Origin: Mesoflavibacter sp.
GTDB taxonomy: Bacteria; Pseudomonadota; Alphaproteobacteria; UBA8366; Aestuariispiraceae
Direction: 5' to 3'
Assembly (NCBI GenBank): GCA_017792345.1
Contig: CP051228.1
Coordinates: 1,674,001-1,738,000 of the forward strand
DNA: 64,000 bases
In this document: one piece after another, positions 1-64,000 of the stretch
How the letters are laid out: the number at the start of each line of letters is the position of its first letter
Position numbering within the stretch: the first letter of the stretch is position 1
The notes under the pieces: generated by a model
The model's database searches: none
Seen by the model: the letters and a program-made list of their open reading frames with translations, nothing else
What the model was told of the DNA's origin: nothing
Position numbers and translations under genes: made by a program

Positions 1-1449
1 TTCGTGTTCCAGAAGCTGGGTCTTGGCGCGGGTCGGATCGGCGCCTTCCTTGTCGATCTTGTTGACCGCGACGATGATCGGCACTTCGGCCGCCTTGGCG
101 TGGTTGATCGCCTCAACCGTCTGCGGCTGGATCCCGTCATCGGCGGCAATGACCAGCACGACGATATCGGTCACCTGGGCGCCGCGCTGACGCATCGACG
201 TGAAGGCCGCGTGGCCGGGCGTGTCCAGGAAGGTGATCGTGTCGCCCGACGTCATCGTGACCTGATAGGCGCCGATATGCTGGGTGATCCCGCCGGCCTC
301 GCCCGCCGCGACGTCGGTCGCGCGCAACGCGTCCAACAGCGACGTCTTGCCGTGGTCGACATGGCCCATCACGGTAACGACCGGCGCGCGCGGCACGCCT
401 TCGCCTTCCGGCACTTCCGGCTTCACCAGAACGTCTTCGACATCGGCTTCCGACACGCGTTTCACGCGGTGGCCGAACTCCTCCACCACCAGTTCGGCGG
501 TATCGGCATCGATCGCCTGGTTGACGGCCGCCATGACGCCCATCTTCATCAGCGCCTTGATCACGTCCGGCGCCCGTTCGGCCATACGGTTGGCCAGATC
601 GCCGACAGTGATGGCTTCCGGAATGGTTACTTCGCGCACGACTTTCTCCCCGCGCGACAGACGTTCGCGGTTCTGTTGTTTTTCCCGCTCGCGCGCCCGG
701 CGCAAAGCGGCCATCGAACGGCCCCGGCTTTCGCCGTCATCGTCTTCCAGGGCCTGCGTAATGGTCAGCTTGCCCTGACGGCGGCGCGGTTCGCCCCGCA
801 GGCGCATGGTGCCCTTGTTCTTCTTGTCCTTGTCGGCAGCGGCCGGGTCGACCGGCGCTTCGACCTTGGCCTTGGCGCGCGCGGCGTCAGGCTTCTCGGA
901 CGGCGGCAGCGGAATTTCCTCGGCCGTCGCCGGGGTTTCGGCCTGGGCCGGCTCTTCCTTGGCTTCCGGGGCGCTGGTGGTTTCAGCGGTCTGCTGTTCC
1001 GCTTCCTCGGCCTCGCGGCGGGCCGCTTCTTCCTCGGCCTTGCGGCGGGCCTCTTCCTCTTCGGCCTTGCGGCGGCGCGCTTCCTCGGCGCGGCGCTCGG
1101 CCTCTTCGGCCTCGATCTTGCGGCGCTCTTCTTCCTTCGCGGCGCCTTCCAGCGCGCGCAGGCGGGCCTGGCGTTCGGTTTCGGACAGGCCGTCCAGCGG
1201 ATTTTCCGCGACCAGCTTGTTGCCTTCCTGGGCCGGACGGCGCGCGGCGCCGCCCTTGACGGCCTTCATGTCGCCGCCATCGGTCCGTTCGAAGGAACGC
1301 CGGCTCTTCGTCTCGACGATCACGGTCTTGGAACGGCCGTGACTGAAGCTCTGCCGCACCTGGCCGCTTTCGACCGTCTTGGACAGGCTCAGCTTGCCCG
1401 GTTTCCCGAGTGAAAGCTTGCCGCCGCTCTTAGAAGTTCCGTCGCTCAT
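1..1449 (-). CDS. infB: translation initiation factor IF-2 (partial, 3' part outside window)
   Basis: IF-2 is the GTPase that brings initiator tRNA to the 30S subunit. The first 483 codons are present and the rest runs off the left edge. The N-terminus has the IF2 N-terminal motif, then a long Glu/Arg/Ala-rich charged coiled region (about residues 100-160). The GTPase domain follows with GHVDHGKT (362-369), DTPGH (409-413) and NKID (463-466). The ATG overlaps the stop of the upstream ylxR-like gene by 4 bp (ATGA), which indicates translational coupling in the rimP-nusA-ylxR-infB operon. Confidence 0.97.
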
Positions 1450-2120
1450 CCATCGTCCTTTCCGACTGGCCGACCCATGCCGGCCGCCGTCTCTCTAAAA
1501 CCTGTCAACCGCGCGGCTTCCGTCAGGAAGCGGCGGCTCAGACCGCCCGGCGCCAGCGCCGCGTGCACGGCCATGTCCCGGCCGAACGCCTCGCCCAGCT
1601 CCGCGGCGTTCAGTACCGCGACCACCGGCACCGCACCGCCGGCCAGCGCGGCCAGCTTGGCCCGGCCGTCCTCGGCGCCGTCGGAGGCCTGCAGCAGGAC
1701 CGCCGCGCCGGGATCGCCCTTCAGGGCCGCGCGGGTCTTTTCAAACCCGCAGACCGACTCTCCGGCGCGTCGCGCCAGGGAAACGGTTTCGATACAGCGC
1801 CGCGCCAGCAAATCGGCCACTCGGTCGGCCAAATCCGGCGGCGCCGTCACCGCCGCCCGCGCCGCGCGGGCGAACAGCTTCCGATCCAGCGCCGTCTTAA
1901 TGCTTCGCGGATCGGCGCTCAACCACATTCCGCGTCCCGGCAGCTTTGCCGCCAAATCCGGGACAAGCACGCCGTCGGGACCAAGAACGAAGCGGATCAG
2001 CGCTTCCCGGGGTCGGCGCTCACCGGTGGCGAGACAGCGGCGGATCGGTTCGCGGCCCGCCGAAGCCGTCCCGTCGTCGGTCGCCAGCTCCGGCAGGTCC
2101 GGGTCTTCCGGTTCCGCCAT
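1446..2120 (-). CDS. YlxR/DUF448 RNA-binding protein with L7Ae-like C-terminal domain
   Basis: A 224-residue protein. The N-terminal YlxR/DUF448 domain (about 25-100) carries the family landmarks [19 protein letters not shown] and LPGRGMW. The C-terminal part (about 105-205) resembles the L7Ae-type RNA-binding fold ([14 protein letters not shown]). Such fused proteins occupy this position between nusA and infB in Alphaproteobacteria. The role is probably RNA binding in transcription or translation. The gene lies 38 bp after nusA and overlaps infB by 4 bp. The family assignment is firm; the exact function is not known. Confidence 0.9.
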
Positions 2121-2158
2121 CGCGTCCTACCCCGCCCGTCCTGTTAAGGCCGTTCCGT

Positions 2159-3757
2159 TCAGGCCGTCTCGCCTTCCTCCTCGGAGGCTTCCTCGTCCGC
2201 CGCCAACATGGCGTCCAATTCTTCCTGGGTGATCCAGCCTGCGGCGACGCGGGCGTTCATGACCATCAGGGTCGCGCCTTCCTCGCTCAGATCTTCGCCG
2301 CGCAGAATGCCGTCCGCCGGATCGGTCAGCTCGTCGGCCGCCAGGCCGGCGAAATCCTCAACCGTGCAGATTTCATTCTCGCCCAGCTTGATCAGCAGCT
2401 TGTTGGAGAAGCCGGTGAACTCGGCCAGCGCATCCTCGACGCCCAGTTCCTTCCGCTTTTCCTCCAGCAGCCGGTTCTGTTCGTCCAGGTGGCTGTTGGC
2501 GCGCTCGGACAGGGCCTCGGCCACGTCCTCGTCAAAGCCTTCGATCGCCGCCAGTTCGTCGGTCGGGACATAGGCGACTTCCTCAACCGAGGTGAAGCCT
2601 TCCGTCACCAGAAGCTGGGCGATCATGTCGTCGACATCCAGCGCTTCCATGAACAGTTCGGAGCGTTCGGCGAATTCGCGCTGACGCTTCTCCGATTCCT
2701 GTTCCTCGGTCATGATGTCGATGTTCCAGCCGGTCAGCATCGACGCCAGGCGCACATTCTGACCGCGGCGGCCGATGGCCAGCGACAGCTGTTCGTCCGG
2801 CACCACGACTTCGATCGTGTTGGTGTCGGGGTCCATGACGACCTTGGTCACCTCGGCCGGGGCCAGGGCGTTCACCACGAAGGCCGCATCCTCATCGCGC
2901 CAAGAGATGATGTCGATCTTCTCGCCCTGCAGTTCGGCGACGACGGCTTGGACGCGGCTGCCGCGCATACCGACGCAGGCGCCGACCGGATCGATCGACC
3001 CGTCATTGGACAGGACGGCGATCTTGGCGCGGCTGCCCGGGTCGCGGGCGACCTTCTTGATTTCGATGATGCCGTCATAGATTTCCGGCACTTCCTGAGC
3101 GAACAGCATGGCCATGAATTCCGGCCGGGTGCGCGACAGGAAGATCTGCGGACCCTTCGGCTCGCGGCGCACGTCGTAGATGAAGGCGCGCACGCGGTCG
3201 CCGCGCTTGAAATGTTCGCGCGGGATGATCTCGTCGCGGCGCAGCACCGCTTCGGCACGACCCAGATCGACCGTGACGTTGCCGTATTCGACGCGTTTCA
3301 CAAGGCCGTTCACGATCTCGCCGGCGCGGTCCTTGTACTCTTCGTACTGACGCTCGCGCTCGGCTTCGCGGACCTTCTGGACGATGACCTGCTTGGCGGT
3401 CTGGGCAGCGATACGGCCGAAATCGATCGGCGGCAGGCGGTCGACCAGGAAGTCGCCGACGACGGCATCCGGCTTCTTGCGGCGCGCGCGTTCCACGGTG
3501 ACCTGCTTGACCTCGTCTTCCAGGGCGTCGGGCTCGACGACCTCGATATAGCGGGCCAGGACGATCTCACCGGTCTTGCGGTCGATGGCCGCCCGGATGT
3601 CGTGCTCCATGCCGTATTTGGAACGGCCGGCCTTCTGAATGGCCTGTTCCATCGCCTCCAGCACGAGCTCGCGCTCGATCCCCTTTTCGCGCGCCACGGC
3701 GTCGGCCACGGCGAGCATGTCGGTGCGGGTGATCGTGATGCCTTCCATCGTATTCAC
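2159..3757 (-). CDS. nusA: transcription termination/antitermination factor NusA
   Basis: NusA binds RNA polymerase and nascent RNA to control pausing, termination and antitermination. The 532 residues show the N-terminal polymerase-binding domain, an S1 domain (about 130-200), two KH domains (for example IDPVGACVGMRGSRVQAV and LAIGRRGQNVRLAS), then helix-hairpin-helix/acidic repeats and a very acidic tail (DEEASEEEGETA). The length suits alphaproteobacterial NusA. The ATG at residue 4 is an alternative start. It is the second gene of the rimP-nusA-ylxR-infB operon, 48 bp after rimP. Confidence 0.98.
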   Translation of the reverse strand: MNTMEGITITRTDMLAVADAVAREKGIERELVLEAMEQAIQKAGRSKYGMEHDIRAAIDRKTGEIVLARYIEVVEPDALEDEVKQVTVERARRKKPDAVVGDFLVDRLPPIDFGRIAAQTAKQVIVQKVREAERERQYEEYKDRAGEIVNGLVKRVEYGNVTVDLGRAEAVLRRDEIIPREHFKRGDRVRAFIYDVRREPKGPQIFLSRTRPEFMAMLFAQEVPEIYDGIIEIKKVARDPGSRAKIAVLSNDGSIDPVGACVGMRGSRVQAVVAELQGEKIDIISWRDEDAAFVVNALAPAEVTKVVMDPDTNTIEVVVPDEQLSLAIGRRGQNVRLASMLTGWNIDIMTEEQESEKRQREFAERSELFMEALDVDDMIAQLLVTEGFTSVEEVAYVPTDELAAIEGFDEDVAEALSERANSHLDEQNRLLEEKRKELGVEDALAEFTGFSNKLLIKLGENEICTVEDFAGLAADELTDPADGILRGEDLSEEGATLMVMNARVAAGWITQEELDAMLAADEEASEEEGETA

Positions 3758-3805
3758 GTCCTTATGACTATCAGTCCGTCAAAATTCGTTGCGGCGGGCG
3801 CGGGT

Positions 3806-4327
3806 TCAGACCGCGGACCCCTCCGCCGTTCCTTCCTGGCCGTCGGCGGCGGCGCGGCTCGCCTCGATCAACGCGTCGGTCAGGACCAGTTTCGCATCCC
3901 GGATCGCTTCGAACGGGATCTGGAATTCCGCGGTATCGGTTTCGATCGTGACCGCGTTGCCGTCGATGCCGCCCAGGATGCCCCGGAAGCGGCGGCGACC
4001 GTCCATGATCTGGTCCAGTTCGATCTTTACTTCAAACCCGGCGAAGCGCTCAAAATCGCGCGGACGGGTCAGCGGCCGGTCGATACCGGGGGAGCTGACT
4101 TCCAGCGCATAGGCGCGGTCAATCGGGTCTTCCACGTCCAGAATGGCCGAGACGGCGCGGCTGATATCGGCGCAATCTTCGACCGTGATCGGCGTTTCGT
4201 CCAGACGGTCGGCCATGATCTGCAGGGTGACGCGCTGCGAGCCTGACAAGCGAATGCGGACCACCCCGAAACCCATATCTTCCAGGGCAGGTGAAATCAT
4301 GTCCGCGATACGCTTTTCGAGCGTCAT
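3806..4327 (-). CDS. rimP: ribosome maturation factor RimP
   Basis: RimP assists 30S subunit maturation. At 173 residues it has the family length and the hallmark LEVSSPGIDRPLT at 75-87, followed by the C-terminal SH3-like part. It is the first gene of the operon with nusA, ylxR and infB. Its start codon lies only about 20 bases downstream of an intrinsic-terminator-like hairpin (4347-4372). That spacing leaves little room for a separate promoter after the hairpin and suggests readthrough or attenuation control. Confidence 0.96.
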   Translation of the reverse strand: MTLEKRIADMISPALEDMGFGVVRIRLSGSQRVTLQIMADRLDETPITVEDCADISRAVSAILDVEDPIDRAYALEVSSPGIDRPLTRPRDFERFAGFEVKIELDQIMDGRRRFRGILGGIDGNAVTIETDTAEFQIPFEAIRDAKLVLTDALIEASRAAADGQEGTAEGSAV

Positions 4328-4346
4328 TCAGTCGTCCGTTGCCAAC

Positions 4347-4372
4347 AAAAAAGGGCGGGCCGCAGCCCACCC
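4347..4372 (-). terminator. intrinsic terminator or attenuator between trmB and rimP
   Basis: On the minus strand an 8-bp GC stem (GGGTGGGC with GCCCGCCC, one G-U pair) encloses a TGCG loop and is followed by six T. It lies 91 bp after the trmB stop and about 20 bases before the rimP start. It can end trmB transcription, but because of its position it may also attenuate the nusA operon. Confidence 0.75.
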
Positions 4373-4463
4373 CCATCCATCGCTCCCATAGGATGAGGCG
4401 ATACAATGAAAGTTACTGGGCGCTACATACGCCAAACGGCCCGGCAATTCAAGACCCGGTCCG

Positions 4464-5153
4464 TCAGACCCGCCGGAAACGCAGATAGGAGGGTCGGCCG
4501 GCCAAAGCCTTCGTCTCATAGCGCGTCGGGATATGATCGTCCCAGCGGTCGCGCCAATCCTTCGGACCTTCCGCCAGCCATTCGAACGCGGTGCTGCGGC
4601 CGACATGATACAGCATCCAGTCGAGATAGTCAGGATGATCGGTGGCACAGCGCAATTCGGCGCCGGGACGCAACAGCCGGGCAAGGCGGGGCAGATTGTC
4701 CGGACCGACAAACCGGCGCGGGCGATGCCGCTTCTTGGGCCAGGGGTCGGGGAACAGGACATAGGCGCGGCCCAGGCAGGCATCCGGCAGGGCATCCAGC
4801 AGCAGCCGCGCATCATCTGCGAGGATCTTTACATTGCGCAGGCCCGCCGCATCGGCATCGCGCACCATCTTGGCAACGCCGTTGATGAACGGCTCGCAGC
4901 CCAGAAAACCGATATCCGCGTGATTGCCGGCCTGGCCGACCAGATGTTCGCCCGAACCGAACCCGACCTCCAACCAAAGATCGCGGATTTCAACGTCGAA
5001 CAAATCCGACGGATCGGCGGGCAGGGCATCGGGGTCAACCGACAGGCCGGGCAGTTTATCGTCCAGGATCCGCTGTTGCGTCGGATTGAGCGAACGGCCC
5101 CTGCGGCGGCCGAAAAACTTCGGACGGCTGGCATCCGACCATTCGTGGCTCAT
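4464..5153 (-). CDS. trmB: tRNA (guanine-N7-)-methyltransferase
   Basis: TrmB makes m7G46 in tRNA using S-adenosylmethionine. The 229-residue protein has the SAM-binding motif LEVGFGSGEH (61-70) and the family-specific FPDPWPKKRH (134-143), followed by the C-terminal DHPDYLDWM and IPTRYETKAL motifs. It lies 73 bp downstream of metK on the same strand, so the SAM synthase and a SAM consumer are neighbours. A terminator-like hairpin follows. Confidence 0.96.
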   Translation of the reverse strand: MSHEWSDASRPKFFGRRRGRSLNPTQQRILDDKLPGLSVDPDALPADPSDLFDVEIRDLWLEVGFGSGEHLVGQAGNHADIGFLGCEPFINGVAKMVRDADAAGLRNVKILADDARLLLDALPDACLGRAYVLFPDPWPKKRHRPRRFVGPDNLPRLARLLRPGAELRCATDHPDYLDWMLYHVGRSTAFEWLAEGPKDWRDRWDDHIPTRYETKALAGRPSYLRFRRV

Positions 5154-5165
5154 GTCCGGCGCGGA

Positions 5166-5221
5166 CCGGCCCGGAATTCCGGGGCCGGCCTCCCTTGCTA
5201 TCAGACCCTGCTATCAGGCCC
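5166..5221. repeat. intergenic palindrome plus 13-bp tandem duplication
   Basis: Between metK and trmB a near-perfect GC palindrome centred on AATT (5166-5188) is followed by two adjacent 13-bp copies, TGCTATCAGACCC (5196-5208) and TGCTATCAGGCCC (5209-5221). No T-run follows on either strand, so this is not a standard intrinsic terminator. Confidence 0.6.
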
Positions 5222-5226
5222 TAAAA

Positions 5227-6411
<1,185 letters not shown>

Positions 6412-6450
6412 ACTGGTAGTCCCCCCTAGGGTCAGTCTCATTGGTTGGCA

Positions 6451-6479
6451 GATCAGCACCGCGGGCATTTGGGCTGATC
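6451..6479 (-). promoter_or_regulatory. hairpin in the metK leader, possible cis-regulator
   Basis: Within the metK 5' leader a 7-bp stem (GATCAGC with GCTGATC) encloses a 15-nt loop containing GCCC. The G-rich ribosome-binding site lies about 24 nt downstream, so the C-rich loop could in principle pair with it. I do not recognise the conserved core of SAM-II or SAM/SAH riboswitches, so this is only a candidate. Confidence 0.35.
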
Positions 6480-6506
6480 CGCGCCGCGGGCGCAAGGGCG
6501 GGCGGT

Positions 6507-6535
6507 TAGTTACGGGGGTTTTTCCACTACGTCAA
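6507..6535 (-). promoter_or_regulatory. metK promoter (-35 TTGACG, -10 TAACTA, 17-bp spacer)
   Basis: On the minus strand TTGACG (6530-6535) and TAACTA (6507-6512) are separated by exactly 17 bp, as expected for the housekeeping sigma factor. Transcription would begin near 6500, about 88 nt before the metK ATG. The -35 element lies in the last codons of the upstream XRE-family gene. Confidence 0.65.
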
Positions 6536-6982
6536 TACTAGGCCGTCCGGCGATCGGGACGGGCGCGCCGCGCGCGCCATCGCGCGGCACAGCTCCACCA
6601 TACAGGCGCGCATTTTGGGGTCTTCAATCCGGTAATAGGCGCGGATCAGATCGGCACTCTCGCGGCGATGCTGCGGCGGCGGATCGATCGGCGCCGATCT
6701 GTCCGCAGGAACCGGCCTTTCCGGGCCCAATCCTGCGAAGAAATAGCCGATCGGTACGTCCAGACGGCGCGACAGATCATAAAGCCGGCCCGCGCCGATC
6801 CGGTTCGCACCCCGTTCATACTTCTGAATCTGTTGAAAGGTCAGGCCGATCGACGCGGCAAGCTTCTCCTGACTGAGACCCAACAGCATGCGCCGTTGGC
6901 GCAGTCTTTCTCCGACTTGAACGTCGACGGCATTGCGCCGCGCGGCGTGACCGCCGCCATCCTGCTTATCCCCTGTGGTCAT
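6527..6982 (-). CDS. XRE-family helix-turn-helix regulator
   Basis: A 151-residue protein with a HTH_3 domain at about 20-75 ([36 protein letters not shown]) and a C-terminal helical extension. This resembles the small XRE regulators often found between lnt and metK in Rhodospirillales. I set the start at the ATG giving MTTGDKQ; the open frame continues upstream to a TTG at 7069. Target genes are unknown; the adjacent metK is an obvious candidate. Confidence 0.85.
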
Positions 6983-7141
6983 GGCCGTTCGCTCTTCCGC
7001 TTCGGCCGGGTTGCAGGCCCGGACCGACCTCCCCATAACCATGCCGCGAAAAGGACGCGGCGACGGCAACGCGAAACGCTTTCTGCGTGCGTTCCGTCAT
7101 AGGTACCGTCCGTCGGTCAGATGGTCAACAATTCCGGTCTG

Positions 7142-8734
7142 TCAGACCTTGATGCGCCGCGCAAAGAGACCGCTGATAACGAGCAGGCCCAGCATAACCA
7201 AGGGTAGAGTCATGCCCTGTTGCGCGAAAACAGTTGCGGGCAGAGGCGGCGGCAGGCGCAAATCCAAAACCCCACGCGTTTCTAGGGAAATGCGGCCGAT
7301 TTCGCGCCCATACCCGTCGAAGGCGATGGAAATCCCGGTATTGGCGGGCCGAACCAGGGGCAGTCCTTCTTCCACCGCCCGCATCCGGGCATGCTGCAGA
7401 TGCTGATACGGTCCCGCCGTCCGGCCGTACCAGGCATCGTTGGTGGCGTTCAGCAGCCAGGCGGGGCGGTCGGCGGGATCGGTCACCGCGGCGGGGAAAA
7501 TCACCTCGTAGCAGATCAACGCCGAAAACGACGGCAGGCCGGGCAGATGGATCGTGCGGGGGCCGGGTCCGGCGGAATAGTCGATCTCACCAACCGCCAC
7601 TTTGCCAAACGGCATGTATTTCGCCAGCGGCACATATTCGCCGAACGGGACCAAATGCGCCTTGTCATAGCGCGCGCGCACCACCGACCGTCCGTCGATC
7701 GCCACGACGGAGTTGAACAAGGCCTTTTCCGGCCGCAGCGTGCGACGCGGCGCGCCGGTGATGAGATAGCCATTATCCGGCACGGCATAGCGCGCCATTG
7801 CGCCGCGATAATCATCGCTGTCTTCCACCAGAAACGCGGCGGCGGTTTCCGGCCACAGGACCGTGCCGATCCAATCCGGCCGGTTTTCCGCGCTATCCAG
7901 CAGATGGATTTGCAGATTGCGTTCGCGCAAAGTGTGCCGCCACTTTTCCCGCTGCGGCACATTGGCCTGAACCATGCGCAAACCCGGAAGGGTCGGGTCG
8001 GCCTGCTGAACTGCCAAATCCGGCGCATCGGCCAGCCGGGCGGCGCCACCGGCATAGGTCAGAAACGGGATTGCCAGCGCGACGGCCAGGGCAGCCGCGG
8101 CCTTGCGCCCGCCATTCGCGGCGAGCGCCGGCAGCGCCCCGGACAACAGCACCAGCAGGCCAATGCCATACACCCCGAACAGCGCGGCGGACTGGCTCAG
8201 CGCCTCCGTACCCGACCACAGATAGCCGAAGACATTCCAGGGAAAGCCGGTCAGCAGGAAACCGCGCGCGATATCCGCCCCGGCCAGTGCCGCGACGGTC
8301 AGCAACACCCGCGCGACCCGGCGCTGAGGCCCCGGCCCCAGCAGGATATGCGGGATCAAAAGTGCAAGACCGCCATAGACCGCCAGGGCGCCGGGCAGAC
8401 CGATCAGCGCGAAGGGGATCATCCAGGCGAGGCTGGCGGAGAAAACCAGCAGCGCGTTGGAAATCCAGTACCAGCCGACGGCAAAATAGCCGAACAAGAA
8501 CCACCAGCCGGTCCCGAAAGCCTGCTTCCGGGACTGCGCGCCTTCCAGCAGCCAAATCAGCATCGGCAAGGTCAGAAAGGCGACGGGCCAGGCGTCGACC
8601 GGTGGCAGCCCCAATACGGTGGCGGCACCGAGACCGAACAGCAGACCGCGCCGCCGCCAGGGACCCAGCGCGCCGAGCCGCCCCGGAAGGCCGGTCACGA
8701 AGGCGACACCTCCGTTGGACGGGCGGTCGGTCAT
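7142..8734 (-). CDS. lnt: apolipoprotein N-acyltransferase
   Basis: Lnt adds the third acyl chain to lipoproteins in the inner membrane. The 530 residues have several N-terminal membrane segments (about 30-225), then a nitrilase-like periplasmic domain with the catalytic triad E296 (LWPETAAAF), K358 (YDKAHLVPFGEY) and C408 (SALICYEVIF), and a final membrane helix (about 500-525). It follows corC by 39 bp in the miaB-phoH-ybeY-corC-lnt series, the usual gene order. Confidence 0.97.
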   Translation of the reverse strand: MTDRPSNGGVAFVTGLPGRLGALGPWRRRGLLFGLGAATVLGLPPVDAWPVAFLTLPMLIWLLEGAQSRKQAFGTGWWFLFGYFAVGWYWISNALLVFSASLAWMIPFALIGLPGALAVYGGLALLIPHILLGPGPQRRVARVLLTVAALAGADIARGFLLTGFPWNVFGYLWSGTEALSQSAALFGVYGIGLLVLLSGALPALAANGGRKAAAALAVALAIPFLTYAGGAARLADAPDLAVQQADPTLPGLRMVQANVPQREKWRHTLRERNLQIHLLDSAENRPDWIGTVLWPETAAAFLVEDSDDYRGAMARYAVPDNGYLITGAPRRTLRPEKALFNSVVAIDGRSVVRARYDKAHLVPFGEYVPLAKYMPFGKVAVGEIDYSAGPGPRTIHLPGLPSFSALICYEVIFPAAVTDPADRPAWLLNATNDAWYGRTAGPYQHLQHARMRAVEEGLPLVRPANTGISIAFDGYGREIGRISLETRGVLDLRLPPPLPATVFAQQGMTLPLVMLGLLVISGLFARRIKV

Positions 8735-8773
8735 TCTTGGGCTTCCTTCCAGGAAAGGCGCCGGCGGCGCGTG

Positions 8774-9730
8774 TTATTCCGCTGCCTTGGCGGGGCTGGG
8801 CGGGATCGGATCGTTGATCGCGCCGGGCGGGCGGTACCGCAGCCGGATGCGCTTGATCCGGCGCGGATCGGCCTCCAGCACCTCGAATTCCAGCCCGGAC
8901 GCTTCATGCGGGATCAACTCGCCGCGGATCGGCACACGCCCGGCCAGGGTGAAGACCAGCCCACCGATCGTGTCGATATCCTCTTCGCGCTCCTCTTCGG
9001 TCAGGACCGGACCGATCCGATCCTCCAGATCCTCGATATCCAGGCGCGCGTCCGCGATCCAGGTGCCGTCGGGTTTGCGTTCGATCTTCGGACCCCGGTC
9101 GACATCATGCTCGTCTTCGATCTCGCCGACGATCTCCTCAACCAGATCCTCGATCGTGACCAGCCCGTCGATGCCGCCATATTCGTCGACGACCAGCGCC
9201 ATATGCAGACGGTTCATGCGCATCTGCAGCAGCAGGTCCAGCACCCGCATGGACGGCGCCACGAACAGAACCTTGCGCATGACCTTGCGGATCGAGAAAT
9301 TCTCACGCGGTTCCGTGGTCGCGGCCAGCACATCCTTGATGTGAACCATGCCCAGGACATCGTCCAAGCTCTCGCGGTGCACCGGATAGCGTGAATGCGG
9401 CTGACGCGACATAATCGCGACCAGGTCGTCCAGATTGGTGTCGACGGGCACGGACACGATGTCGGCGCGCGGCACCATGACGTCATAGGCCGTTTCTTCG
9501 CCGACATTCAGGATGTTGTCGATCAGCGCCCGCTCGTCCGGGTCGATCGGGGTTTCGCGGTCGTCGTGCTGCTCCAGCAGTTCTTCGAAACTGTCGCGAA
9601 GCTGCGAGTCACCGTTTCGGCCGAGCAGCGCGCGCAAAAATCCGCGCAGGCCGCCCGGCTTCCTAGAACTCGGCTCCCCCGTTGCAGGGTCCGCCGAGCC
9701 GGTGTCGCTCGTCGTAATCTGGTCCGCCAT
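8774..9730 (-). CDS. CorC/HlyC-type CBS-domain protein
   Basis: The 318 residues contain a pair of CBS domains (about 78-205, with VMVPRADIVSVP and YGGIDGLVTIEDLVEEIVGEI) and a C-terminal transporter-associated CorC_HlyC domain. There is no membrane segment. Family members are linked to divalent-cation efflux (CorC) or act with membrane partners. It sits between ybeY and lnt, its conserved position in many Gram-negative bacteria. Confidence 0.92.
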   Translation of the reverse strand: MADQITTSDTGSADPATGEPSSRKPGGLRGFLRALLGRNGDSQLRDSFEELLEQHDDRETPIDPDERALIDNILNVGEETAYDVMVPRADIVSVPVDTNLDDLVAIMSRQPHSRYPVHRESLDDVLGMVHIKDVLAATTEPRENFSIRKVMRKVLFVAPSMRVLDLLLQMRMNRLHMALVVDEYGGIDGLVTIEDLVEEIVGEIEDEHDVDRGPKIERKPDGTWIADARLDIEDLEDRIGPVLTEEEREEDIDTIGGLVFTLAGRVPIRGELIPHEASGLEFEVLEADPRRIKRIRLRYRPPGAINDPIPPSPAKAAE

Positions 9731-9751
9731 GATCCTCTCGAAAACTCGCCT

Positions 9752-10240
9752 CTAAACCGCTTCCGGCTTCTCAAGATAGGGATTCTCGATCCCCATTTCC
9801 GCCAAAATTTCAACTTCCAGCGCTTCCATCTCTTCGGCCTCGTCCATTTCGATATGGTCGTAGCCCAGCAGATGCAGAACGCCATGCACCGTCAGATGCG
9901 TCAGATGATCGTCAAAACTCTTATCCGATTCCAGCGCCTCGCGCGCGCAGGTCTCGCGCGCCAGCACCACATCCCCCAGGATCAACGGCTGACCCGGCAT
10001 CGGGTCGTCGCCGGCCTCAAAGGACAGGACATTGGTCGGTTTGTCCTGTCCGCGGTAGTCCCGGTTCAACTCGTGCACCGTCGCGTCGTCGGCCAGCGCG
10101 ACCGACAGTTCCAGCGGCCCCTCCGGACCTGCCGCGCCCAAGGCCGCCAAGGCCGCGCGCCGCACCGTCTCTTCGTCCGGACCGGTCCAGTCGCCCTGGA
10201 GGACCGAAATCGCGATGTCCCAGGATTCCGGGTCGCTCAT
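9752..10240 (-). CDS. ybeY: endoribonuclease YbeY, rRNA maturation
   Basis: YbeY is a metal-dependent endoribonuclease involved in 16S rRNA 3' processing and ribosome quality control. The 162-residue protein has the diagnostic zinc motif HGVLHLLGYDH, with H119, H123 and H129 as ligands, and the family motif LNRDYRGQDKPTNVLSF. Its ATG overlaps the phoH stop by 4 bp. Confidence 0.97.
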   Translation of the reverse strand: MSDPESWDIAISVLQGDWTGPDEETVRRAALAALGAAGPEGPLELSVALADDATVHELNRDYRGQDKPTNVLSFEAGDDPMPGQPLILGDVVLARETCAREALESDKSFDDHLTHLTVHGVLHLLGYDHIEMDEAEEMEALEVEILAEMGIENPYLEKPEAV

Positions 10241-11229
10241 CGTTTCGTTCCGCCAGCTTTCACCGCGTCCCGCGCGTCATACGCCTGAACGATCCGCGCG
10301 ACAAGCGGATGCCGCACGACGTCGGCCGCGCTGAAGCAGATCATCGAGATTCCCTTTACGTCGGACAGCGTTTGAACCGCCTCTGCCAAGCCCGAAATCT
10401 GACCCGGCGGCAGATCGATCTGGGACAGATCGCCGGTGACCACCATGCGGCTGTTCTCGCCCAGTCGGGTCAGGAACATTTTCATCTGCATTGCCGTCGT
10501 GTTTTGCGCCTCATCCAGCAGGACGAAGGCGTTTTTCAGCGTCCGGCCGCGCATGAAGGCCAAGGGCGCGACCTCGATATCGCCGTTTTCCAGTTTCCGC
10601 GACACCTGGTCGGCCGGAAGCGTGTCGTAGAGCGCGTCATAGATCGGCCGCAGATAGGGATCGACCTTTTCCTTCATGTCGCCGGGCAGGAAGCCGAGGC
10701 GCTCTCCGGCCTCGACCGCCGGGCGGGACAGAATGATGCGCTCCACCTGACCGGACAGATACATCGACACCGCCATGCAGACGGCCAGATAGGTCTTGCC
10801 TGTCCCGGCAGGACCCAGACCGAAGACCAGGTCGTGGCCATAGATCGCGTCGATATATTCGGCCTGCGTCGGTGTGCGCGGTCCGATCTGGCGGCGGCGT
10901 GTGCGGATCACCGGCTCCTGCTGGCCGAAGAGGTCGGTCGGCTGGCCGGCCATGCGCAGGGCGGCGTCGACATCGGCATCCTCGATCCGCTCCCCGCCCT
11001 TCAACCGGCTATACAGCCGCTTGAGCCCGGCTTCGGCCAGTTCGACGGCGTCTTTCGGGCCGGTCATGGCGATCTGATTGCCGCGATTGATCAGCGAAAT
11101 CCCAAGCTGCGTTTCGATCCGGACGAGGTTTTTGTCATGTTCGCCGAACAGTTCCGGCAGAAGACGGTTGTCGTCGAAGTCGATGACGCGGGGCTCAACG
11201 GCCACGTCGCCGTGCGGGATCGAATTCAA
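10237..11229 (-). CDS. PhoH-like ATPase
   Basis: A 330-residue PhoH-family P-loop ATPase/putative RNA helicase. An N-terminal KH-like region comes first, then Walker A GPAGTGKT at 139-146 and Walker B VLLDEAQN. The frame starts with TTG overlapping the miaB stop (TTGA); a downstream GTG is possible but would lose little. Overlaps with both miaB and ybeY point to a coupled RNA-metabolism operon. The biochemical role of PhoH proteins here is not settled. Confidence 0.94.
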
Positions 11230-12611
11230 GCGCAGGCCCTTTCTTCAGGGGTGAGAGCGGCGATCCGGCCGAACAGGCTGTAGGACCGAAGGGAATCGAT
11301 GTCGCAGTCGACCACCCGCCCGATCAGGTCGGCGGTTCCGTCGATATGGACCGGCTGAAGATAGGGCGACCGGCCCACCAATTGTCCGGGGTTGCGGCCG
11401 GGCTTCTCGATCAGCACCGGCAGGCGCCGCCCGACACAGCCGTGATTGAAAGCCTCCTGCTGCGCCTCCAGCAATTGGTTCAGCGCGGCCAGACGGTCGG
11501 ACTTGACCGATTCCGGCACCGCATCGGCCATCGAAGAGGCCGGAGTGCCCGGACGCGGCGAATATTTGAACGAGAAGGAAGACGCGAAACCGATATCGGT
11601 GACGAGGCGCAGGGTCTCGGCAAACTCCGCGTCGGTCTCGCCCGGGAAACCGACGATGAAGTCGGAACTGAGCGCCAGATCCGGACGCGCCGCGCGCAGG
11701 CGGTCGACGATGCGGCGGAACTCGTCGGCGGTATGTTTGCGGTTCATCGCCGCCAGGATCCGGTCCGACCCGCTTTGCACCGGCAGGTGCAGGAAGGGCA
11801 TCAGCGCCGGCAGATCGCCATGGGCCGCGATCAGCTCATCATCCATGTCGCGCGGATGACTGGTCGTATAGCGGATCCGGTCCAGGCCCGGCACCTCGGC
11901 CAGCGCACGGGCCAGCCGGCCCAGGCTCCATTCCCGTCCGTCCGGTCCGATGCCGTGATAGGCGTTCACATTCTGGCCCAGAAGCGTGACTTCGCGGACA
12001 CCTTGCGCCACCAGACCCTCGGCCTCGCGCAGGATCGCGGCGACCGGGCGCGATTGTTCGGACCCGCGCGTATAGGGGACGACACAGAAGGTGCAGAACT
12101 TGTCGCAGCCTTCCTGCACTGTCAGGAAGGCCGTGACCCCGGCGGTCTGTCGCTCTTCGGGCAGGTGGTCGAACTTATCCTCGACCGGGAAATCGGTTTC
12201 GACCTGCCGCGCCCCGGATTCCCGGTCGGCGCGCGCGATCAGTTCCGGCAGGCGGTGATAGGTCTGCGGCCCGAAAACCATGTCGACCTGCGGCGCGCGG
12301 ATCAGGATTTCCTCACCTTCGGCCTGGGCGACGCAACCGGCGACGGCCAGCATCATGCGACCGCCGGCCTCGCTCTTGCGGCCCTGCGCCTCGCGCAGGC
12401 GGCCCAGCTCGGAATAGACCTTATCCGACGCCTTTTCCCGGATATGGCAGGTGTTCAGGATCACCAGATCGGCGCCTTCGGCCTCGGACGTCATCTCGAA
12501 TCCCAGCGGCCGCAGCGTTTCCAGCATGCGCTCGGAATCATAGACGTTCATCTGACAGCCATAGGTCTTGATATGGACCTTGCGGGTGTTGCTGGCGGTA
12601 TTCTGGGTCAT
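11226..12611 (-). CDS. miaB: tRNA-2-methylthio-N6-dimethylallyladenosine synthase
   Basis: MiaB is a radical-SAM methylthiotransferase that modifies A37 of tRNAs reading codons that begin with U. The 461-residue protein has the UPF0004 domain ([14 protein letters not shown]), the radical-SAM cluster motif [10 protein letters not shown] (C-x3-C-x2-C) and a C-terminal TRAM domain. I use the ATG giving MTQNTAS; the longer upstream frame has no family similarity. First gene of the series with phoH, ybeY, corC and lnt. Confidence 0.96.
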
Positions 12612-12908
12612 TGGCGCTCTCGTTCCGCAATGGGCGGGAATTCGCGGTCGCGCGCCTGATAGGGCACCGGGCCGCCTTCCGTCAATGCCGCAGAGAGTGA
12701 AGGCTCGGCACGCGCCGCGCGGAATCCGCCCGAAACACCGCACCGGAGACAGGTCATGCGGCGGCCGTCCCGACGACCGCCGGCGGGAATCGCCGGATTG
12801 CCGATAAACAAGCTGATATTGGGTGTGCGCTGCGCTGCATACCGCCTGTTCTTGCCGATCACGGCCGCTTGGACCTGGAAACGAGTCTAGCCCAAGCCTG
12901 ATTCGACT
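12612..12908. other. gene-free stretch between miaB and the acyltransferase
   Basis: About 297 bp with no convincing gene. A minus frame of 84 codons contains one CxxC pair but shows no family features and overlaps the miaB start, so I do not call it. The miaB promoter should lie here, but no clear -35/-10 pair stands out. Confidence 0.5.
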
Positions 12909-13832
12909 TCAAGGATCGACGGAGAGGGCAGCGCGGGTTTCCACCGCTTCCGGCCGGCCGCGCAACGCGGATTCCACACCTTGTGCGCAGGCCGCCTGCG
13001 TCCGGGCCGCAAGGCCCTTGCGGCCGCCGGATTCGGACAGCCGCACCGGCTCGTGAAAGACGACATCGATACCCAGCGAACCGAGCCCGAGCCAATCGAT
13101 CAGATGCGGCGCCAGGTCCATATCGCCATACCAGGTGTAATAGGGGCGCAGGGCGCGCCCCATCGGCATGCCGTCCAGCCGCGAATAGGCGATGGAGACC
13201 GGCTGTACCTCGATCTCTCCCGTCTCCGGGAACTCGATGGAGGCGGCCTGAAACAGGGAGGATTTGAAGGGCAGGACGCGGCCGCCGTCGGTGCTGGTGC
13301 CTTCCGGGAACAGGACCAGACAGGCCCCCTGCTCCAGCCTGGCCTTCATCTCGCCCAGGTGATGCGCGGCCTTGCGCGGATCGCGCTCGATGAAGATCGT
13401 GCGCTGCTGCACCGCCATCCAGCCGAAGACCGGCCAATGCCGGACTTCCGATTTCGACACGAAGGAACAGGGCAGCAGGGCGCCCAGCGTGATGATATCC
13501 AGATAGGAGGCGTGATTGGCGACGACCATGACCGGCCGGTCCCGCACCGGTTGGCCGGTAACCGTCACATCGATTCCGGCGAGGCGCAGCACGTTGCGGT
13601 GCCATTTCATGGTGGTCGCCGGTGTCATCCCTGAGCCGCTGAGCGCGCTGCGGATGTTCAGACAGGTCATCCAGACGGTCCAGAGCGCGATACCGGTCGC
13701 GCGCAGCCCGCCCAACAGGCGCGAGGGTTTCAGATGACCGTCGAGCGCCGGAAACCATCCCGGTCGGCGCTCCGCCGCCGGGGGCACGGTCACGCCGGCC
13801 GGCACGCCGTTACCGGTCTCAGGCGCGCTCAT
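12909..13832 (-). CDS. olsA: 1-acyl-sn-glycerol-3-phosphate/lyso-ornithine lipid O-acyltransferase
   Basis: A 307-residue PlsC-family acyltransferase with an N-terminal membrane segment (about 40-60), the catalytic NHASYLD motif (H107, D112) and the substrate-binding FPEGTS motif (175-180). It overlaps the upstream olsB-like N-acyltransferase by 14 bp. That pairing suggests the OlsA role of acylating lyso-ornithine lipid; a general PlsC role in phosphatidic acid synthesis cannot be excluded from sequence alone. Confidence 0.8.
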   Translation of the reverse strand: MSAPETGNGVPAGVTVPPAAERRPGWFPALDGHLKPSRLLGGLRATGIALWTVWMTCLNIRSALSGSGMTPATTMKWHRNVLRLAGIDVTVTGQPVRDRPVMVVANHASYLDIITLGALLPCSFVSKSEVRHWPVFGWMAVQQRTIFIERDPRKAAHHLGEMKARLEQGACLVLFPEGTSTDGGRVLPFKSSLFQAASIEFPETGEIEVQPVSIAYSRLDGMPMGRALRPYYTWYGDMDLAPHLIDWLGLGSLGIDVVFHEPVRLSESGGRKGLAARTQAACAQGVESALRGRPEAVETRAALSVDP

Positions 13833-14652
13833 CTCCGCTTCCTTCCCCGGTTTTCCGGGAATAGTGCTTGTAATAGCGGCCGGTCACATTGTGCGTTTCG
13901 ACCACGATGCAGACATCGGTTGTGTCGAATTGCGGATCGATCACCGCCCCGTCGCCGACATAACCGCCCAGGCGAAGGTAGCCCTTGATCAGCGGCGGGA
14001 CCGCCGCCAGGCCCTGGCGCCGGTCGATCTGGTCGGCCGGAATGCGGTTCATTTCCACATGCCGCGCCGCCAGCGCCACCGGGCGCTTTTCCGGCGGGGC
14101 CAGGTGGTTGTGATAGAGATAGCTGAGCGGCAGGGCCAACGCGTCGGGATCCGTCCCCGGAATACTGGCGCAACCGAACATCAATTCGATATCGTAATGG
14201 AAAACATAGGCGGCGATGCCGCGCCACAGCAGTTCCATGACATGGCGGGTGCGATAGGCCTCGTCGACGCAGGACCGCCCCAGTTCCAGGATTTCGTCCG
14301 GCCGATCGGTAATCGCCGAGATATCGTATTCGTCGACCGTGTAGAACTGACCGTGCCGAGCGGCGGCCTCGCGCCGGGTCAGCCGATAGGTCCCGACAAC
14401 GGATTCCGGCCCGTCGCCGCGGTCCCGATCGACCACCAGCAGGTGATCCGCAACGGCGTCGAAATCGTCGAAATCGCGCTTGCGTGCCGCCATCTCGTCG
14501 GTCGGCTTGGCGGTCATCTCTTCATAGAAGACACGATATCGCAGCGCCTGCGACGCATCGATGAAGGCCGGGTCGCCGTCGGCCAGACGGATTCCAAGGT
14601 TGTTGCTGGTCAGTTGGGCCAGCGACGCATTCAAACTACCGGGTGCGCTCAC
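13819..14652 (-). CDS. olsB: L-ornithine N-alpha-acyltransferase (OlsB-like)
   Basis: A 277-residue GNAT-fold protein of the acyl-ACP-using Acetyltransf_5/OlsB type. Family-like motifs are YRVFYEEM near 40, the strand ending VGTYRLTRREAA, LELGRSCVDEAYR, and the C-terminal GYLRLGGYVGDGAVID. OlsB makes lyso-ornithine lipid from ornithine and 3-hydroxyacyl-ACP. It starts with GTG overlapping the fur stop by 4 bp and itself overlaps olsA by 14 bp. Ornithine lipids are phosphorus-free membrane lipids. Confidence 0.85.
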   Translation of the reverse strand: MSAPGSLNASLAQLTSNNLGIRLADGDPAFIDASQALRYRVFYEEMTAKPTDEMAARKRDFDDFDAVADHLLVVDRDRGDGPESVVGTYRLTRREAAARHGQFYTVDEYDISAITDRPDEILELGRSCVDEAYRTRHVMELLWRGIAAYVFHYDIELMFGCASIPGTDPDALALPLSYLYHNHLAPPEKRPVALAARHVEMNRIPADQIDRRQGLAAVPPLIKGYLRLGGYVGDGAVIDPQFDTTDVCIVVETHNVTGRYYKHYSRKTGEGSGDERA

Positions 14653-15095
14653 GTTTTGGCTTTCTTGTCCTTACGGTCCAGCCGCACGCCGAAAAGTTCC
14701 AGCCGGTGATCGACAAGCCTGTATCCCAGGGAACGCGCGACTTCTTCCTGAAGCTTTTCGATCGCGTCGTTGTGGAATTCGATCACCTCACCGGAATCGA
14801 TGTCGATCAGGTGATCGTGATGCTCGTCCGACACTTCCTCGTACCGGGCGCGGCCGTCACCGAAATCGTGACGGGTCAGGATGTCCGCCTCTTCCAGCAA
14901 ACGTACGGTGCGATAGACCGTGGCGATGCTGATCCGGGGGTCGACCTCCGTCGCGCGCTGATGCAGCTGCTCGACATCCGGGTGGTCGGAACTTTCCGAC
15001 AGGACGCGGGCGATAACGCGCCGCTGCTCCGTCATCTTCAAGCCCTTTTCGGAGCAGAGCTTTTCGATGCGAAGTGGATCGTTTCCTTCCGCCAT
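14649..15095 (-). CDS. fur: Fur-family metalloregulator
   Basis: A 148-residue Fur/Mur-type repressor: winged helix (LKMTEQRRVIARVL to ISIATVYRTVRLLEEADI) followed by the metal-binding dimerisation domain with HHDHLID at 92-98 and EFHND. It lacks the C-terminal CxxC pairs of Zn-structured Fur proteins, as is common in alphaproteobacterial Fur/Mur. The start is the ATG giving MAEGNDP. Its stop overlaps the olsB start, so the regulator and ornithine lipid synthesis appear translationally coupled. Confidence 0.92.
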   Translation of the reverse strand: MAEGNDPLRIEKLCSEKGLKMTEQRRVIARVLSESSDHPDVEQLHQRATEVDPRISIATVYRTVRLLEEADILTRHDFGDGRARYEEVSDEHHDHLIDIDSGEVIEFHNDAIEKLQEEVARSLGYRLVDHRLELFGVRLDRKDKKAKT

Positions 15096-15255
15096 GGCGT
15101 CCCCTACCGTCCCTGATTCGAGTTGCTCTACACTAACGGCAGGCGTGCGCCGGATCAAACGGATTGGACCCGGCGACCAACAGCGCCTTTGCGGCATTCC
15201 GGAACCCTCTCAAGATCCCGGAAACCCGCATACCGCACGGAAATGAACCGCGGGT

Positions 15256-15681
15256 TTACTTCGCTTTGCGGCTACGCCGGCCGAGGCCGATATCCTTCGC
15301 CAGCTTCGAACGCTGCTTGGCATAGTTCGGCGCGACCATCGGATAATCCGCCGGCAGACCCCAGCGCTCACGATATTCTTCCGGCGACATATCATAGGCG
15401 GTCTTCAAATGCCGCTTCAGCATTTTCAACTTTTTGCCGTCTTCCAGGCAGATCAGATAGTCCGGATGGACCGATTTCTTGATCGACACGGCGGGGATCG
15501 GCTTGTCGGCTTCCGGCTCCGGCGCTTTCCCGACTTGCTCCAGCGTGCGGTAAACCTGTTCGATCAGGCCCGACAGTTCCGAAGACGGGACGGAGTTGTT
15601 GGAAACATGCGCGGCGACGATATCGGAGGTCAGCTGCAACAGTTCCGAAGAGCTGATATCCGTTTCATTTGCTTCCGCCAT
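15256..15681 (-). CDS. mucR: MucR/Ros-type transcriptional regulator
   Basis: A 141-residue MucR-family regulator, a global H-NS-like silencer in Alphaproteobacteria. The C-terminal DNA-binding region has the family block CLEDGKKLKMLKRHL, then MSPEEYRERWGLP and DYPMVAPNYA. The canonical zinc finger is degraded: the second Cys is Asp and the second ligand His is absent (KTAYD), as in zinc-less Ml-type homologues. I chose the ATG giving MAEANET, preceded by AAAGG; a start five codons upstream is possible. Confidence 0.93.
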   Translation of the reverse strand: MAEANETDISSSELLQLTSDIVAAHVSNNSVPSSELSGLIEQVYRTLEQVGKAPEPEADKPIPAVSIKKSVHPDYLICLEDGKKLKMLKRHLKTAYDMSPEEYRERWGLPADYPMVAPNYAKQRSKLAKDIGLGRRSRKAK

Positions 15682-15696
15682 TTTGCGACCTTTCAT

Positions 15697-15923
15697 TCAA
15701 TGTGGGTTTACGCAGGTCTTCATCCCGCGAACCCGATATATAATGCTCGGTGAATTTTTCTATTTCTCTCACCAGCCCCAAACAAGAAAGAGAGGAAGTA
15801 CCATTCCCCCTTCTTCCGGGCTAACCGGGACTTAGCAAGAAAACTGGAGTTGCTGCAAGAACAGAATTGTTTTGAACGAACTAATTTCAAGCCCCCGTTA
15901 CCAAAACTTTTAAGAGAGGTATT
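15697..15923. promoter_or_regulatory. AT-rich mucR upstream region
   Basis: This gap between rimI and mucR is markedly AT-richer than its surroundings and contains TTATATA-like -10 sequences reading toward mucR (about 15738-15745) and T-rich tracts. MucR proteins bind AT-rich DNA and often repress themselves, so autoregulation here is plausible. No precise operator can be assigned. Confidence 0.45.
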
Positions 15924-16394
15924 CTAGGACGTTCGAAGTAGTGGTTTTCGCAGCACCAAGGCATCGGCATAGCTTCCGTCCTGCCGACGATAGTATTTCT
16001 TTCGGCGCCCGACCTCCAAGAAACCCAATCCAAAGTAAAGGTTCATCGCACCCGGATTGTCCGTGCCAACTTCCAGAAATACATTCGCCGCACCGGAATT
16101 GGCCATTCGCGGCATCGCCGCCGCCATCAGCGACTTTGCCAGTCCGGTGCGGCGGTGGTCTGGAGAAATGCCAATGGAAAGGATTTCCGCCTCGTCGGCG
16201 ACGACCCGGGCCAGCAGGAATCCGGCCGGATCCTTGGCCGCCCCGGACAGCACGACAAGACCCCAGGTCCCGTGGGCGGACAGAAGTTCCCGAACGGACG
16301 GTTCCGGCCAAGGATCGTCAAAGCTTTGGGCATAGAGCCCGGCGATAATCCGAAACGCCTCGGCGCCGACGGGCTGGATGGCAACCTGCGTCAT
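15924..16394 (-). CDS. rimI: ribosomal protein bS18 alanine N-acetyltransferase RimI-like
   Basis: A 156-residue GNAT acetyltransferase. The acetyl-CoA-binding segment ILSIGISPDHRRTGLAKSLM and the RimI-like C-terminal block FLEVGTDNPGAMNLYFGLGF followed by RRKKYYRR are clear. It overlaps tsaB by 4 bp, the standard tsaB-rimI pairing, which supports the RimI call over a generic GNAT. Confidence 0.9.
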   Translation of the reverse strand: MTQVAIQPVGAEAFRIIAGLYAQSFDDPWPEPSVRELLSAHGTWGLVVLSGAAKDPAGFLLARVVADEAEILSIGISPDHRRTGLAKSLMAAAMPRMANSGAANVFLEVGTDNPGAMNLYFGLGFLEVGRRKKYYRRQDGSYADALVLRKPLLRTS

Positions 16395-17083
16395 GTGCCC
16401 GACGGCCTTCGCGCCCGGTCCTTCGACGGGGCCGATACGTCCGGCGCCCGCAGATAGAGCGGAACGGCGGGGACAGCCTTGCCCACTGACAGCGCTCTTT
16501 CGGCCAGCGCCGCAACGCGCACCGGGTCGGGATGCGGCGAGATTTCGGCGACGCGCCCGGAGCGAAGGCCCGCGCGCGCCTCCTCCGCCAGATCGCCGGC
16601 AAATATCGGTGCCGAGGCGCCCTCGAGGAATGCAGTGAGCGCGCCAAGTCCGCCGGGCAGCGCGCTGGGCCCGTCGCCGCGCCAGACATTGCCGGATAAT
16701 CGGTATCGCTCGACAAAGGGATCCGGCCGGCGGCTGTCGAGCACGACAACCAAGCTCTCGCCGTCGGACGGCGGAACGGCGTCGGCCAAAGCGTCGGTGA
16801 CCGTGATCCCGACGACCGGACAGCCGGCGGCGCGGGCGATGCCCTGGGCCGCGGCAATGCCGATGCGGACACCGGTGAATGCGCCCGGGCCCACCGTCAC
16901 CGCGACCGCCCCCAGCGCGTCCGGCGTCCGATCCGCGTCGGTCAGAACCTCTGCAATCATCGGCACGATCCGCTCAGCCTGTCCGCGGCGCATGACCTCC
17001 TGGCGCGCGGCCAGTGCCACGCCATCGTCGATCACGGCGGCGGAGCAGGCGGAACCAGCGCAATCCAGGCCCAATATCAGCAT
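16391..17083 (-). CDS. tsaB: tRNA N6-threonylcarbamoyladenosine protein TsaB
   Basis: TsaB is the non-catalytic ASKHA-fold partner of TsaD in t6A37 tRNA modification. The 230 residues begin with the phosphate-1-type motif LILGLDCAGSACSAAV and carry AVTVGPGAFTGVRIGIAAAQGIA. The start is the ATG at 17083; the region to the divergent deacetylase gene is about 170 bp and holds both promoters. Confidence 0.94.
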   Translation of the reverse strand: MLILGLDCAGSACSAAVIDDGVALAARQEVMRRGQAERIVPMIAEVLTDADRTPDALGAVAVTVGPGAFTGVRIGIAAAQGIARAAGCPVVGITVTDALADAVPPSDGESLVVVLDSRRPDPFVERYRLSGNVWRGDGPSALPGGLGALTAFLEGASAPIFAGDLAEEARAGLRSGRVAEISPHPDPVRVAALAERALSVGKAVPAVPLYLRAPDVSAPSKDRARRPSGT

Positions 17084-17254
17084 GTCGTCCAGGTCCCGAT
17101 GTCACGGTTTGGCGGATCGCCGGAACCTGCCCCGCGCGGCGTCGCAAGGCAAGTGTCATGCCCGAGAAACACCGGACTTTCGGATTGTTAACGGGGTTTT
17201 GACATGGTTAATCTGCGCCCTTCGCAAGACGGCCCCGCGAGCATGGAGACTGGG

Positions 17255-18325
17255 ATGGCATTTGGCGAAACTGGCGCATCGGCGCTGCGCCGGGCTTTGG
17301 CCGCTTTGGCGGTCGCGGCATCGACGATCGGCATTGCCGGACCAGCCCTGTCCCAGGATTCCGAGGCGGCGGCGGTGATCTTGATGTATCACCGGTTCGG
17401 CGAGACCGATTACCCCAGCACCAGCGTCGATATGGACCAGTTCGAAGCCCATATTGCGGAGCTGACGAATGGCGATTTCAACGTCGTGCCGCTATCCGAC
17501 ATCGTCTCGGCATTGCGCGACGGGCGGGAATTGCCGGACCGGACGGTCGCGATCACGGTGGACGATGCCTATACATCCGTCTTCGAGCGCGCCTGGCCCC
17601 TGCTGAAACGCGAGAATCTGCCCTTCACGCTGTTCGTCGCGACGGAACCGGTCGATCGCGGCATTCCTGGCTACATGACCTGGGATCAGATCAAGGAATT
17701 GCACGATGCCGGCGTGACAATCGGCAGCCAGGCCGTCACCCACCCCCATATGCCGACCCGATCGGTCGCCCGGAACCGGCTGGAACTCGTCGATTCCGCG
17801 CAGCGCATCGCATCCCGCATCGGCCAAGCGCCCACCCTCTTCGCCTATCCCTATGGCGAGGCCAGCACGGAGATCATGCAGCTTACCGCCGAAGCGGGGT
17901 ATCAAGCGGCGTTCGGCCAGCATTCCGGTGTGGCAAACGCAACCAGCGACCGCTTCTATCTGCCGCGCTTCCCGATCAATGTGAATTACGGCGGGATCGA
18001 CCGGTTCCGGCGCCTGATCAACACCCGACCGCTGCGCGTTTCCGGTTTGACGCCGAAGGATCCGCTGCTGCCCGCCGAAGGGCCGGGCAATCCGCCGGCC
18101 TTCGGCTTCTCGGTCGATGGTGATACAGACGGGTTGGGGGCGCTGAACTGTTATCATTCCGACACCAGCCGGATCACCCAGTTCGAACGGCTGGGCAACC
18201 GCATCGAAGTCCGCTTCGACGCGCCCTTCGCGGCCGGGCGCACGCGGATCAACTGCACCATGCCGACGCGTGACGGCCGTTGGCGCTGGTTCGGCATGCA
18301 GTATTACGTCGCGCCGCCGAACTGA
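17255..18325 (+). CDS. exported polysaccharide deacetylase (NodB-like)
   Basis: A 356-residue secreted protein: signal peptide ending in PALSQ, then VILMYHRFGE, the NodB motif TVDDAY (D103, D104), and FAYPYGE. In motif 2 the first metal-binding His of the usual HxxxH is Gln159 (GSQAVTHPH), leaving H163. A C-terminal extension of about 70 residues lies beyond the deacetylase domain. I prefer this ATG because GGAG precedes it and the frame then opens with a signal peptide; a TTGACA element at 17199 overlaps the alternative start at 17204. The substrate is unknown. Confidence 0.85.
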   Translation: MAFGETGASALRRALAALAVAASTIGIAGPALSQDSEAAAVILMYHRFGETDYPSTSVDMDQFEAHIAELTNGDFNVVPLSDIVSALRDGRELPDRTVAITVDDAYTSVFERAWPLLKRENLPFTLFVATEPVDRGIPGYMTWDQIKELHDAGVTIGSQAVTHPHMPTRSVARNRLELVDSAQRIASRIGQAPTLFAYPYGEASTEIMQLTAEAGYQAAFGQHSGVANATSDRFYLPRFPINVNYGGIDRFRRLINTRPLRVSGLTPKDPLLPAEGPGNPPAFGFSVDGDTDGLGALNCYHSDTSRITQFERLGNRIEVRFDAPFAAGRTRINCTMPTRDGRWRWFGMQYYVAPPN

Positions 18326-18349
18326 GCGGCGAAGCGCGGCTGGCCCATA

Positions 18350-19450
18350 TCAGGCGCGGGCGTCGCGCAGCCGGGCCCGGTCGAACGGGCGCAGCTTGTT
18401 CACTGAAATGATGCTGCGTACGAAATCGATATAGTCGCGGCCTTTCTCCGAATAGGATTCCAGCCCTTCGGCCAGGGTCATGCCGTTGATCCCGGCACCC
18501 TGTCGGCGGAGATTGGCGCGAATATCGCGGAACCCGCGATAGGCGCGGTGCGTATTCAGATTCTTGATATAGGCCATGACCGCCTGCAGCGGTGTGTCGA
18601 AGGCGCGGATCTTGTGGGTCATGCCTTCAATCCGGTCCTCCGGCACGATGCCCTCGGCATCGTCGCCCCAGACCCATTGACCGAACAATGCGTTCCCTTC
18701 ACGGGCGAAGCGGGAGGTACCCCAGCCGCTTTCGATCGCCGCCTGGGCCATCGCCAGGGACGGCGGCACGACGTCGACGCGTCGCAGCAGGATATCCCAA
18801 TCGCCTTCTTCGACGCGGTAAAGCTCGAACTGACGGGCCAGCCAATCACTGTCTTCGGCATTCAGGCTCTGGCCGGATTCTTCCTGCGCCCGCAAATCGG
18901 CGATTCGGGCCCGGTCGGCCTCCAGGCGCTCATTCGCGATCAGGACCAGCGGCAGCACCATCTTGAAGAACACGGCCTTGCGGCGCGGAATGTCCTGGAT
19001 TTCCTCCAGGTCGCCCGGGACGGCCTCCGCCACCAGGCGCGGTACGCCGCTGGACTGGGTGCGGATATCCGCCAGGCGATAGTCCAGCGCGTCGAATTCG
19101 GTTTCAAGCGACGCAACGCTGAAGGCCGGAACCGGGGCGGCCGAAACGTCGCGGGCGGGCAATTCCGGTACCGGGACGCGGATCGGCGCCGCATCGGTGG
19201 CATCGACCGGGGAGGGTGGCGGGCTGAGATCCGTCGGCAGCAGCGACATCGGAATGCGCGGCACGACGGGCAATTCGATCGAGGCGCGGTCCCGGCGCAG
19301 GGTATCGGTCAGCGAGACCGGCGTCTGCAGCATCGATACGGCCAAAACCGCGCCCACACCGGCCGCGAAGCCGAGGGCGAACAATGGCATCCAGCGCTCG
19401 TTGCGCCCAACTTGCGGCGGCAGGCCGCCCATCATGGTAGCGTCTGTCAT
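18350..19450 (-). CDS. Bax-like N-acetylglucosaminidase domain protein
   Basis: A 366-residue protein with a single N-terminal membrane anchor (about 22-42), a Pro-rich linker, and a C-terminal glucosaminidase/Bax domain (about 190-360) containing the catalytic-type segment AMAQAAIESGWGTSRFAREGNALFGQW. It probably cleaves peptidoglycan in the periplasm. It is convergent with the polysaccharide deacetylase, only 24 bp away, so two cell-envelope glycan enzymes share a 3' border. Confidence 0.85.
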   Translation of the reverse strand: MTDATMMGGLPPQVGRNERWMPLFALGFAAGVGAVLAVSMLQTPVSLTDTLRRDRASIELPVVPRIPMSLLPTDLSPPPSPVDATDAAPIRVPVPELPARDVSAAPVPAFSVASLETEFDALDYRLADIRTQSSGVPRLVAEAVPGDLEEIQDIPRRKAVFFKMVLPLVLIANERLEADRARIADLRAQEESGQSLNAEDSDWLARQFELYRVEEGDWDILLRRVDVVPPSLAMAQAAIESGWGTSRFAREGNALFGQWVWGDDAEGIVPEDRIEGMTHKIRAFDTPLQAVMAYIKNLNTHRAYRGFRDIRANLRRQGAGINGMTLAEGLESYSEKGRDYIDFVRSIISVNKLRPFDRARLRDARA

Positions 19451-19528
19451 CGACCCCATCCTCTATCCCATGCCGCAATGCCCAGGGCATTCTTAGGAGA
19501 GCCCATTAGGCGGCAAACACAAACGGAC

Positions 19529-19614
19529 CCCCGGCGGTTCGCGCCGGGGCCGGGTGCCAGGGTATGTGGTACCAAGTTGGATCGGGTGGGCCCGTTTCTT
19601 CGGGCGTCCCGGTC
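19529..19614. other. structured intergenic segment with strong hairpins
   Basis: Between nfu and the Bax-like gene are a perfect 8-bp stem (CCCCGGCG with CGCCGGGG, 5-nt loop, 19529-19549), a short GGTA/TACC hairpin, and a longer two-part hairpin (19580-19614; outer GATCGGG with CCCGGTC, inner GCCCG with CGGGC). The first may terminate nfu on the minus strand, but its T-tract is weak. Confidence 0.5.
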
Positions 19615-19652
19615 CGGCCTGTGCTCCTGATCGGATCCGCTTAACCCTGCCG

Positions 19653-20237
19653 TCAGGCAGTGGCGCGGACCTCCGTCACTTCGGGGATGTAATGCCGCAG
19701 CATGTTCTCAATCCCCATTTTCAACGTGGCGGTAGAGCTGGGGCAGCCCGCACAGGCCCCCCGCATGGTCAAAAATACCACGCCTTGCTTGAAGCCGTGG
19801 AAAACGATATCGCCGCCATCCTGCGCCACCGCCGGGCGCACACGGGTTTCCAACAATTCGCGAATCTGCCCCACAACGGCCTCGTCCTCGGGGTCGTATT
19901 GGGCCTCCGCCGCGCCGGACGCCTGTCCGCCGGCAGTGGACCCCGACCCGGCCAGAACCGGACGGCCCGCGGTGAAATGCTGCATGATCACGCCCAGAAC
20001 GGACGGCTTCAGCACGTACCATTCACGATCGTCGGCCTTGCTGACGGAAATGAAATCCTGACCCAGAAAGACCGCGGTGACGCCTTCGATCTCGAACAGG
20101 GCGCCCGCCAGCGGCGACACGCCTTCGGCAGCGGCCGCATCCGGGAAATCCACCGGATCCGCGCCGTCCAGAACCGCGCGTCCCGGCAGGAACTTCAGGG
20201 TGGCCGGGTTCGGCGTCTGTTCGGTCTGTATAAACAT
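19653..20237 (-). CDS. NfuA/Nfu1-type Fe-S cluster carrier
   Basis: A 194-residue protein with an N-terminal Nfu_N domain (MFIQTEQTPNPATLKFLPG) and a C-terminal NifU-like domain with the cluster-binding CAGC (C162, C165). It delivers Fe-S clusters to client proteins. The start at the MFIQTEQ ATG matches the family; the frame is open upstream. It lies 105 bp after the universal stress gene on the same strand. Confidence 0.94.
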   Translation of the reverse strand: MFIQTEQTPNPATLKFLPGRAVLDGADPVDFPDAAAAEGVSPLAGALFEIEGVTAVFLGQDFISVSKADDREWYVLKPSVLGVIMQHFTAGRPVLAGSGSTAGGQASGAAEAQYDPEDEAVVGQIRELLETRVRPAVAQDGGDIVFHGFKQGVVFLTMRGACAGCPSSTATLKMGIENMLRHYIPEVTEVRATA

Positions 20238-20342
20238 CGCGTCCTCGCAATTCCATTTCAGCCGGGCGCGCATCGCGTGCCCGACGGGTGCATAGATGGC
20301 ATTCGGCGCCGTCAGGTCAACCCCAAAGCCGGACACCCCTCC

Positions 20343-20831
20343 TCACGTGAGTTGTTCCACCTGTTCCACGGACAGGGATCCCGGCACGATGGTCAGCGGA
20401 ACCCGCATGCGCCCGCTGCCTTGTTTCATCATGTAGCTGATGATCGGCCCCGGGCCTTCGCTGTCGGTGCTGGCGGCCAGAACCACGATCGAAATCGACG
20501 GATCCTCGTCCAGCAGCTTCAACAATTCCTCGCCGCGCTTGCCCTCACGGACCAGCAGGATCGGAATCGATCCCGATATCTCCTGGGCGCGGGCGGACAG
20601 GTCGCTCAGCCGTGCCTCGGCCTCCTCCCGCCGTTCCTGCTGAATCAGTTCCCCGACGCCCAGCCAGTGGTGGAATTCCGCCGGCTCCTGAACATAGAGC
20701 AGAGCCACACGTCCGCCCGTGTTCTTGGCCCTGAGGCAGGCGAAACGGAGTGCTACCTCCATTTCCTCGCTGTCGTCCACGACGACCAGAAAGACGCGTT
20801 GTCGACCCTCGGCTTCCGCGCTTGTCGTCAT
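20343..20831 (-). CDS. universal stress protein (UspA family)
   Basis: A 162-residue single Usp domain: an N-terminal strand VFLVVVDDSEEMEVALRFA, the central LLYVQEP, and the C-terminal SIVVLAASTDSEGPGP followed by MRVPLTIVPG. The glycine-rich ATP loop (GxxGxxxxG) of ATP-binding members is not well preserved (SEGPGPII). It probably supports stress survival; the exact role is unknown. The start is the ATG giving MTTSAEA. Confidence 0.9.
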   Translation of the reverse strand: MTTSAEAEGRQRVFLVVVDDSEEMEVALRFACLRAKNTGGRVALLYVQEPAEFHHWLGVGELIQQERREEAEARLSDLSARAQEISGSIPILLVREGKRGEELLKLLDEDPSISIVVLAASTDSEGPGPIISYMMKQGSGRMRVPLTIVPGSLSVEQVEQLT

Positions 20832-20933
20832 TTGATCCCCTGTGCGCGTTATCGTTATGGACCGGCAGTCTATCATCCCGGCCCAGGCGGATGTAAGCGA
20901 TTTCCGGCGATGGCCTGCGCGGGCCGGAACGGA

Positions 20934-22283
20934 TCAGCCGTTGCGACGCAGAATCCGGCCGGCGAGATAGAGCGATCCGCAGATCAGCAGGCGCGCCGGC
21001 ACCGGCATACCGGCAAGGCCAGCGACCGCCGTGGGAATGTCTGACGCCGCCCGGGCGCCGGCGATACCCGCCGTCCGGGCCATACCGGCCAGATCATCGG
21101 CGGAGAACGCATTTTCCTCACCCGGAATGGCGACCGTCTGAAATCCGGCCAGATAGGGTGCCAGGGGGCGCAGGAAATCCGTCGCCGCCTTGCTGTTCAT
21201 CATGCCGCAGATCGCATGAACCGGGCGCGCTGCACCGAAGTCGCGCCGATCCTCCTCAGCCCAGCGGGCCAGTTCCTCGGCCAGGATTTCGCCCGCGGCC
21301 GCGTTGTGTCCGCCATCCAGCGTCACCGTCCAACCGGGCAGGGCCTCCGCGATCGGCCCGCGCGTCAGGGTCTGCAGCCGGGCCGGCCAGTCGATCCGGC
21401 CCAGCCCGTCGCGCAGTGCCGTGTCGGGCAGGTCGAACCCCTGGTCGCGCAGGATCAAAGCCGCCGCCACCGAGGTGGCCGTATTCATGACTTGATGGCC
21501 GCCGCGCAGGTTCGGCGCGGGCAGGCTGCCGCTCCAGGCCGGGCTGTCGAACCGGAAGCCGCCCGCCGCATCCGGGATTGCCGACCATTCGAGGCCGAAC
21601 CGGGCCAGCGGCGCGCCGACGGTTTGGGCGTATTCGCTGACCACCGCCAGCGCCTCGTCGGATTGCGGACCGACGATCGAGGGCGTGCCCGCTTTCTGGA
21701 TATGGGCCTTCTCCGTGGCGATCTGCCGCAGGGTATCGCCCAGGAACTGAACATGATCGATCGAAATCGGGGTGATCACGGTCGCCGCCGGACGGTCGAC
21801 CATATTTGTGGAATCCAAGCGCCCGCCCAGCCCGGTTTCCAGCAGCAACAGATCGGCCGGCGTATCGGCGAAGGCCTTGAACGCGGCACAGGTCGTGATT
21901 TCGAAGAAGGTGATCGGCCGGTTCTCGTTCACCGTCTCGCATTCAATCAGCAGGTCGGTCAGCGCGTCTTCCCCGATCAGCGCGCCGGCCAGACGGATCC
22001 GCTCGTGGAAGCGTGCCAGATGGGGGGACGTATAGACATGGACCTTGTAGCCCGCCGCCTCCGCGATGGCGCGCAGCGCGGCGATGGTCGATCCCTTGCC
22101 GTTGGTGCCCGCGACATGGACGACCGGGGGCAGGCGATCCTGCGGCCGGCCCAGCCGGTCGAGCAGATCCTGCGTCCGGCCCAGCGACAGGTCGATGACC
22201 TTGGGATGCAGGCGCATCAGGCGGGCCAGCACTTCGTCGCTGGCCGCGTCGGGCGCGTCGAGGGTGAAGGGGGCGGCAGTCAT
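20934..22283 (-). CDS. folC: dihydrofolate synthase/folylpolyglutamate synthase
   Basis: FolC adds glutamate to dihydropteroate and folates. The 449-residue Mur-ligase-fold protein has the P-loop VAGTNGKGST, the folate-site region SPHLARFHERIR, ITPISIDHVQFLGDT, and the C-terminal GGHNAAAGEILAEELA. It follows accD by 38 bp, the usual accD-folC linkage. Confidence 0.96.
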   Translation of the reverse strand: MTAAPFTLDAPDAASDEVLARLMRLHPKVIDLSLGRTQDLLDRLGRPQDRLPPVVHVAGTNGKGSTIAALRAIAEAAGYKVHVYTSPHLARFHERIRLAGALIGEDALTDLLIECETVNENRPITFFEITTCAAFKAFADTPADLLLLETGLGGRLDSTNMVDRPAATVITPISIDHVQFLGDTLRQIATEKAHIQKAGTPSIVGPQSDEALAVVSEYAQTVGAPLARFGLEWSAIPDAAGGFRFDSPAWSGSLPAPNLRGGHQVMNTATSVAAALILRDQGFDLPDTALRDGLGRIDWPARLQTLTRGPIAEALPGWTVTLDGGHNAAAGEILAEELARWAEEDRRDFGAARPVHAICGMMNSKAATDFLRPLAPYLAGFQTVAIPGEENAFSADDLAGMARTAGIAGARAASDIPTAVAGLAGMPVPARLLICGSLYLAGRILRRNG

Positions 22284-22321
22284 GACCGGACCCGGCGCGG
22301 CGGCCGTCTCTCGTGGAAGGG

Positions 22322-23293
22322 TCAGGCGGGCTTTGCGTCGCCCGCGGTGGGGCCGGACTCCGGCGTCGGAATGGCCAGGTCGCCTTCGTCCCCGCCGTCC
22401 TCATCCGCATCATCGGCCTTCTCGGCGGCACTGTGAGCCGACGCCTTGCCGTCCATCAGCAGCCCGATCAGATTGGCCAGGGTCTCACGCTGTTTCGACC
22501 GCGGAACGATCAGATCGATCATGCCGTGATCCAACAGATATTCCGCGGTTTGGAAGCCTTCCGGCAGCGTTTCGCGCACTGTCTGTTCGATGACGTCGCG
22601 CCCGGCGAAGCCGATCCGCGTCCCCGGCTCCGCGATATGGATGTCGCCCAGCATGGCGAAACTGGCGGAGACGCCGCCCGTGGTCGGGTCGGTCAGCAGG
22701 ACGATATAGGGCAGGCCCGCCTCCTTGACCTCTTCGACGGCGATGGTCGTGCGCGGCAATTGCATCAGCGACAGGAAACCTTCCTGCATGCGCGCCCCGC
22801 CGGAGGAGGGAATGGCAATCAGCGGCGCCTGCTGCATCACCGCCAGACGCGCGGCGGTCAGGAACCCTTCGCCGACGGCCATGCCCATGGACCCGCCCAT
22901 GAAGTCGAAATTGAAGGCGGCGACGACGACCGGTCGGCCTTCGACCTTGCCGTGGGCGACGGTGATCGCTTCCCCGGTCTCGGACTTTGCCTGCGCCTCT
23001 TTCAGCCGGTCGGTATAGCGCTTCTTGTCGCGGAACTTCAGCGGATCGATCTTCACGCGCGGCAGTTCGACCTTGGTATAGGCGCCATCGTCGAACAGAT
23101 GCTGCAGCCGCTTTTCCAGCGGCAGGCGCAGATGATGGCCGCAATGCTGGCAGACATGGACATGGGTTTCCAAGTCGCGGTGGAAGATCATCTGTCCGCA
23201 GTTCTGGCATTTGTGCCAGAGATTGTCCGGGACATCGGTCTCGCCGACCAGCGCCTTGATCTTGGGTTTAACCCAGTTCGTCAGCCAGTTCAT
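22322..23293 (-). CDS. accD: acetyl-CoA carboxylase carboxyltransferase subunit beta
   Basis: AccD with AccA transfers the carboxyl group to acetyl-CoA, the first step of fatty acid synthesis. The 323 residues carry the N-terminal zinc ribbon (C29, C32, C48, C51), the crotonase-like core (SSGGARMQEG, TDPTTGGVSASFAMLGD, GFAGRDVIEQT) and an acidic C-terminal tail. The start is the ATG giving MNWLTNW. It is in an operon with trpB-trpA upstream and folC downstream. Confidence 0.97.
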   Translation of the reverse strand: MNWLTNWVKPKIKALVGETDVPDNLWHKCQNCGQMIFHRDLETHVHVCQHCGHHLRLPLEKRLQHLFDDGAYTKVELPRVKIDPLKFRDKKRYTDRLKEAQAKSETGEAITVAHGKVEGRPVVVAAFNFDFMGGSMGMAVGEGFLTAARLAVMQQAPLIAIPSSGGARMQEGFLSLMQLPRTTIAVEEVKEAGLPYIVLLTDPTTGGVSASFAMLGDIHIAEPGTRIGFAGRDVIEQTVRETLPEGFQTAEYLLDHGMIDLIVPRSKQRETLANLIGLLMDGKASAHSAAEKADDADEDGGDEGDLAIPTPESGPTAGDAKPA

Positions 23294-23312
23294 GGGACAG
23301 TCCTTACCGTTT

Positions 23313-24170
23313 TCAGTTCCGTGCGCCTGCGGCGAGTTCCGCGACATAGTCGAGGACCGCCTTGGCGCAGCCGGGCAGCGGCTTGCCGTCAGCGTCCAAA
23401 TTGCTGCGCACCCGGTCGACAATGGCCGATCCGACGACGGCGGCATCGGCGACCTGGGTGATTTCCCGGACCTGTTCCGCTGTGCGGATGCCGAACCCTA
23501 CCATGATCGGCAGGTCGGTGTGACGCCGCAGCCGCGTGATCGCGCCGCGCACCGGATCGGCCTGAATCTCCTTGGTCCCGGTAATGCCCAGGATGGAGAT
23601 GTAATAGACAAAGCCGGACGTATTGCGCAGCACCGTCGGCAGGCGGTGATCGTCGGTCGTCGGTGTGGCCAGTCGGATGAAATTGATGCCGGCGCGCAAG
23701 GCGGGCAGGCACAATTCCTTGTCTTCTTCCGGCGGCAGATCGACCACGATCAACCCGTCCACCCCGGCGGCTTTCACATCCGTCAGGAAGCGGTCGACGC
23801 CATAGGAATAGATCGGGTTGTAATAGCCCATCAGCACCAGCGGCGTATCCGGATGGACATCGCGGAAGGCACGCGCCATGGCCAGGGTCTTGGTCATGGT
23901 CTGACCGGCCTTCAGGGCACGCAGACCGGCCGCCTCGACCGCCGGCCCATCGGCCATCGGGTCGGTGAAGGGCATGCCCAGCTCGATCATGTCGACCCCG
24001 GCATCCGGCAGACCCAGAAGGATTTCCAGACCGGTGTCGTAATCCGGATCGCCGGCGGAAACGAAGGTGGAAAACCCGCCCCGGCCTTCCGCCTTCAACT
24101 TGGCGAAACGGGCGGCGATACGGCCGGAATCGGGCTGAAATCCGGTGTCCATCGTCTCGGCCATGCTCAC
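23313..24170 (-). CDS. trpA: tryptophan synthase alpha chain
   Basis: TrpA cleaves indole-3-glycerol phosphate to indole. The 285-residue TIM barrel has the catalytic E63 (IELGMPFTD) and D74 ([10 protein letters not shown]), the loop [10 protein letters not shown], and phosphate-binding [10 protein letters not shown]. It can start with GTG overlapping the trpB stop (GTGA) or with an ATG two codons later. It is coupled to trpB upstream; accD follows after 19 bp. Confidence 0.97.
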
Positions 24171-25378
24171 AGCGATACCCCCATGATCTCGGCGATCGTA
24201 TTCACGTCCTTATCGCCCCGGCCGCTCATATTCATACAGATGATGTGATCCTTGGGCAGCGTCGGCGCCAGCTTCCGGACATAGGCGATGGCATGGGCGC
24301 ATTCCAATGCGGGCAGGATGCCCTCCATCTGGCTGCAGAACTTGAAAGCGTCGACCGCTTCCTTGTCGGTGACGGGCACATATTGCGCGCGGCCCAGATC
24401 CTTCAGCCAGCTATGTTCCGGCCCGATCCCCGGATAATCCAGCCCGGCCGAGATCGAATAGGGCTCCACCACCTGTCCGTCCTCGTCCTGCAGCAGATAC
24501 ATCCGGTTGCCGTGCAGCACGCCCGGACGGCCGCCGGTCAGCGACGCGGCATGTTCGCCCGTCTCGATACCGTGACCCGCCGCCTCGACGCCGACGATGT
24601 TGACGCCCTTGTCGTCCAGGAAGGGGTGGAACAGGCCCATCGCGTTGGACCCGCCGCCGACGCAGGCGACCAGCGTGTCCGGCAGACGACCTTCGGCTTC
24701 CAGCATCTGCTGCTTCGCCTCGTTGCCGATGACACATTGGAAATCGCGCACCATGGCGGGGTAGGGGTGCGGCCCGGCGACGGTGCCGATGATGTAGAAC
24801 GTGTCTTCGACATTGGCGACCCAGTCGCGCATCGCCTCGTTCAGCGCGTCCTTCAGGGTCTTGGAACCGCTTTCCACCGCCTGGACCTCGGCGCCCAGCA
24901 GTTTCATGCGGAACACGTTGGGTGCCTGACGGGCAACGTCGACGGCGCCCATATAGACCTTGCAGGGCATGTTGAAGAGGGCGCAGGCCGTGGCCGTCGC
25001 GACGCCGTGCTGACCCGCGCCGGTTTCGGCGATGATGCGGGTCTTGCCCATGCGGCGCGCCAGCAGGATCTGACCCATCACATTGTTGATCTTGTGGCTG
25101 CCGGTATGGTTCAGCTCTTCGCGCTTGAAATAGATCTTCGCGCCGCCGAGCTCTTCGGTCATCCGCTTGGCGAAATACAGCGGGCTGGGCCGGCCGACAT
25201 AGTGCTGCGCGTAATAGTCGATATCCGCCTGATAGGACGGATCGTCCTTGGCGGCCTCGTAAGCCTTCTGAACTTCCAGGATCAGCGGCATCAGAGTTTC
25301 CGCAACGAAGCGGCCGCCGTAGATCCCGAATCCCCCGTCTTCGTCCGGCCCGGTGCGATAGGAATTGAGCTGTGTCAT
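24167..25378 (-). CDS. trpB: tryptophan synthase beta chain
   Basis: TrpB condenses indole with serine using pyridoxal phosphate. The 403 residues include the PLP lysine K96 in [26 protein letters not shown], and the phosphate-binding [15 protein letters not shown]. The start is the ATG giving MTQLNSY; an upstream in-frame extension looks non-coding. First gene of the trpB-trpA-accD-folC series; the 134 bp upstream must hold the promoter. Confidence 0.97.
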
Positions 25379-25512
25379 GATTAAGACCTTGCTATCCGTG
25401 ATCCCCCCACGGAGTCTGCGGCCCCGCCGCAGCGTGAACTTACACTTCAACGCGGCGTTCTAGACCAGCCGCCGGGGGCTGTCCATACGGCTGCGCTGCC
25501 GCGGCACGGGGT

Positions 25513-26763
25513 TTAGGGGAAATCGACGCGGGCAGTCACGGTGGTCAGATCGAATCCCGCCTCCACGGCCCGCAATTCAACATCCAGCCCGTTCTGGGCC
25601 AAGCCGTCCTCCGCCGCCTGGAACGGGAAGACGACGACCAGCGTGTCGCCGCTGGACTGGCTGCGGTCGATCTGGCCGCGGTTGATCGACCCGTCCAGCA
25701 ATTCTTCGCCGATCCTGACCCGCAGCGCCCCCCCTTCGATCGCCGACAGGGCGTCGGTAAATCCCAGGGAATTCACACCCTCGACATGAAGCCGGATCCG
25801 GGTGAAGGCCGTGCCCGATTCGGTATAGAAACGATAATCCTTGATCGGCTCCGCCCCGCCGACCCCTTCCGACCGCAATTCCGCCGCGGCGGTGGAGTTG
25901 ACCGCGACGGTTCGGTAGGCGCCGCGCCCTTCGAATACCAGATCGCCCTCCGGATCGCGCAGTTCGACGATGGACAGATAGTCCAGCGATCCGATACCGC
26001 CCGTCGCGGCGGCGATGCGGATATCCGACAATTGCGCGGCGGTGAAGACCGACCCGTTGGCGACCGCGAAGCCGCCGCCGTCGAACAGCCCTGATTCCGC
26101 CTGGCCGCCCAGCTCGTTGCGGATCGACACCGCATAATGGGTCGCGGTACCGCTTTGTGCGCCGATCAGCAGGTTCGAAAGCAGCACCTCTTCCCCGGCC
26201 GCGACCGACACGCCTTTCACGAAGGCGCTCGACAATCCGCCTTCGCGGGCGACGCCGGACAGGGTATCGCCAAAGACGGCGCTTTCCGCCGGGCGCCGGG
26301 TAAAGTCCAGATATTTCGGGACCGCCACCGGTTTCGATGCCGTGTTCTCCAGAAGGCCCGCTTGTTCCGCTGCCGCAATAAGTTGGGCCAACAGGGAATT
26401 CTGCAATGTCGTTTCGGCGGGATTGCTGAGATTGGGCCGCTCGTTGCGGATCGCGTCGGTCAGGGTCTCGCGCACCCGCAGAAAACCGTCGCGCGTGTCT
26501 TGCAGGCGGCTCTCGAACTTCGCGGTCAGCGAAGACAGGATCAGGAAATTGTCGAGCGCCAACTGCAATGGCCGCGACTGAATGCCCGCCGAATCCGCCG
26601 TGAACCCGCGAAAGGTCCGGTCGCCAACCTGATTGAACGTGCTGAAACCGGCCGGCTCCACCGCGACGGATTGGATCGCGCGCACAAGCGGGTCGGCCCG
26701 TTCGAAAGGCGTGAAGGCCAGCGTGGTGAACACGCTGCCGGGATCGAACACGGTCAGTGCCAC
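25513..26763 (-). CDS. hypothetical protein, no recognised family
   Basis: I do not recognise this 416-residue protein. It has no signal peptide or membrane helix and almost no Cys. Residues about 65-150 are helical with coiled-coil character (AKFESRLQDTRDGFLRVRETL), and the remainder is beta-rich with many Gly/Ser/Thr/Asp, as in surface or appendage-type proteins. It begins with GTG. Codon use looks normal for the window. It is isolated: a terminator lies upstream and trpB is the next gene downstream on the same strand's far side. Confidence 0.75.
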   Translation of the reverse strand: MALTVFDPGSVFTTLAFTPFERADPLVRAIQSVAVEPAGFSTFNQVGDRTFRGFTADSAGIQSRPLQLALDNFLILSSLTAKFESRLQDTRDGFLRVRETLTDAIRNERPNLSNPAETTLQNSLLAQLIAAAEQAGLLENTASKPVAVPKYLDFTRRPAESAVFGDTLSGVAREGGLSSAFVKGVSVAAGEEVLLSNLLIGAQSGTATHYAVSIRNELGGQAESGLFDGGGFAVANGSVFTAAQLSDIRIAAATGGIGSLDYLSIVELRDPEGDLVFEGRGAYRTVAVNSTAAAELRSEGVGGAEPIKDYRFYTESGTAFTRIRLHVEGVNSLGFTDALSAIEGGALRVRIGEELLDGSINRGQIDRSQSSGDTLVVVFPFQAAEDGLAQNGLDVELRAVEAGFDLTTVTARVDFP

Positions 26764-26848
26764 GGTCTGTCGCCGTCCCCGTCTGTCGACCGAAGGATGT
26801 CATCGGTCGGGAACCGACATTCTGTCGCGGCGCCCCGGCGGTCTGTCA

Positions 26849-26885
26849 TAAAAGACCCGGTACCCCTCTCTCCAAAGGTACCGGG
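26849..26885 (-). terminator. intrinsic terminator of the DddP-like gene
   Basis: A perfect 9-bp stem (CCCGGTACC with GGTACCGGG, 12-nt loop) lies 110 bp beyond the stop of the DddP-like gene. On the minus strand it is followed by TCTTTTA. It separates that gene from the downstream hypothetical gene. Confidence 0.75.
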
Positions 26886-26995
26886 CCACCGCCCGCGCAA
26901 GAGCTTCTCTCTCCACCGCAAAAACTAGCGCAATTCCGGGGCTTTGGCGACTCCGTTCTCCAGATGGCGCGGTCGATTACCGGGGTACCGCCCGC

Positions 26996-28216
26996 TCAGG
27001 CGTAGCTGTCCTCCAGCGGATAGTCGGACAGCAGGACCGGTCCGCCGGCGGTGATCCAGACCGGCTGTTCCAGCTTCACGCCCTCCGGTCCCCCCGTCGC
27101 GCCGACATAGCTTTCCAGGCAGACGATCATGTTCTCCTCGAACACGCCGTCATAGGCACCCCAATCCGCGTCCTCCTTGTACCAGATCAGCGGATATTCG
27201 ACGCCAAGACCGCAGCCATGGGCGACATCGGCATAGCGGTTGGCGATATAGGGTTCCGGCAATTGGAAGGACTTGTCGGAATAATCCAGGAAGGCGAGCC
27301 CCGGCCGCAGCAGCGCCATGTTGTGGTCGATCTGACGCCGGGACAGGTCGTAGAGTCGGCGCTGTCCGTCGCTGGGCCGGGTCTCTCCCACGGTCCAACT
27401 GCGGGAGATATCGGTGTAAAAACCGTAGGGTCCGATCAGATCGGTGTCAAAACTAAGCAGGTCTCCGGCCTGCATGACCCGGTCGGCCGTTTCCTGAAAC
27501 CACGGATTGGTGCGCGGGCCGGAGGTGAGCAGCCGCGTTTCCGGATATTCCCCGCCGCGATCGACGATGCCGCGCAACAGATGGCCCAGCGCCTGCTGTT
27601 CCGTCATGCCTGGCATCAGCGCCGCACGCATGTCCCCGACCGCGCCTTCGCAGGCTTCCAGCGAGCGCTTGAAGGCGCGAATCTCTTCCAGCGACTTGAC
27701 CGCCCGGGCATGTTCCATCGCGCCCTTGCCGTCGACGCTGTCCACGCCTTCCGCATCCAGCGCCCGGACCAGCGGCAGGTCGGCCCGGTCCATTGCCAGA
27801 CGCCCGCCCCCGGCCGAACGCAGCAGGTCCGCGATCTCGCGCGCCCAGCGCCGGGCGAATTCCTCCCCGCGCGGCCCGACGATCATGTAGTCGAAAGACA
27901 GGGCGGGACGGATCTCGTCGATCGTCTCAAGCCCCGCATTCAGATGCCGGGACGACCCCAGTTCGAACAGCACGACCGGTCCCTCCGCCGGCACGAAGGC
28001 GTAGCGGCAGAGCGCATGCATGGTCCAGACCTGCATGTTCCGGGACCCGGTCGCATAGCGGATATTGATCGGATCCCAAAGTACGATACCCGCCAGATCG
28101 CGTGCCGCCAGCGCCGCGCGGACCCGGTCCAGGCGATAGGCGCGGATCGCGGCCTCGTCGATCGGTGCGGGATCGGTCAACAAGGCGCGCGGATCGGCGG
28201 CCGGCATATCGGGCAT
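26996..28216 (-). CDS. M24-family protein of the DddP (DMSP lyase) type, catalytic base replaced
   Basis: A 406-residue pita-bread-fold protein. The blocks [35 protein letters not shown] and TDISRSW resemble DddP, the DMSP lyase of marine Alphaproteobacteria. The metal ligands I recall for DddP (D295, D297, D307, H371, E406, E421) fall on D257, D259, D269, H333, E368 and E383 at a constant offset of 38, and Y366 on Y328. The reported base Asp377 is Val339 here. It may therefore be a DddP relative with another activity, or a peptidase. Divergent from cysK. Confidence 0.8.
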
Positions 28217-28315
28217 GGCGGTTTCCCCTTAATCGCGGCGCATGACTTGCCGCAGGCGTTTCCTACGCTAAAGTCGGGCGCGCATAACGACAATGGTTCC
28301 AAGGGTGGATCGGAC

Positions 28316-29272
28316 ATGACGACCGGTGAGTTCCGCGGCAAGGTTTACGACAGCATCCTCGACACGATCGGCGCGACGCCGCTGGTCCGCCTGTCCCGCC
28401 TGACGGCGGCGCATGGCGTCGAGGCGGAGGTTCTGGCCAAGCTGGAATATTTCAACCCGCTGTCCAGCGTGAAGGACCGCATCGGCTATGCCATGATCCA
28501 ATCGCTGGAGGAACAGGGCGTCGCCGAGCCGGGCAAGACCGCTTTGGTCGAGCCGACATCGGGCAATACCGGGATCGCACTGGCCTTCGTCGCCGCCGCA
28601 AAGGGCTACCGCCTGATCCTGACAATGCCGGAAAGCATGTCGATGGAACGCCGCCGGATGCTGAAACTTCTGGGGGCGGAGATCGACCTGACGCCGGCGG
28701 AACTGGGCATGAAGGGCGCCATCGCGCGGGCGGAGGAGCTGGTACAAACCCTGCCGGACGCAGTGATCCCCCAGCAATTCGCCCACCCGGCCAACCCGCA
28801 GATCCACCGCGTCACGACGGCGGAGGAAATCTGGAAAGATACCGCCGGGAATGTCGACGTTCTGGTTGCCGGGGTCGGCACCGGCGGCACGATCACCGGG
28901 GTCGGCGAAATTCTGAAACAGCGCAATCCCGGCATCCGCATCGTCGCGGTGGAGCCGGAAGACAGCCCGGTGATTTCCGGCGGCAAGCCCGGTCCGCACA
29001 AGATTCAGGGCATTGGTGCCGGCTTCATCCCGGACAATCTGAACAAGGATGTGATCGACGAGGTGCTTCGTATCGCCAACGAAACGGCCTTCGCCACGGC
29101 CCGCGAAGCAGCCAAGCTGGAAGGCGTCGCCTGCGGCATCTCGTCGGGTGCGGCGCTAGCGGCCGCCCTGGAGATCGCGGAACGCCCGGAGATGAAGGGC
29201 AAGACCATCGTCACCGTCCTGGCCAGTTTCGCGGAACGCTATCTGTCGACCAGCCTGTTCGACGGGCTTTAG
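28316..29272 (+). CDS. cysK: cysteine synthase A
   Basis: CysK makes cysteine from O-acetylserine and sulfide with pyridoxal phosphate. The 318 residues have the PLP lysine K53 ([14 protein letters not shown]), the [11 protein letters not shown] loop, [13 protein letters not shown], and the C-terminal [13 protein letters not shown]. The frame is open far upstream but only from this ATG does it match the family. It is divergent from the DddP-like gene with a 99-bp shared promoter region; a REP-like hairpin pair follows. Confidence 0.96.
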
Positions 29273-29297
29273 GTCGTCACGTTAAGGAAATAGAGCC

Positions 29298-29380
29298 GTC
29301 ATTCCCGCGCAGGCGGGAATCCAGAGTCACAGGCTCGATCGTGCCGATTTTCCCTGGATTCCCGCCTTCGCGGGAATGAC
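29298..29380. repeat. REP-like inverted hairpin pair (copy 1)
   Basis: Two hairpins in inverted orientation (29298-29324 and 29354-29380) with CCCGC/GCGGG stems and outer ends GTCATT and AATGAC. It lies between cysK and moeB. Confidence 0.85.
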
Positions 29381-29409
29381 GGAAGAAGGTCTGGACATTG
29401 GAACCGAAA

Positions 29410-30165
29410 ATGGACGAACTCGACGACACCCGCCTGGAACGCTACGCCCGTCATGTCATCCTCGACGAAGTGGGCGAGGAGGGGCAGTTGAAATTGCTGT
29501 CCTCCAAAGTGCTGGTCGTCGGCGCGGGCGGGTTGGGCGCGCCGGTGCTGATGTATCTGGCGGCGGCCGGGATCGGCACACTGGGCATCGTCGATCACGA
29601 CGTGGTCGACCTGTCCAACCTGCAGCGCCAGATCATCCATTCGACCGAGGAGATCGGTCAGCCCAAGGTGCGCAGCGCCGCCGAACGCATCGCGCTGCTG
29701 AACCCCGATGTCGAGGTGATCGAACACCGCATGCGGCTGGGCCCGAACAATGCCGAGGAACTGTTCGCGGATTACGACCTGATCGTCGACGGCAGCGACA
29801 ATTTCGCCGCCCGTTACCTGTCCAGCGACACGGCGTTCAAACTGAAGAAACCCTTGGTCAGCGCCGCCCTGGTCCGGTTCGAGGGCCAGTTGACGACCTT
29901 CAAGGCCTATGAGACCGGCCCGTGCTATCGCTGCCTTTTCCCCGAGCCGCCGGACCCCAGTCTGGTGCCGCGCTGCGATACGGTGGGCATCTTCGGTGCC
30001 GTCGCCGGGGTCATGGGCAGCCTGCAGGCAACCGAGGTGCTGAAGGAGCTGCTCGGCCTCGGCAGTTCCATGGCCGGCCACCTGCTGCTGTTCGACGCGC
30101 TGGACCAGACGTTCCGCAAGATCGCGGTACCGAAGGACCCGGGCTGTTCGGTCTGCGGCGGCTAG
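29410..30165 (+). CDS. MoeB/ThiF-type E1-like adenylyltransferase
   Basis: A 251-residue ThiF/MoeB-family enzyme that adenylates the C-terminal Gly of a sulfur-carrier protein (MoaD or ThiS) for molybdopterin or thiamine synthesis. Motifs: RYARHVILDEVG, nucleotide-binding VVGAGGLGAPVL, the R-finger NLQRQIIHS, the zinc Cys pairs CYRC and CSVC, and a candidate catalytic Cys in VPRCDTVGIFG. No rhodanese domain is present. The ATG at 29410 is preferred over a TTG four codons earlier. Its last ~10 codons are repeated twice downstream. Confidence 0.92.
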   Translation: MDELDDTRLERYARHVILDEVGEEGQLKLLSSKVLVVGAGGLGAPVLMYLAAAGIGTLGIVDHDVVDLSNLQRQIIHSTEEIGQPKVRSAAERIALLNPDVEVIEHRMRLGPNNAEELFADYDLIVDGSDNFAARYLSSDTAFKLKKPLVSAALVRFEGQLTTFKAYETGPCYRCLFPEPPDPSLVPRCDTVGIFGAVAGVMGSLQATEVLKELLGLGSSMAGHLLLFDALDQTFRKIAVPKDPGCSVCGG

Positions 30166-30193
30166 GAAGGCTCGGCACACCGACTCAACCCTC

Positions 30194-30275
30194 GTCACCC
30201 CGGCGAAAGCCGGGGTCCAGGGAATTGGGCACGATCCTGCATGCACCCCTGGATTCCGGCTTTCGCCGGAATGAC
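30194..30275. repeat. REP-like inverted hairpin pair (copy 2)
   Basis: GTCACCCCGGCGAAAGCCGG-type hairpin (30194-30220) and its inverted partner (30249-30275) ending AATGAC, directly after moeB. Confidence 0.85.
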
Positions 30276-30300
30276 GTCAATGTTGCCTAAAAATGAACTT

Positions 30301-30373
30301 GAACGCAGAGTTCGCCGAGAGTCCCAAAGACGCCTTCGCGTCCTCCGCGTCTCCTCCGCGCCCTTTGCGCTCC
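30301..30373. repeat. CGCAGAG-type palindromic repeat (copy 1)
   Basis: Starts GAACGCAGAG and TTCGCCGAGA, then a spacer, then inverted CTCCGCG units. Shorter and more diverged than the copy at 34311. Confidence 0.7.
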
Positions 30374-30430
30374 AAATTGTTGGGTATTCGGCGCAGGACC
30401 CGGGCCGTTCGGTCTGCTGCGACTATCAAG

Positions 30431-30540
30431 GCTCCTGCTTTCGCAGGAGCACGCCACAGCCCAATCCGCGTTCCTGCGAAAGCAGGAACCTTCGGCGTTC
30501 CCGCAACCAGTCCCTGGGTTCCCGCCTTCGCGGGAATGAC
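30431..30540. repeat. cluster of three short hairpins of the REP-like family
   Basis: Palindromes at 30431-30450 (CTCCTGC with GCAGGAG), 30470-30489 (TTCCTGC with GCAGGAA) and a half element 30514-30540 ending GGGAATGAC. Middle module of the tandem array. Confidence 0.75.
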
Positions 30541-30565
30541 GTCAGCGCTGGCCCGAGGGCAAGTT

Positions 30566-30660
30566 CAAACGCAGAACCCGCAGAGGCTCCGCAGAGTTCG
30601 CGGAGATTTGCTAAGACGTCTTCGCGCCCTCCGCGTCTCCTCCGCGACCTCTGCGTTCCA
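30566..30660. repeat. CGCAGAG-type palindromic repeat (copy 2)
   Basis: Several spaced CGCAGAG units on one arm and the complementary CTCCGCG/CTCTGCG units on the other, with an AT-richer centre near 30608. Confidence 0.75.
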
Positions 30661-30740
30661 TTTTCTTTGGTTTGCGGCACAAGACCCAGGCCGTTAGGTC
30701 TGCGACGGCGATGAGAGCTCATCACACCGACTCAACTCTC

Positions 30741-30822
30741 GTCACCCCGGCGAAAGCCGGGGTCCAGGGAATTGGGCACGGTCCTGCATGCACCCCTGGA
30801 TTCCGGCTTTCGCCGGAATGAC
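30741..30822. repeat. REP-like inverted hairpin pair (copy 3)
   Basis: Nearly identical to the pair at 30194-30275, 547 bp further on, within the third tandem module. Confidence 0.85.
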
Positions 30823-30845
30823 GTCAATATTGCCTAAAAATGAAC

Positions 30846-30901
30846 TTGAACGCAGAGTTCGCGGATACATCCAGAGTGGCCTTCGCGTCCTCTGCGTTCC
30901 A
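30846..30901. repeat. CGCAGAG-type palindromic repeat (copy 3)
   Basis: A short version with one or two CGCAGAG units on the left arm and GTCCTCTGCGTT on the right. Confidence 0.65.
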
Positions 30902-31011
30902 TCTTCGCCGTCGCTTTGCAAAGGCGGGGGTACTGGCGCAATGTGATTCAGTCTTGCCACCTAATCCTGGTAAATCTGGATCAGCTCGCTCGACTTGTGA
31001 TAGGTTGATTT

Positions 31012-31521
31012 ATGCAACTTACGTCCAAACACACCTTGATCATCGCCGCAACTTTACATGCTGGGTTCAATGTTAGTTTGGTGCCTTTATCGGTTGCCAT
31101 GCTGGCCGAGGAAGCCGCCCTGTTCGACCTAAACCAAGTGCTTTGGGACACCTACGCCGGTTTACCCAGTTGGATGTTCGTTTTCGTAATTTCGGGTTTT
31201 CTAGTTCTAATGCCTGTCCATTTTGCCGCCATCCGACAATTTTCCCGACGGTCTGCGCAATTTTTGACTTACCTGAATTCTGTTCGGCGACGGGGCCTGT
31301 GGTGGCTCATGATGCTATCGAGCGTGGCTTTTGCCTTGCTGGCCTTCAAAGTATTCAATCCGATGTTCCCTGCCGGGCAGTTCGCGCTTTACGGCACGAT
31401 TGCCTGGCCGTGGATATGGATGACCATTTGCCTTCTGGACATCTATGCAGCGGCAAGGTGCCCTAATCCCGGTGCGGCTTCTCGCGGTATTCTGCGGACT
31501 GCATCTCCATCAGGCGGCTGA
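31012..31521 (+). CDS. small multi-pass membrane protein, unknown
   Basis: A 169-residue frame predicting four hydrophobic segments (about 8-30, 52-75, 94-113 and 125-145). I recognise no family. Its base composition is clearly less GC-rich than neighbouring genes, with many A/T third positions, which suggests recent acquisition. The 3' end overlaps the zapE 3' end by 59 bp on the opposite strand, and the last ~20 residues look like antisense of zapE. No strong ribosome-binding site is visible. Confidence 0.5.
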
Positions 31522-32590
31522 CGGCGCGTTCGAATTCGAAGGCGTGGGTGCCTTCGCGGTAGAGGTCGTTCGGGGCGGCGTCGGCGGCCATGATCAGGTT
31601 GCAATGGCGTTCGTAGAGCGCGTCGATCAGGGTCATGAAGCGTTTCGCCTCGTTGCGCCGGTCCTCGCTGAGGCGGGGGACGCCGTCCAGGATCACGGTG
31701 TGATAGCGCTTGGCGAGGGTCAGATAATCCTCCGCCCCCAGGGGTTTACCACATAGGTCGTCGAACCGGACCTGACAGACGCCGCGTGCCGCCTTGGGCA
31801 CCGGCACGGTACGGCCCTTCACAGTGAGGCTGTCCGCCTCGGCCACCGCGCCCTCGGTCAGATCGTCGAACGCCTTGGTCAATTGGCGGCTGGCGGCGGG
31901 GCCCAACGGCGCGTGGTAGGTCTTGATCGATTTCAGGCGGATCAGCCGGTAATCGGTCGGCGAGTCCAGATGCAGGATGTCCAGCTTCTTCTTCATCAGC
32001 GCGATGAAGGGCACGAATTGCTCGCGCTGCAGACCGTCCTTGTAGAGATCGTCCGGCGGCCAGTTGGAGGTCGCGACCACCACGACCCCGCGATCGAACA
32101 GGGCGGAGAACAGGCGGCCCAGGATCATCGCATCGGCGATATCGGTGACGTGAAACTCGTCGAAGCACAGAAGCCAGGTCTCGTCGGCGATCCGCTCCGC
32201 GATTTTCGGCAGAGGGTCGGTTTCCTTGGTCTTGCGCGTTTTCTGGGCCTGGCGCCAAGCGTGGATGTCGCCATGAACCTCGATCATGAATTCGTGGAAA
32301 TGGACCCGGCGTTTGCGTTCGACCGGCGCGTTCTCAAAGAACAGGTCCATCAGCATGGATTTGCCGCGCCCGACACCGCCATAGAGATAGAGCCCCTGCG
32401 GCGGGTCTTCGCGGCGGCGGGCCAGACCCAGCTTGGCCTTCCAGCCGCCTGCACCGTCCTGGGGCGTGTATTTCGCCAGCGCGGCATGCAGGCCCTGCAG
32501 CTTTTCCGCCGCCAGGGCTTGCATGGAATCGGCGTTGAGGATTCCGTCGCGCACCATCGCGCGATAGCGGATCAGCGGACCTTCGGACAT
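31463..32590 (-). CDS. zapE: cell division ATPase ZapE (AFG1 family)
   Basis: A 375-residue AFG1-like P-loop ATPase with Walker A GGVGRGKS (71-78), Walker [19 protein letters not shown], and the family block [20 protein letters not shown]. ZapE/AFG1 proteins act at constriction or in membrane-protein quality control. The ATG giving MSEGPLIRY is chosen; the upstream open frame overlaps the 3' end of the outer-membrane protein gene. Confidence 0.94.
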
Positions 32591-32630
32591 GAAACCTGCA
32601 TCCCGCGCCGGGGCATGGCCCCTCGGCGGG

Positions 32631-33311
32631 TCAGAAGTTGAATTGCAGCGACAGGACCAGATCGTGCGAGGTGAAGGGCGAGCCGTCAATGCTCTCGCCG
32701 CCCGCCATGGCGCCCGTGTCGAAACCGCCCAGATAGGAGAAGCGGTAGGACGCGCCGAGATCGAGCACCTGGGTCAGGCGATAATCGAACCCCGCCGCCG
32801 CGGCCAGGGCCAGATTGTCGTCGTCATTTTCGGTCGTCGTGACGGTGCCGTTGTTCAGATTGGTGCGGTCGACGCTGGACGTGTTCCGCGCCATCCCGCC
32901 ATAGGCCGCCAGAAACGGCGTCCAGCGGCTGTCATTGCGGAATTCGTAGCCCAACCCAATCAACGCCGTGGTCGAGGACAGGTTGTTTTCATAGCCGACA
33001 CTATTGGCCGTATCGCGCAGATCGACATCGACGCGAACCCGGTGCAGGACTTCGAATTCGAAGCGCAGCGGCGTGTCGCCCAGACGCCAACCCAGCGCCG
33101 CCCCGCCGCCCGCTGCCGGATCGGCGGTATTGCGCTCTGTCAGCGTGCCGGTGCCGGAACTGCCGATATCGCCGGGATCGGAATAGCCGCCGAAGCCGCG
33201 GATCGCGAAGTAAAGGCCTTCGTCACGGGCCTGTGCCGGTTCCGCGGCAATGCCAAAGGCCAGCGTGCCGAGCAGCGCCGCCGCACCCAGAAATCGAACC
33301 GAAACCGACAT
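32631..33311 (-). CDS. outer-membrane beta-barrel protein
   Basis: A 226-residue exported protein with a clear signal peptide (cleavage after AEPAQA, about residue 28). Alternating beta strands follow and the C-terminus is aromatic ([10 protein letters not shown]), typical of porin-fold small barrels. The strand ending [21 protein letters not shown] resembles OmpA-like/Opa-type barrels. Function unknown. It is followed by zapE after 40 bp on the same strand. Confidence 0.82.
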
Positions 33312-33419
33312 GCTTCCCCCAACGTTGCCTTCTGCAACCCGTTACGCGCTTACCCGCGTCGCAAGGTTATGCCGCCAAATGTATGAGATTAAAAGTGCAT
33401 ATCGGCAACAGGTCGCGGG

Positions 33420-34172
33420 TTATCGACCGCCGCTGACCGGCAGAACCGTGCCGGTGACATAGCGGGATTCGTCCGAAAGGAGCCACAAAATCGCCTCTGC
33501 GACCTCTTCGGCGGTGCCGCCGCGCCCCAGCGGAACCAGGGATTGCAGGCGTTCGACACGGTCCGGCGCGCCGGCGCTGGCATGGATGTCGGTGTCGATC
33601 AGACCGGGCGCCACCGCGTTGACCCGGATGCCTTCGCGCGCGACCTCTTTGGCGAGGCCCAGGGTCATGGTGCTGACGGCGCCCTTGCTGGCGGCGTAAT
33701 GGACGAATTCGTTGGGCGAGCCGAGCCAGGCCGCGGCGGACGATACCAGGACAATGCCGCCGCCCGGACCGCCCCGCTCGGTCGACATGCGCCGGATCGC
33801 CTCCCGCGCCGTCAAAAGCGCGCCGACAACGTTCAGATCGGTGACGGCCTGAATTTCGGCCGCGCTCATATCCACGACGCGCCGGATCTTGCCCGTGATG
33901 CCGGCATTGACGATCACATGCGCCGGCGGCGCGCCGAACCGGCCATCCGCCGCCGTGAACAGTTGCACCACACCGTCTTCGGTCGCCATGTCGGCCTTGA
34001 CCGCGAGCGCCTGGCGGCCGGCCGCCTCGATCTGCTGCGCCAGAGCCGCCGCTGCAGCATCGTCGCCGCGATAGGAAAAGGCGATATCCAACCCCTTCGC
34101 CGCCAGCATGCGGCAGCAGGCGGCACCGATCCCACGGGATCCGCCGGTGACGATGGCATAGGGTGCGGTCAT
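33420..34172 (-). CDS. short-chain dehydrogenase/reductase
   Basis: A 250-residue classical SDR: the cofactor motif TGGSRGIG near the N-terminus, NAGITG, catalytic Ser in VLVSSAAAW, and the YAASK active-site pair. The C-terminal GTVLPVSGGR is typical of FabG-like enzymes. Arg/Lys-poor residues after the first strand give no clear NAD/NADP preference. Substrate unknown; it is separated from the upstream catabolic unit by a long palindromic repeat. Confidence 0.88.
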   Translation of the reverse strand: MTAPYAIVTGGSRGIGAACCRMLAAKGLDIAFSYRGDDAAAAALAQQIEAAGRQALAVKADMATEDGVVQLFTAADGRFGAPPAHVIVNAGITGKIRRVVDMSAAEIQAVTDLNVVGALLTAREAIRRMSTERGGPGGGIVLVSSAAAWLGSPNEFVHYAASKGAVSTMTLGLAKEVAREGIRVNAVAPGLIDTDIHASAGAPDRVERLQSLVPLGRGGTAEEVAEAILWLLSDESRYVTGTVLPVSGGR

Positions 34173-34310
34173 GCGGGACTTCCTTTCTCTCCGGGCGAAG
34201 GTCGTTCGGGGCAGGCGGCGCTACTAGACCGCCTTCGCCCGCCCGCCGCAAGAGGGGGGGGGCGTCCAGCCTTCACTCCTGAGCCTTGGGAAACCAAAGA
34301 GAGAAAACTT

Positions 34311-34400
34311 AACGCGGAGGGCGCAGAGGTTCCGCAGAGATCGCCGAGGCTTGTGAGAATGCCTCTGCGTCCTCTGCGGAACCTCCGCGTTCTCTGCGTT
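34311..34400. repeat. decamer-periodic palindrome (best copy of the CGCAGAG family)
   Basis: The left arm is four consecutive decamers of the form NNCGCRGAGR (AACGCGGAGG, GCGCAGAGGT and so on; 34311-34350). A 10-bp loop (34351-34360) separates it from four inverted decamers (34361-34400). The 40-bp arms differ at about seven positions. It sits between the SDR and the SAF-domain oxidoreductase gene. Confidence 0.85.
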
Positions 34401-34413
34401 CACTCGTCCCGCA

Positions 34414-35754
34414 TCACCCGCCGAAAACCGCCTCCATCTCGCGCCGGAAGCGGTAGGTCGGGTCGGTTTCGTCGACCGCGACGTCGTCCCAGGTCAGGAC
34501 CTGGTCCGGGGCCACGGACTTGCGCAGGGCAATGCCGTGGGCCAGACCGATGGGCAGGGCACCCGCCGCCTTGGACGCGGCCGCCGGCATCAGCTTGCCA
34601 TAGACCGTATAGCCGCCTTCGCCGTCCAGTGTGTCGCCCTGCTTCAAGCTGCGCTTGGCCACGGCCACGGCATCCCCGGACCAGGCGCGCGGCGCGCCGG
34701 TGGGTTCCCCGCGTAGGGCGGCGCTGGCGACCGACAGGCCCAGTTCCAGCCCGATCAGGTGATAGGGCTTATACATGGCGGAGTAGCGGCCGGTCGGATC
34801 GGTCAGCAGTCCGTATTCCGAAAAGCAGCGCGCGACGTAATCGCTTGGCGCCTCGAAGGTCGCATAGACACCCCAGCGCAGGTCGCGGAAGACCGGCCGG
34901 CCGTCCCGCTCGACGCTGGAGATCACCTCGACCGTGCCCTTGCGGGAGAGATGCCCGCCGGTTTCGCGCGGCGACAGGACGCGCGGCAGATCGTCGACGC
35001 CGCAGGGCGGGAATTCCAGCCCGTGATCCTGCGGAACCAGATCGCAGGCATTCGACACCGCCGCCATTTCGATGGCGGATTTGGTGCCGTCCAGGAAGCT
35101 GTTGAACATCTGCGGGTTCATGCCGCCCGCCGCCGCCTGTTCCGGCGTCAGGCCGTAATGGGTCCAGACATCGTCCGGCGTCACATGATGATAGGCCGGC
35201 AGATATTTCGTGCCCTTCCCGGCGCAGATCACGTCCAGGCCGACCGCGCGGGCCCAATCGACCATCTCGGCGATCAGGGCCGGCTGATCGCCATAGGCCA
35301 GGCTGTAGACCAGCCCGGCCGCCTCCGCCTTGCGGGCCAGCAGCGGCCCGGCCAGGACGTCGGCCTCGACATTGACCATGACCAGATGGCGGCCGTTTTC
35401 GATGCCCTTCAACGCGTGACGGATACCGGCGGCGGGACTGCCCGTGGCGTCGATCAGGACTTCCAGCCCGTCGGCCTCGATCAGGGCGTCGGAATCTTCC
35501 GTGATCCAGGTCGTGCCGTCCTTCAGGGCGCTGGCGGCGTCCTTGGCGGCGTACCGGTCCTCCGTCCAGCCGATGCGTTTGAGCGACGCCTTGGCGCGCT
35601 CGGCGCTCAGATCCGCGATTCCCAACACGTGATAGCCGGGATGATGCCCCGCCTGGCTGAGAAACATGGCGCCGAATTTGCCCGCGCCGATGATCCCAAC
35701 CCGCACCGGGTTACCCTCCGCCGCGCGGCGGCGAAGCTTGCTGTCCAAATTCAT
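34414..35754 (-). CDS. homoserine-dehydrogenase-like NAD(P) oxidoreductase with C-terminal SAF domain
   Basis: A 446-residue protein with an N-terminal Rossmann fold (VGIIGAGKFG, GAGKFG at 23-28), a central domain, and a C-terminal SAF-type segment (about 395-430; LAHGIALRKSVAPDQVL). Proteins of this architecture are sometimes mislabelled FlgA because of SAF. The substrate is unknown. It starts 6 bp after the EctD-like dioxygenase gene, so the two products almost certainly work in one pathway, under the GntR regulator encoded first in the operon. Confidence 0.85.
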   Translation of the reverse strand: MNLDSKLRRRAAEGNPVRVGIIGAGKFGAMFLSQAGHHPGYHVLGIADLSAERAKASLKRIGWTEDRYAAKDAASALKDGTTWITEDSDALIEADGLEVLIDATGSPAAGIRHALKGIENGRHLVMVNVEADVLAGPLLARKAEAAGLVYSLAYGDQPALIAEMVDWARAVGLDVICAGKGTKYLPAYHHVTPDDVWTHYGLTPEQAAAGGMNPQMFNSFLDGTKSAIEMAAVSNACDLVPQDHGLEFPPCGVDDLPRVLSPRETGGHLSRKGTVEVISSVERDGRPVFRDLRWGVYATFEAPSDYVARCFSEYGLLTDPTGRYSAMYKPYHLIGLELGLSVASAALRGEPTGAPRAWSGDAVAVAKRSLKQGDTLDGEGGYTVYGKLMPAAASKAAGALPIGLAHGIALRKSVAPDQVLTWDDVAVDETDPTYRFRREMEAVFGG

Positions 35755-35760
35755 ACTGTC

Positions 35761-36564
35761 TTACTCCGCCGCCTGAGCCCGGCGCGCGGCCACCAATTCG
35801 TCGAGGCAGTCATCCGCCAGCGCCTCGATCGGCGTGAAATCGCGATGGGCGATCCATTCCTTGCGCTTGAACTGGGTGATGTGATTGGAGACGGCGCAGA
35901 GGCTGAGATAGACGATGGTCCGGTCGAACGGGCTGATATTGGGCGGGCTGGCATGGACCAGATTGCCATGGAACATCACCACCGACCCGGCAGGCCCGAC
36001 CGGCGCTTCGCAGCCGCCGTCCTTGGCCAGGCGCGACACCGTCTCGCGATCCAGGGTCCAAAGCGGATAGGAGGTTGTCTCCAGATCGTGCCCGGCCTCC
36101 AGCACCCCGGCCTTGTGGCTCTTCGGAATGAACAGCAGCGGGCCGTTCGCGGGGGTCACATCTTCCAGGAACAGCGCAATATTGAAGGCGCGCGGTTCGG
36201 GCATGCCGTCGTCGCGCTGCCAGGTGCCGTAATCCTGGTGCCATTGCCAGACATCGCCGTCGAAGGCCGCCTTGGCGTTGATCTTGTACTGATGCATGTA
36301 GACCTGCTCTTCCAGGATCTGCATGACGGGACCGATCAGGCGCGGATGCGCACCCAGGCGGCGATGGGCCTCGTTATAGGTATGCGCGGCAAAGGCCGTG
36401 CGGGCCACGCCGGAGGATTCGCGCCAGACCTCTTCGCGGTCGGTGGCATAAATCCGCCGCGCCTCATCCAGCAGCAGCGCCGCTTCGTCGCGGCTGAACA
36501 GGCCGGGCAGAAAGGCAAACCCCTCCTCCCTGAAGGCCGCAAGGTCCTTGTTGTTGAGTTTCAT
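35761..36564 (-). CDS. EctD-like/PhyH-family 2-oxoglutarate-dependent dioxygenase
   Basis: A 267-residue non-heme iron oxygenase. Iron ligands are H109 and D111 (WQWHQD) and H204 (NLVHAS); R215 can bind 2-oxoglutarate. The block WHQDYGTWQRDDGMP strongly resembles the ectoine hydroxylase signature (WHSDFETWHxEDGMP), as does NGPLLFIPKSHK. Several EctD positions differ (Ser to Gln, Glu to Gly, His to Gln), so the substrate may be another polar compound. GGAGGAA precedes the ATG. It lies in the gntR-dioxygenase-SAF oxidoreductase operon. Confidence 0.85.
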   Translation of the reverse strand: MKLNNKDLAAFREEGFAFLPGLFSRDEAALLLDEARRIYATDREEVWRESSGVARTAFAAHTYNEAHRRLGAHPRLIGPVMQILEEQVYMHQYKINAKAAFDGDVWQWHQDYGTWQRDDGMPEPRAFNIALFLEDVTPANGPLLFIPKSHKAGVLEAGHDLETTSYPLWTLDRETVSRLAKDGGCEAPVGPAGSVVMFHGNLVHASPPNISPFDRTIVYLSLCAVSNHITQFKRKEWIAHRDFTPIEALADDCLDELVAARRAQAAE

Positions 36565-36583
36565 CGGGGTTCCTCCGGTTTTG

Positions 36584-37300
36584 TCACCCTAGGACCGATC
36601 CGAAGCGGACGGGCTGGGTGTTCTTGGTGTGTGTTTCGGTGTCGGGCTGTTCCGTCATCCAGCGGATGAGCTGATCCGCTGCGCCCAGGGCGTGACGTTC
36701 GGCAAGCTGCCGGGCCAGGGCGGCGTCGCCGTCGCGGATCGCCGCCGCAATACCGGCATGTTCCTGCCAGACCGAGGCGCGGGCGGCGCGCTTTTCCAGC
36801 ACGGCGCGCATCACCCGGCGGATATGCCGCCAGACCGCAGCGGACGCTTCCGGCAGCAGCGGATTATCCGACAGGGCGTAGATTTTCTGATGAAAGGCGA
36901 TATCGGCATCGACCAGCGCCGGGACGTCGCCGCCCGCCAGGGCCTGGCGCCCCGCCTCTTCCTCCGCCAGCAGCACATCGCGCCGCACCGCATCGGGCCG
37001 CGCCGCCGCTAGCCCGGCCGCCAATCCGTCCAGCGCCGCACGTACGTCATAGACGTGGCGCACCAGAGCGGCATCGACCGGCGCGACCTTGTAGCCCCGC
37101 CGGCCCGCCGGTTCGATCAGCCCGTCACGCCGCAGCATGCCCAGGGCCTGGATGATCGGCTGGCGCGAGACATTCAGCTCCTCGGCCAGTCTTTCCTGCC
37201 GCAGAGGTGTCCCAGGCGGGAGGCTGCCCGAGACCATGGCGTCCACGAGGCGGGCATGAACTTCTTCCGCAAGACTGGTACGCTCGGTCAGGGGCTGCAT
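36584..37300 (-). CDS. GntR-family (FCD) transcriptional regulator
   Basis: A 238-residue GntR protein with winged helix (RQERLAEELNVSRQPIIQALGMLRRDGLI) and a C-terminal FCD ligand domain with a metal-binding-type DxxxH (VDADIAFHQKIY). A 17-bp operator-like palindrome lies just upstream at 37329-37345. I use the ATG giving MQPLTER; the longer frame would start inside that palindrome. Probably autoregulated and controlling the dioxygenase and oxidoreductase genes 19 bp downstream. Confidence 0.92.
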   Translation of the reverse strand: MQPLTERTSLAEEVHARLVDAMVSGSLPPGTPLRQERLAEELNVSRQPIIQALGMLRRDGLIEPAGRRGYKVAPVDAALVRHVYDVRAALDGLAAGLAAARPDAVRRDVLLAEEEAGRQALAGGDVPALVDADIAFHQKIYALSDNPLLPEASAAVWRHIRRVMRAVLEKRAARASVWQEHAGIAAAIRDGDAALARQLAERHALGAADQLIRWMTEQPDTETHTKNTQPVRFGSVLG

Positions 37301-37328
37301 CGGGCTGATTCCAAGGCCGTTGATCAAT

Positions 37329-37345
37329 TTGAATACTGTATACAA
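37329..37345. promoter_or_regulatory. candidate GntR/FCD operator
   Basis: TTGAATACTGTATACAA is a near-perfect 17-bp palindrome (one mismatch between half-sites) of the TTGTATAC type bound by FCD-type GntR regulators. It lies 29 bp upstream of the gntR ATG and downstream of the SLC13 gene. Confidence 0.7.
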
Positions 37346-37388
37346 AAATTTTCAGAGTCAAGGTTTCCGCGACCCGGAACCCGATTGG

Positions 37389-39179
37389 TCAGGGCAGAAG
37401 CGGCCAGAAGATGGGAATGACGAAACTCGCGACCGCCCAGAGAAGGATGTTCAGGGGCAGGCCGACCTTCACGAAATCGGTGAAGCGATAGCCCCCGGCA
37501 TTATAGACGAAGGTGTTCGTCTGATAGCCGATCGGCGTCATGAAGCTGGCGCTGGCGGCGAACATCACCGCGACGACGAAGGGGCGCGGATCGGCGCCCA
37601 TCGATTGGGCAAGGCCGATCGCAATGGGGGTCACCAGGATTGCGACGGCGTTGTTGCTCATCGCCTCGGTCAGAAGCGACGTGAAGAGATACAGAAGGGA
37701 CAGCGTGACGACGGGCCCGAGCCCGACCGTCAGCCAAAGCAATCCATGGATCAACAGCGCCGCCGTGCCGGATTTCTCCATCGCCACCCCGATTGCCAGC
37801 ATCGCGAAGATCAGCATCAGGATGTTCCAATGCACCGCGCCATAGGCTTCCTCCGCGTCCAGGCAGCCGAGCGCGACGACGGCGGTCGCGGCGATCAGTG
37901 CCAGGGCGGCAATCGGCAGGACATCGAAGGCGGCCAGACCCATGACGGCGGCGATGGCAGCGATTGCGATCGGCGCCTTGCGGCGGCGCAGGGGTTTTTC
38001 CTCCGTCTGCACCAGATTGACCAGTTCCTGATTGTCGAACAGGCGGCGCAGGCCGTCGGCCGGCCCTTCCAAAAGCAGGGTATCGCCCATGCGCAGCCGG
38101 ATGCTGTCGAAGGTCGCCGCCAGCCGTTCGCCCTGACGATGGACGGCCAGAATGTAGATGCCGTAGAGGCGGCGCAGCCCGAGATCCGACACCCGGCGGC
38201 CCTTCAGGCGCGACAGCGGGCCGACAATGCCTTCCATGACCAGGGTTTCGCGCGTGCCGATCGGCTCGATCGCATGACTGTCCGCGCCACCGAATGCAAC
38301 GTCGCCGGCCTCCCGCAGGGCCAGCATATCGGCGATGCCGCTGCGCAGGACGATGCGGTCGCCGGCCCGCAGGATCTGGTCGTCCAAGCGGGTCCGGAAG
38401 GAAATTTCCCCCCGAATCAAGTCCACCACGCGGAAGCCGCGCGGCTGGCTGAACCCGGCATCGGCGATACGCTTTCCGATCAGCGGCGAATCGAGCGGGA
38501 CCAGGACTTCGGACAGAAACCGCCGGTCCGACGGCTTCGGCAGCAGTTCCGTCAGGGAGTCTCGGTCCGGCAGCAGCAGCCGCCCGAACAGGCCGAGATA
38601 GATCAGCCCCGCCGCCGCCATGAGAAGACCGGCCAAAGTGATCTCAAACATGCCGAAGGGGGCCATGCCGTGCTGCTGCGCGACGCCGTCCACCAGAATA
38701 TTGGTCGACGTGCCGATCAGCGTGGTCGTGCCGCCCAGAATGGCGGCATAGGACAGGGGGATCAGCAGGCGCGACGGTTTGGTTCCGACCGATTGTGCCA
38801 AAGCCAGCAATACCGGCGTCAGGATGACGACGACCGGGGTATTGTTCATGAAGGCCGAGGCCGTGGCGGCAGCCAGTAGCATGGCAACCACGGCCAGAAC
38901 CGGCGATCCTGCCGCGCGGTCCGACAGAAGGCGGCCCATCGCCTCGACAACGCCGGTGCGCTGCAGCGCGGCGCTCAACACGAACATCGCCGCGATGGTC
39001 GCGGGCGCACTATTCGCAAAAACGCCCAGCACGTCCTCGGTCGACAGGATGCCGGTCGCCAGCAACCCGCCCACGCCGCACAGCGCCACAATCTCCGGCG
39101 CCATGCGTTCCCGCACGAAGCCGAAGAACACCACAATGATCAGGATCAGCACGAAGCCGATCTCGAAACCGTCCCACAT
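37389..39179 (-). CDS. SLC13/DASS-family transporter with two RCK-C (TrkA_C) domains
   Basis: A 596-residue membrane protein with about 11 hydrophobic segments split by a cytoplasmic insert (about 205-390) containing two TrkA_C-like domains (FRVVDLIRGEISFRTRLDDQILRAGD and the following repeat). The permease halves show SLC13 features such as NNTPVVVILTPV and SNNAVAILVTPI. Such proteins carry dicarboxylates or sulfate. It lies 88 bp upstream of gntR on the same strand, so it may feed the dioxygenase pathway. Confidence 0.88.
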   Translation of the reverse strand: MWDGFEIGFVLILIIVVFFGFVRERMAPEIVALCGVGGLLATGILSTEDVLGVFANSAPATIAAMFVLSAALQRTGVVEAMGRLLSDRAAGSPVLAVVAMLLAAATASAFMNNTPVVVILTPVLLALAQSVGTKPSRLLIPLSYAAILGGTTTLIGTSTNILVDGVAQQHGMAPFGMFEITLAGLLMAAAGLIYLGLFGRLLLPDRDSLTELLPKPSDRRFLSEVLVPLDSPLIGKRIADAGFSQPRGFRVVDLIRGEISFRTRLDDQILRAGDRIVLRSGIADMLALREAGDVAFGGADSHAIEPIGTRETLVMEGIVGPLSRLKGRRVSDLGLRRLYGIYILAVHRQGERLAATFDSIRLRMGDTLLLEGPADGLRRLFDNQELVNLVQTEEKPLRRRKAPIAIAAIAAVMGLAAFDVLPIAALALIAATAVVALGCLDAEEAYGAVHWNILMLIFAMLAIGVAMEKSGTAALLIHGLLWLTVGLGPVVTLSLLYLFTSLLTEAMSNNAVAILVTPIAIGLAQSMGADPRPFVVAVMFAASASFMTPIGYQTNTFVYNAGGYRFTDFVKVGLPLNILLWAVASFVIPIFWPLLP

Positions 39180-39367
39180 TGTCCGGACTTTCCGATCCAT
39201 CGCCGGGCCAGTCGCACGGTCCCCTCATGATATCCTATTGCGATGCACTTGGAATGAGGGAACTTGCGGCATGGGGTCAGGCTCGAAATTTGATACGCCT
39301 CAATGTCTCGCCGCCCGGGCTCCGCCAGAATACCCACCGAACGTAGGAAGCCGGTGGGGGAGAAGGA

Positions 39368-40246
39368 ATGTCAGACAGGATCGAGCCGCCGATAGACGAC
39401 GGGCTGGCGGCCTTCCCGCATGCCGACCGCATCCGCAAAGTCTCGACCGCCGCGCCCTTCCGCTGGTTGCTGGCCGGATGGCAGGATTTCCGCCGGGCGA
39501 AACCGCTGGCCCTGATTTATGGTGGCTTGTTTGCGGGCATCAGCCTGGCGATCACCGTCGGACTGGCGCTGCTGAATCAAGGCCATCTGATCGCGCCGAT
39601 GTGGGGCGGGTTCTTCATCGTCGGACCGGCCCTGACCATCGGCATGTACCAGGTCAGCCGCCAATTGGAACAGGGCGAGACGCCGACCCTTGGCGCGACC
39701 CTGATGGCCTGGAAGCGCAATGGCTATCACATCATGACGGCGGGGGCGGTCCTGATGCTGTTCATGATGATCTGGGTCCGTATCGCGGTCATCGTCTTCG
39801 CCCTGACCTTTCCCTATGTCAGCCTGACCTTCCGCGCCATGATCGAACAAGCCCTGTTCACGCCGGAAGGCTGGGGCTTCCTGGCGCTGGGCACGGTGGT
39901 CGGCGGGGTTTTCGCGGCCTTCGCCTTTACGGCGGGCGCAATTTCGTTGCCCGCGATGCTGGACCGGCGCATCGACATCTTCTCCGCCGTGACCCTCAGC
40001 GCGGTCGCCGTGTTCCGAAATGCGAAGCCCATGATGATCTGGGCCGCCGTGATCGTCACCGTCGTCGCGGCCGGCATGGCGACCTTCTACATCGGGTTGG
40101 TCGTCGCCCTGCCTCTGATCGGGTTCGCCAGTTGGCATGCCTATCGCGACCTCTATGTCCGCGATCCGGATCCGCCGGTGGCACCCACCGAAACGAGACC
40201 GGATCCCCGGGACAGATGGAACGGGGAATCCGCGGATCGCTTGTAA
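39368..40246 (+). CDS. DUF2189 multi-pass membrane protein
   Basis: A 292-residue membrane protein matching DUF2189: a polar N-terminus with VSTAAPFRWLLAGWQDF, then about six hydrophobic segments and a charged tail. GGAGAAGG precedes the ATG. Function unknown; in Alphaproteobacteria it is widespread. The next gene (EI24 type), 88 bp downstream, is also a membrane protein, and both could take part in envelope homeostasis. Confidence 0.85.
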   Translation: MSDRIEPPIDDGLAAFPHADRIRKVSTAAPFRWLLAGWQDFRRAKPLALIYGGLFAGISLAITVGLALLNQGHLIAPMWGGFFIVGPALTIGMYQVSRQLEQGETPTLGATLMAWKRNGYHIMTAGAVLMLFMMIWVRIAVIVFALTFPYVSLTFRAMIEQALFTPEGWGFLALGTVVGGVFAAFAFTAGAISLPAMLDRRIDIFSAVTLSAVAVFRNAKPMMIWAAVIVTVVAAGMATFYIGLVVALPLIGFASWHAYRDLYVRDPDPPVAPTETRPDPRDRWNGESADRL

Positions 40247-40334
40247 ATCCGGCCCGTGATCGCTAGATAGCCCCGGAAATAGAGGGGATTTCGCGCGCGC
40301 GGAATTCCGAACCCGGAACCAGGTCGGTACGCGC

Positions 40335-41084
40335 ATGATCAACGCCTTCGTCAAAGCGGTCGAACAACTTCCCGAATCCCGGTTCCGCAATGTCGTCCTG
40401 ATAGGCATCCTGGGCGCAATCGGTACGTTGTTCGCACTGTTTTCGGTGGCGAAATGGGCGCTGAACCAGGTTCCCTGGACCGAACTTTGGCTGATCGGCC
40501 CTGTCTTCGAATGGATGGGCAGCTATGGCGACGAAGTGGGCTGGGTCTCTTTCATTATCGGCGCGGGCGGGCTGACCTGGCTCTTGTTCCCGGTCGCCGC
40601 TGTCGCAGTCATCAGCTTGTTTCTGGATTCGATCTGCGAAGCGGTCGAACAGCGCCACTATCCGCAACGCTACGGATCGGCGCGCGCCCAGCCGCTTGTC
40701 GAAGGCGTCTTTGGCGCGTTGAAGTTTCTGGCCGTCACGATTGCCCTGAACATCGCCGTGCTGCCGCTCTATCTGCTGCTGATCTGGGTGTTGGGTGCCG
40801 GCGCGTTCCTGTTCCTGATCGTCAACGGCTATCTGATCGGGCGCGAATTCTTTGAGCTGGTCGCGGCGCGCCGCATGGCGCCCGGCCCGGCGAAACGGTT
40901 GCGGCGGGCGCACCGGCTGCGCCTGATCCTGTTCGGCATGCTGGCGGTCTTCCTGATGTCGATCCCCGTCGTCAACCTGGTCGCACCGGTCCTGGCCGCC
41001 GCCGCCATGGTTCATTTCTATGAAACCCTGCCGCGCCGCGCCGAATTCGAGGCCCTGGATGCCCCGCCGGCCGAGCGCAAATGA
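40335..41084 (+). CDS. EI24-domain/CysZ-like membrane protein
   Basis: A 249-residue membrane protein with about four to five hydrophobic stretches and the EI24-family arrangement (FEWMGSYGDEVGWVSF, FLFLIVNGYLIGREFFELVAARRM, RLRRAHRLRLILFGML). CysZ members are sulfate permeases; this branch is uncharacterised. It overlaps the downstream lipoprotein gene by 4 bp (ATGA), so the products are likely to be made together. Confidence 0.82.
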   Translation: MINAFVKAVEQLPESRFRNVVLIGILGAIGTLFALFSVAKWALNQVPWTELWLIGPVFEWMGSYGDEVGWVSFIIGAGGLTWLLFPVAAVAVISLFLDSICEAVEQRHYPQRYGSARAQPLVEGVFGALKFLAVTIALNIAVLPLYLLLIWVLGAGAFLFLIVNGYLIGREFFELVAARRMAPGPAKRLRRAHRLRLILFGMLAVFLMSIPVVNLVAPVLAAAAMVHFYETLPRRAEFEALDAPPAERK

Positions 41085-41539
41085 GCCTTGAAATGACACG
41101 CATATCCCTGGCCTGCACCTTCGCCGCCCTGTTGACCGTCACCGGGTGCCAGGCGCTGGACAATCTGACGTCCGTCGGCAGCCCCGAACCGGTCGAGACA
41201 GCGGCAGCCACGCCTGAACCCCTGCGGAAACCCTCCGGCCCATCGGTCGCAGGCAGCGATGCAGCCGCGCCGCCGGTCAATGACGACCCGATGCAGTTCA
41301 TGGGATTGCAGGGCGTGTCGGTCGCCGCGCAGCTGGGCAAGCCCGATCTGGTCCGGCGCGACGGCGGGGTCGAAGTACGCCAGTTCCGCGGCAAGGCCTG
41401 CATTCTGGACCTGTTCCTGTATCCGGCGGGCAGTGACCTGGCCGTCAAACATGTCGAGCTGCGCGGTCCGAGCCTGGATGCCGACGCGCGCCGGGCCTGT
41501 CTGGCGGAGATGATCCGCGAAAGGACCCTCGCCGGGTAA
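41081..41539 (+). CDS. small lipoprotein, unknown function
   Basis: A 152-residue putative lipoprotein with a type II signal peptide: a hydrophobic stretch ending LLTVTGC, modified Cys at residue 23. A Pro/Ala-rich linker follows, then a compact domain (MQFMGLQGVSVAAQLGKPDLVRRDGGVEV, KACILDLFLYP) that resembles the SmpA/OmlA-like beta-lactamase-inhibitor fold, a weak resemblance. It is coupled to the EI24 gene by a 4-bp overlap. Confidence 0.78.
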   Translation: MSLEMTRISLACTFAALLTVTGCQALDNLTSVGSPEPVETAAATPEPLRKPSGPSVAGSDAAAPPVNDDPMQFMGLQGVSVAAQLGKPDLVRRDGGVEVRQFRGKACILDLFLYPAGSDLAVKHVELRGPSLDADARRACLAEMIRERTLAG

Positions 41540-41680
41540 CCCGCCCCTGACGGTTTCCCGGAAGCGGAAACCAATTCTTTACCCTTGATCTCTAGAAAGG
41601 CGCCGCGCGATCCGGGACGCTGCCACTAAGGCGCTCCCCGATCCCCGCCGAACTTGGAATATCGGAAAGGGCCTGTCGCA

Positions 41681-43546
<1,866 letters not shown>

Positions 43547-43567
43547 AGGGCGTCCTGACGCGATCGG

Positions 43568-44008
43568 TCAGGAGTTTTCGGCCTTGGAGATGGAGGAGGT
43601 CAGCGTTTCCGCCTCTTCACAGCCGGACGGGCACAGGGTCTGGAGTTTCTCCAGCTGCGCCTTGGCCGAGGCGACATCGCCCTGCATCAGGTACCATTCG
43701 CCAATATATTCATGGGCGCCCTTATGGTTCGGGTCGATTGCCAGGGCGCGTTCATAGGCATCCCAGGCATTGTCGGAATCGCCGGAATTCCGGTAGCTGA
43801 AGCCCAGCATGTTCCAGGCATCGGCATTGTCCGGCGTTTCCTTGACCACCTGCTTCAGGACATCGATGGCATCTTCGTAGTCGCCTGCCATGGCCTTCTC
43901 GAAGCCCATTTCATAGGTCGCATCGTCGCTGCTGCTGCCGAAGCCCATGGCCAGGGCTGAGGCGGGGATGAATGCCGCCAGCAGGACGGCCGCGAACGTT
44001 TTCTTCAT
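43568..44008 (-). CDS. exported TPR protein
   Basis: A 146-residue protein with a signal peptide (MKKTFAAVLLAAFIPASALA) followed by about three TPR units (DYEDAIDVLKQVVKETPDNADAWNML, AWDAYERALAIDPNHKGAHEYIGEWY) and two Cys near the end (CPSGC). Probably a periplasmic adaptor. Convergent with the kinase gene, 21 bp away. Confidence 0.88.
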   Translation of the reverse strand: MKKTFAAVLLAAFIPASALAMGFGSSSDDATYEMGFEKAMAGDYEDAIDVLKQVVKETPDNADAWNMLGFSYRNSGDSDNAWDAYERALAIDPNHKGAHEYIGEWYLMQGDVASAKAQLEKLQTLCPSGCEEAETLTSSISKAENS

Positions 44009-44182
44009 AAGGTGGTCTCCTCGTGAGTTGCCCGGCGCCGTCCGGTCAGGGACGACAGCGCCGGTCCTGCCCTCTTCGGGCCATTCCGTCGGGAACGGCA
44101 TCCGTGAAGGTCTATACGCGTATATGTGCACAGCCGATCAAAACGGAAATCGCTATCGTCCGCAATGCCGTTCAACTTCGCG

Positions 44183-45736
44183 TCAATTCCCGGACAGGTC
44201 GTCCGGACCGGCACCGTAAGGCGCCGCTTGACCCATGCCCTGCGCGGATGGCGCCTCGTCGGCGGCGGCCGGATCCTCCCGCCCTTCGCGGATCGCGATC
44301 AGCCGCCGCGCGATATGGTCGAACACGTCGCGCCAGGTCCCGCCCGGCGGTTTGCGCAGGCATTCCATGGTCGGGTACCAGGCGCTTTGCGTCGCATGCC
44401 AGCCGAACCGCCAGTCGCCGCCTTCCGGCAGCACGGTCCAGCACGGCCGCGCCAGGGCCCCGGCCAGATGGGCGATGGCCGTATCCGCCGTTACAACCAG
44501 GGCACATTCCTGCATGACGACGGCCGTATCGATGAACGCCGCATCGCCTTCATCCATCTCGTCCGTAGGGTCGTAGACCGGGAAGGGAACGGCGTCGATT
44601 TGCTGCCGGCCCCCGCCCTTCTGCAGACTGATCAGCCGCACGCCGGGGACGGCGGCCAGGGGCGCGAAATCGGCCAGCGGGATTTCCCGCTTGCGCTGTT
44701 CGAACAGCGGCTCACCGCCCTGCCAGGCGATGGCGATCTTCGGACCCGGCCCCAGCCGTTCGCGCCACGGGGCAAGCAGGCTTGGATCCGGGCGCAGATA
44801 GGGCACGTCATCCGGGATCGTATCGGCGTCGATCTTCAACAAACGCGGCAGGGACAGAAGCGGCGCCCAGCAATCGGCCTTGGGCAGCGGCCCGCCCTCC
44901 GGCACGACCTCATAGACCCGGTGACTGGCCCGCAGGATCGGCACCAGCGCCGGCGGCGCCTCGAAGATCACGCGCCCGCCCTCGATCCCGGCCGCCAGAC
45001 GAAAGAATTGCAGGCTTTCGCTCATTCCCTGTTCGGCACGGACCAACAGCGTCCGGCCCGCCAATGGATCGCCGGTCCAGGGCGGCAGGCCGGGATTGAG
45101 CGACGGCAGCAGCCCCGTTTTCCAGCGCCAATCGTATTCGCGAAAGCCTTCGGCGATCTCGCCGTTGCACAGCATGGCGATGGCCCGCTGCACCCGCGCG
45201 GCGGCCATGTCTTCCTTGCCCGCGACCCGGACCGCCCGGTCCAGGGTTTCCCGCGCCAGGGCGATCTCGCCCGCCTGACGCTGCATCCGGCCCAGCGCGG
45301 TCAGGGCGGCGGCGGTCGGACGGCGGCTGGCGGCGGCGGATTCCAGGGCGGCGCGGGCCAGACCGCCATGCCCCTGCCGTTCACGCAGCCGGGCCAGGAC
45401 GGCCATCGGGCGGCCATCGTCGGGTCCCAGGGAATGCGCCTTTTCCGCCAGATCGACGGCGTCATCCAGACGGCCCCAATCCTCCAGCGTTTCGGCCTGT
45501 GCGATCAGCAGGTCCACCGACTGCGGATGGCGTTCGATCCCGGTGCGCAGGACAGCCTCGGATTCCGCCACACGCCCCAGCCTGCGCAGCGCCACGCCCA
45601 GCCCGTGCAGGGCCGGCGCGTAATCCGGCTGCGCCAGCAGGACCGCGCGGAAGGCGATGACGGCATCTTCCAGACGATGCCGGTCCGCCGCCGCGATGGC
45701 GGTCCTGAAGAGCTGCTGCAACGCGGCGTCGGTCAT
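44183..45736 (-). CDS. TPR protein with C-terminal glycosyltransferase-like domain
   Basis: A 517-residue protein. Residues about 1-200 form TPR-type repeats (YAPALHGLGVALRRLGRVAESEAVL and later units). Residues about 280-500 form a GT-B-like domain with AIAWQGG, LISLQKGGG, VVTADTAIAHLAGALARPCW and WYPTM, as in TPR-glycosyltransferases of the GT9/GT41 type. Acceptor and sugar are unknown. No flagellar or capsule cluster lies beside it, so its role cannot be read from context. Confidence 0.82.
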   Translation of the reverse strand: MTDAALQQLFRTAIAAADRHRLEDAVIAFRAVLLAQPDYAPALHGLGVALRRLGRVAESEAVLRTGIERHPQSVDLLIAQAETLEDWGRLDDAVDLAEKAHSLGPDDGRPMAVLARLRERQGHGGLARAALESAAASRRPTAAALTALGRMQRQAGEIALARETLDRAVRVAGKEDMAAARVQRAIAMLCNGEIAEGFREYDWRWKTGLLPSLNPGLPPWTGDPLAGRTLLVRAEQGMSESLQFFRLAAGIEGGRVIFEAPPALVPILRASHRVYEVVPEGGPLPKADCWAPLLSLPRLLKIDADTIPDDVPYLRPDPSLLAPWRERLGPGPKIAIAWQGGEPLFEQRKREIPLADFAPLAAVPGVRLISLQKGGGRQQIDAVPFPVYDPTDEMDEGDAAFIDTAVVMQECALVVTADTAIAHLAGALARPCWTVLPEGGDWRFGWHATQSAWYPTMECLRKPPGGTWRDVFDHIARRLIAIREGREDPAAADEAPSAQGMGQAAPYGAGPDDLSGN

Positions 45737-45826
45737 CGGCCGGGGGTCACCTGAACTCGTGGAAATCCCCCTATTGGTAATCCACGCCGCGCTTTAGGAG
45801 AAGACTTCCCTAAGTTCGGGATCGCC

Positions 45827-46426
45827 TTAGTCCGGGATCGCAGCGGCATTCGGCGCGATCACCGCGAAACGGTCGGACAGCGCGGTCAGCGCCGCATCAT
45901 GCAGATCGGTCGCCTTCAGCACCCCGCCTTTCGGTTTCGGCAGGTCGCGGGTCGCGCAGGCGCCGTCGACGACGGTCGTGAAATAGCCATGGTCGAGGGC
46001 CGACCGGGCGGTGGCGCTGACGCACATATGGGTCATGAACCCGGCGACGATCAGGGTCTTGCGGCCGGATGCGGACAGGGCGTCCTGTAGATTCGTACCG
46101 GCAAAACTGTTCGGCAGGCCTTTCTCGACCACCGTTTCACCCTCGGCGGGGGTCAGTTCATCCATGATCTGACCGCCCGGCCCGCCCGGATCGAAGGCGC
46201 CGCCCGGCTTGCCGACATGTTTGACATGGATGACCGGCGTTCCCAGCGACCGGGCGCGGGTCAGAAGCGCCGCGCATTCACCCGCCGCCGCGTCGACACC
46301 GGTCAGGGGCAGAAAGCCGCTGCGGTATTCGTTCTGGCAGTCGATCAGCACCAGCGCGGATTGGGACAGGGAGGCCGGGCTGAGATCGGCACCGGCCATC
46401 TGCAGCAGGGTCTTCGGGTCGGACAT
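45827..46426 (-). CDS. isochorismatase-family cysteine hydrolase
   Basis: A 199-residue cysteine hydrolase with the catalytic triad D29 (LVLIDCQNEY), K102 (VVEKGLPNSFAGT) and C135 (VAGFMTHMCVSATARSA), including the cis-peptide before the nucleophile block. The family includes nicotinamidases and isochorismatases; the substrate here is unknown. The ATG giving MSDPKTL is used. The MBL-fold gene lies 45 bp upstream on the same strand. Confidence 0.9.
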   Translation of the reverse strand: MSDPKTLLQMAGADLSPASLSQSALVLIDCQNEYRSGFLPLTGVDAAAGECAALLTRARSLGTPVIHVKHVGKPGGAFDPGGPGGQIMDELTPAEGETVVEKGLPNSFAGTNLQDALSASGRKTLIVAGFMTHMCVSATARSALDHGYFTTVVDGACATRDLPKPKGGVLKATDLHDAALTALSDRFAVIAPNAAAIPD

Positions 46427-46471
46427 GGACGTTTCCTCTTCCTTATCGAACGATGGAGTCATACACGAGTG

Positions 46472-47368
46472 TCAGGGCAGGGAGTAGCGCGACCGCAGGG
46501 TCGGCTCCGCCGTGTCGCAGATCACCCGGCCCTCCGCCGTCATCTGAACCAGATGGGCCAGGACGGACCGCGCCGCGGCCGCATGCAGCTTCTGGGGCAC
46601 GTCGCGATACATGGCGGGCACCATTTCGACGATCGACCCGTATCCTTCGGCGATACAGGTCAGGATCTGCGCCTCGCGGTCGCGGCGATGGGCGATGAAA
46701 TCCCGGACATGACGTTTCGGATCTCGGATCGGATTGCCATGGGTCGGGTAGTAAAGTTCGTCATCCCGGGTCAGCAGCTTTTCGAGCGACGCCATATAGG
46801 CCGCCATGTCGCCGTCGGGCGGGGAAATCACGCTGGTCGACCAGCCCATGACGTGATCGCCGCTGAACAGGGCCTTTTCGGCGGGATAGGCGAAGCAGAG
46901 ATGGTTCGAGGTGTGACCCGGCGTATGCACCGCCTCCACCGACCAGCCGGTGCCGTCGATCCTGTCGCCGTCCTTGACCGCGATATCCGGGACGAAGTCG
47001 CGGTCGGCGCCTTCCTCCACCGCTTGGCCGTCGCGGTCGCCGCCATGCGGGCCATAGCCATAGGTGGGGGCCCCGGTTTCCGCCTTCAGCTCCCGTGCAA
47101 GGGGGGAATGATCCAGATGGGTATGGGTGATCAGGATCGCCTCCACCGTTTCGCCGGACAGCGTGGCGCGCAGGGCGGCCAGATGCGCCGGATGGCGCGG
47201 CCCCGGATCGATCACCGCGACACGGCCCCGGCCCAGGATATAGGTTCCGGTACCATAGAAGGTGAAAGCGCTGGGATTTTCCGCCACGATGCGCCGGACG
47301 GTCGGCGTCAGGGAGACTGTCTCGCCATAATGCGGGTCGAATTGCCGGTCGAATACGGGGGAGGGCAT
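46472..47368 (-). CDS. metallo-beta-lactamase-fold hydrolase (LACTB2/GloB-like)
   Basis: A 298-residue MBL-fold protein with HTHLDH (H82, H84, D86, H87), a downstream His in VHTPGHTSNHLCF, the Asp in LFSGDHVMGWSTSVI and a winged C-terminal helix region (about 215-290). This matches LACTB2/GloB-like hydrolases; the substrate is unknown. It may be co-transcribed with the isochorismatase gene. It is divergent from htpG. Confidence 0.9.
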   Translation of the reverse strand: MPSPVFDRQFDPHYGETVSLTPTVRRIVAENPSAFTFYGTGTYILGRGRVAVIDPGPRHPAHLAALRATLSGETVEAILITHTHLDHSPLARELKAETGAPTYGYGPHGGDRDGQAVEEGADRDFVPDIAVKDGDRIDGTGWSVEAVHTPGHTSNHLCFAYPAEKALFSGDHVMGWSTSVISPPDGDMAAYMASLEKLLTRDDELYYPTHGNPIRDPKRHVRDFIAHRRDREAQILTCIAEGYGSIVEMVPAMYRDVPQKLHAAAARSVLAHLVQMTAEGRVICDTAEPTLRSRYSLP

Positions 47369-47411
47369 GCAGATTCCGTCTTGGTCAGCAGAGAGTCGGG
47401 CAGGCCCGGCC

Positions 47412-47439
47412 TTGAGGTTCCGGCCCTAGGAAATTATAT
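47412..47439 (+). promoter_or_regulatory. candidate htpG promoter
   Basis: TTGAGG (47412-47417) and TTATAT (47434-47439) are 16 bp apart, about 48 bp before the htpG ATG. It looks like a housekeeping-type promoter. I see no good sigma-32 -10 element at proper spacing. Confidence 0.45.
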
Positions 47440-47486
47440 CGCGCGGAGAATTTCCAATATTCGATTCGGGGAAAAGGACCTACGAA

Positions 47487-49397
47487 ATGGCAAATAAGAC
47501 CAAGGACAACGCTGCCAAGACCGCCGGTGCCGAGACGATGGGCTTCCAGGCGGAAGTCGGACGGCTGCTCGATATCGTCGCGAATGCACTGTATTCCGAG
47601 CGGGAGATTTTCCTGCGCGAACTGATCTCGAATGCCGCCGACGCCTGCGACAAGCTGCGCTATCTGGCGATCGAGAACCCGGCCCTGACCGAGGGCGACG
47701 CGGCGTTCAAGATCCGCCTGCGCGCCGACAAGGAGGCCGGCACCCTGACCATTGCCGACAATGGCGTCGGCATGACCCGTCAGGAGCTGATCGACAATCT
47801 GGGCACCATCGCCCGGTCCGGCAGCGCCGCTTTCGTCGACAATCTGACCGGCGACAAGAAGAAGGATGTCAGCCTGATCGGCCAGTTCGGCGTCGGCTTC
47901 TATTCCGGATACATGGTCTCGACCGAGATATCCGTCCTGTCCAAGCGAGCGGGCGAGGGCGAGGCCTGGCGCTGGACCTCCGACGGCCGCACCGGCTTCA
48001 CCGTCGAACCGGCGGAGATGGACGGCCGCGGCACCCAGATCACGCTGACCCTGAAGGACGATGCCAAGGAATACCTGGAAGGGGACACCCTGCACCGCAT
48101 CGTGAAGACCTATTCCGACCACATTCCCTTCCCGATCGAGCTGGAAGACCCGGCGAACGAGGACGGCGAGGCGGAACGGCTGAACGAGGCTTCGGCCCTG
48201 TGGACCCGCCCGAAATCGGACATCGACGATCAGCAATACACGGAATTCTACCGCCATGTCTCCCATGGCTTCGATGAGCCGTGGCTGACCCTGCATTTCA
48301 AGGCGGAAGGCGTGATTGAGTATGCCGGCCTCGTCTTCGTGCCGACCGACCGGCCCTTCGACCTGTTCCATCCGGAGCGGATGTCGAAGCTGAAACTCTA
48401 CGTCAAACGCGTCTTCATCACGGAAGAATGCGAAGACCTGCTGCCGTCCTGGCTGCGTTTCCTGCGCGGCGTGGTGGACAGCGAGGATCTGCCGCTGAAT
48501 GTCAGCCGCGAGATGCTGCAGAACAACCCGGTCGTCTCCAAGATCCGCGCCGGTCTGGTCAAACGCGTCCTGGGCGAGCTGGACAAGAAGGCCGAGAAGG
48601 AACCCGAATCCTACGCGGAATTCTGGGATCGTTTCGGTCTCGTCATGAAAGAAGGCCTGTATGAGGGCACTTCGGACAAGGAACAGCTGCTGAAGCTCTG
48701 CCGCTTCAAGTCGTCGAAGCGCGACGGCCTGATCTCGCTGGCCCAGTATGTCGAGGCCATGAAGGATGGCCAGGACACAATCTATTACATCTCCGGCGAC
48801 AACATCGACACGCTGAAGAAAAGCCCGCAATTGGAAGGCTTCGACGCCAAAGGGGTCGAGGTCCTGCTGATGGCCGATCCGGTCGACGAATTCTGGCTGC
48901 CGATGATCGGCGAGTTCGACGGCAAGCCGTTCAAATCCGTGACCCGCGGCGGCGCCGATCTGTCGAAGATCAAGAAGGACGCGGCCAAGGACGAGGACGA
49001 CAAGCCGGAAGAGGCCCAAAGCGTCGTCGACGGCCTGGTCATCGCCCTGAAACTGGCGTTGGGCGAACAGGTAAAGGATGTCCGCACCTCGGACCGCCTG
49101 ACCAGCAGCGCCGTCTGTCTGGTCGCCGACGACAATGCCATGGACATGCATCTGGAGCGGCTGCTGAAACAGCATAACCGCCTGGAGCAGAGCGCCCCGC
49201 GCATTCTGGAGATCAACCCGAAGCATGCCCTGATCGCGGCCCTGAACACCAAGGCCGGCCCCGACGGCAAAGGCGATCTGGGCGCCGCCCCGACCCTGCT
49301 GCTCGATCAGGCCCGCATCCTGGAAGGCGAGACCCTCCCCGACCCGGCCGATTTCGCCCGCAAACTGGCCGACGTCATGGCGAAGGCGTTTGGGTAA
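47487..49397 (+). CDS. htpG: molecular chaperone HtpG (Hsp90)
   Basis: HtpG is the ATP-dependent bacterial Hsp90. The 636 residues show the GHKL ATPase N-domain (SEREIFLRELISNAADACDKLRYL, DNGVGMTRQEL, GQFGVGFYSGYMV), the middle domain with the catalytic-loop Arg region (LPLNVSREMLQNN) and the C-terminal dimerisation domain. GGAC precedes the ATG. The last bases overlap the lysR 3' end by 23 bp on the opposite strand. Confidence 0.97.
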   Translation: MANKTKDNAAKTAGAETMGFQAEVGRLLDIVANALYSEREIFLRELISNAADACDKLRYLAIENPALTEGDAAFKIRLRADKEAGTLTIADNGVGMTRQELIDNLGTIARSGSAAFVDNLTGDKKKDVSLIGQFGVGFYSGYMVSTEISVLSKRAGEGEAWRWTSDGRTGFTVEPAEMDGRGTQITLTLKDDAKEYLEGDTLHRIVKTYSDHIPFPIELEDPANEDGEAERLNEASALWTRPKSDIDDQQYTEFYRHVSHGFDEPWLTLHFKAEGVIEYAGLVFVPTDRPFDLFHPERMSKLKLYVKRVFITEECEDLLPSWLRFLRGVVDSEDLPLNVSREMLQNNPVVSKIRAGLVKRVLGELDKKAEKEPESYAEFWDRFGLVMKEGLYEGTSDKEQLLKLCRFKSSKRDGLISLAQYVEAMKDGQDTIYYISGDNIDTLKKSPQLEGFDAKGVEVLLMADPVDEFWLPMIGEFDGKPFKSVTRGGADLSKIKKDAAKDEDDKPEEAQSVVDGLVIALKLALGEQVKDVRTSDRLTSSAVCLVADDNAMDMHLERLLKQHNRLEQSAPRILEINPKHALIAALNTKAGPDGKGDLGAAPTLLLDQARILEGETLPDPADFARKLADVMAKAFG

Positions 49398-50301
49398 GGT
49401 GGCGTCTGGAACTCTTGTCGCGTTTCGCACGCAGAGGCGCAGTCGAGGTTTCCAACATTCGGAAGCACCCTAGAATCCAGTTGGACGCCGAACGAATGGT
49501 GCTGTTTCGGGCCAACTCCGGGTTGATTCGTATCCAGTAGTCGGCCTGGAGGTCTTCGATCGGCGCACTCAACCGCAGAAGGCCTGGCCGCTCGTCGCCC
49601 AGAAAGCAGGGAAGCACGGCAACGCCCTGACCGGTCTGGGCGGCGACCGCCAGAAGATCGCTGCTCATCAGGCGGGCCATCGGCGGCCGATCCCGCAAGC
49701 GGGCACGTAGCCACCGCATGGTCACGTAATGCTCCTGCTCTTCTACGAAGCCGAGCCAAGGCAGCGTAGCGAGGTCGGCGTCGGAAAGAGGTAGACTGCG
49801 ACCCTCAGCAAATTCCGGGACGCCATAGACGGCGCTGCGGACGGATCCGACGCGCCGGATCAGATCGCCGCCCTCCGTCGGCATGCCATGCTGTAATCTT
49901 ATGTCCGGCTCCCGAACCGGTAATGGGCCGCCATCGACCAGCAGTTCGATCCGCGTTTCACCCGGAACCTGGCCAAGCCCGCGCGCCAACACCGCCGCCG
50001 CGGTTTCCCCGGCACCGATCCGCACAGTTTCCGCCAAATCGGACAGCAATCCCAACGCTCGCTGCTCCACGCGCAGGACAGCACTTTCCACGGTCCGAAT
50101 CTCCGGCAGCAATTCCGCCCCCGCCGGGGTCAGACGATGTCCCTCACGGCCGCGCTCGAACAACGGCAGGCCGAGATCCCGTTCGAGACTGCCCAAATGA
50201 CGGGAGATCGTCGGTTGGGAAACGCCCAGTGCTTCGGCAGCCTGACGCAGGCTGCCGGCCTGGGCGACAGCCAGGAAAGCACGAAGATCGGACCAGTTCA
50301 T
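49375..50301 (-). CDS. LysR-family transcriptional regulator
   Basis: A 308-residue LTTR: N-terminal winged helix (MNWSDLRAFLAVAQAGSLRQAAEALGVSQPTISRHLGSLERDLGLPLFERG) and a C-terminal effector domain. The ATG giving MNWSDLR is the family-typical start. It is divergent from an EamA transporter gene with a 90-bp spacer carrying an LTTR-type site, so control of that transporter is likely. Confidence 0.93.
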   Translation of the reverse strand: MNWSDLRAFLAVAQAGSLRQAAEALGVSQPTISRHLGSLERDLGLPLFERGREGHRLTPAGAELLPEIRTVESAVLRVEQRALGLLSDLAETVRIGAGETAAAVLARGLGQVPGETRIELLVDGGPLPVREPDIRLQHGMPTEGGDLIRRVGSVRSAVYGVPEFAEGRSLPLSDADLATLPWLGFVEEQEHYVTMRWLRARLRDRPPMARLMSSDLLAVAAQTGQGVAVLPCFLGDERPGLLRLSAPIEDLQADYWIRINPELARNSTIRSASNWILGCFRMLETSTAPLRAKRDKSSRRHLTQTPSP

Positions 50302-50322
50302 GGCACAAATCTGTAACACCAT

Positions 50323-50343
50323 ATAAAAGTCTGTGGAATTTAT
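50323..50343. promoter_or_regulatory. candidate LysR-type operator
   Basis: In the 90-bp lysR/eamA spacer, ATAAA and TTTAT are perfect inverted arms separated by 11 bp, a layout typical of LTTR binding sites. Confidence 0.5.
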
Positions 50344-50391
50344 TTGTTTCGTTTCCGTTGTCAGTCTGGCCCCTGACAAAGGGAGACGAAT

Positions 50392-51294
50392 ATGCAAACG
50401 GGTTTCATCGTTACTGCCGGGGCCGTCGCATCTTGGGCATTGCTGAGTGCGGTCAGCCGCCTTCTTCTGCTGCGGTTGGAACTGGACCCTTGGGCCTTCA
50501 GTTTCATTCAGCTCTGCGCCGGCGGTCTGATTCTGGTGCTTGTTGCAGGACGTGGCCGCTCGATCAGTCTGTACAGTTTCCGGCGGCCTACGACCTGGAT
50601 TCTCGGCGTGTTGCGCGTCGTGTCGGCAGCGCTGTACACAACCGTACTCGGGTGGCTCAGCGTTTTGGAAACCGGCACATTGGGCGCCATCAGCACGCCG
50701 TTGGCCGCGCTTGGCGTCTGGTTGGTATTCCGACGACGACCCATGCCTGGGGAATGGATCGGGCATCTTGCAATTCTGGGGGCGGCTGCCTGGATGTTGT
50801 TCGGGTTGAATGGCGAGTTGCGGTCAGATGTTGCGGTCATGATGGGGTTGAACGCACTGACCATTGTCGCCATGGCCATTCTGGCGGAGAAGCATCCGGA
50901 CAATCTTTCAGACGCGCCTGGTGTTCGGTTGCGCTTCACCGGGGCAGTGCTGCTGGTCACCGCCGGTGCATTTCTGGCGGTCCGCGCGCTCCAGGAAGGC
51001 GGAGCGGACACCGTCTGGGATTGGAAGGTACTGATCGTCGGCACCATCTTTGGAATCACCCTGCGCGCGCCATCCATGGTTCTGTCCTTCTGGGCGATCC
51101 GCCTTGTCGGTGCCCAGAATTACGCCGCCGCCAATGCTTTCCTGCCGCTAATCGGGATGGCTCTCGAACAAGCCGCCTATGCCGCGGGCCTGATTGATGT
51201 TTCCAGATTCGACATTGCGACTCTTTGCATCGCCGTCGTGGTTGTGTCGGGATCTGTAACGATCTTCATCGCCCGGGCATGGCGGACCGGCTAG
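50392..51294 (+). CDS. EamA/DMT-family transporter
   Basis: A 300-residue permease with about ten hydrophobic segments arranged as two EamA halves (the second begins near residue 150 with VAVMMGLNALTIVAMAILAEK). DMT transporters export amino acids or metabolites; the substrate is unknown. GGGAGAC precedes the ATG. Divergent from the LysR gene and convergent with sulP. Confidence 0.9.
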   Translation: MQTGFIVTAGAVASWALLSAVSRLLLLRLELDPWAFSFIQLCAGGLILVLVAGRGRSISLYSFRRPTTWILGVLRVVSAALYTTVLGWLSVLETGTLGAISTPLAALGVWLVFRRRPMPGEWIGHLAILGAAAWMLFGLNGELRSDVAVMMGLNALTIVAMAILAEKHPDNLSDAPGVRLRFTGAVLLVTAGAFLAVRALQEGGADTVWDWKVLIVGTIFGITLRAPSMVLSFWAIRLVGAQNYAAANAFLPLIGMALEQAAYAAGLIDVSRFDIATLCIAVVVVSGSVTIFIARAWRTG

Positions 51295-51319
51295 GCGGTT
51301 CTCCGAAACCCGCTCCTTG

Positions 51320-52585
51320 TCAGCGTTTCGGCGTACGCCATTTGTCGGGCTGAAGGTGGCCCTGATAGCGGCGCAGGACCAGGCCGACGGCCACGCCGAT
51401 ACCGATTGCGACGGTCAGGTCGATAACGACCGTCAACACCAGGGTCAGTAGCAACAGCAGCCGGTCGCCGACCGGAGCGGCGGCGTAACTGCGCCATTTC
51501 TGGGGTTCGCTCATATTCCAGGCGGTCAGGATCAGGATCGCGGCCAGGGCAGGCATCGCCATTCGACCGGCCAATGGCGCCGCCAGCATCATCACCGCCA
51601 ATACCGTGACCGCATGGACCAGCCCGGCGACCGGGGTCTTGCCGCCGGCTCGCACATTGGTCGCCGTTCGGGCGATGGCTCCGGTGACCGGCAGACCGCC
51701 GACCAGGGACGAGGCGAGATTGGCGGACCCTTGGGCCAGTAGCTCCGCATTGGGACGATGCGCGCCCTGTATCATCCGGTCGGCCACCATGGCGGATAGC
51801 AGGGATTCGACCCCCGCTAGGAAGGCGATCACCAACGCAGACGGCAACAATTCCAGGATCCGCGGGACGGAAATCTCCGGCAGGGCGGGCACCGGCAGGC
51901 TGTCCGGCAGCGCGCCGAAGCGCGAGGCGATCGTATCGACCGGCAGATCGAGCCAAACCGCCCCTGCCGAGGCGACGACGACAGCGACGATCAACCCCGG
52001 AAACTTCGGGAATTTCATCCTCAGCCCGACGATCAGCACGATGCTGACCAGAGATACGGCGACCACGGGCAGGTTGACGCTGTCCCGCGCAGCCCAGAAG
52101 GCGGCAATCTTGGGGATGAAATCCGCCGGCACGTCGGTCAGCGACAGGCCCAGCAAATCCTTGATCTGGCTGGTCGCAATTATCACCGCAATACCGATGG
52201 TGAACCCGTTGACGACGGATTCCGGCACATATTGAACCATGCGTCCCAACCGGAAATGGGCCGCGATCAGCAACAGGATGCCGGCCATGAAGGTCGCCAA
52301 AACCAGCCCGTCATAGCCATGATCGGCAATCACCCCGAACACGACGACGATAAAGGCCCCGGTCGGCCCGCCGATCTGCACCCGGCTGCCGCCCAGCAGC
52401 GATACAAGGAAACCGCCGACAATCGCTGTAAAGAGACCCGTTTCCGGTGCCGCACCGGATGCAATGGCAATTGCGAGACTGAGGGGGATTGCCACCATGG
52501 CAACCGTGACGCCGGCGACCGCATCCTCCCGGAACAGGGCCCAGGAGTAGGTTTTCAAGGTCGTGACGATTTTCGGCGTGCGCAT
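51320..52585 (-). CDS. SulP-family anion transporter lacking a STAS domain
   Basis: A 421-residue SulP permease: AGVTVAMVAIPLSLAIAIASGAAPETGLFTAIVGG near the N-terminus, the GGSRVQIGGPTGAFIV block and about 11-12 hydrophobic segments. The protein ends right after the last helix (RRYQGHLQPDKWRTPKR), so the cytoplasmic STAS domain of typical SulP proteins is missing. Possible substrates are sulfate or bicarbonate; no carbonic anhydrase gene is adjacent. Confidence 0.9.
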   Translation of the reverse strand: MRTPKIVTTLKTYSWALFREDAVAGVTVAMVAIPLSLAIAIASGAAPETGLFTAIVGGFLVSLLGGSRVQIGGPTGAFIVVVFGVIADHGYDGLVLATFMAGILLLIAAHFRLGRMVQYVPESVVNGFTIGIAVIIATSQIKDLLGLSLTDVPADFIPKIAAFWAARDSVNLPVVAVSLVSIVLIVGLRMKFPKFPGLIVAVVVASAGAVWLDLPVDTIASRFGALPDSLPVPALPEISVPRILELLPSALVIAFLAGVESLLSAMVADRMIQGAHRPNAELLAQGSANLASSLVGGLPVTGAIARTATNVRAGGKTPVAGLVHAVTVLAVMMLAAPLAGRMAMPALAAILILTAWNMSEPQKWRSYAAAPVGDRLLLLLTLVLTVVIDLTVAIGIGVAVGLVLRRYQGHLQPDKWRTPKR

Positions 52586-52644
52586 GGCGCGAGATTAGCC
52601 AAGCTGCCCGGCAGTATGGAACCGAAATTCATCGGAAACGAGAA

Positions 52645-52668
52645 CGGCCCCCGATTTCTCAGGGGCCG
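52645..52668 (-). terminator. intrinsic terminator after pnp
   Basis: A 7-bp stem (CGGCCCC with GGGGCCG, 10-nt loop) lies 57 bp after the pnp stop. On the minus strand it is followed by TTCTCGTTT. Confidence 0.7.
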
Positions 52669-52724
52669 CTTCCGGAACCTTCCGCTGTCGCGATCCGTCG
52701 CGGCAGCGAATCATCCAATCAGTC

Positions 52725-54914
52725 TTAGTCGCGACGCGGACGGCGCGGGCGGCGGTCGCCGCCGCCTTCACGGTCTTCGCGCGGGGCGCGTTCCGGCTTT
52801 TCGAGCGTGTGCTCGATGTCTTCGCCGGATTCCTGATCGACGCAGCGCATCGACAGGCGGACCTTGCCGCGTTCGTCCATGCCGAGGCACTTCACCCAAA
52901 CCTCGTCGCCTTCATTGGCAACGTCGGTGACCTGCGCGGTGCGGCCGACCTGAAGCTCGGAGATGTGCACCAGACCGTCGCGGCCCGGCATGAAGTTCAC
53001 GAAGGCGCCGAAATCCATGACCTTGACGACCTTGCCGCGGTAGACCTTGCCCGGCTCCGGCTCGGCGACGATGGACTGGATCCAGTCGACGGCCTTCTGA
53101 CCGGCTTCGGCATCGACCGACGCGACCTTGATCGTCCCGTCGTCTTCGATGTCGACCTTTGCACCGGTGACTTCGCAGATCTCGCGGATGACCTTGCCGC
53201 CGGTCCCGATGACTTCGCGGATTTTGTCCTTGTTGATCTGGAAGGTGACGATGCGCGGGGCGTTCTGAGAAACGCCTTCGCGGCCCGCCGTGATCGCCTT
53301 CGCCATTTCGCCGAGGATGTGCAGACGGCCCTGCTTCGCCTGGGCGATGGCCGTGCGCATGATGTCTTCGGTGATGGACGTGATCTTGATGTCCATCTGC
53401 AGCGAGGTGATGCCTTCCTCGGTCCCGGCGACCTTGAAGTCCATGTCGCCCAGGTGATCTTCGTCACCCAGGATGTCCGACAGGACCGCAACGCCGTCGT
53501 CTTCCTTGATCAGGCCCATGGCGATACCGGCGCAAGGCTTCGGCAGCGGGACGCCCGCATCCATCAGCGACATCGACGTGCCGCAGACGGTGGCCATGGA
53601 GGAGGACCCGTTGGATTCGGTGATCTCGGAGACTACGCGGATCGTGTAGGGGAAATCTTCCTTGGACGGCATGATCGGGTTCAGCGCGCGCCAGGCCAGC
53701 TTGCCGTGGCCGATTTCGCGGCGGCCCGGAGGACCCATGCGGCCCGCTTCACCGACCGAATAGGGCGGGAAGTTGTAGTGCAGCATGAAGTGCTGGCGGA
53801 ATTCACCGTCCAGCGCGTCGATGATCTGCTCGTCCTGACCGGTGCCCAGCGTGGTCACGACCAGCGCCTGGGTTTCACCGCGGGTGAACAGGGCCGAACC
53901 GTGAGCGCGCGGCAGGATGCCGACTTCGCCGATGATCGGGCGGACCTGATCGGTCTTGCGGCCGTCGATGCGTTCGCCGGTCTTCAGGATGTTGCCGCGA
54001 ACGACGTCCTTTTCCAGATCCTTGAACAGCTTGCCCGCCAGTGCGACGTCCAGCTCTTCGGCCTCGATCTTCGCCAGGGCCTCGGCCTTGGCGGCGGAAA
54101 CGGCTTCGACGCGGTCCTGCTTCTTCTGGATCGAATAGGCGGCGCGCAGCGGCTCCATCGCGATTTCGCGCAGACGGGCGTCGACGGTCGCGACATTCGG
54201 GTCGGCGGCCGGCAGTTCGAACGGCTCCTTCGCCGCCGATTCCGCCAGGTCGATGATCAGATTGATCACCGGCTGAATTTCGCGATGCGCGAACATCACG
54301 GCTTCCAGCATGGTTTCCTCCGACAGCTCCTGGGCCTCGGATTCGACCATCAGGACGCCTTCCTGGGTGCCGGCAACGACGAGATCCAGGCTGCTGTCTT
54401 CCTTGACCTGGGTCATGGTCGGGTTGGCGACCAGTTCACCGTCGATATAGCCGATGCGGATGCCGCCGATCGGGCCCATGAACGGGGCGCCGGAGATCGT
54501 CAGCGCCGCCGAGGCGCCGACCATGGCGACCATGTCCGGATCGTTTTCCAGATCATGGCTCAGCACCGTGCAGACGACCTGAACTTCGTTCTTGAAGCCG
54601 GGCACGAACAGCGGGCGGATCGGACGGTCGATCAGGCGCGAGGTCAGCGTTTCCTTTTCCGACGGACGGGCTTCGCGTTTGAAGAAGCCGCCCGGGATCT
54701 TGCCGGCCGCATAGGTCTTTTCCTGATAGTGGACCGACAGCGGGAAGAAGTCCTGACCGGGCTTCTCCGACTTCGCGAAGGTCACGGCGCACAGAACGGA
54801 GGTCTCGCCATAGGTGGCGAGCACCGCGCCGTCGGCCTGGCGGGCGATCTTACCCGTTTCCAGCGTCAGGGTGCGGCCGCACCATTCCATCGATTTTTTG
54901 TGGATTTCGAACAT
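52725..54914 (-). CDS. pnp: polyribonucleotide nucleotidyltransferase (PNPase)
   Basis: PNPase degrades RNA 3' to 5' by phosphorolysis and is a degradosome member. The 729 residues comprise two RNase PH domains joined by a helical linker, a KH domain ([26 protein letters not shown]) and an S1 domain ([31 protein letters not shown]), then an Arg/Asp-rich tail. rpsO lies upstream, the classical order. The 284-bp leader between the rpsO hairpin and pnp may host the autoregulation known for this gene. Confidence 0.98.
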
Positions 54915-55198
54915 GTGGAAATAGTTTCCTTTTCTTTCCAGTCACATACGACGATTCCGGGCCCTTGCCCGAGATCGTTCGGCGGCTGCTCCTATGGAAT
55001 GCATCGAATGCCATAGCGGAACCCGGGCACCCACGACGTCCTGGCCCGGATCGGTCTAGCGCGGAATGTCGGACTCGACCGTCCGCATCCTGATATCGCT
55101 GTCCCGCTCTTCGATGATCCCCGTGCGGATAGGCCGCCTGGGAGGGGTTTCGTGTCGTATCCGGCTCGGCCAGCCCGGGCGAAAACCCTAAAACGAGT
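54915..55198. other. pnp upstream region, no gene seen
   Basis: No credible coding sequence or tRNA. The pnp promoter and leader should lie here. I do not see a clean -35/-10 pair, and in other bacteria the pnp leader folds into an RNase III-cleaved stem, which I cannot confirm by eye. Confidence 0.4.
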
Positions 55199-55230
55199 TA
55201 GGGCGCGGTCCCTGTCGGAGCCGCGCCCTA
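55199..55230 (-). terminator. rpsO terminator-like hairpin
   Basis: A perfect 10-bp stem (TAGGGCGCGG with CCGCGCCCTA, 12-nt loop) starts 12 bp after the rpsO stop. A T-run (GTTTT) comes only about six bases later, so some readthrough into pnp is likely. Confidence 0.7.
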
Positions 55231-55241
55231 GCCGAAATCTC

Positions 55242-55511
55242 TTAGCGGCGGATACCCAATCGCTCGATCAGGTCCTTGTACCGCTGCTCGTTCTTCTTCT
55301 TGGTGTAATCCAGAAGACGACGGCGCTTACCGACCATGACCAGCAGGCCGCGGCGGGAGTGGAAGTCCTTCTTATGGGTCTTCAGGTGTTCGGTCAGGTT
55401 GTTGATCCGTTCGGTCAGAACCGCGACCTGCACTTCCGGCGAACCCGTGTCGCCTTCCTTGGCCTGAAATTCACCGATAAGTTCGGTCTTCTTTTCCTGG
55501 GTAATCGACAT
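55242..55511 (-). CDS. rpsO: 30S ribosomal protein uS15
   Basis: An 89-residue S15 with the family signature [32 protein letters not shown]15 binds 16S rRNA early in 30S assembly and represses its own mRNA in E. coli. It lies 47 bp after truB and upstream of pnp, the conserved truB-rpsO-pnp order. Confidence 0.98.
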
Positions 55512-55558
55512 TTCTTACGCGTTCCTTTTCACGGTACCGGGTTCGTTCAAGTCCCTAA

Positions 55559-56485
55559 TCAGCGGTTCAGCACGCGCACGGGGCGGATTTCGCCTTTTCC
55601 GTACCGGGCCAGCGCCACGGCTTCCTCGCCGCAGAACGCCACGACCTCATCCCCGTCTTTCAGATCGGCGATGCGCGCCAGGTCCACCTTTCGGAGAAGC
55701 GGGACCGGTTGGCCATTTCTCAGGCGCACCGTCTCCACTTCGCTCAAGACCATCGCCGGGATACCGTCCAGCGCGGCCTCAATCGCGAGCAGCCCCCGCG
55801 ATTGGCCGGGCTTATGCCCGATCTGTGCCAGCGCATCAAGCGAAATTGCTTGGTTTTCCGCGAAAGGGCCGACCTTTGTCCGGCGCAGCGTGGTCAGGCT
55901 GCCGACCGTCCCCAGAACCTTTGCCAGATCGCGTCCCAGGGAGCGGATATAGGTGCCCTTGCCGCAATCGACCTCGAAGACCGCGTGATCGGCATCCGGG
56001 CGGCCGATCAGGCGCAGCGCGTCGATCCGAACCCGGCGCGGCTGCATCTCTACCGTCTCGCCGGCGCGCACCCGGTCATAGGCCCGTTTCCCGTCCATCT
56101 TGATCGCCGAATAGGCCGGCGGGATCTGCTCGATTTCGCCCAGAAAACCGGGAATTGCCGCCTGGATTGCCGCATCGTCGGGACGAATTTCCGATGTTGC
56201 GATCGCCTCACCCTCTGGGTCCAGCGTATCCGTTTCCACACCGAAACGAAGCGTGAAGCGATAGGATTTGGCCCCGTCCATGACGTATTGGACGGTCTTT
56301 GTCGCCTCCCCTAGCGCGATCGGCAGCAGACCCGTCGCGAACGGGTCCAAGGTGCCGCCATGGCCCGCCTTCTGGGCGTTCAACGTGCGGCGCACCGCCG
56401 ACACGGCATCGGTCGACCCCATGCCTTCCGGCTTGTCCAGCACGACCCAACCATGGATCGGGTCACCCTTCTTGCGTTTCGCCAT
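55559..56485 (-). CDS. truB: tRNA pseudouridine(55) synthase
   Basis: TruB makes pseudouridine 55 in the T-loop of tRNAs. The 308-residue protein has the catalytic Asp47 in GHGGTLDPFATGLLPI, the DKPEGMGSTDAV start region and a C-terminal PUA-like portion. The start is the ATG giving MAKRKKGDPIHG. It is divergent from the amine oxidase gene across 127 bp. Confidence 0.96.
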   Translation of the reverse strand: MAKRKKGDPIHGWVVLDKPEGMGSTDAVSAVRRTLNAQKAGHGGTLDPFATGLLPIALGEATKTVQYVMDGAKSYRFTLRFGVETDTLDPEGEAIATSEIRPDDAAIQAAIPGFLGEIEQIPPAYSAIKMDGKRAYDRVRAGETVEMQPRRVRIDALRLIGRPDADHAVFEVDCGKGTYIRSLGRDLAKVLGTVGSLTTLRRTKVGPFAENQAISLDALAQIGHKPGQSRGLLAIEAALDGIPAMVLSEVETVRLRNGQPVPLLRKVDLARIADLKDGDEVVAFCGEEAVALARYGKGEIRPVRVLNR

Positions 56486-56612
56486 CACTCGCCCTCTCAC
56501 GGAACCGGGGCTAGGTATCCGCCAGAACCATTCAATGCAACGGATGTTTCGCTTTGGCCCCGGCCATTTCCGGCTTACCCTGCCCAAAGATACAAGTTTG
56601 GGGGAATGATAG

Positions 56613-57995
56613 ATGACGCAACGTCAATTGGATCGCCGGTTTTTCCTGAAGGCGGCTCTGTTCGCATCCGGCGCATTGGCCGCGACCCCGATGGGACGCG
56701 CGCGGGCCCAGGCCCTGGAGGGCACAAAGGTCGTTGTTGTCGGCGCCGGACTGTCCGGCCTTGCCGCCGCGAAGGCCCTGAAGAATCAGGGGGCGGAGGT
56801 CATCGTTCTGGAAGCCAAGCCGCATATCGGCGGGCGGCTGTTGACCGACTGGTCGCTGGGGCCGGATGCGCCGTTCGAAGTCGGCGCCGGCTGGATCCAC
56901 GGCCCGTCTCAGGACAATCCATCGAAGCAATTGGCGGATGCCGTCGGCTCGACCTATTTCACCACCGATGACGAGAACCTTGTCGTCTACAGCGCCGACG
57001 GCGAGGAATGGGACGAGGCGGAGATCGAGGAGATCAACGAAACCTGGGCCGAAGCCCTGGGCAAGGTCGACGAGACCCTGGAGCTGAACGACCGCCGTAG
57101 CCTGCGCGATGCGTTGAGCGACCTTTATCCTGAAGCCCTATCCGATCCCGGCGTGCTGTGGGCCCTGTCCGCCTATACCGAGTTTTCGAAAGGCGCGCCG
57201 ATCGAGGACCTGTCGGCTGTCTATCATGACGATGACGAGGTCTTCGACCTACCCGATGTGGTCGTCGCCAATGGCTATGATTCCATTCTGAAGCCGATCG
57301 CCGACGGTCTCGACATCCGTCTTTCCACGCCGGTTCGGTCCATCTGGTATGACGAGGATGAAGGCGTCGAGATAACGACCGATCAAGGCGCAATCACCGC
57401 CGATTACGTCATCTGCAGCGTTCCTCTGGGGGTCCTGAAGGCAGGCAGCATCGCCTTCGATCCGCCGCTGCCGGACGAAATCCAATCCAAGATCGACCGG
57501 GTCGGCTTCAACAGCGTCACCAAGCTGGCGCTGAAATTTGCTGAACCGTTCTGGGACATCGAAACCCAATATTTCGGGATCATCACCGAAGAGAAGGGGC
57601 GCTGGAACTACTGGCTGAACTACCGGACCTTCAGCAAGGAGAACGTCCTTCTGGGGCTCAGCGTCGGCGCCTATGCGCCGGTCGCGGACCGCATGTCCGA
57701 CGAGCAGATGAAGGCCGACGGGATGGACGTGCTGCGCGGTGTCTGGGGCGACGCGGTGACCGAACCGGTCCAGATGCTGGCGACCCATTGGTCGACCGAT
57801 CCGGAATCGCTCGGCGCCTACGCCTATCCGCGCCCGGGCGGCGGACCCAGCCAGTTCGACGGCATGGCCGAACCGATCGAGGATCGCTTGTTCCTGTGCG
57901 GCGAGCACACGATTTTCGATTATGCCGGCACCACCCACGGGGCCTACATGACCGGCCTGCGCGCCGCAGAAGCGGTGATCGACGAGGCGGGGTAG
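56613..57995 (+). CDS. Tat-exported flavin monoamine/polyamine oxidase
   Basis: A 460-residue FAD amine oxidase with a Tat-type signal (DRRFFLKA, Arg 8-9), the dinucleotide motif VVGAGLSGLAAAKAL (GAGLSG 44-49), GGRLLTDWSLG, EVGAGWIHG, and the C-terminal FAD block FLCGEHTIFDYAGTTHGAYMTGLRAAE. It resembles polyamine oxidases and probably oxidises polyamines or amines in the periplasm, releasing peroxide. It is convergent with the ectoine operon; no functional link to ectoine is shown. Confidence 0.9.
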   Translation: MTQRQLDRRFFLKAALFASGALAATPMGRARAQALEGTKVVVVGAGLSGLAAAKALKNQGAEVIVLEAKPHIGGRLLTDWSLGPDAPFEVGAGWIHGPSQDNPSKQLADAVGSTYFTTDDENLVVYSADGEEWDEAEIEEINETWAEALGKVDETLELNDRRSLRDALSDLYPEALSDPGVLWALSAYTEFSKGAPIEDLSAVYHDDDEVFDLPDVVVANGYDSILKPIADGLDIRLSTPVRSIWYDEDEGVEITTDQGAITADYVICSVPLGVLKAGSIAFDPPLPDEIQSKIDRVGFNSVTKLALKFAEPFWDIETQYFGIITEEKGRWNYWLNYRTFSKENVLLGLSVGAYAPVADRMSDEQMKADGMDVLRGVWGDAVTEPVQMLATHWSTDPESLGAYAYPRPGGGPSQFDGMAEPIEDRLFLCGEHTIFDYAGTTHGAYMTGLRAAEAVIDEAG

Positions 57996-58045
57996 GGCGC
58001 GTCTGTCTTGAAGTCCTACTTCGTCAGGACCAAAAGTCGTAGATC

Positions 58046-58128
58046 GTCATTCCGGCGAAAGCCGGAATCCAGGGCCGCATGCACGGTCCTGTGCCCAAAT
58101 CCCTGGACCCCGGCCTTCGCCGGGGTGA
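58046..58128. repeat. REP-like inverted hairpin pair (copy 4)
   Basis: Hairpin 58046-58072 (CCGGC/GCCGG stem) and inverted partner 58103-58128, between the convergent amine oxidase and ask genes. A related short palindrome lies near 58188-58212. Confidence 0.85.
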
Positions 58129-58137
58129 CGGGAAGGT

Positions 58138-58170
58138 TGAACGCAGACACCGCAGACGCAGCACAGGTCT
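58138..58170. repeat. partial CGCAGAC-type repeat
   Basis: A fragment with AACGCAGACACCGCAGACGC, resembling the left arm of the CGCAGAG family, next to a REP-like pair as in the moeB array. Confidence 0.5.
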
Positions 58171-58238
58171 GAGGGTCGAGGACGGGCGTGCTCCTGCGAA
58201 AGCAGGGGCCTTCCTCGCCCCATGAACCGCCCCGCCGG

Positions 58239-59729
58239 TCAGGCCGCCGCTTTCTCCTCGCCGCCGGCCTGAGCCTCCACCAGCCCTTCATGCAGGGCCT
58301 GAATCGCCGCATCGTGGTCCGACTGGTCGACGATGACCTGCAGGTCGACCTTGCGCATCATGTCGTTGAAGCCGATCGGCTCGATTCCGGCCTTGTCCAG
58401 GGAGGCGAGCGCCCGCAGGGCCAGCCCCGGCACCTTCAGGTCGCGGCCGATGGCGGTGACCAGCGAGACCGCGCGGGTCGACAGGCGCGCCGTCGGGAAT
58501 TCGGCGGCCAGATCCCGTTCCACCCGGCGCAGCAGCTTGGGCGATGCCGCCAGGAAATGGGTGATCGTGTTGGCGTTCGAGCTCTTGGCGACGATATAGA
58601 TCTTATGGCGCTTCAGACTGTTCAGGATGGCGGCGTCATACCCCTTCACCCCGACCATGTCCGGTTCGTAGAACTCGAAAGCATAGACATTTTTGCGCCC
58701 CGCGACGATTTCGACGCCCGGATCGGTCTTCGGATGGTCGTCGCGGATGACGGCGCCCGGATCGTCGGGTTCGAACGTGTTCTTCACGCGCAGGGGAATG
58801 CCGTTCTGACGCAGGCCCTTGGCGGCGCTGGGATGGATGGCCTCCATGCCGATATTCGACAGCTGGTCCGCGACGTCATAGCTGGTCTCGCGGATGGCCC
58901 GCACCTTCTCCTGACCGACCAGTTTCGGGTCGGCCGAGGACAGATGGAATTCCTTGTGAATGACGGCTTCCCGGGCCCCCGTCCGCACGGCGATGCGCGA
59001 CATGGTAACCTCGGTATAGCCGCGGTCGTAAGACCGGACGAGGGATTCCGCACAACGGCAGTACCCGGTGACGATCGGCAGCTCGCGGCTGACATCGACG
59101 GTTTCGAACGCCTCGTCGATGGCCTCGTCGAAGCCGGGCAGTTCATCTTCGCGGCGCCAGCCGGTCAGGTCGACAAACCGCGCCTGAACCCCGTTTTCGC
59201 GCAGCAGCAGCGCGGTATTGTGGGCCGAATGCGCCTCGCCCAGCGACGCCAGCATCTCGCGCACCGTCATCAGATGATCGCGCAGCTGGAAATGGCCGGA
59301 CGCGCAGAGCCGTTGCAGATCGATCAGGCAGTCCCGCACCCCGTCGACCCGTTCCTTGACGAAGGAATCCGCCAGGCGGCGGGCCGGGGAGGTCCCGAAG
59401 ATTTCCTCGTTGATCTCCAGCATCTTCCCCCGCGCCGCGCTCAGAGAGTCGCCCCAGGCCCAATCGCTGTCGCTGTCGGCATAGAGCGCATAGACGCCGG
59501 ATTCCCCGGTCTTCTTGTGCTCCAGCAGGGCATCCGTGATGCCCGAATAGGCCGACACGACAACGATCCGGTTGTAGAGATCCTCACCTTTGCGGCGACC
59601 GAGCAGCACGTTGGACAGAACGGCGTCGGTCTGCCGGATGGAAGTGCCGCCCAGCTTTTCCACCGTGTGGTTGCCGGGTTGGCGTTCGGGCTGATTGTCC
59701 TGGTCGCGGTTTGGCATCGGATTATCCAT
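58239..59729 (-). CDS. ask: aspartate kinase of the ectoine operon
   Basis: A 496-residue aspartokinase that makes aspartyl phosphate, the precursor of the ectoine substrate aspartate semialdehyde. Kinase motif KLGGTS at 25-30, the internal IVVVSAYSGITDALL, and C-terminal ACT-type domains (about 340-480). Its placement behind ectC identifies the Ask_Ect paralogue, usually less inhibited by threonine and lysine. It starts 36 bp after ectC; an ATG four codons later is also possible. Confidence 0.93.
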   Translation of the reverse strand: MDNPMPNRDQDNQPERQPGNHTVEKLGGTSIRQTDAVLSNVLLGRRKGEDLYNRIVVVSAYSGITDALLEHKKTGESGVYALYADSDSDWAWGDSLSAARGKMLEINEEIFGTSPARRLADSFVKERVDGVRDCLIDLQRLCASGHFQLRDHLMTVREMLASLGEAHSAHNTALLLRENGVQARFVDLTGWRREDELPGFDEAIDEAFETVDVSRELPIVTGYCRCAESLVRSYDRGYTEVTMSRIAVRTGAREAVIHKEFHLSSADPKLVGQEKVRAIRETSYDVADQLSNIGMEAIHPSAAKGLRQNGIPLRVKNTFEPDDPGAVIRDDHPKTDPGVEIVAGRKNVYAFEFYEPDMVGVKGYDAAILNSLKRHKIYIVAKSSNANTITHFLAASPKLLRRVERDLAAEFPTARLSTRAVSLVTAIGRDLKVPGLALRALASLDKAGIEPIGFNDMMRKVDLQVIVDQSDHDAAIQALHEGLVEAQAGGEEKAAA

Positions 59730-59765
59730 CGTTACTTACGGTCACTCTGAGTTGGCAGTTCGGCC

Positions 59766-60158
59766 TCAAGCGGCGGCGTCGGCGGGCGCGTAGGAACCGT
59801 CTTCGCGGTGCACTTCCGTGCCCGTCACCGGCGGGTTGAAGCAGCAGGCCAGCACCAATTCGGTTTCGGCACGCAGCGTATGACGGTCATGCTTGTCCAG
59901 CGCATACATCACGCCGGGCTCGATCCGGTGCACCTCGCCCGTGGCCAGATCCTCGATGGACCCCGAGCCGGACACGCAATAGACGCTTTCGAAATGGTGC
60001 TTGTATTCGAAGGTATGCTCGCTATCGCCTTCAATGGTCGTGATATGGAAGCTGAAGCCCATATTGTCGTCGGCCAGCAGCAGACGGACGCTTTCCCAGC
60101 GCTGGTCGGCGACGCGACGGTCGGTCACACGGGCTTCGTGCAGGTTGCGGACGATCAT
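59766..60158 (-). CDS. ectC: ectoine synthase
   Basis: EctC cyclises N-gamma-acetyl-diaminobutyrate to ectoine. The 130-residue cupin has family landmarks [58 protein letters not shown] and [13 protein letters not shown]. It is the third gene of ectABC-ask, 24 bp after ectB. Confidence 0.97.
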
Positions 60159-60182
60159 CTCTGTAATCCTTTCGATATCGTA

Positions 60183-61460
60183 TTATTCGGCGGCGGCCGG
60201 CATTTCCCGGCCCATGACGGTCTGAACGGCCTCGGCCAGGATGTTCAGACCCGCCTCGAACTGTGCCGTCGGAATGGTCAGCGGCGCCAGGATCTTTACC
60301 ACTTCATCATGGGCGCCCGAAGTCTCGATGATCAGACCGTTCTCGAAGCAGTGTTTGCAGATCGCCGAAGCGCGCGCGCCGGTTTCGACGTCAATGCCCC
60401 GGAACATGCCGCGCCCGCGCAGACCCCAGCCATAGGGCTCGGCAATGGCGGTCAGGCGGCTTTGAAGCAGATCGCCCTTCTGGCGCACTGACTGGGCGAA
60501 GCTTTCATCCTGCCAGAACTTCTCCAGCGCCACGCGGGCCGTCACGAAGGCGTGGTTGTTGCCCCGGAAGGTGCCGTTATGCTCCGCCGGCTGCCAGATG
60601 TCGTGTTCCGGCTTCAACAGGGTCATGGCGAAGGGCAGGCCCATCCCGGACAGGGATTTCGCCATGGTGATGATATCCGGCTCGATCCCGAACTCCTCGA
60701 AGGAGAAGAAGGTGCCGGTCCGGCCGCAGCCCGCCTGGATATCGTCGACGATCAACAGGGCGCCGTGATCGCGCGCAATGCGCTCGATCTTACGCATCCA
60801 GGACGCCGACGCCGCGTTCAGGCCGCCTTCGCCCTGAACCGGTTCTACCAGTATCGCGGCGGGCGCATCGATACCGCCCGACGGGTCGGACAGCATTTTG
60901 TCGAGAATTTCCGACGTATCGACATCCGGCCCCAGATAGCCGTCGAAGGGCAGGCGGGTGACGCCGTTCAGCGGCGCGCCGTTGCCGCCACGGTGATACC
61001 CGTTGCCGGTCGCGGCCAGCGCACCCGCCGTCACGCCATGGAACCCGTTGGTGAAGGCGATGACATTGGTCCGACCGGTGACCTTGCGGGCCAGTTTCAG
61101 CGCGGCTTCGACCGCGTTGGCGCCGGTCGGACCGGTGAATTGCAGCCGGTAATCCATGCCGCGCGGCTTCAGAATGATGTCGCGAAACGCTTCCAGAAAG
61201 GCACGCTTGGCGTCGGTATGCATGTCCAGGCCGTGGGTCACGCCGTCCGATGTGATGTAGTCGACCAGCGCCGCCTTCATATCCGGGTCGTTATGGCCGT
61301 AGTTCAATGAGGAACAGCCAGCCAGGAAATCCGTATAGTCGCGACCGTCCTCGGTCGTCAGCGTCGCGTTGGTCGCGCGCTCGAACAGGACCGGAAAGGC
61401 GCGGCAATAGCTGCGCACTTCGGATTCAACGGTATCAAACGCGGTGAGACGGGACGTCAT
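60183..61460 (-). CDS. ectB: diaminobutyrate-2-oxoglutarate transaminase
   Basis: EctB converts aspartate semialdehyde to 2,4-diaminobutyrate using PLP. The 425-residue class III aminotransferase has FTGPTGANAVEAALKLAR, the cofactor Asp239 (LLIVDDIQAGCGRTG) and the PLP lysine K268 (ITMAKSLSGMGLPFA). The ATG giving MTSRLTAF is preceded by GGAGAAG; the upstream open frame is part of a 93-bp structured spacer after ectA. Confidence 0.97.
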   Translation of the reverse strand: MTSRLTAFDTVESEVRSYCRAFPVLFERATNATLTTEDGRDYTDFLAGCSSLNYGHNDPDMKAALVDYITSDGVTHGLDMHTDAKRAFLEAFRDIILKPRGMDYRLQFTGPTGANAVEAALKLARKVTGRTNVIAFTNGFHGVTAGALAATGNGYHRGGNGAPLNGVTRLPFDGYLGPDVDTSEILDKMLSDPSGGIDAPAAILVEPVQGEGGLNAASASWMRKIERIARDHGALLIVDDIQAGCGRTGTFFSFEEFGIEPDIITMAKSLSGMGLPFAMTLLKPEHDIWQPAEHNGTFRGNNHAFVTARVALEKFWQDESFAQSVRQKGDLLQSRLTAIAEPYGWGLRGRGMFRGIDVETGARASAICKHCFENGLIIETSGAHDEVVKILAPLTIPTAQFEAGLNILAEAVQTVMGREMPAAAE

Positions 61461-61484
61461 GTCACTTCTCCATATAGATCGATA

Positions 61485-61528
61485 GATGCGTCGCGACGCG
61501 GCGCGCCCGGCTCTTCCAGGCACGCATC
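61485..61528 (-). other. hairpin in the ectA-ectB spacer
   Basis: GATGCGT and ACGCATC (7 bp) enclose a GC-rich loop that starts with a second palindrome (CGTCGCGACG). The 93-bp spacer is long for this otherwise tight operon. There is no T-run, so it may be an mRNA processing or stability element. Confidence 0.4.
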
Positions 61529-61553
61529 GCGGCGACGGAGGGTGAAAGGGGAA

Positions 61554-62105
61554 TTAAGCGGCGATGCGCACCACTTTCCGGGTCAGCGGGCCGATCTGGA
61601 CCAAGTGCTCGGTCGCGGCCTCGCCGTCGAAATGGCGCTCTTCCTCGAAATGCGCATCGCGTTCCAGCGGCGCCTCATATTCTTTGGCGATCGAACCGAA
61701 CAGCGCCCAGGACGCATCGTTGTCGCTGGTGATGGTGCTGTTCACATGGCGAATATCGCGGTTCCAGGGCCGTTCCAGGGTCCAGCGGATCAGGCGTTTC
61801 GCCACGCCACGGCCCCGCATGTCGGGATGAACGGCGACCTGCCAGACAAACAGCGTGTCGGTCGCGCTCGGCGGGCGGTAACCGGACATCCAGCCGACGA
61901 TCCTGTCGCCATCCTGCGCCAAGGCGCAGGTATCGGCGAAATGCGAGCATTGCAGCAGATTGCAATACATCGAATTGTCGTCGAGCTTGTTGATGTCCTG
62001 AATCAGGTTCCAGACATCCGAACCGTCGTCCATCGTCGGCTTGCGAAAGACGAGGCCATCCGCCTCAACACCCTGATTTCCGTCCATTATGCCGTCGCGA
62101 GGCAT
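61554..62105 (-). CDS. ectA: L-2,4-diaminobutyrate N-acetyltransferase
   Basis: EctA acetylates diaminobutyrate, the second step of ectoine synthesis. The 183-residue GNAT protein has the EctA-typical VWNLIQDINKLDDNSMYCNLLQCSHFADTC, the acetyl-CoA motif VAVHPDMRGRGVAKRLI and the WNRDIRHVNSTITSDNDASWALF block. The ATG at 62105 is chosen because GGAGGAAA lies seven bases upstream. First gene of ectABC-ask, behind a 23-bp palindromic operator candidate. Confidence 0.97.
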   Translation of the reverse strand: MPRDGIMDGNQGVEADGLVFRKPTMDDGSDVWNLIQDINKLDDNSMYCNLLQCSHFADTCALAQDGDRIVGWMSGYRPPSATDTLFVWQVAVHPDMRGRGVAKRLIRWTLERPWNRDIRHVNSTITSDNDASWALFGSIAKEYEAPLERDAHFEEERHFDGEAATEHLVQIGPLTRKVVRIAA

Positions 62106-62128
62106 AGTTTCCTCCAAAAAGTTCCCGC

Positions 62129-62151
62129 ATTAATTTGATGTACAAAGTAAT
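62129..62151. promoter_or_regulatory. candidate EctR operator upstream of ectA
   Basis: An imperfect 23-bp palindrome with half-sites ATTA-n-TTTG and CAAA-n-TAAT around a 5-bp centre (eight of nine half-site positions match). It lies 24 bp before the ectA ATG, where a MarR-type repressor would block transcription or initiation. Confidence 0.6.
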
Positions 62152-62379
62152 AAGATTTCGCGTGAGCGCAACCCCGTCGAGCCAGAAACTCCAGAAAAAA
62201 TTGCTCAATTACAGCATGTTGGCAGAGTTCCCTTACCCTCGAATGATCTGAAACCCGCATAGAATGGGCGATTCCTGGGTCTGATATTTCGTTTGCTAAA
62301 CTAATTATCTTTTTGTGAAACCGACGGCGCGGAGTAGATTTCGTGCCATCAGGACAGATGCCGCACATCAGGAGGCCGC

Positions 62380-62865
62380 ATGGACCCAAAGGCACGTCAC
62401 GCCGTCACCGTGTTGCGCCAAATTCTGCGCGCGACGGAAGCCTATGACCGGATCGTCACCCGCGATACGGGCTTAACGTCGTCGCAACTGCTCATGGTTC
62501 AGATTCTGGACGATGTCGGCGAGGCTTCGGCGGGCATGCTGGCGACGCGCATGGGGATTTCCCAGGCCACGATCACCAGCCTGTTGCACAAGCTGGAGAG
62601 CAAGGGGCTGATCGCCCGAAAGCGCGGCGATACGGACCGGCGGCAGGTCTGGCTGTCGCTGACCGATGCCGGACGCACCACCCTGGCGCAGGCGCCCGAA
62701 GGGTTGCAGACCAAGTTCGGCACCCGCTTCTCCTCCCTACCGGATTGGGAGCAATCCATGCTGATCGCGGGGTTGGAGCGGGTCGCCTCGCTGCTGGACG
62801 CCGAGAATATCGACGCCTCCGCCGTCCTTACCATCGGCGAATTGGGCGGCGAACAGCCGGGTTAG
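62380..62865 (+). CDS. ectR: MarR-family regulator of ectoine synthesis (EctR-like)
   Basis: A 161-residue MarR protein: TSSQLLMVQILDDVGEASAGMLATRMGISQATITSLLHKLESKGLIARKRGDTDRRQVWLSLTDAG covers the winged helix. AGGAGG precedes the ATG. It is divergent from ectA across a 274-bp AT-rich region, the arrangement of EctR repressors in other ectoine producers, so it probably represses ectABC-ask at low osmolarity. Confidence 0.9.
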   Translation: MDPKARHAVTVLRQILRATEAYDRIVTRDTGLTSSQLLMVQILDDVGEASAGMLATRMGISQATITSLLHKLESKGLIARKRGDTDRRQVWLSLTDAGRTTLAQAPEGLQTKFGTRFSSLPDWEQSMLIAGLERVASLLDAENIDASAVLTIGELGGEQPG

Positions 62866-62883
62866 GGTGACTGCAGGTCACTG

Positions 62884-62922
62884 CAGCCCCGTCATTCAGC
62901 CCCGTCATTCAGCCCCGTCATT
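62884..62922. repeat. three perfect 13-bp tandem repeats
   Basis: CAGCCCCGTCATT occurs three times in a row directly before a REP-like hairpin; the last copy merges into the hairpin's GTCATT end. Confidence 0.85.
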
Positions 62923-62999
62923 CCGGCGAAAGCCGGAATCCAGGGCCGCCGGCACACTCTATGCCTTATCCTCTGGACCCCGGCTTTCGCCGGGGTGAC
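62917..62999. repeat. REP-like inverted hairpin pair (copy 5)
   Basis: Hairpins 62917-62943 and 62973-62999 with CCGGC/GCCGG stems in inverted orientation, between the convergent ectR and gshB genes. Confidence 0.85.
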
Positions 63000-63028
63000 G
63001 GGTCTTGAGGAAAAGTCCGACCAGCCCC

Positions 63029-63970
63029 CTATAGCCGCGCCTCGATCGCGTCCCAGACCAGGCCGGCCAGGTTGGAGCCGTCATAACGGTCGATTTCCTG
63101 AATGCCGGTGGGGGAGGTGACGTTGATTTCCGTCAGCTTGTCGCCGATCACGTCGATGCCGACGAAAATCAGGCCGCGCTCCTTCAACAGCGGACCGATC
63201 GCCTCGCAGATCTTGTGTTCGGCGGGGGTGATGCCGGATTTGTCCGGCCGGCCACCGACATGCATGTTCGACCGCGCCTCGCCCTCTGCCGGGACGCGGT
63301 TGATGGCGCCGACCGCCTTGCCGTCGACCAGAATGATGCGCTTGTCGCCCTGACGGACCTCGGGCATGTAGCGCTGCACCATCACCGGCTCGCGGCTTTG
63401 TGCCTCGAACATCTCCATCAACGAGTTCAGATTGCTGTCTTCCGGGCGCAGATGGAATACGCCGGCCCCGCCATTGCCGTAGAGCGGTTTGACGATGATA
63501 TCGCCGAACTCCTTGCGAAACGCACGGATCGCGGCCCGGTCCCGGGTGATCATGGTTTCCGGCATCAGGTCCGGAAAATGCGTCACCAGCAGCTTTTCCG
63601 GCGCATTGCGGACATGCGCCGGGTCATTCACCACCAGGGTCTCCGGATGAACATGCTCCAGAATGTGGGTCGCGGTGATGTAGCCCATATCGAAGGGCGG
63701 ATCCTGACGCATCAGGATCACGTCGACATCCGAACGCAGATCCAGCACACGCGGTTCGCCGAAGGTGAAATGGTTCCCTTTCTCGCGCCGCAGTTCCATT
63801 GGATGGGCCGTGGCGGTCACGCGCCCCCGGTCATAGGTCAACGCCATGGGCAGATAGTGGAACAGGCTGTGTCCGCGCGCCTGCGCCTCAAGTCCCAGAG
63901 CGAAACTGGAATCCCCGTTGATATCGATCGGCCCAACCGGGTCCATCTGGATGGCGACGCGCAGGCTCAT
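63029..63970 (-). CDS. gshB: glutathione synthase
   Basis: GshB joins gamma-glutamylcysteine and glycine. The 313-residue ATP-grasp protein starts [25 protein letters not shown] and has [29 protein letters not shown], the [18 protein letters not shown] strand and the metal-binding [31 protein letters not shown] precedes the ATG. It is convergent with ectR, with a REP-like pair between them. Confidence 0.97.
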
Positions 63971-64000
63971 TCTTGTTTTCCTCCCGAAACGGTCCCGGAT

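Follow-up and report, generated by a model that had tools for sequence, protein, structure and literature searches.

A recurrent GntR-dioxygenase-DRL gene unit in Proteobacteria and its putative role in the breakdown of a small carboxylated compound

Genes and features at the locus

From our analysis of the window (the whole stretch of DNA examined, 64,000 nucleotides), four neighboring genes were found on the minus strand, separated by gaps of 88, 19, and 6 bp, whose products match, from upstream to downstream, the Pfam families CitMHS and TrkA_C, GntR and FCD, PhyH, and DRL_cat and SAF [Table 1]. This arrangement had been described in a first-pass annotation, together with a palindrome ahead of gntR, which we located as TTGAATAC-T-GTATACAA. 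The transporter start given there (39179) is an internal ATG of a longer ORF. For gntR, the ATG at 37300 is preferred over a TTG at 37345 because the latter would fall within the palindrome, hereafter the operator. An SDR-family gene lies 241 bp downstream of the oxidoreductase gene (DRL), and an ectABC-ask cluster lies 22 kb away from the dioxygenase gene. The absence of an adjacent ectD, also claimed earlier, was borne out: the best score of any protein in the genome against the EctD equivalog model TIGR02408 is 163.4 bits, below the cut-off of 336.5 bits.

Table 1. Features of the window, with positions counted from its first nucleotide.
Feature	Position	Strand	Remarks
SLC13/CitMHS transporter	39200..37389	-	ATG start, internal ATG at 39179; CitMHS 277.8 bits, two TrkA_C domains
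Operator palindrome	37329..37345	no strand	TTGAATACTGTATACAA; core ATWCNGWAT; between transporter and gntR
gntR, FCD-type GntR regulator	37300..36584	-	ATG start at 37300 (preferred); GntR 50.5 bits, FCD 91.4 bits, both above cut-offs
PhyH-type Fe(II)/2-oxoglutarate dioxygenase	36564..35761	-	267 aa; PhyH 112.5 bits
DRL/DXR-II-like SAF oxidoreductase (DRL)	35754..34414	-	446 aa; DRL_cat 198.7 bits, SAF 31.8 bits
SDR-family dehydrogenase	33420..34172	-	adh_short_C2 172.7 bits
ectA	61554-62117	-	confirmed
ectB	60183-61523	-	confirmed
ectC	59766-60158	-	confirmed
ask	58239-59729	-	confirmed

Conservation of the dioxygenase-DRL pair

We counted the pair directly across 398 genomes of the phylum. 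At least 18 carry a close dioxygenase and all 18 also carry a close DRL, which is present in at least 35 of the 398; these are lower bounds, with at most six and at most four candidates scored per genome. The hypergeometric probability of this co-occurrence is 6.8e-22, a value uncorrected for kinship, and nine of the 18 carriers belong to one genus. In 17 of the 18, DRL is the next gene downstream of the dioxygenase. In a search that was not selected for DRL (the best 80 of 584 dioxygenase relatives), DRL follows the dioxygenase in 44 of 73 testable loci and is not next to it in the remaining 29, which indicates that the dioxygenase can occur without it. In family f165, which belongs to another class, 31 of 32 dioxygenase loci (from 32 of 33 carrier genomes; part recounted by tblastn) have DRL downstream on the same strand and no more than 6 kb away, and in 27 of 28 testable loci it is the direct neighbor (adjacency counts from 29 genomes). 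A GntR homolog lies upstream of the dioxygenase in 22 of 28 testable f165 loci and in 14 of 77 testable loci among the best 80 of 584 relatives; the neighborhood genes are mechanical calls made for this analysis. Beyond f165, the pair occurs in alpha- and gammaproteobacterial records and in one MAG labeled Terriglobia.

DRL is also found without the dioxygenase next to it, at 51 of 131 places in a set in which some regions are duplicated and dioxygenase loci are overrepresented, and one Thalassospira-like genome (L205) keeps gntR and DRL with no dioxygenase. When 'partner next door' was mapped as a label, 17 changes were needed on the DRL tree (39.3 in shuffles) and 23 on the dioxygenase tree (34.6 in shuffles), which is indicative of frequent gain and loss. 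The co-occurrence and adjacency counts support gntR-dioxygenase-DRL as a recurrent unit, of which the dioxygenase-DRL pair is the core. No description of this gene set was found among the literature matches listed, in line with the earlier suggestion that the unit is undescribed. The four-gene set proposed in the first-pass annotation was retained without its transporter: an SLC13 homolog was found at 1 of 46 testable loci (best 80 of 584 relatives) and at none of 22 testable f165 loci, and the one match, with 31% identity, lies some 5 kb off on the opposite strand. On these counts a unit that includes SLC13 was rejected, and the transporter is considered a neighbor only. No conserved substrate-specific transporter was found at the loci examined.

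Regulator and operator

The gntR product is probably the local regulator of the unit. A search with TTGNATACNGTATNCAA at up to two mismatches returned a single site in the window, against 0.01 expected from shuffles, and with TTGTATACNGTATWCAA at up to one mismatch the operator is the sole site in the 4.9 Mb genome. At three mismatches, the genome count of the operator pattern is no higher than that of the reversed control, and the genome-wide site search gave no second strong site. The operator is conserved, as computed directly: the core precedes gntR in 36 of 38 regions, against 0.74 on average and at most 3 in shuffles, a figure that is descriptive and not an independent test, as the core was defined on the same regions. 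The 38 regions include close relatives, nine of them Thalassospira-type, and six repeats of other loci had been removed beforehand. An identity as the phosphonate regulator TIGR03338 was considered for the GntR protein and dropped (73.1 bits, cut-off 271.5).

The dioxygenase and its relatives

By alignment, the iron ligands of the dioxygenase are H109, D111, and H204 and its carboxylate arginine is R234. All four are unchanged across an alignment of 60 rows, made up of the window protein plus 59 from the best 80 of 584 relatives. The PhyH fold, the HxD...H motif, and the aligned arginine are those of the GriE/H11 type. The closest solved sequences are proline hydroxylase H11 (213 bits), GriE (160 bits), and EctD (132 bits), and the structural model matches GriE with a Z of 33.0, H11 with about 32, and EctD with 29.7. 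Judged from sequence and model, the protein is a putative hydroxylase acting on a free carboxylate that resembles an amino acid. GriE (L-leucine 5-hydroxylase, 5nci), the top structural match, is 33% identical; according to the accessible part of the source, its Arg242, which aligns with R234, forms a salt bridge to the substrate carboxylate, and the enzyme serves peptide antibiotic synthesis together with a zinc-dependent dehydrogenase, not a DRL (PMC5676206).

Could the dioxygenase then hydroxylate proline or a proline analog as H11 does (PDB 7dzz, 7e07, and others), with the other genes degrading hydroxyproline? We consider this rather improbable. H11 is the nearest solved sequence, at 43% identity, and shares the fold, the HxD...H motif, and the aligned Gln, Trp, and Arg, and an amino-acid permease was noticed by eye two genes from the dioxygenase in two loci (L018, L057). 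However, the lid loop differs, the position of T114 is Phe/Val in H11/GriE, and both proteins fall outside the dioxygenase clade in our tree, on long branches that leave their placement unsure. No hydroxyproline epimerase or deaminase was noticed in passing among the genes beside the pair. The border of this clade is itself unsure because a paralog from the same genome (at 3847932, 41% identity) lies inside it on a very long branch.

The first-pass annotation had noted an EctD-like signature with altered substrate-side residues and offered, as an alternative, a diverged ectoine hydroxylase. The EctD signature is WHSDFETWHxEDG(M/L)P. We found it in five aligned EctDs, and the dioxygenase has WHQDYGTWQRDDGMP instead (residues 108-122), with HSDFE replaced by HQDYG and a different lid loop, so that the residue test for EctD fails at the signature. 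The part of the claim on substrate-side residues did not stand, as the ligand contacts are mostly kept. The accessible part of PMC6890836 gives the EctD (4q5o) contacts as Gln127, His144, Thr149, Trp150, Arg280, and Leu284; the first five align with identical residues (Q92, H109, T114, W115, and R234) and Leu284 aligns with I238, where R234 and I238 were placed via five other EctDs as the alignment with the numbered EctD ends earlier. Of these contacts, Gln, His, Trp, and Arg are also in place in H11 and GriE and are therefore not diagnostic.

A diverged ectoine hydroxylase serving ectABC-ask is a very unlikely identity for the dioxygenase, even though the cluster is present in a genome lacking any protein above the EctD cut-off and the two enzymes share the fold and five of the six contact residues. 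The dioxygenase scores 147.5 bits against the cut-off of 336.5, the five EctDs from the class draw that exceed this value form a clade apart (100/100), and DRL would be a partner without a role. An ectoine synthase match was found in 4 of the 18 carrier genomes and not in the other 14, which does not exceed chance expectation (P 0.28). An ordinary ectoine hydroxylase was rejected as the best reading on score, tree position, and co-occurrence.

The DRL oxidoreductase

The gene earlier called a SAF dehydrogenase encodes a DXR-II-like oxidoreductase, a kind with no known substrate in the portion of the literature covered. Its model superposes on Brucella DRL (3upl) over the whole length with a Z of 49.3, an rmsd of 1.6, and 31% identity; the DRL_cat and SAF domains and the equivalents of Lys191 and Lys193 are common to both. 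DRL_cat proteins are common, occurring in 34 of 142 genomes of the class. A functional DXR-II that feeds the MEP pathway would be consistent with this fold and with the retained lysines. Nevertheless, an ordinary DXR (DXR-I, 139 bits) is already encoded in the genome, and the residue test for DXR-II fails: Thr229 is replaced by Ser and Arg320 by Lys in all 32 aligned rows. These are the sites at which DXR-II diverges, and four DLO proteins could not replace DXR, according to the accessible part of PMC3847144. We therefore rejected a DXR-II for isoprenoids and regard this role as extremely improbable. The same part of that source defines the DLO1 and DLO2 oxidoreductases without an assigned function, and the DLO2 criterion (Pro, Ser, or Ala at 229) agrees with the Ser in all 32 rows. 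Unlike DXR-II and the DLO proteins, the window-type DRL has a dioxygenase gene as partner: of its 35 carriers in the phylum draw, 18 have both genes and 17 have them side by side. From its sequence, DRL is a putative NAD(P)-dependent dehydrogenase that would act on the product of the hydroxylation.

Neighboring genes and the possible substrate

To look for the substrate, we inspected the neighbor genes of relatives, which gave mixed hints and no single compound. Six further genomes from the class draw have an SDR after DRL; the dioxygenase is present in four of them (G105, G056, G087, and G122) and absent from two (G064 and G011). An SDR of the window type follows DRL in 4 of 41 testable loci among the best 80 of 584 relatives; the SDR is possibly an accessory operon member in this genus and some relatives. 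In a single locus (L171), an MmsA gene comes after the pair. Other neighbors were noted by eye (EamA permeases, GpsA, and GDPD) or by model (a PaiB-like FMN_bind_2 protein, a tyrosine phosphatase, and D-aminoacylase-like, HIBADH-like, MmsA, and class II aldolase proteins).

Some neighbors point towards sugar-type chemistry. DRL may act on polyhydroxylated acids everywhere, the dioxygenase making such an acid and its likeness to amino-acid hydroxylases being ancestry only; this is unlikely, yet it has several loci on its side. On annotated plasmids that carry DRL without the dioxygenase, TRAP transporters, class II aldolase, dihydroxy-acid dehydratase, and SMP-30 lactonase genes lie alongside, and five of the seven such regions inspected (of 96 matching plasmid records) adjoin aldolase, dehydratase, TRAP, or mmsB. 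A TRAP receptor gene follows DRL in loci of family f139 (L194, L196, L198, and L225), and 11 of 32 f165 loci have a second, tartronate-semialdehyde-reductase-like dehydrogenase within 6 kb downstream. On the other hand, 11 of 32 f165 loci contain a D-aminoacylase-like amidohydrolase gene no more than 6 kb downstream, and the nearest solved relatives of the dioxygenase bind amino acids.

Proposed pathway

We lean modestly towards the unit being a GntR-controlled catabolic module in which a small carboxylated compound is hydroxylated and then oxidized in an NAD(P)-linked step, a reading in which gene neighborhood does not separate catabolism from modification. Going by its family, fold, and conserved residues, the dioxygenase would bind a small molecule that bears a carboxylate and probably resembles an amino acid. 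R234 would anchor the carboxylate in the manner of GriE Arg242, and the enzyme would hydroxylate a C-H bond with Fe(II), O2, and 2-oxoglutarate. Gene pairing and family suggest that DRL would oxidize the new hydroxyl with NAD(P)+. A lineage-specific third step may follow, in which a second dehydrogenase (the SDR in the window, the tartronate-semialdehyde-reductase-like protein in part of f165) and hydrolases would take the product further. The FCD regulator would occupy the operator ahead of gntR until released by the substrate or an intermediate. It is a long shot that DRL oxidizes the dioxygenase product with a carbon-skeleton (ketol-type) rearrangement, which would be DXR chemistry put to catabolic use and a new route; if true, this would provide the first function for the orphan DLO2 family and account for the MmsA, 3-hydroxyisobutyrate-dehydrogenase-like, and aldolase neighbors at some loci.

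Biological significance

The catabolic module proposed here recurs in several proteobacterial groups and is probably the sign of a breakdown pathway. Records from marine SAR116, Thalassospira, and gammaproteobacteria are found among the carriers (best 80 of 584 relatives), so the substrate may be a widespread small molecule. In essence, a large DRL group is tied to a specific dioxygenase and to a regulator with a defined operator, which makes its function directly testable: the regulator is a handle on the inducer, and the dioxygenase on the product that DRL uses.

Gene organization of the module

The four adjacent genes reported in the first-pass annotation, separated by gaps of 88, 19 and 6 bp, were recovered to the exact base. 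Only one DRL_cat protein was found in the genome carrying the window, along with 11 PhyH-family matches. A dioxygenase paralogue in the same genome (39% identity; L227:6052-7670, G000:C1:3489051) has a class II aldolase gene 42 bases behind it.

Features of the module and its surroundings in the window, in the order of transcription where a strand is given
Feature	Position	Strand	Remarks
SLC13/CitMHS transporter		minus	two TrkA_C domains (domain match); 88 bp before gntR
Palindrome	37329-37345		
gntR, GntR/FCD regulator	36584..37300	minus	
PhyH dioxygenase	35761..36564	minus	
DXR-II-like (DRL)/SAF oxidoreductase	34414..35754	minus	
Inverted repeat, 40 nt	34311-34400		DRL/SDR intergenic; 83% complementary, 10-nt loop
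SDR dehydrogenase	33420..34172	minus	next gene downstream of DRL
Outer-membrane beta-barrel protein, ZapE/AFG1-type ATPase		minus	after the SDR gene
Further inverted repeats	30256-30760		
ectA, ectB, ectC, ask	58239-62117		

The dioxygenase and the DRL oxidoreductase form the conserved core

We searched genomes with the dioxygenase alone and compared the best 80 of 584 relatives (66-89% identity); of the 73 loci whose downstream sequence was long enough, 44 had DRL directly behind the dioxygenase. Among the same best 80, a homologue of the window's GntR lay upstream of the dioxygenase in 14 of 77 loci, an SDR of the window type behind DRL in 4 of 41, and an SLC13 transporter on the dioxygenase locus in 1 of 46. 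With thresholds of ≥55% identity for the dioxygenase and ≥50% for DRL, and few candidates scored per genome, an even draw of 398 genomes from the phylum yielded at least 18 with the dioxygenase and at least 35 with DRL. All 18 dioxygenase genomes were among the 35, with a nominal P of 6.8e-22 that overstates independence because nine of the 18 carriers belong to one genus (g142); in 17 of the 18, DRL came immediately after the dioxygenase on its strand.

The pairing extends to a family of another class (f165), where the dioxygenase was matched at E up to 1e-70 in 33 of 200 genomes. In its neighbourhood set of 32 loci, DRL lay within 6 kb downstream on the same strand in 31, GntR upstream in 25, a divergent alpha/beta hydrolase in 12, and a D-aminoacylase-like amidohydrolase and a tartronate-semialdehyde-reductase-like dehydrogenase in 11 each; within a 29-locus subset, DRL directly adjoined the dioxygenase in 27 of 28 testable loci. 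These neighbour counts indicate that the dioxygenase-DRL pair is the core, with a regulator frequent in certain lineages and a transporter that is local; the four-gene unit proposed earlier holds for the pair and, in part, for the regulator, and fails for the transporter.

Several variant arrangements were noticed. In one genome (L142, L170; G096) a tandem of two related dioxygenases, which share 66% and 72% identity with that of the window, precedes one DRL, and in low-GC SAR116 records (L044, L050, L064, L067) dioxygenase and DRL are separated by a gene of the tyrosine phosphatase family (PF13350, tested on L044). By eye, the module lies in several alphaproteobacterial loci (L060, L075, L088 and similar) between nearby succinate dehydrogenase genes and zapE, the zapE side of some loci also containing malate dehydrogenase and sucC-like genes; L160 has DRL alone in this setting.

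A conserved candidate operator

The palindrome is unique in the window, and across the 4.9 Mb genome no other copy occurs at ≤1 mismatch. Its core ATWCNGWAT (ATAC/ATTC, one base, GTAT/GAAT) starts between 12 and 57 bases 5' of the aligned gntR start in 36 of 38 regions; dinucleotide shuffles average 0.74 and reach 3 at most. The observed count describes conservation and is no test of a prior guess because the motif was derived from these regions, close relatives included.

The oxidoreductase belongs to the DXR-II-like family

The oxidoreductase has DRL_cat and SAF domains, and 425 residues of its model (pLDDT 94.6) fit Brucella DRL with an rmsd of 1.6 A (Z 49.3, 31% identity), ordinary DXR being the next structural match at Z below 20. 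PMC3847144 divides the family into true DXR-II and the uncharacterised groups DLO1 and DLO2, four tested members of which could not replace DXR. All 32 aligned rows have Ser for Thr229 and Lys for Arg320, and Lys191 and Lys193 are retained; Ser at 229 fits a possible placement with DLO2. The genome has an ordinary DXR besides DRL. In a tree of 125 rows, dioxygenase-linked DRLs clustered but did not form a single clade (17 changes versus 39.3 in shuffles).

DRL also occurs in other settings. Of 96 annotated plasmid records with a match, we inspected seven DRL regions without the dioxygenase, two of which lacked telling neighbours. The other five carried TRAP transporters and a 'quinol monooxygenase' (Chelatococcus, Agrobacterium vaccinii), a class II aldolase (Roseibium), dihydroxy-acid dehydratase and SMP-30 lactonase (Phaeobacter), or mmsB and aldehyde dehydrogenase (Paracoccus methylutens pMTH1). 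At L171, a dioxygenase-DRL locus runs on into a CoA-acylating methylmalonate-semialdehyde dehydrogenase (685.9 bits), and at L205 of a Thalassospira-like genome (G487) gntR directly precedes DRL, the dioxygenase being absent (best match in the genome, 36%). These settings are consistent with a DRL substrate that may be a hydroxylated acid, made by the dioxygenase in some bacteria and taken up ready-made in others. In a 1.2 Mb genome (L173, G098; stretch of 29% GC), DRL (44-46% identity) directly follows an EamA-like permease gene (identified by eye), and no window-type dioxygenase accompanies it.

The dioxygenase compared with amino-acid and ectoine hydroxylases

Among solved proteins, those nearest in sequence are the proline hydroxylase H11 (213 bits), the leucine hydroxylase GriE (160) and the ectoine hydroxylase EctD (132); structural comparison of the model (mean pLDDT 87.8; loop 163-166 below 50) gives Z 33.0 with GriE, about 32 with H11 and 29.7 with EctD. 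Arg242 of GriE, which grips the substrate carboxylate according to PMC5676206, aligns with R234. R234, the iron-motif residues and 7 of the 12 lid positions 159-170 do not vary in 60 aligned rows; of the other lid positions, three are nearly invariant and two are variable.

A diverged ectoine hydroxylase had been the alternative, and the ectABC-ask cluster behind that suggestion is indeed present. The supposed change of substrate-side residues was not borne out: EctD ligand contacts, which according to PMC6890836 include Gln127, His144, Thr149, Trp150 and Arg280, are kept in the alignment as Q92, H109, T114, W115 and R234. The two proteins differ in HSDFE (EctD) versus HQDYG (window) and in the lid loop, and against the EctD equivalog model the dioxygenase reaches 147.5 bits, below the cut-off of 336.5, which no protein of its genome exceeds. 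In the tree, the five EctDs that score above the cut-off group in a separate clade (100/100), with H11 and GriE on another branch. Of the 18 carriers in the phylum draw, 4 have an ectoine synthase match, which is not above expectation, and the five class genomes whose EctD passes the cut-off do not overlap with the 34 class genomes that have DRL_cat.

Proposed pathway

We infer the chemical steps of a catabolic route in which a substrate would enter the cell and be hydroxylated by the dioxygenase, DRL would oxidise the new hydroxyl group, and a second dehydrogenase, joined by the amidohydrolase in some lineages, would continue from there; GntR would sense the substrate or an intermediate at the operator. 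What the comparisons establish is the gene pairing, the conservation of the operator and the assignment of the proteins to their families. Among the matches listed from open-licence PubMed Central papers, neither this combination of genes nor a role for the DLO branch was found. Each protein of the module comes from a described family, and the whole is probably an orphan catabolic module.
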